DNA of 13,510 nt, from contig JASJAL010000269.1 in assembly GCA_030067055.1 (NCBI GenBank), positions 1 through 13,510 on the forward strand. Reading direction: 5' to 3'. The notes beneath the pieces were generated by a model that searched no databases, was not told the DNA's origin, and saw only the letters and a list, made by a program, of their open reading frames with translations. This DNA comes from Kiloniellales bacterium (GTDB lineage Bacteria; Pseudomonadota; Alphaproteobacteria; Kiloniellales; JAKSBE01). The position numbers and the translations under genes were made by a program. This document shows, piece by piece, positions 1-13,510 of this stretch (positions within the stretch are counted from its first letter, which is position 1; each line of letters opens with the position of its first letter).

Positions 1-121
1 CCTGCGGAATCGCGCCCTGTGGCAATCCTCACAGTGTCGCGAGAGCAAGCGTGAGACCCTGGACTCGAGAGGGGACGTCAATCCATCATTGGATGCGTGC
101 CATGGCGGAGCCCCGTGAGGC

Positions 122-183
122 GGACCGAGCCGTCTCGGACCAAGAATTCGGCAGCCAGGGCCCGGATCGGGAGTGCGCTCCCG
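122..183. other. Two small inverted repeats upstream of the universal stress protein gene
   Basis: Bases 1-268 hold no convincing gene; the open frames there are GC-rich shadows. Two short hairpins can be read. One spans 122-141 (GGaCCGAG / CTCGGaCC, loop CCGT, one A-A mismatch). The other is a perfect 6-bp stem at 168-183 (CGGGAG / CTCCCG, loop TGCG). Neither is followed by a T-run, so they are not clear intrinsic terminators. They could belong to the 3' end of an upstream transcript or to the leader of the stress-protein mRNA. Role unknown. Confidence 0.25.
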
Positions 184-268
184 CCCGGAGGTCGAGCTGT
201 CGAGCGAGCCTTTCTGCGGATCGAAGCCCACATGGTGCCCTGAGGACGGCGGCGTCCGGGAGGTTCAC

Positions 269-1153
269 ATGGCGATGACAACGGTTCTGGTTCTGGTCGA
301 CAGCTCCGAGCCGGGGCGCTGCGCGATGCGGGCGGCCTTCCTGGCCGCGCGCCGCGACGGCGGACACGTGGTCGGCCTCTATTCCGTGCCACCGTCCGAG
401 CGGCTGACCTCGGAGTCGATGTATTTCTCGCGCGCCTCACTGGAAATTCCGGGACAGGACGGCCTGGCGATGCTCGATCGGGCCGAGCGCGACGGCGGTG
501 CGGGAGTCCAGACGGCCCGCCACGCCTTCGAGGAGGTGGCCGGCGAGATGGGGGCCGCGATCCAGGAGCGGCCGCCGAACCCGGGCGGGCTGACCGCCTA
601 TTTCCAATCCCAGCCCGACGGCGATCCCGAGGCGGTCGCAGCGCTGGGTCGGGTTTTCGACGTGGTCGTGGTCCAGCAGCCGCGGCAGGACCCCGATCAT
701 CGGGTCCGCAAGGTGCTACGCGCGGTGCTCTTCCAGGCGGGGCGTCCGATCCTGGTGGTGCCGCCCGATCCCTCGCTGTCCCTGGGCCAACGGCCTCTGA
801 TCGCCTGGAACGGCAGCGCCCGTTCGGCCCGCGCAGCCGCCATCGCGCGCAGCTTTTTCGACAGCGCGAGGGAGGTCGGCATCCTCTCGGTGCGGACCAA
901 AAACGGCGCGGGACCGTCGGCCCGGGACCTCGCCGACTACGTCGCCTGGCACGACATGAAGCCCAGCGTCGTCGAGACCGAGCTTGAGAACAACCGCTTG
1001 GGCGATGTCTTCCTGCGCGAGGCGGCGCGCTTCGGCGCCGATCTCCTGGTCATGGGCGCCTACGCCCAGAGTCCCTTCCGGGAATCTCTGACAGGCGGCG
1101 TCACCAATCATGTGCTGAGCCACGCCGAACTGCCGGTGCTGATGACCCATTAG
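269..1153 (+). CDS. Universal stress protein, tandem UspA-domain type
   Basis: This 294-residue cytoplasmic protein is about twice the length of a single Usp domain, so it is read as a tandem UspA protein, a common alphaproteobacterial type. The N-terminal half opens with a hydrophobic strand and acidic turn (TTVLVLVDSSEPG) typical of the Usp fold. The C-terminal half ends in the nucleotide-loop region at about residues 260-294 (LVMGAYAQSP...LTGGVTNHVL...LPVLMTH). The canonical ATP motif is G-2x-G-9x-G-S/T. Here G263 and G276 are present, the second glycine is Ala266 and the S/T position is Gly277, so ATP binding is uncertain. The ATG at 269 is chosen because GGGAGG (258-263) lies 5 nt upstream; a second ATG at 275 is possible, and the longer frame from 173 lacks support. 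The role is general stress tolerance by family; the specific trigger is unknown. It appears monocistronic. Confidence 0.88.
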   Translation: MAMTTVLVLVDSSEPGRCAMRAAFLAARRDGGHVVGLYSVPPSERLTSESMYFSRASLEIPGQDGLAMLDRAERDGGAGVQTARHAFEEVAGEMGAAIQERPPNPGGLTAYFQSQPDGDPEAVAALGRVFDVVVVQQPRQDPDHRVRKVLRAVLFQAGRPILVVPPDPSLSLGQRPLIAWNGSARSARAAAIARSFFDSAREVGILSVRTKNGAGPSARDLADYVAWHDMKPSVVETELENNRLGDVFLREAARFGADLLVMGAYAQSPFRESLTGGVTNHVLSHAELPVLMTH

Positions 1154-1191
1154 GGCTGGGTCGATCCGGGCCGGATTGCCCCATAGCGTTG

Positions 1192-1242
1192 CGGTGGGAA
1201 GCGGTCAGGCTCTAGTCTGAAGCCTGGGACCGGTTTCCACCG
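1192..1242. repeat. 51-nt imperfect inverted repeat (long hairpin)
   Basis: In the 135-base gap between the stress-protein and MaoC genes, bases 1192-1211 pair with 1221-1242. The blocks are CGGTGGGAA/TTTCCACCG, then CGGT/ACCG, then CAGGCT/AGCCTG, enclosing a 9-nt loop (1212-1220). This gives 19 pairs (one G-U), one G-G mismatch and a 2-nt bulge (1227-1228). It lies 38 nt after the stress-protein stop and ends 46 nt before the MaoC start. There is no T-run after it, so a standard intrinsic terminator is not obvious. It could be an mRNA-stabilising 3' structure, a leader element of the MaoC mRNA, or a copy of a palindromic dispersed repeat. Confidence 0.6.
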
Positions 1243-1288
1243 TTTCCGGATTCGATACCGAGCTCCCGATCGGCGACCAGAGGCGAGC

Positions 1289-1729
1289 GTGACCTTTCTG
1301 CCCTTCCAGACCCTGTACTTCGAGGACTTGAGCCTCGGCATGACCGAGACCTATCCGAAGACGGTCAAGTCCTCTGACGTGGTCGGCTTCGCGGAGATCA
1401 CCGGTGACCGGAACCCGATCCACCTCTCGGAGCACTTCGCGGCGAGGACGCCCTTCAAGGGCCGCATCGCCCACGGCCTCTACACGGCCAGCCTGATCTC
1501 GGCCGTGATCGGAACCCGGCTGCCCGGGCCGGGCGCGATCTACATCTCCCAGACCTTGAGGTTCCTCGCGCCGGTCAAGATCGGCGATACGGTCGACGCC
1601 ATCGTCGAGGTGGTCGAGCTGAACGAGGAAAGGCAAAGGGCCCGGCTGAGCTGCCAGTGCAAGGTCGGAAACGACGTCGTCCTGGAGGGCGAAGCCGTCG
1701 TGAAGGTCCCGCGCCGTCCCGAAGACTGA
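1289..1729 (+). CDS. MaoC-family (R)-specific enoyl-CoA hydratase / dehydratase
   Basis: This 146-residue single hot-dog-fold protein is of MaoC/PhaJ type, close to the family's usual length. The hydratase signature is clear at residues 33-52 (GFAEITGDRNPIH then a conserved ARTPF/GRIAHG stretch), with the expected catalytic pair Asp40 and His45. The HG of the RIAHGLYTASL segment and the later QTLRFLAPVKIGDTV segment are also typical. By family it adds water to trans-2-enoyl-CoA to give (R)-3-hydroxyacyl-CoA, in beta-oxidation, polyhydroxyalkanoate supply or side pathways; the acyl substrate cannot be read from sequence. The GTG start keeps the usual N-terminal YFEDLSLGM strand; the internal ATG at 1340 would remove it. 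The gene converges on pobA with 21 bases between stop codons. Nothing ties it to the aromatic pathway beyond proximity. Confidence 0.88.
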   Translation: MTFLPFQTLYFEDLSLGMTETYPKTVKSSDVVGFAEITGDRNPIHLSEHFAARTPFKGRIAHGLYTASLISAVIGTRLPGPGAIYISQTLRFLAPVKIGDTVDAIVEVVELNEERQRARLSCQCKVGNDVVLEGEAVVKVPRRPED

Positions 1730-1750
1730 TCCCACCCGGCTCGAACTCCT

Positions 1751-2944
<1,194 letters not shown>

Positions 2945-4333
2945 CTAACCCGACAGCAGCCGCGGGACCGCCAGCGCCAGCACCGGCAGGGCAAGCAGCA
3001 GGGCGACCCGCAGGATCTCGACCGCGAAGAAGGGCATCACGCCTTGGAAGACCTGGCGCATGGTGGCGTTGTCGGCCAGGGTCGAGATGATGAAGACGTT
3101 GAGCCCGACCGGCGGCGTGATCAGCCCCAATTCCACCACGATGAGGGCCAGGATGCCGAACCAGATCTTCAGCTCGTCGCTGCTGAGGCCGTAGGCGGAA
3201 CTGGCCGCGGTCGCATAGTCGCCGCCATTGAGGTCGATCAGCACCGGCCAGAAGAAGGGCACCACGACCAGGATCATCGCCAGCGATTCCATGAAGCAGC
3301 CGAGGACGATCAGCAGCGCCAACATGGCGATCAGCACCAGCCAGGGGTCCAGGCCGCTGCTCGCGGCCCAGCTCGCCAGGGCGCTGGGCAGCCCGGCGCG
3401 GGTGAAGAAACCCTTCAGGATCTCGGCGCCGAAGAGGATGAAGTAGATCATCCCGGCGGTGACCGCGGTATCCAGTAGCGATTGCCTGATGCCATGGCCG
3501 CTCAGTCCCTCGCCGCGCAGGCGCAGCAGCAGGCCGTAGGCCAGCACCGCGAAGACTCCGACCCCGGCCGCCGGCGTCGGCGTGAAGAGCCCGGCGCCCA
3601 GGCCCAGGATGATCGCACCGAAGATCGCCACCACCGGGATCAGCCGCAGGATGGCCTGGCGCCGTGCGGCGGCCTCCAGGGGCGGGGCCGGCGGCGCGGT
3701 CTCAGGCCGCAGCCGCACCAGGACCGCGATCACCGCCATGAAGAAGCCGACCGCGATCAGGCCCGGCAGCAGCGCGGCCTGGAACATCTCGATGATCGAG
3801 GCCTCGACGATGATCGCGTAGACCACCAGCGCCACCGAGGGCGGGATCAGGATCCCGAGCGTACCGCCGGCGGCCAGGGTCCCGGTCGCCAGTCGCGGCG
3901 CGTAGCCCATGCGCTTGAGCTCGGGCAGCGCGACCCGGCCCATGGTCGCGGCGGTCGCGAGCGACGAGCCGCAGACCGCGCCGAAGCCGGCGCAGGCACC
4001 GATCGCAGCCATGGCCGCGCCGCCGCGAAAGCGGCCGATCAGGGCGTTAACTCCCTGGAAGAGGTCGCGGCTGAGATTGGCGTGAGAGGCCAGGAAACCC
4101 ATCAGCACGAAGAGCGGCACCACCGAGAGCTCGTAGTTGGCGACGCTGTTCCACAACAGGGTCTTGTACTGCTTCAGGTAGGGCCCGAAGCGCAGGTAGG
4201 GCAGCGCCAAGCTGAGCGCATAGTTGCCGGCGATGCCGACCCCGATCATCGCCAGCCCGACCGGAACGCGAAGGGCGAGCAGGCCGAACAGCACGACCAG
4301 CCCGGCCAGGCCGATCAGCTCACGCTCGCCCAT
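2945..4333 (-). CDS. dctM: TRAP transporter large permease subunit DctM
   Basis: This 462-residue, highly hydrophobic protein is the ion-coupled transport subunit of a tripartite ATP-independent periplasmic transporter. About a dozen membrane segments are expected. Family motifs are the small-residue loop AGFGAVCGSS (115-124), IPPS (163-166), FTPTPAAG (250-257) and ITPPVGLN (405-412). In most family members the third motif reads TPTEA; here the Glu position is Pro254, which is unusual. The ATG at 4333 gives the normal N-terminus (MGERELIGLAG); the open frame extends upstream to 4456 but that extension is dctQ read in another frame. The start overlaps the end of dctQ by 14 nt, indicating translational coupling. 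Gene order dctP-dctQ-dctM-pobA suggests that the cargo is 4-hydroxybenzoate or a related aromatic acid; this is inferred from context only. Confidence 0.95.
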   Translation of the reverse strand: MGERELIGLAGLVVLFGLLALRVPVGLAMIGVGIAGNYALSLALPYLRFGPYLKQYKTLLWNSVANYELSVVPLFVLMGFLASHANLSRDLFQGVNALIGRFRGGAAMAAIGACAGFGAVCGSSLATAATMGRVALPELKRMGYAPRLATGTLAAGGTLGILIPPSVALVVYAIIVEASIIEMFQAALLPGLIAVGFFMAVIAVLVRLRPETAPPAPPLEAAARRQAILRLIPVVAIFGAIILGLGAGLFTPTPAAGVGVFAVLAYGLLLRLRGEGLSGHGIRQSLLDTAVTAGMIYFILFGAEILKGFFTRAGLPSALASWAASSGLDPWLVLIAMLALLIVLGCFMESLAMILVVVPFFWPVLIDLNGGDYATAASSAYGLSSDELKIWFGILALIVVELGLITPPVGLNVFIISTLADNATMRQVFQGVMPFFAVEILRVALLLALPVLALAVPRLLSG

Positions 4334-4823
4334 GCTCGTCTCTCTCAAGAGCTTGCAGCGCGGCGACCGCGGTCCAGAGCAGGAGCGAGGCGATGCCCGG
4401 CAGGTAGAAGGGCCACTCCGGCCAGCCGAGCACGCGCGACAGGGCGCCGTCGGCACGGGTCTCCAGGAGGCCAGCGGTCATCCAGAAAGCGAGGAAGGCG
4501 GCCAGCGCCGCCATTGCCAGCGCGATGGACGTGTCGAGCGCTTGCCGGACCCGAGGTGGCAGCCACTTGGCGAAGAGGTCGACCGCAACGTGGCCGCGCC
4601 GGAGCTGGCAATAGGGCAGCAGCATGAGGGCGGCGACCGAAACCGCGAGGCGCACGAAGTCCTCGTAGCCGGGCAGACCCGAGACCGTTCCGCCGAAAAT
4701 ACGGGCCAGGCGATCCAGGGTGAAGGCGCCGGCGTTGGCCGTGGTCACCAGGACGATCGCCAGCAGCACCAGGCCACCGATCAGGGCCCAGGCTACCGCA
4801 AGCTTTTCGACGAGGTCGCGCAT
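4320..4823 (-). CDS. dctQ: TRAP transporter small permease subunit DctQ
   Basis: This 167-residue inner-membrane protein with four hydrophobic segments is the normal size for DctQ. The diagnostic segment lies at about residues 52-84: GYEDFVRLAV, then a membrane helix, then QLRRGHVAVDLF, as in other TRAP small permeases. It pairs with DctM to form the membrane part that receives substrate from the periplasmic DctP. The ATG at 4823 has a purine-rich GAGAGA (4826-4831) just upstream; dctM also has a GAGAGA-type leader rather than a strong AGGAGG. It lies 63 nt downstream of the dctP stop, with two small hairpins between them, and overlaps the dctM start by 14 nt. Confidence 0.93.
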   Translation of the reverse strand: MRDLVEKLAVAWALIGGLVLLAIVLVTTANAGAFTLDRLARIFGGTVSGLPGYEDFVRLAVSVAALMLLPYCQLRRGHVAVDLFAKWLPPRVRQALDTSIALAMAALAAFLAFWMTAGLLETRADGALSRVLGWPEWPFYLPGIASLLLWTAVAALQALERDEHGRA

Positions 4824-4840
4824 GTTCTCTCTCGCTGCGC

Positions 4841-4880
4841 CCCTTGTCGAAGGGTGAGAGGTCGAGGGCTCTGAAGCCCT
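4841..4880 (-). promoter_or_regulatory. Tandem intercistronic hairpins between dctP and dctQ
   Basis: The 63-base dctP-dctQ gap contains two perfect small stems. One is at 4865-4880 (AGGGCT / AGCCCT, 4-nt loop), starting 6 nt after the dctP stop in the direction of transcription. The other is at 4841-4854 (CCCTT / AAGGG, 4-nt loop). There is no T-run, so full termination is unlikely. In binding-protein transport operons such structures often protect the 5' segment or cause partial termination, so that more binding protein than permease is made. That role is inferred here. Confidence 0.45.
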
Positions 4881-4886
4881 GGAAAC

Positions 4887-5918
4887 CTACTCTCCGCCTC
4901 GCTTGGCAACTGCGTCGCGGGCTGCCTCGACCAGGCCCAGGCCGTCGATGCCGTTGTCCCGGGCTTCCTTGATCCAGCGGTCGACGACCTGCTGGCCGAG
5001 GGCGTCGAAGCTGCCCTTGGCGGCAGCGTCGAGGGCGATGATCTTGCCGCCCGACTTGGCCTGGGCGTCCCTGCCAGGTCCTTCGACCCCGTCCCAGAGG
5101 GCGCCGATCTCGCCGGCGATGGCGGCGCCCGAGTTGGCGTCGATGACCTTCTTCAAGTCGGCCGGCAGGGCCTGATAGCGATCCTTGTTCATGGCGTAGA
5201 GGAACACCGAGGTGCCGAAGCGCGAGCCGTCGTCGCCCTCGACCGAGTACTTGGTCAGCTCCTGCAGCTTCAAGGGCAGGACGATCTCGAAGGGCACCAG
5301 GGCGCCGTCGACCGTGCCCTTGGACAGAGCCTCGGGCAGAGCGGGCACCGGCATGCCGACCGGCTCGGCGCCCCAGGCCTCGATCATCCAGGCGCCGGTC
5401 CGCGAGGGGGTGCGCAGCTTCAGGCCCTTGACCTCGTCGACCGAGCGCACCGGCTTTTCGCGCAGGTGAATGGCGTTGCCGGCATGGACGTGGACCAGGA
5501 TCGGCTTGAGGTCGGCGTAGTCATCGGCGATCAGGTCGAAGTTGTCCTGGATCGCCAGGGTGGTGGCGCGGGCGCTGCCCTTGTGCACGGTCGGCAGCTC
5601 GAAGACCTCGGAGCGCGGGAAGACCCCGGGCGTGTAGCCGATCAAGGTCCAGACGATGTCGGCCGCACCGTCGCGGACCTGGCGGTAGAGCTCCGGCGGC
5701 TTGCCGCCCATCGACATCGAGGGGAAGACCTCGACCTTGATCCGGCCCTTGGACTGCTCCTCGACCCGCTTCGCCCAGGGGGCGATGAACTTGGCGTGGG
5801 CCGGCGACTTCGGGCTCAGGAAATGGTGCACGGTCAGCGTGACCTCGGCGGCCTGCGCCGGAATGCTGAATGCGGCCGCGGTCAAGGCGGCGGCGCAAAG
5901 TCGGGTGATCGCGTTCAT
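4887..5918 (-). CDS. dctP: TRAP transporter substrate-binding protein DctP
   Basis: This 343-residue periplasmic solute receptor of a TRAP transporter starts with a Sec signal peptide (residues 1-23: MNAITR, a hydrophobic core, then AQA before AEV). The mature part has the DctP fold signatures: early strand EVTLTVHHF, the KVEVFPSMSMGG segment (61-72), and GLKLRTPSR (165-173), whose Arg169 matches the conserved arginine that usually salt-bridges the ligand carboxylate. Then comes PVPALPEALSKGTVDGAL (190-207), also typical. The start at 5918 is chosen because GGGGGAGG (5925-5932) is 6 nt upstream; the ATG at 5924 abuts that site and is less likely. It is the first gene of the arm leading to pobA. 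A carboxylate ligand is supported by Arg169; an aromatic ligand such as 4-hydroxybenzoate is inferred from the operon. Confidence 0.95.
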   Translation of the reverse strand: MNAITRLCAAALTAAAFSIPAQAAEVTLTVHHFLSPKSPAHAKFIAPWAKRVEEQSKGRIKVEVFPSMSMGGKPPELYRQVRDGAADIVWTLIGYTPGVFPRSEVFELPTVHKGSARATTLAIQDNFDLIADDYADLKPILVHVHAGNAIHLREKPVRSVDEVKGLKLRTPSRTGAWMIEAWGAEPVGMPVPALPEALSKGTVDGALVPFEIVLPLKLQELTKYSVEGDDGSRFGTSVFLYAMNKDRYQALPADLKKVIDANSGAAIAGEIGALWDGVEGPGRDAQAKSGGKIIALDAAAKGSFDALGQQVVDRWIKEARDNGIDGLGLVEAARDAVAKRGGE

Positions 5919-5986
5919 GGACATCCTCCCCCTTCGGAACCTCGGGTCTTCTTGACGGCCGAGCGGTCGAGACCCTTGCTGCTCGA

Positions 5987-6015
5987 AGTATGAAAGTCGC
6001 TTCAGGTTATGAGAA
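5987..6015 (-). promoter_or_regulatory. Candidate sigma-70 promoter for dctPQM-pobA
   Basis: Reading the minus strand, a -35-like TTCTCA (6010-6015) and a -10-like CATACT (5987-5992) are separated by 17 bases, each matching four of six consensus positions. The predicted transcript would begin near 5980, leaving a leader of about 60 nt before dctP that includes the stem at 5944-5975. The boxes overlap the TGAA/TTCA half-sites, as expected for a regulated promoter. The match is modest and promoters in GC-rich genomes are hard to call by eye. Confidence 0.3.
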
Positions 6016-6110
6016 ATGAATTCTTTGCGCCCCCTTTCTGATTTTACATAGCCGACCCCCCGGTCCAAGCTGATGCCCTGGGTCGAATTCCCGTTTCCTT
6101 CTCGCTGTCG

Positions 6111-6131
6111 TGCTCGGATTTGATCCGGGCA
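6111..6131. repeat. Palindrome resembling an alphaproteobacterial dispersed repeat
   Basis: TGCTCGGAT (6111-6119) and ATCCGGGCA (6123-6131) pair around a TTG loop, with one G-U. Short palindromes of the type TGCCCGGAT...ATCCGGGCA are, from general knowledge, scattered in intergenic DNA of many Alphaproteobacteria. In reverse translation they give a recurring spurious 'DARIKSEHD'-like peptide, as this copy does. It sits between the probable operator and pcaD. Only one copy is present in the window, so repetition itself is not shown here. Confidence 0.45.
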
Positions 6132-6169
6132 TCTAACGAGCCGCTGCGCCATGATATCGAGGAGAACGG

Positions 6170-6184
6170 ATGGCAAACCTGTGA
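6170..6184 (+). other. Possible four-codon leader ORF before pcaD
   Basis: ATG-GCA-AAC-CTG-TGA (Met-Ala-Asn-Leu-stop) follows a good Shine-Dalgarno sequence GAGGAG (6159-6164) by 5 nt and ends 36 nt before pcaD. It may be a minimal upstream ORF affecting pcaD-operon translation, or chance. It has no sequence features of a known attenuator. Confidence 0.2.
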
Positions 6185-6220
6185 CCGAGGCCACGGCTTC
6201 GAAAGGGAGGAAAAGCCGAC

Positions 6221-7015
6221 ATGCGTTTCGCCAGGGTGAACGACGTGGTGCTGCACCACGCGGTCGAGGGGCCGCCGGATGCGCCGACCGTGGTCTTCTC
6301 CAACTCGCTCGGCACCGACTTCCGGGTCTGGGACCCGCTGCTCGCCCACTTCGGCCGGGGCCTGCGCCGGGTGCGCTACGACAAGCGCGGCCACGGCCTG
6401 TCCCAGGCCCTGCCGGCGCCTTACGTGATGAGCGACCACGTCGGCGATCTGGCGGCGCTGCTCGACCATCTCGGGATCGAGTCGGCGGTCGTGGTCGGGC
6501 TGTCGGTCGGTGGGATCATCGCCCAGGGCCTTTCGAGCCTGCGGCCAGAGCGGATTAAGGGCCTGGTCCTCAGCGACACCGCCCATGTGATCGGCCCGCC
6601 CGAGATGTGGGACCAGCGCATCGCGGCCATCGAGGCCGGCGGTATCGAGGCCCTGGCGGACCCGATCATGGAGCGCTGGTTCTCCGAGGCCTTCCGCCGG
6701 GACCGGACGGAGGACCTGGCGGGCTGGCGCAACATGCTGGTCCGGACCCCTGTCGAGGGCTACCTCGGGACCGCCGCGGCGATCCGCGACTCCGACATGA
6801 CCGAGCAGGCCAAGGCGATTCGCGTGCCGACCCTTTGTGTCGGCGGCTCGGAGGATGGCTCGACCCCGCCCGAGCTGGTCGGCGCCCTGGCCGCCTTGAT
6901 CCCGGGCGCGCACTTCGAGGTCATCGAGGGCGCCGGGCATCTGCCCTGCGTCGAGGCGCCGGAGACCCTTGCCGGCCTAATGAAGGAATTCTTCGCGGAG
7001 GCCGGCCTTGCCTGA
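6221..7015 (+). CDS. pcaD: 3-oxoadipate enol-lactonase (beta-ketoadipate enol-lactone hydrolase)
   Basis: This cytoplasmic alpha/beta-hydrolase hydrolyses beta-ketoadipate enol-lactone to beta-ketoadipate. At 264 residues it is the usual stand-alone PcaD length. The N-terminal segment FSNSLGTDFRVWDP (26-39) and YDKRGHGLS (53-61) are PcaD-typical. The catalytic triad is Ser95 in the GLSVGG elbow, Asp212 (GSEDGSTPP) and His240 (GAGHLPCVE). The length shows it is not fused to the decarboxylase PcaC, as it is in PcaL-type proteins. The ATG at 6221 has GGGAGG (6205-6210) 10 nt upstream. It is the first gene of the plus-strand pca arm. The 84 bases between it and pcaH contain no complete gene, although pcaC commonly lies there in alphaproteobacterial pcaDCHGB clusters. 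Confidence 0.96.
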   Translation: MRFARVNDVVLHHAVEGPPDAPTVVFSNSLGTDFRVWDPLLAHFGRGLRRVRYDKRGHGLSQALPAPYVMSDHVGDLAALLDHLGIESAVVVGLSVGGIIAQGLSSLRPERIKGLVLSDTAHVIGPPEMWDQRIAAIEAGGIEALADPIMERWFSEAFRRDRTEDLAGWRNMLVRTPVEGYLGTAAAIRDSDMTEQAKAIRVPTLCVGGSEDGSTPPELVGALAALIPGAHFEVIEGAGHLPCVEAPETLAGLMKEFFAEAGLA

Positions 7016-7103
7016 GGATCGCCGCGAGACCGTCGAGCCGGCGGCCGCTCGCGCGGTCGCCGTCGCCGGCAAGGCGCCGGACGAGCAAGGAGAGACGGGA
7101 TGA
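7008..7103 (+). other. Short open frame bridging pcaD and pcaH where pcaC is expected
   Basis: A frame beginning at TTG (7008), overlapping the end of pcaD by 8 nt, stays open for 31 codons and stops at a TGA that overlaps the pcaH start (ATGA, 7100-7103). The peptide (LPEDRRETVEPAAARAVAVA...) is low in complexity. Its RR...RAV spacing faintly recalls the N-terminus of PcaC proteins, but the similarity is too weak to call homology. It may be a coupling peptide between the two genes, a remnant of pcaC, or chance in GC-rich DNA. A 7-bp stem (7037-7043 with 7064-7070) lies inside it. Confidence 0.2.
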
Positions 7104-7807
7104 GCGCGCGCCAACCCTTCAAGCCGCGGGACTGGGACAGCCATCCGCCCTATCTCTATCCGGACTACAAGTCGACCGTCCTGCGCGCGCCGACCAAGCC
7201 GCTGATTCCCCTGGCGCAGTCCCTGTCCGAGCTGACCGGCCCGGTCTTCGGCCATGACAGCCTCGGACCCCTGGATCACGACCTGACCCGCAACGCCGTC
7301 GTGGACGCCGAGCCTCTGGGCGAGCGGATCATCGTGGCCGGCCGGGTCCTCGACGAGGACGGCCGCCCGGTGCCTCAGACCCTGATCGAGGTTTGGCAAG
7401 CCAACGCGGCCGGGCGCTATATCCACAAGGTCGACCAGCACCCGGCGCCGCTCGACCCAAACTTCCTGGGCGCCGGGCGCTGCCTGACCGACGACGAGGG
7501 CCGCTACCGCTTCGTCACGGTCAAGCCGGGCGCCTATCCCTGGGGCAACCACCCCAACGCCTGGCGGCCCAACCACATTCACTTCTCGCTTTTCGGGCCG
7601 AGCCTGGCGACCCGACTGGTGACCCAGATGTACTTCCCCGGCGACCCGCTGCTCGAGCTCGATCCGATCTTCCAGGGCACCCCGGCCGCAGCCCGCGACC
7701 GCCTTGTCGCCGACTTCTCCCTCGATGCAACCGAGCCCGACTGGGCGCTGGGCTATGTCTTCGACATCGTCCTGCGCGGTCGTACCGCCACGCCGATGGA
7801 GGGCTAG
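7100..7807 (+). CDS. pcaH: Protocatechuate 3,4-dioxygenase beta subunit
   Basis: This is the iron-bearing subunit of the intradiol dioxygenase that opens the ring of protocatechuate to 3-carboxy-cis,cis-muconate. At 235 residues it has normal length. The four Fe(III) ligands are all visible: Tyr107 (AGRYIH), Tyr146 (KPGAYPW), His159 and His161 (RPNHIHFS). The active-site arginine of this group corresponds to Arg156. The N-terminal region (FKPRDWDSHPPY, then LRAPTKPL) is also typical of PcaH rather than catechol dioxygenases. The ATG at 7100 follows AAGGAGAGA (7088-7096) at 3-6 nt. Only 3 nt separate it from pcaG, consistent with equimolar synthesis of the two subunits. Confidence 0.97.
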   Translation: MSARQPFKPRDWDSHPPYLYPDYKSTVLRAPTKPLIPLAQSLSELTGPVFGHDSLGPLDHDLTRNAVVDAEPLGERIIVAGRVLDEDGRPVPQTLIEVWQANAAGRYIHKVDQHPAPLDPNFLGAGRCLTDDEGRYRFVTVKPGAYPWGNHPNAWRPNHIHFSLFGPSLATRLVTQMYFPGDPLLELDPIFQGTPAAARDRLVADFSLDATEPDWALGYVFDIVLRGRTATPMEG

Positions 7808-7810
7808 GCC

Positions 7811-8398
7811 ATGCCCAAGCAGACGCCGTCGCAGACCGTCGGACCCTACTTCGCCTATGGCCTGACGCCTGAGCAGTACGGCTACGCCTTCTCCAGCATC
7901 GCAGGTGGCGTGCTCACCGTTGAGGCGGGCGACGGTGAGCGCATCCGGATCGAAGGCCGCGTGCTCGACGGCGCCGGCGAACCCGTCGGTGACGCCATGG
8001 TCGAGATCTGGCAGGCCGACGGCCAGGGCCGCTACGCCCATCCCGCCGATCCGCGCAGTTCCAACGCCCGCTTCCGGGGTTTCGGCCGGGTCGGCACCGG
8101 GACCGACCCCGAGCAGCGCTTCGTCTTCGAGACCGTCAAGCCGGGCGCGCCCGGCGACGGCCAGGCGCCGCACATCGACCTGGTCCTTTTCCTGCGCGGC
8201 CTGCTGTCCCACGCCTACACCCGCATCTACTTCTCCGACGAGCGCGAGGCCAACGCGGCGGACCCGGTGCTCGCGGCGGTGCCGGCCGAGCGCCGCGCGA
8301 CCCTGATCGCTGAACGCGACGAGTCCGCCGACCTCCCGCTCTATCGCTTCGACATCCACCTGCAGGGCGACCGCGAGACGGTCTTCTTCGACATCTAG
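7811..8398 (+). CDS. pcaG: Protocatechuate 3,4-dioxygenase alpha subunit
   Basis: This 195-residue partner of PcaH forms the (alpha-beta)n dioxygenase. The N-terminal TPSQTVGPYFAYGL (5-18) is the standard PcaG start and contributes to the substrate pocket. The fold repeats that of PcaH (EGRVLDGAGEPV..., VEIWQADGQGRY, TVKPG), but the iron ligands are naturally not conserved as a set: the PcaH NHIHFS site is APHIDLVLF here. The C-terminal YRFDIHLQGDRETVFFDI is typical. It starts 3 nt after the pcaH stop and is followed after 27 nt by the BKACE-family gene. Confidence 0.97.
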   Translation: MPKQTPSQTVGPYFAYGLTPEQYGYAFSSIAGGVLTVEAGDGERIRIEGRVLDGAGEPVGDAMVEIWQADGQGRYAHPADPRSSNARFRGFGRVGTGTDPEQRFVFETVKPGAPGDGQAPHIDLVLFLRGLLSHAYTRIYFSDEREANAADPVLAAVPAERRATLIAERDESADLPLYRFDIHLQGDRETVFFDI

Positions 8399-8425
8399 GG
8401 AAAGGCCGACAAGGATCCGAGACGC

Positions 8426-9256
8426 ATGACCGAGCCCTGCATCATCACTGTGGCGATCACCGGATCGGTGCCGCGCAAGGAGGACAATCCGGCGGTGCCG
8501 ATCTCGGTGCAGGAGCAGATCGAGTCCACCCAGGAGGCCTTCGAGGCCGGCGCCAGCCTGGTTCACGTCCACGTCCGCAACGAGGACCAGACGCCCTCTT
8601 CGGATCCGGAAAAGTTCGGCGCCTTCCAGGAGGGCGTGCGCAAGCACTGCCCCGGCATGATCGTCCAGTTCTCGACCGGCGGCCGCGGTCGCGCCGCCCA
8701 GGAGCGCGGCGCCATGCTCCACCTCAAGCCCGACATGGCCTCGCTCGCGACCGGCTCGGTCAACTTCCCCAACATGGTCTACGAGAACCCGCCGCAGCTG
8801 GTCGAGGAGCTCGCTGCGAACATGCTGGCCGAGGGCATCAAGCCGGAGGTCGAGGTCTTCGACCTGGCCATGCTCTACACCGCGGCCGAGATGGCCGCGG
8901 CCGAGCGCCTGAAGACGCCGCTCCACGTTCAGTTCGTCTTCGGCCTCAGGAACGCCCTGCCGCCGCGCCGCGAGATACTCGAGTTCGAGATCGCGCAGCT
9001 CGAGGCCTTGGCGCCGGACGCGACCTGGACCGCCGCCGCGATCGGCCGCAGCCAGCTCGAGATGAACCGTTGGGCGCTGGAGCTGGGCGGCCACTGCCGC
9101 ACAGGGCTGGAGGACAACATCCGCTTCGACAAGTCCCGTCTGGCGGCCAGCAACGCCGAGTTGGTCGCCCGGGTCGCCGCGCTTTGCGCCGACTACGGCC
9201 GCCACGCCGCGACGCCAGCCGAGGCGCGCGCCCTCCTGTCTCTGCCGCCGGCATGA
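8426..9256 (+). CDS. BKACE (DUF849) family beta-keto acid cleavage enzyme, possibly acting on beta-ketoadipate
   Basis: This 276-residue TIM-barrel protein belongs to the DUF849/BKACE family, whose founder is Kce (3-keto-5-aminohexanoate cleavage enzyme). Members are Zn-dependent and condense a beta-keto acid with acetyl-CoA, releasing acetoacetate and the CoA ester of the remainder. Family residues are present: VAITGS (9-14), zinc ligands His47 and His49 (VHVHVR), Ser83 (QFSTGG), and Arg225 with Glu229 and Asp230 (CRTGLEDN), Glu229 being the third metal ligand. The ATG at 8426 has AAGGA (8411-8415) upstream. It lies 27 nt after pcaG and overlaps pcaB by 4 nt (ATGA), so it is firmly inside the pca operon. 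Inferred reaction: beta-ketoadipate plus acetyl-CoA to succinyl-CoA plus acetoacetate, replacing PcaIJ and PcaF, which are absent here. The family call is strong; the substrate is inferred from context. Confidence 0.92.
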   Translation: MTEPCIITVAITGSVPRKEDNPAVPISVQEQIESTQEAFEAGASLVHVHVRNEDQTPSSDPEKFGAFQEGVRKHCPGMIVQFSTGGRGRAAQERGAMLHLKPDMASLATGSVNFPNMVYENPPQLVEELAANMLAEGIKPEVEVFDLAMLYTAAEMAAAERLKTPLHVQFVFGLRNALPPRREILEFEIAQLEALAPDATWTAAAIGRSQLEMNRWALELGGHCRTGLEDNIRFDKSRLAASNAELVARVAALCADYGRHAATPAEARALLSLPPA

Positions 9257-10593
9257 GCTTCACGCCCCTCGATTCCGCACTTTATGGTGAGCTGCTCTCG
9301 GATGCGGAGGTCGCCAGCCAGCTCGACGACGCGGCTCAGCTGTGCGCGATGCTCCGGGTCGAGGCTGCCCTGGCCCGGGTCCAGGGCCGGCTCGGGGTGA
9401 TTCCGAGTGCGGCGGCCGAGCGGATCTCCGAGGTCGCCGAGTCCTTCGCGCCGGAGCCCGCAAGCCTGGCCGCGGCGACCGCCGAGGCCGGCATCCCGGT
9501 CCCGGCCCTGGTCGCCGCGCTGTGCGACGCGATCGGCGACCCGGCCGCGAACCACGTGCACTGGGGAGCGACCAGCCAGGACATCATCGATACCGGACTG
9601 GTGCTCCGGCTGAGGACCGCGCTCGAAATCCTCGAGCAACGCCTCGCCGCCCTGACAGAGAGCTTGGCGGCTCTGGCCGACAGCCATCGCGGCACGCTCA
9701 TGGTCGCGCGCACCCGCGGCCAGCAGGCGGTGCCGACGACCTTCGGCCTCAAGGTTGCTGTCTGGCTGGCGCCACTGCTGCGCAGCCGCGAGCGCCTGGA
9801 CCAGCTCCGCCCCCGCCTGCTGCTGCTCAGCTTCGGCGGCGCGGCCGGCACCCTGGCGGCGCTCGGCGACCGCGGCCCGGCCGTCGCCGAGGCCCTGGCC
9901 CAGGAGCTCGGCCTCGGCCTGCCGCCGCTGCCCTGGCACGTCCAGCGCGACGGCCTCGCCGAACTGGCCGGCTGGCTTTCCCTGGTCACCGGCAGCCTGG
10001 GCAAGCTCGGCCAGGACGTGCTGCTGCTGGCCCAGAGCGAGGTCGGCGAGCTGCGCGAGGGCGGCGCGCCCGGCCGCGGCGGCTCCAGCACCATGCCGAA
10101 CAAGGCCAACCCGGTCGGAAGCGAGGTCCTGGTCACCGCCGCGCGCCTCAACGCGGCCTTGCTCGCCGCGATGCACCAGGCCCTGCCGCAGGAGCAGGAG
10201 CGCGGCGGGCCCGGCTGGCAGCTCGAATGGCTGACCCTGCCCCAGATGCTGGTGATGACCGGCTGCGCCCTGCGCCACGCCCTGTCTTTGGTCGAGAATC
10301 TCGAGGTCGATGCCGACCGCATGCGCCGCAACCTCGAGGCCTCCAACGGCCTGTTTCTGGCCGAGGCCGCGACCTTCGCCCTGGCCGAACACTTGCCGCG
10401 CCCGCAAGCCCAGGATCTCGTAAAGGCCGCCTGCGCCGAGGCCAAGGCGAGCGGTCGGCACCTCATCGATCTCCTCGCCGAGACCAGCGATGCCCCGGTC
10501 GACTGGGCTAGACTCCGCGACCCGGCCAACTACCTCGGCGCCGCCGAGACGTTCATCGACCGTGTGCTGGCGAAGGCGACGAAGGCGCGTTAA
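9253..10593 (+). CDS. pcaB: 3-carboxy-cis,cis-muconate cycloisomerase
   Basis: This fumarase/aspartase-superfamily enzyme converts 3-carboxy-cis,cis-muconate to gamma-carboxymuconolactone. At 446 residues it is similar in length to the Pseudomonas enzyme. Conserved regions are LCAMLRVEAALARVQ (30-44), HWGATSQDIIDTGL (103-116) and the superfamily signature GSSTMPNKANP (277-287), which holds the mobile catalytic serine loop. The next segment (VGSEVLVTAAR) fits PcaB better than adenylosuccinate lyase. The ATG at 9253 overlaps the BKACE stop (ATGA), with no clear Shine-Dalgarno sequence, suggesting coupled translation; the open frame upstream of it is antisense-like shadow. It is the last gene of the pca arm and is followed by a strong hairpin terminator. 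Its product needs PcaC before PcaD can act, and no pcaC is in the window. Confidence 0.95.
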   Translation: MSFTPLDSALYGELLSDAEVASQLDDAAQLCAMLRVEAALARVQGRLGVIPSAAAERISEVAESFAPEPASLAAATAEAGIPVPALVAALCDAIGDPAANHVHWGATSQDIIDTGLVLRLRTALEILEQRLAALTESLAALADSHRGTLMVARTRGQQAVPTTFGLKVAVWLAPLLRSRERLDQLRPRLLLLSFGGAAGTLAALGDRGPAVAEALAQELGLGLPPLPWHVQRDGLAELAGWLSLVTGSLGKLGQDVLLLAQSEVGELREGGAPGRGGSSTMPNKANPVGSEVLVTAARLNAALLAAMHQALPQEQERGGPGWQLEWLTLPQMLVMTGCALRHALSLVENLEVDADRMRRNLEASNGLFLAEAATFALAEHLPRPQAQDLVKAACAEAKASGRHLIDLLAETSDAPVDWARLRDPANYLGAAETFIDRVLAKATKAR

Positions 10594-10608
10594 CGCTTCA
10601 AAAAAGAA

Positions 10609-10635
10609 GAAAGGCCGGCGCGGGGCCGGCCTTTC
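10609..10635. terminator. Bidirectional intrinsic terminator
   Basis: A perfect 11-bp stem, GAAAGGCCGGC (10609-10619) with GCCGGCCTTTC (10625-10635), encloses a 5-nt loop between the convergent pcaB and FAS1 genes. On the minus strand it is followed by a T-rich tract (TTCTTTTTTG, complement of 10599-10608), a classic intrinsic terminator for the FAS1 gene. On the plus strand the stem itself ends in TTT, so it likely stops pcaB transcription as well. Confidence 0.9.
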
Positions 10636-10656
10636 GAACTTGCAGTCGGTCTGACC

Positions 10657-11145
10657 TTACGACTTCGGCAGCACCACGGCGTCGATGACGTGGATCACGC
10701 CGTTGGAGGTCTCGATGTCGGCGGAGACCACCTTCGCGTTGTCGACCTTCACGCCGTCGGTCGCGTCGACCGAGAGCTTGCTGCCCTCGACGGTCGCGAC
10801 TTCGGCAGTCTTGCCGGCGATGTCCGAGGACATGATCTTTCCGGGGACCACGTGATAGGTCAGGACGGCGACCAGCTGGTCCTTGTTCTCGGGCTTCAGG
10901 AGGTTCTCGACCGTGCCCGCGGGAAGCTTCGCGAAGGCCTCGTCGGTCGGCGCGAAGACGGTGTAGGGGCCATCGCCCTTGAGGGTCTCGACCAGGCCGG
11001 CGGCCTTGACGGCGGCCACCAGGGTCTCGAACTGTCCGGCCGAAGCCGCGGTGTCGACGATGTCGGCGGCCTTGGCGGCCAGCGAGCCGAGGGCGAGCGG
11101 CAGGGCAAGCGTTGCCGCGATCGCAAAACGGGAAAGAACCTTCAT
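10657..11145 (-). CDS. Secreted fasciclin (FAS1) domain protein
   Basis: This 162-residue exported protein has a Sec signal peptide (residues 1-26: MKVLSRF, hydrophobic core, AKA before ADIVD) and one FAS1 domain filling the rest. FAS1 landmarks are the H1 box [13 protein letters not shown] (62-74), the YH motif [10 protein letters not shown] (95-104) and the H2 box [13 protein letters not shown] (148-160). By family such small bacterial proteins are periplasmic or secreted adhesion-like proteins, but their ligands are mostly unknown. No lipobox is seen, so it is not a lipoprotein. The ATG at 11145 is preceded by only a weak ribosome-binding site (GTGGTG, 11151-11156). It ends at the bidirectional terminator and lies 184 nt downstream of the sulfatase gene on the same strand. 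Confidence 0.93.
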
Positions 11146-11329
11146 TTCATCACCACTGTTGAATGGAACCGATAGGCCCTATTCGCAGCTCGACCCCCGT
11201 CGGATCACTTGCGACTTCCGAAATGCTGATGACCGGTATTTCGCGCGGAGGGGACGCTTCGGCAGCCACCGCAATTCCGTGGCTCCCTTGGCGTCCGACC
11301 GGCCTGAAGATTTGGCCGGCCGCGCGGCA
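11146..11329. other. Gap between sulfatase and FAS1 genes
   Basis: These 184 bases have no convincing coding sequence. A 6-bp stem, CCGGCC / GGCCGG (11299-11304 with 11314-11319, 9-nt loop), lies 11 nt beyond the sulfatase stop on the minus strand. It has no T-run, so it is a weak terminator candidate at best. The gap is long enough for the FAS1 gene to have its own promoter, but no clear -35/-10 pair was found. Confidence 0.3.
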
Positions 11330-13084
11330 CTACATGCGAAGCTTGTGGATATCCGGATCGAGTCGCCAGCGTGCCGGGTCCTTGCCCGGGAGCATCTGGC
11401 CGGCGTCCTCGCCGACCTCCGCCTCGATCAGGGCGTTCAGCTTGTCATTCATCGCCAGGAGAAGCTCGCCCTGGGCCCGATCCTGAATGGCGAGGTTGTT
11501 GGTTTCCTGAGGATCGCCCTCAAGGTCGAACAACTCCACGTCATTGAGCGTGACGAGCTCCTCCAGGCTGCGCGGCAGGTGGTGCTCCTCGGGCGAGAAG
11601 TAGCGCGAGAGCTTGTAGCGGCCGTCATAGACCGCGCGGATCGCGCCTCGCTTGCTCAGGTCGGGGCGAATGCCCTGCGCGGGAATGTCCTCCGGCTTAC
11701 CGCCTTCGGCTAGGAACTTGGCAACGCCGCCGAGCAGGCCCTGATCCAGGTAGGCGAGCATGTTGAAGCTGTAGAGCGCGCCTGGTCGCAAGGCATCCAG
11801 GCCGGCTGCCTCCGGATCCGCCAGAAGCGTTGAGATGTCCTTGCCGGGCAAGCGCGCCAGGTCGGGCCCGGGCGCGCCGCCGGCAATGCCGATCAGGGTC
11901 GTGGCGATGTCGACGTGCGAGGTGACCGCCTTGCAGCGCTTGCCACCGGCGTGGTCGGGGTGCGCGATGATCAGGGGAACGTGGTTCTGCTCCCGGTAGG
12001 CGGTCGCACCCTTACCGCTCAGACCGTGAGCGCCGGCCAGCTCGCCGTGATCGGCGGTGTAGATGACGATCGTGTCCTCGGCGAGCCCGAGCGCGTCGAG
12101 CTCGTCGAGCAGCGACACCACGTGCTGATCGGCATCGGCGATGCAGTTGAGGTAGTAGTCGTTCAGGCGCCGCCACCGGTCGTCTTCGTTGGGAACGGCG
12201 CCGACCAGGGCCGCCCGCGAACGGCGGAATTCGGCGTGGGCTGGCGGCCGTCCCGGCGCGTCGAGGGCCTGATCTCGAGATGCGGGTAAGGGATTGTCCC
12301 AGCGCCTCTGATAGAGCGGCAGCCGGGGCTCGCGGTTGAGGCCCATCAGAAGGCTGGGCGTGTTCTGAACGCGCTCCTGGGGCGAGTCCGTGTTGTAGTA
12401 CATCACGTCGTGCGGGTTCACGAGGTTCACGGCCAGGAACCAGGGTTTGCCCTCGCGCTGGAGATTGACGCCCTGGCCGCGCAGCCAGCTGCGCGAATAG
12501 GCGGCGATCACGCTGTCATGCAAATAGCCGCCCTTGGTGCTGGCGATGATGTCGCCGATGCCGAGATAATCGGCGAAACCGTAGGCTTCCATCTCGGCGC
12601 TGAGCACCTTCTTGGGGGCGTGCAACTCGTTGTCGGTTTCGAATTCCGAGGCTAGGTGCCACTTCCCCTTGTAGGCGGTGTAATAGCCGCGCGCGCGCAG
12701 CATGTCGCCGATCGTGTCGATCTCGGTGCTCATGCTGCCGATCCAGGGGAAGTTGGTGTTGTCGAACATCCCGGTGTGCTGGATGTGCTGGCCGGTGTAG
12801 ACGACCGAGCGGGACGGGGTGCAGACGCAGGATGCAACCTGATGGTTCTCGAAGGTCACGCCCGCGCGCTTCAACCGCTCGTGGCCCGGTAGCCGGTAGT
12901 TCGACGGCAGCTCGCCGCTCCGGAAGTGGCGCTCCTGGTCGGTCAGGATGAAGAGGATATTGCGTCGCTTGGAGGCGTCTGTCGCCTGCGCCGGGCCACC
13001 TAAAATTCGGGTGCCGGCCGCGAGGCCTGCGGCGCCGGCGGCCGCGACGAAGGATCTTCGCGTCAGGGATCGGGTCGCATTCAT
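11330..13084 (-). CDS. Tat-exported type I sulfatase
   Basis: This 584-residue hydrolase belongs to the formylglycine-dependent sulfatase family. The N-terminus carries a twin-arginine signal (TRRSFVAAAGAAG, residues 7-19), predicting folded export to the periplasm. The metal and active-site set is visible: Asp49 (ILTDQERH), the nucleophile motif Cys88-Thr-Pro-Ser-Arg92 (CxPxR, Cys matured to formylglycine), Lys141 and His143 (GKWHL), His225 (NPHD), Asp345 and His346 (YTADHGE) and Lys358. It is therefore probably active on sulfate esters; the substrate cannot be read, and sulfated polysaccharide or aryl sulfates are both possible. A sulfatase-maturating enzyme is not in the window. The start at 13084 gives a compact Tat signal; an in-frame ATG at 13111, with a GGGGG 3 nt upstream, would add nine residues. 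It is flanked by two FAS1 genes, one downstream and one divergent. Confidence 0.93.
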   Translation of the reverse strand: MNATRSLTRRSFVAAAGAAGLAAGTRILGGPAQATDASKRRNILFILTDQERHFRSGELPSNYRLPGHERLKRAGVTFENHQVASCVCTPSRSVVYTGQHIQHTGMFDNTNFPWIGSMSTEIDTIGDMLRARGYYTAYKGKWHLASEFETDNELHAPKKVLSAEMEAYGFADYLGIGDIIASTKGGYLHDSVIAAYSRSWLRGQGVNLQREGKPWFLAVNLVNPHDVMYYNTDSPQERVQNTPSLLMGLNREPRLPLYQRRWDNPLPASRDQALDAPGRPPAHAEFRRSRAALVGAVPNEDDRWRRLNDYYLNCIADADQHVVSLLDELDALGLAEDTIVIYTADHGELAGAHGLSGKGATAYREQNHVPLIIAHPDHAGGKRCKAVTSHVDIATTLIGIAGGAPGPDLARLPGKDISTLLADPEAAGLDALRPGALYSFNMLAYLDQGLLGGVAKFLAEGGKPEDIPAQGIRPDLSKRGAIRAVYDGRYKLSRYFSPEEHHLPRSLEELVTLNDVELFDLEGDPQETNNLAIQDRAQGELLLAMNDKLNALIEAEVGEDAGQMLPGKDPARWRLDPDIHKLRM

Positions 13085-13287
13085 CGGTCTTGGACTCGCT
13101 CTTCTGGCCATTGTCCCCCGTTTGGAAGCCCCGAAGCTATCACGCTGGGAGAACCCGCGACATACCAGAAGCCGCCACCTTCTTCGGCCGTCCTCGACCG
13201 CCGGTCCGGCTACGCCGCCGCGTCGCGGGGGTGATCCGGCGACATATGGCGCTCGTAGCCTTCGATAACTGATACGGGAGCTAGACC
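13085..13287. promoter_or_regulatory. Divergent intergenic region between sulfatase and second FAS1 gene
   Basis: The sulfatase (minus) and the FAS1-like gene (plus) are transcribed away from these 203 bases, so promoters for both must lie here unless transcription comes from farther off. The right end has an AT-richer stretch (13256-13275) and the ribosome-binding site GGGAG (13276-13280). No hexamer pair convincing enough to name was seen. Open frames across the region are extensions of the sulfatase frame or shadows. Confidence 0.35.
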
Positions 13288-13510
13288 ATGAGACTTCCAA
13301 GGGCAGCAGGGATGGCATTGGCCATTGCAGCTTTGATCTCTCCGATCGCACGCGCCGATGCTGGAACCGAGATTTACTGGAACGACGTCGAAGACGTCGC
13401 GATCTTCGAGGCTGCCTTGACGGCCTCCGGCCTGCGACCTGCGCTCGGCCGGGATGACGTTTTCACGCTCTTCCTGCCGTCCGATGATGCCCTGGAGCGG
13501 GAAGGCTCTG
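13288..13510 (+). CDS. Secreted FAS1-like protein, 5' part (runs off the window)
   Basis: The first 74 codons of a gene are present, cut by the window end. They encode a Sec signal peptide (MRLPRAAGMALAIAALI..., likely cleaved after ARA at residues 21-23) and then the beginning of a fasciclin-type domain. VAIFEAALTASGLRPAL is followed by VFTLFLPSDDALERE, which matches the FAS1 H1 box (the [10 protein letters not shown] equivalent). The ATG at 13288 has GGGAG (13276-13280) 7 nt upstream. It is divergent from the sulfatase and is a diverged relative of the FAS1 gene at 10657-11145. The domain call rests on about 40 residues, so full domain number and length are unknown. Confidence 0.75.
   Translation, partial: MRLPRAAGMALAIAALISPIARADAGTEIYWNDVEDVAIFEAALTASGLRPALGRDDVFTLFLPSDDALEREGS

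What the first reader, a model, noticed from the sequence alone, without database searches (positions are those of the whole stretch)
8426..9256. BKACE enzyme embedded in the pca operon: a possible one-step ending of the beta-ketoadipate pathway
Seen: a DUF849/BKACE protein with its zinc and substrate residues (His47, His49, Glu229, Arg225) lies between pcaG and pcaB, 27 nt after one and overlapping the other by ATGA. No pcaI, pcaJ or pcaF is present. Known: BKACE enzymes transfer the acyl part of a beta-keto acid to the CoA of acetyl-CoA, releasing acetoacetate. Inferred: the substrate is beta-ketoadipate, giving succinyl-CoA plus acetoacetate in a single step and bypassing the CoA-transferase and thiolase. 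This would give a different carbon and CoA balance from the classical route. My memory is that some BKACE members do accept beta-ketoadipate, and that such genes occur near pca genes in other Alphaproteobacteria, but I cannot verify either here.
Basis: partly seen in the sequence, partly recalled or inferred. Interest (0 to 1): 0.75.

Follow-up and report, generated by a model that had tools for sequence, protein, structure and literature searches.

The report
Beta-ketoadipate cleavage enzyme in pca operon
A bacterial gene cluster for breaking down plant aromatics carries, in place of the usual last two enzymes, one enzyme that very probably splits the intermediate beta-ketoadipate with acetyl-CoA; this variant has already been reported in other bacteria, and the comparison here suggests which extra enzyme it needs.

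Summary
ORF 8426-9256 is a BKACE (DUF849) enzyme in the order pcaG-BKACE-pcaB, with the stated spacing and residues, and it passes NCBI's curated model '3-oxoadipate:acetyl-CoA acetyltransferase' (480 bits, cut-off 350). The idea is not new: the same gene between pcaG and pcaB, without pcaIJF, was reported in Methylobacterium (PMC8963497, 2022) and drawn as a one-step bypass; a pca cluster carrying it conferred growth on protocatechuate (PMC12379598, 2025).

Added here: in the four nearest genomes with this arrangement (MAGs) no class I CoA-transferase was found. Relatives also sit in clusters reading as hydroxyquinol and quinate/shikimate routes, all leading to beta-ketoadipate. PDB 3CHV is the BKACE beside pcaG in Ruegeria pomeroyi. 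In five of five BKACE rows with a CoA-transferase but no PcaF, that enzyme is of the acetoacetate (SCOT) clade, not the PcaIJ clade.

Corrections: not a complete 'one-step ending', because acetoacetate must still be activated and cleaved; carbon yield is unchanged, and the CoA/energy balance differs only with acetoacetyl-CoA synthetase. Absence of pcaIJF from the window is weak evidence: most alphaproteobacterial pcaH loci sampled lack them nearby. pcaC is missing from the window.

The parts
8426..9256 (+). BKACE / 3-oxoadipate:acetyl-CoA acetyltransferase (kce-type), 276 aa; His47, His49, Glu229 (zinc ligands by analogy to Kce) and Arg225
8411..8415 (+). AAGGA, Shine-Dalgarno-like, 10 nt before the BKACE ATG
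   Evidence: read; functional role inferred
7811..8398 (+). pcaG, protocatechuate 3,4-dioxygenase alpha
   Evidence: TIGR02423 over cut-off
7100..7807 (+). pcaH, protocatechuate 3,4-dioxygenase beta
   Evidence: TIGR02422 over cut-off
9253..10593 (+). [quoted passage not shown]
   Evidence: TIGR02426 over cut-off
6221..7015 (+). pcaD, 3-oxoadipate enol-lactonase (makes beta-ketoadipate)
   Evidence: TIGR02427 over cut-off
7016..7099 (+). 84-nt gap where the relatives L002, L003, L004 carry pcaC
1751..2926 (-). pobA, 4-hydroxybenzoate 3-monooxygenase (feeds protocatechuate)
   Evidence: TIGR02360 over cut-off
4887..5924 (-). TRAP solute-binding protein DctP; 44% identical to the TRAP protein beside the Paracoccus versutus pca-BKACE genes
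   Evidence: Pfam DctP; start codon inferred
2945..4333 (-). TRAP large permease DctM-like; 45% identical to the annotated permease of the P. versutus cluster
   Evidence: start codon inferred
4320..4823 (-). probable TRAP small permease DctQ
   Evidence: position and length only; not tested by a family search

Best explanation
The protein is a zinc-dependent BKACE of the beta-ketoadipate subgroup. Chain of events: pobA and pcaHG, pcaB, (a pcaC from elsewhere) and pcaD convert 4-hydroxybenzoate to beta-ketoadipate [gene identities shown by models; flux inferred]; BKACE transfers the succinyl part to the CoA of acetyl-CoA, giving succinyl-CoA and acetoacetate [inferred from family, context and published assays on relatives]; acetoacetate is then activated, in the nearest relatives probably by acetoacetyl-CoA synthetase because no class I CoA-transferase was found in them, in Roseobacter-type operons by a SCOT, and cleaved by a general thiolase to acetyl-CoA, which primes the next round [gene presence shown in relatives; use inferred]. 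The specialised PcaIJ and PcaF are thus replaced by one dedicated enzyme plus general acetoacetate metabolism.
For: NCBIfam equivalog NF053568 '3-oxoadipate:acetyl-CoA acetyltransferase' 480.2 bits vs cut-off 350; the next model, lysine-fermentation Kce, is under its cut-off, 271.7 vs 382. The window lies in a supported clade of 6 (98/93), 6 of 6 beside pca genes. G001-G004, the four genomes with this arrangement: PF01144 CoA-transferase found in 0 of 4, against 11 of 11 other genomes with a relative; TIGR02429 PcaI/ScoA 0 of 4. The PcaF-model hits over cut-off in G001 and G002 lie beside phenylacetate genes (paaG and paaK by model in G001, paaK by model in G002). AacS over cut-off in G001, G002 (partial) and G004, a contig-edge fragment in G003. 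Related BKACEs beside pca genes in Ruegeria, Paracoccus, Palleronia and others, in clusters annotated with maleylacetate reductase + intradiol dioxygenase and with genes that read as quinate/shikimate catabolism. R87 is invariant in 49 of 49 and is Ala in Kce, whose substrate carries an amine. Print: PMC8963497, PMC12379598.
Against: No assay on this protein. NF053568 also scores over cut-off for BKACEs far from any aromatic gene, so the name alone does not fix the substrate. The genome of the window is not held, so pcaIJF may lie elsewhere in it. Over 72 alphaproteobacterial PcaH genomes, exclusion between pca-linked BKACE and a CoA-transferase + thiolase module is not significant: 0 of 8 vs 11 of 64, Fisher p = 0.34; lack of any CoA-transferase pair is 3 of 8 vs 4 of 64, p = 0.03, not corrected for kinship. 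A PcaF-type thiolase over cut-off is present in 8 of those 8 genomes, and in G146, G331, G346, G037 and one of two copies in G267 no paa genes were recognised beside it, so these may be true PcaF. Azospirillum sp. SYSU D00513 and a Limimaricola plasmid carry BKACE, a PcaF and CoA-transferase genes in one row. The window lacks pcaC, so the cluster alone is not a complete pathway.
Confidence: 0.87

Rival explanations
1. The BKACE is redundant or a detoxifier: classical PcaIJ + PcaF elsewhere in the genome carry the flux, and BKACE only drains excess beta-ketoadipate.
For: Both sets occur in one row in Azospirillum sp. SYSU D00513 and Limimaricola; G394 has one pca cluster with a CoA-transferase and one with BKACE; a TIGR02430 thiolase over cut-off is present in 8 of 8 pca-BKACE genomes of the 72-genome set, without recognised paa neighbours in G146, G331, G346, G037 and one copy of G267.
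Against: PF01144 found in 0 of 4 nearest genomes, so the classical route could start there only if an unrelated enzyme activates beta-ketoadipate or the MAGs are incomplete; the thiolase of G001, G002, G394 and G085 lies beside phenylacetate genes.
Confidence: 0.08
2. It acts on another beta-keto acid, the cluster serving a side substrate.
For: Several subfamily members sit far from aromatic genes, for example beside biotin carboxylase and carboxyltransferase-type genes (L007 by model; L008, L010 by the same reading) or hydantoinase-like genes (L060, L062; reading). BKACEs are promiscuous (PMC4922564, passages).
Against: Overlap with pcaB, the same neighbourhood throughout the clade of 6 and again in other parts of the tree; beta-ketoadipate is the one beta-keto acid common to the protocatechuate, hydroxyquinol and quinate routes in which relatives are found (pathway knowledge; maleylacetate, also a beta-keto acid, is confined to the hydroxyquinol route).
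Confidence: 0.05

Closest known systems
DUF849/BKACE ('kce') of Methylobacterium pca clusters (PMC8963497; PMC12379598)
   Same: [quoted passage not shown] a pcaHGBL + kce cluster (with vanABK) gave M. extorquens growth on protocatechuate
   Different: Nearest relatives of the window are Kiloniellales MAGs; it has a separate pcaD, no pcaC, and pobA and a TRAP transporter nearby
NF053568 3-oxoadipate:acetyl-CoA acetyltransferase (NCBIfam)
   Same: Full-length match well over the curated cut-off
   Different: The model name suggests that it was built on a Cupriavidus enzyme (inferred from the name 3OXCoAcCUPNH); it also accepts members outside aromatic clusters
PDB 3NO5, uncharacterized protein
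   Same: Best-scoring solved chain, E 2.2e-121 over residues 1-273
   Different: Function not stated in the entry; its gene neighbourhood was not looked at
PDB 3CHV, BKACE of Ruegeria pomeroyi DSS-3
   Same: The 274 aligned residues equal the protein encoded after pcaG in the pcaQ, pobA-pcaC-pcaH-pcaG-BKACE region of the megaplasmid; the window protein aligns over nearly its whole length, E 8e-102
   Different: No pcaB or pcaD beside it there; deposited as a protein of unknown function
Kce, 3-keto-5-aminohexanoate cleavage enzyme (PDB 2Y7D)
   Same: Same family, aligned His, His, Glu, STGG motif and Arg225
   Different: Lysine fermentation substrate; Ala where the subfamily has Arg87

Membership tests
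BKACE (PF05853) | Full-length match over the gathering score | tested here: met
   313.8 bits vs 24.8, residues 4-273
BKACE (PF05853) | Zinc ligands His, His, Glu and the substrate Arg | tested here: met
   H47, H49, E229, R225 align with Kce and are invariant in 49 of 49; their roles are recalled from the Kce literature
BKACE (PF05853) | Transfer of the acyl part of a beta-keto acid to acetyl-CoA | not testable with these tools
   Needs an enzyme assay
3-oxoadipate:acetyl-CoA acetyltransferase (NF053568) | Score over the curated cut-off and over the sister models | tested here: met
   480.2 vs 350; Kce model 271.7 vs 382, 3,5-dioxohexanoate model 173.8 vs 430
3-oxoadipate:acetyl-CoA acetyltransferase (NF053568) | Encoded with genes that make 3-oxoadipate | tested here: met
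   pcaD, pcaH, pcaG, pcaB beside it; pcaC is missing
Methylobacterium-type pca operon with BKACE instead of pcaIJF | BKACE between pcaG and pcaB, no pcaI, pcaJ or pcaF in the operon | tested here: met
   compare PMC8963497
Methylobacterium-type pca operon with BKACE instead of pcaIJF | No pcaI, pcaJ, pcaF anywhere in the genome (a stricter reading, not claimed in print) | tested here: inconclusive
   Own genome not held; PF01144 found in 0 of the 4 nearest genomes
Classical beta-ketoadipate pathway ending (PcaIJ + PcaF) | CoA-transferase and thiolase genes in the cluster | tested here: not met
   tblastn of two CoA-transferase types and two thiolases against the window: best E 0.04

The most novel reading that the evidence does not exclude
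Order-swapped beta-ketoadipate pathway: in BKACE operons the CoA-transferase that looks like 'pcaIJ' is an acetoacetate-specific SCOT that recycles the by-product, so the CoA-transfer and thiolase steps still exist but act one product later. This could explain the published Roseovarius nubinhibens genetics, where the CoA-transferase was needed for growth on 4-hydroxybenzoate while loss of pcaF or of a second thiolase had no visible effect (PMC12442348), if that strain carries a pca BKACE, which could not be checked here.
Probability: 0.35. Interest if true: 0.5.

Novelty: new member of a known kind. Interest (0 to 1): 0.35.

Why it matters
It extends a recently recognised variant of a textbook aromatic pathway to Kiloniellales-like bacteria and to Rhodobacterales plasmids, shows that a solved but unannotated structure (3CHV) is such an enzyme by its gene position, and makes a testable prediction about which CoA-transferase is really used in Roseobacters. 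It also warns that genomes scored as lacking pcaIJF may have a complete pathway, and that 'pcaF' calls can be phenylacetate thiolases.

Tried and rejected
An exclusion test between pca-linked BKACE and a CoA-transferase + thiolase module in 72 PcaH genomes was not significant: in Alphaproteobacteria pcaIJF are usually not near pcaH anyway. The CoA-transferase places used there come from a match list that the tool cut at about 98 bits, so weaker Cat-type transferases beside pcaH could be missed.

The complementary pattern of acetoacetyl-CoA synthetase and SCOT in the 11 pca-BKACE genomes (both 0, SCOT only 4, AacS only 7, neither 0, counting the G003 fragment as AacS and not counting the PcaIJ-type pair of G394) looked like support, but the 64 control genomes show the same complementarity (9, 21, 27, 7; Fisher p = 1e-4), and the 'neither' counts do not differ (0 of 11 vs 7 of 64, p = 0.58). 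It is a general trait and is not counted as evidence. The SCOT call in the controls is a proxy (PF01144 at 236 bits or more), and the AacS search scored at most 15 candidates per control genome.

The NCBIfam name alone was rejected as proof of substrate, because BKACEs in unrelated contexts score as high.

In the tree, L022 was dropped as a copy of L013. L066, L073 and L074 were labelled 'other' only because their records carry no annotation; one search showed L074 beside pcaH, pcaG, pcaD and pcaC, and L066 beside pcaD, so the PCA label count there is an underestimate. The outgroup rows sit on very long branches and the root is not used.

In the CoA-transferase tree, 5 of the 11 reference loci from pcaF or pcaHG neighbourhoods (L079-L082, L085) gave no hit good enough for the tree and are absent, as is the Cat-type pair of Azospirillum (L013/L022).

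No structure was predicted: solved structures cover nearly the whole length. The large protein-database search was not used.

Full report
WHAT IS THERE. The window holds, on the + strand, pcaD (6221-7015), pcaH (7100-7807), pcaG (7811-8398), a BKACE gene (8426-9256) and pcaB (9253-10593), with pobA and a TRAP transporter on the - strand. The identities of pobA, pcaD, pcaH, pcaG, pcaB and the BKACE rest on curated NCBIfam models over cut-off. The metal and substrate residues are present and invariant in 49 of 49 subfamily members aligned. The cluster is not complete: a pcaC lies between pcaD and pcaH in L002, L003 and L004 but none was found in the window. A pcaC outside the cluster has a precedent: in G331 no pcaC was seen in the BKACE cluster, and the genome's over-cut-off pcaC is on another contig.

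WHAT IT IS CALLED. The protein passes NF053568, '3-oxoadipate:acetyl-CoA acetyltransferase', at 480.2 bits (cut-off 350), and stays below the cut-offs of the lysine-fermentation Kce and 3,5-dioxohexanoate models. So NCBI already names this activity. The model is broad: 9 of 9 BKACEs that I tested from the 15 loci pass it whatever their neighbours, and 15 of 15 genomes hold exactly one gene over its cut-off.

WHAT IS IN PRINT. PMC8963497 (passages and section 14 read) reports that in Methylobacterium pca clusters no pcaI, pcaJ or pcaF is annotated, that almost all strains have a DUF849 gene between pcaG and pcaB, and that several of these were classified by Bastard et al. [quoted passage not shown] PMC12379598 (passages and section 11 read) draws the single-step bypass and shows that M. 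extorquens PA1 with M. nodulans pcaHGBL + kce and vanABK grows on protocatechuate; in the text I saw, kce itself was not deleted. PMC4922564 (passages) lists beta-ketoadipate for a G3 subgroup of the Bastard set and negatively charged substrates for G4. Bastard et al. itself is not held.

NEAREST GENOMES. A scan of GTDB species genomes gave 15 loci, at 65-92% identity. Four (L001-L004, 80-92%) have the window's order pcaH-pcaG-BKACE-pcaB, with pcaD upstream in the three whose contig reaches that far; one more (L013, Azospirillum sp. SYSU D00513) has a row of two CoA-transferase-like genes, pcaF, pcaD, pcaC, pcaB and BKACE; in the other 10 no pca gene was found beside the BKACE. In the four genomes with the window's order no PF01144 CoA-transferase was found (0 of 4), against 11 of 11 of the others, and no TIGR02429 (0 of 4). 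These are MAGs of unknown completeness and look like two pairs of relatives, so this is about two independent cases. Two of the four hold a TIGR02430 'pcaF' over cut-off, but its neighbours are phenylacetate genes (paaG and paaK by model in L016, paaK by model in L017; a thioesterase-like gene by my reading only), so it is read as paaJ. Acetoacetyl-CoA synthetase is over cut-off in three of the four (in G002 only part of the gene), with a contig-edge fragment in the fourth.

BASE RATES. Of 385 alphaproteobacterial genomes drawn evenly, 72 have PcaH over cut-off, at 75 loci. BKACE lies within 10 kb of pcaH at 8 of 75 loci; none of the 8 has a listed CoA-transferase or PcaF-type thiolase within 10 kb, but 54 of the 67 other loci have neither as well (from; the CoA-transferase list is cut at about 98 bits). 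Hence the absence of pcaIJF from a 13.5-kb window says little. Genomes without any CoA-transferase pair are 3 of 8 among pca-BKACE genomes and 4 of 64 among the others (p = 0.03; not corrected for kinship). Against the replacement reading: all 8 hold a TIGR02430 thiolase over cut-off. It stands beside paa genes in G002, G394 and G085; in G267 one copy is about 4 kb from paa genes and the other is not near any; in G146, G331, G346 and G037 no paa genes were recognised within about 7 kb.

CONTEXTS. Of the 86 plasmid records with a close relative, I looked at 22. In 10 annotated ones BKACE is beside pca genes (L030, L034-L037, L040, L041, L068, L070, L071), and in an eleventh, unannotated, by tblastn (L074, Microvirga). 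Three (L032, L042, L069) have an intradiol dioxygenase with an annotated maleylacetate reductase, i.e. a hydroxyquinol route, whose product is 3-oxoadipate (pathway knowledge; names as annotated; for L032 and L042 the models show only catechol/chlorocatechol-type dioxygenases and, for L032, an iron-type dehydrogenase, all under cut-off). Two (L031, L072) have a dioxygenase (annotated hydroxyquinol 1,2-dioxygenase in L072), a hydrolase, a SCOT-type CoA-transferase and a BenE-like transporter; a third (L039) has the hydrolase and a small protein but no dioxygenase in the stretch. Two (L033, L067) look like quinate/shikimate clusters (my reading of translations; annotation). L066 has a dioxygenase-like gene at its edge, SCOT-type genes and pcaD. 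L038 shows no aromatic gene beside BKACE (a pcaB-like gene is annotated 6 kb away), L073 only a dioxygenase-like stretch at its edge. Beta-ketoadipate is the one beta-keto acid common to these routes, which is the best contextual argument for the substrate.

TREE. In a tree of 52 BKACEs the window falls in a supported clade of 6 that are all pca-linked (98/93). pca linkage recurs in other parts of the tree (11 changes; shuffled mean 17.3, as low in 1 of 500), so it was gained or lost repeatedly.

THE SECOND HALF OF THE PATHWAY. BKACE releases acetoacetate. Some BKACE rows also carry a CoA-transferase pair. In a tree of 20 CoA-transferase pairs, 5 of 5 pairs from BKACE rows without a PcaF (L030, L031, L066, L072, L074) and 4 of 4 of the unlinked pairs of pca-BKACE genomes (G037, G085, G267, G346) fall in one clade (100/100) of 12, together with three unlinked pairs of other genomes. 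The other clade of 8 holds the pairs beside pcaF in three Jiella-type genomes, the pairs of two pca clusters without BKACE, two unlinked pairs, and the pair of the one BKACE row in the tree that does have a PcaF (Limimaricola L071, where the B-subunit gene reads in two pieces and is not annotated). The BKACE-operon A subunit of L030 scores 335 bits against the solved bacterial SCOT chain 3cdk and 279 against mitochondrial SCOT 1m3e, an unlinked-pair A subunit (G267) 329 and 285, a pcaF-linked one (L024) only 198 and 177; three A subunits were compared. I therefore read the transferase of BKACE rows without PcaF as an acetoacetate:succinyl-CoA transferase. Sums: PcaIJ + PcaF: beta-ketoadipate + CoA = succinate + acetyl-CoA; BKACE + SCOT + thiolase: the same. 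BKACE + AacS + thiolase: beta-ketoadipate + 2 CoA + ATP = succinyl-CoA + acetyl-CoA + AMP + PPi, about one ATP equivalent worse after succinyl-CoA is cashed in. Supporting prints: acetoacetate inhibits a BKACE (IC50 1.45 mM, PMC11961710, passages; the same paper designs a synthetic cycle with CoA-transferase and thiolase after BKACE), and acetoacetate-activating genes matter for growth that runs through a BKACE in Paraburkholderia bryophila (PMC6365646, passages). A search for papers joining acetoacetyl-CoA synthetase, protocatechuate and beta-ketoadipate listed one Rhodococcus genome paper, not opened, and none held both '3-keto-5-aminohexanoate cleavage' and 'pcaG'; the library lacks most subscription journals, so this is weak evidence of novelty.

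A PUBLISHED RESULT THIS MIGHT EXPLAIN. In Roseovarius nubinhibens the CoA-transferase was needed for growth on 4-hydroxybenzoate, whereas inactivating pcaF or a second thiolase made no visible difference and inactivating both lowered the final density (PMC12442348, sections 7 and 8 and passages). With a BKACE and a SCOT-type pair a dispensable pcaF is expected; with PcaIJ and PcaF it needs other thiolases, as the authors propose. Whether that strain has a BKACE beside pcaG was not checked; a search of the paper's text for DUF849, 'aminohexanoate', BKACE and 'keto acid cleavage' found none.

SOLVED STRUCTURE. PDB 3CHV, deposited as DUF849 of unknown function, is identical over the 274 aligned residues to the protein encoded next to pcaG in Ruegeria pomeroyi DSS-3. 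Arg87, next to the STGG motif, is invariant in 49 of 49 and Ala in Kce; that it holds the far carboxylate is an inference.

VERDICT. An ordinary but well-formed member of a recently described variant; the reaction is very likely, the 'one-step ending' wording overstated, the novelty low, the SCOT link the one new testable point.

Noticed in passing
window 7016-7099: pcaC is missing from the place where L002, L003 and L004 have it; the cluster as it stands needs a decarboxylase from elsewhere. It is in the cluster in G002-G004 and in the 10 annotated plasmid pca-BKACE clusters; in G331 it is on another contig.
   Followed up: partly
L007, L008, L010: BKACE of the same subfamily directly after a biotin carboxylase and a carboxyltransferase-type gene (Pfam Biotin_carb, HMGL-like, PYC_OADA, tested for L007) and before an amidase: a possible 'carboxylate a ketone, then cleave the beta-keto acid' pathway.
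   Followed up: partly
Read from translations only, no family search.
   Followed up: no
L022 / L013 and L071: Azospirillum sp. SYSU D00513 and a Limimaricola plasmid carry BKACE together with PcaF and CoA-transferase genes in one row, i.e. both endings side by side; in Limimaricola the B-subunit gene reads in two pieces.
   Followed up: partly
L056 and L057 (one genome, G394): One genome has two pca clusters, one with BKACE (75% identical to the window) and one with a PcaIJ-type CoA-transferase.
   Followed up: partly
L002:5336-5530 and 6119-6301: Short inserts between pcaH-pcaG and pcaG-BKACE whose translations are rich in 'TPALPHRGGG'-like words, as if a small repeated element had entered the operon; the window has only a few nt and 27 nt there.
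   Followed up: no
window 10657-11145 (-) and 11330-13261 (-): A small secreted-looking protein that reads like a fasciclin-domain protein (by eye; no NCBIfam match, Pfam not run) and a sulfatase (Pfam PF00884) downstream of pcaB; the former is conserved beside the cluster in L001 and L002.
   Followed up: no
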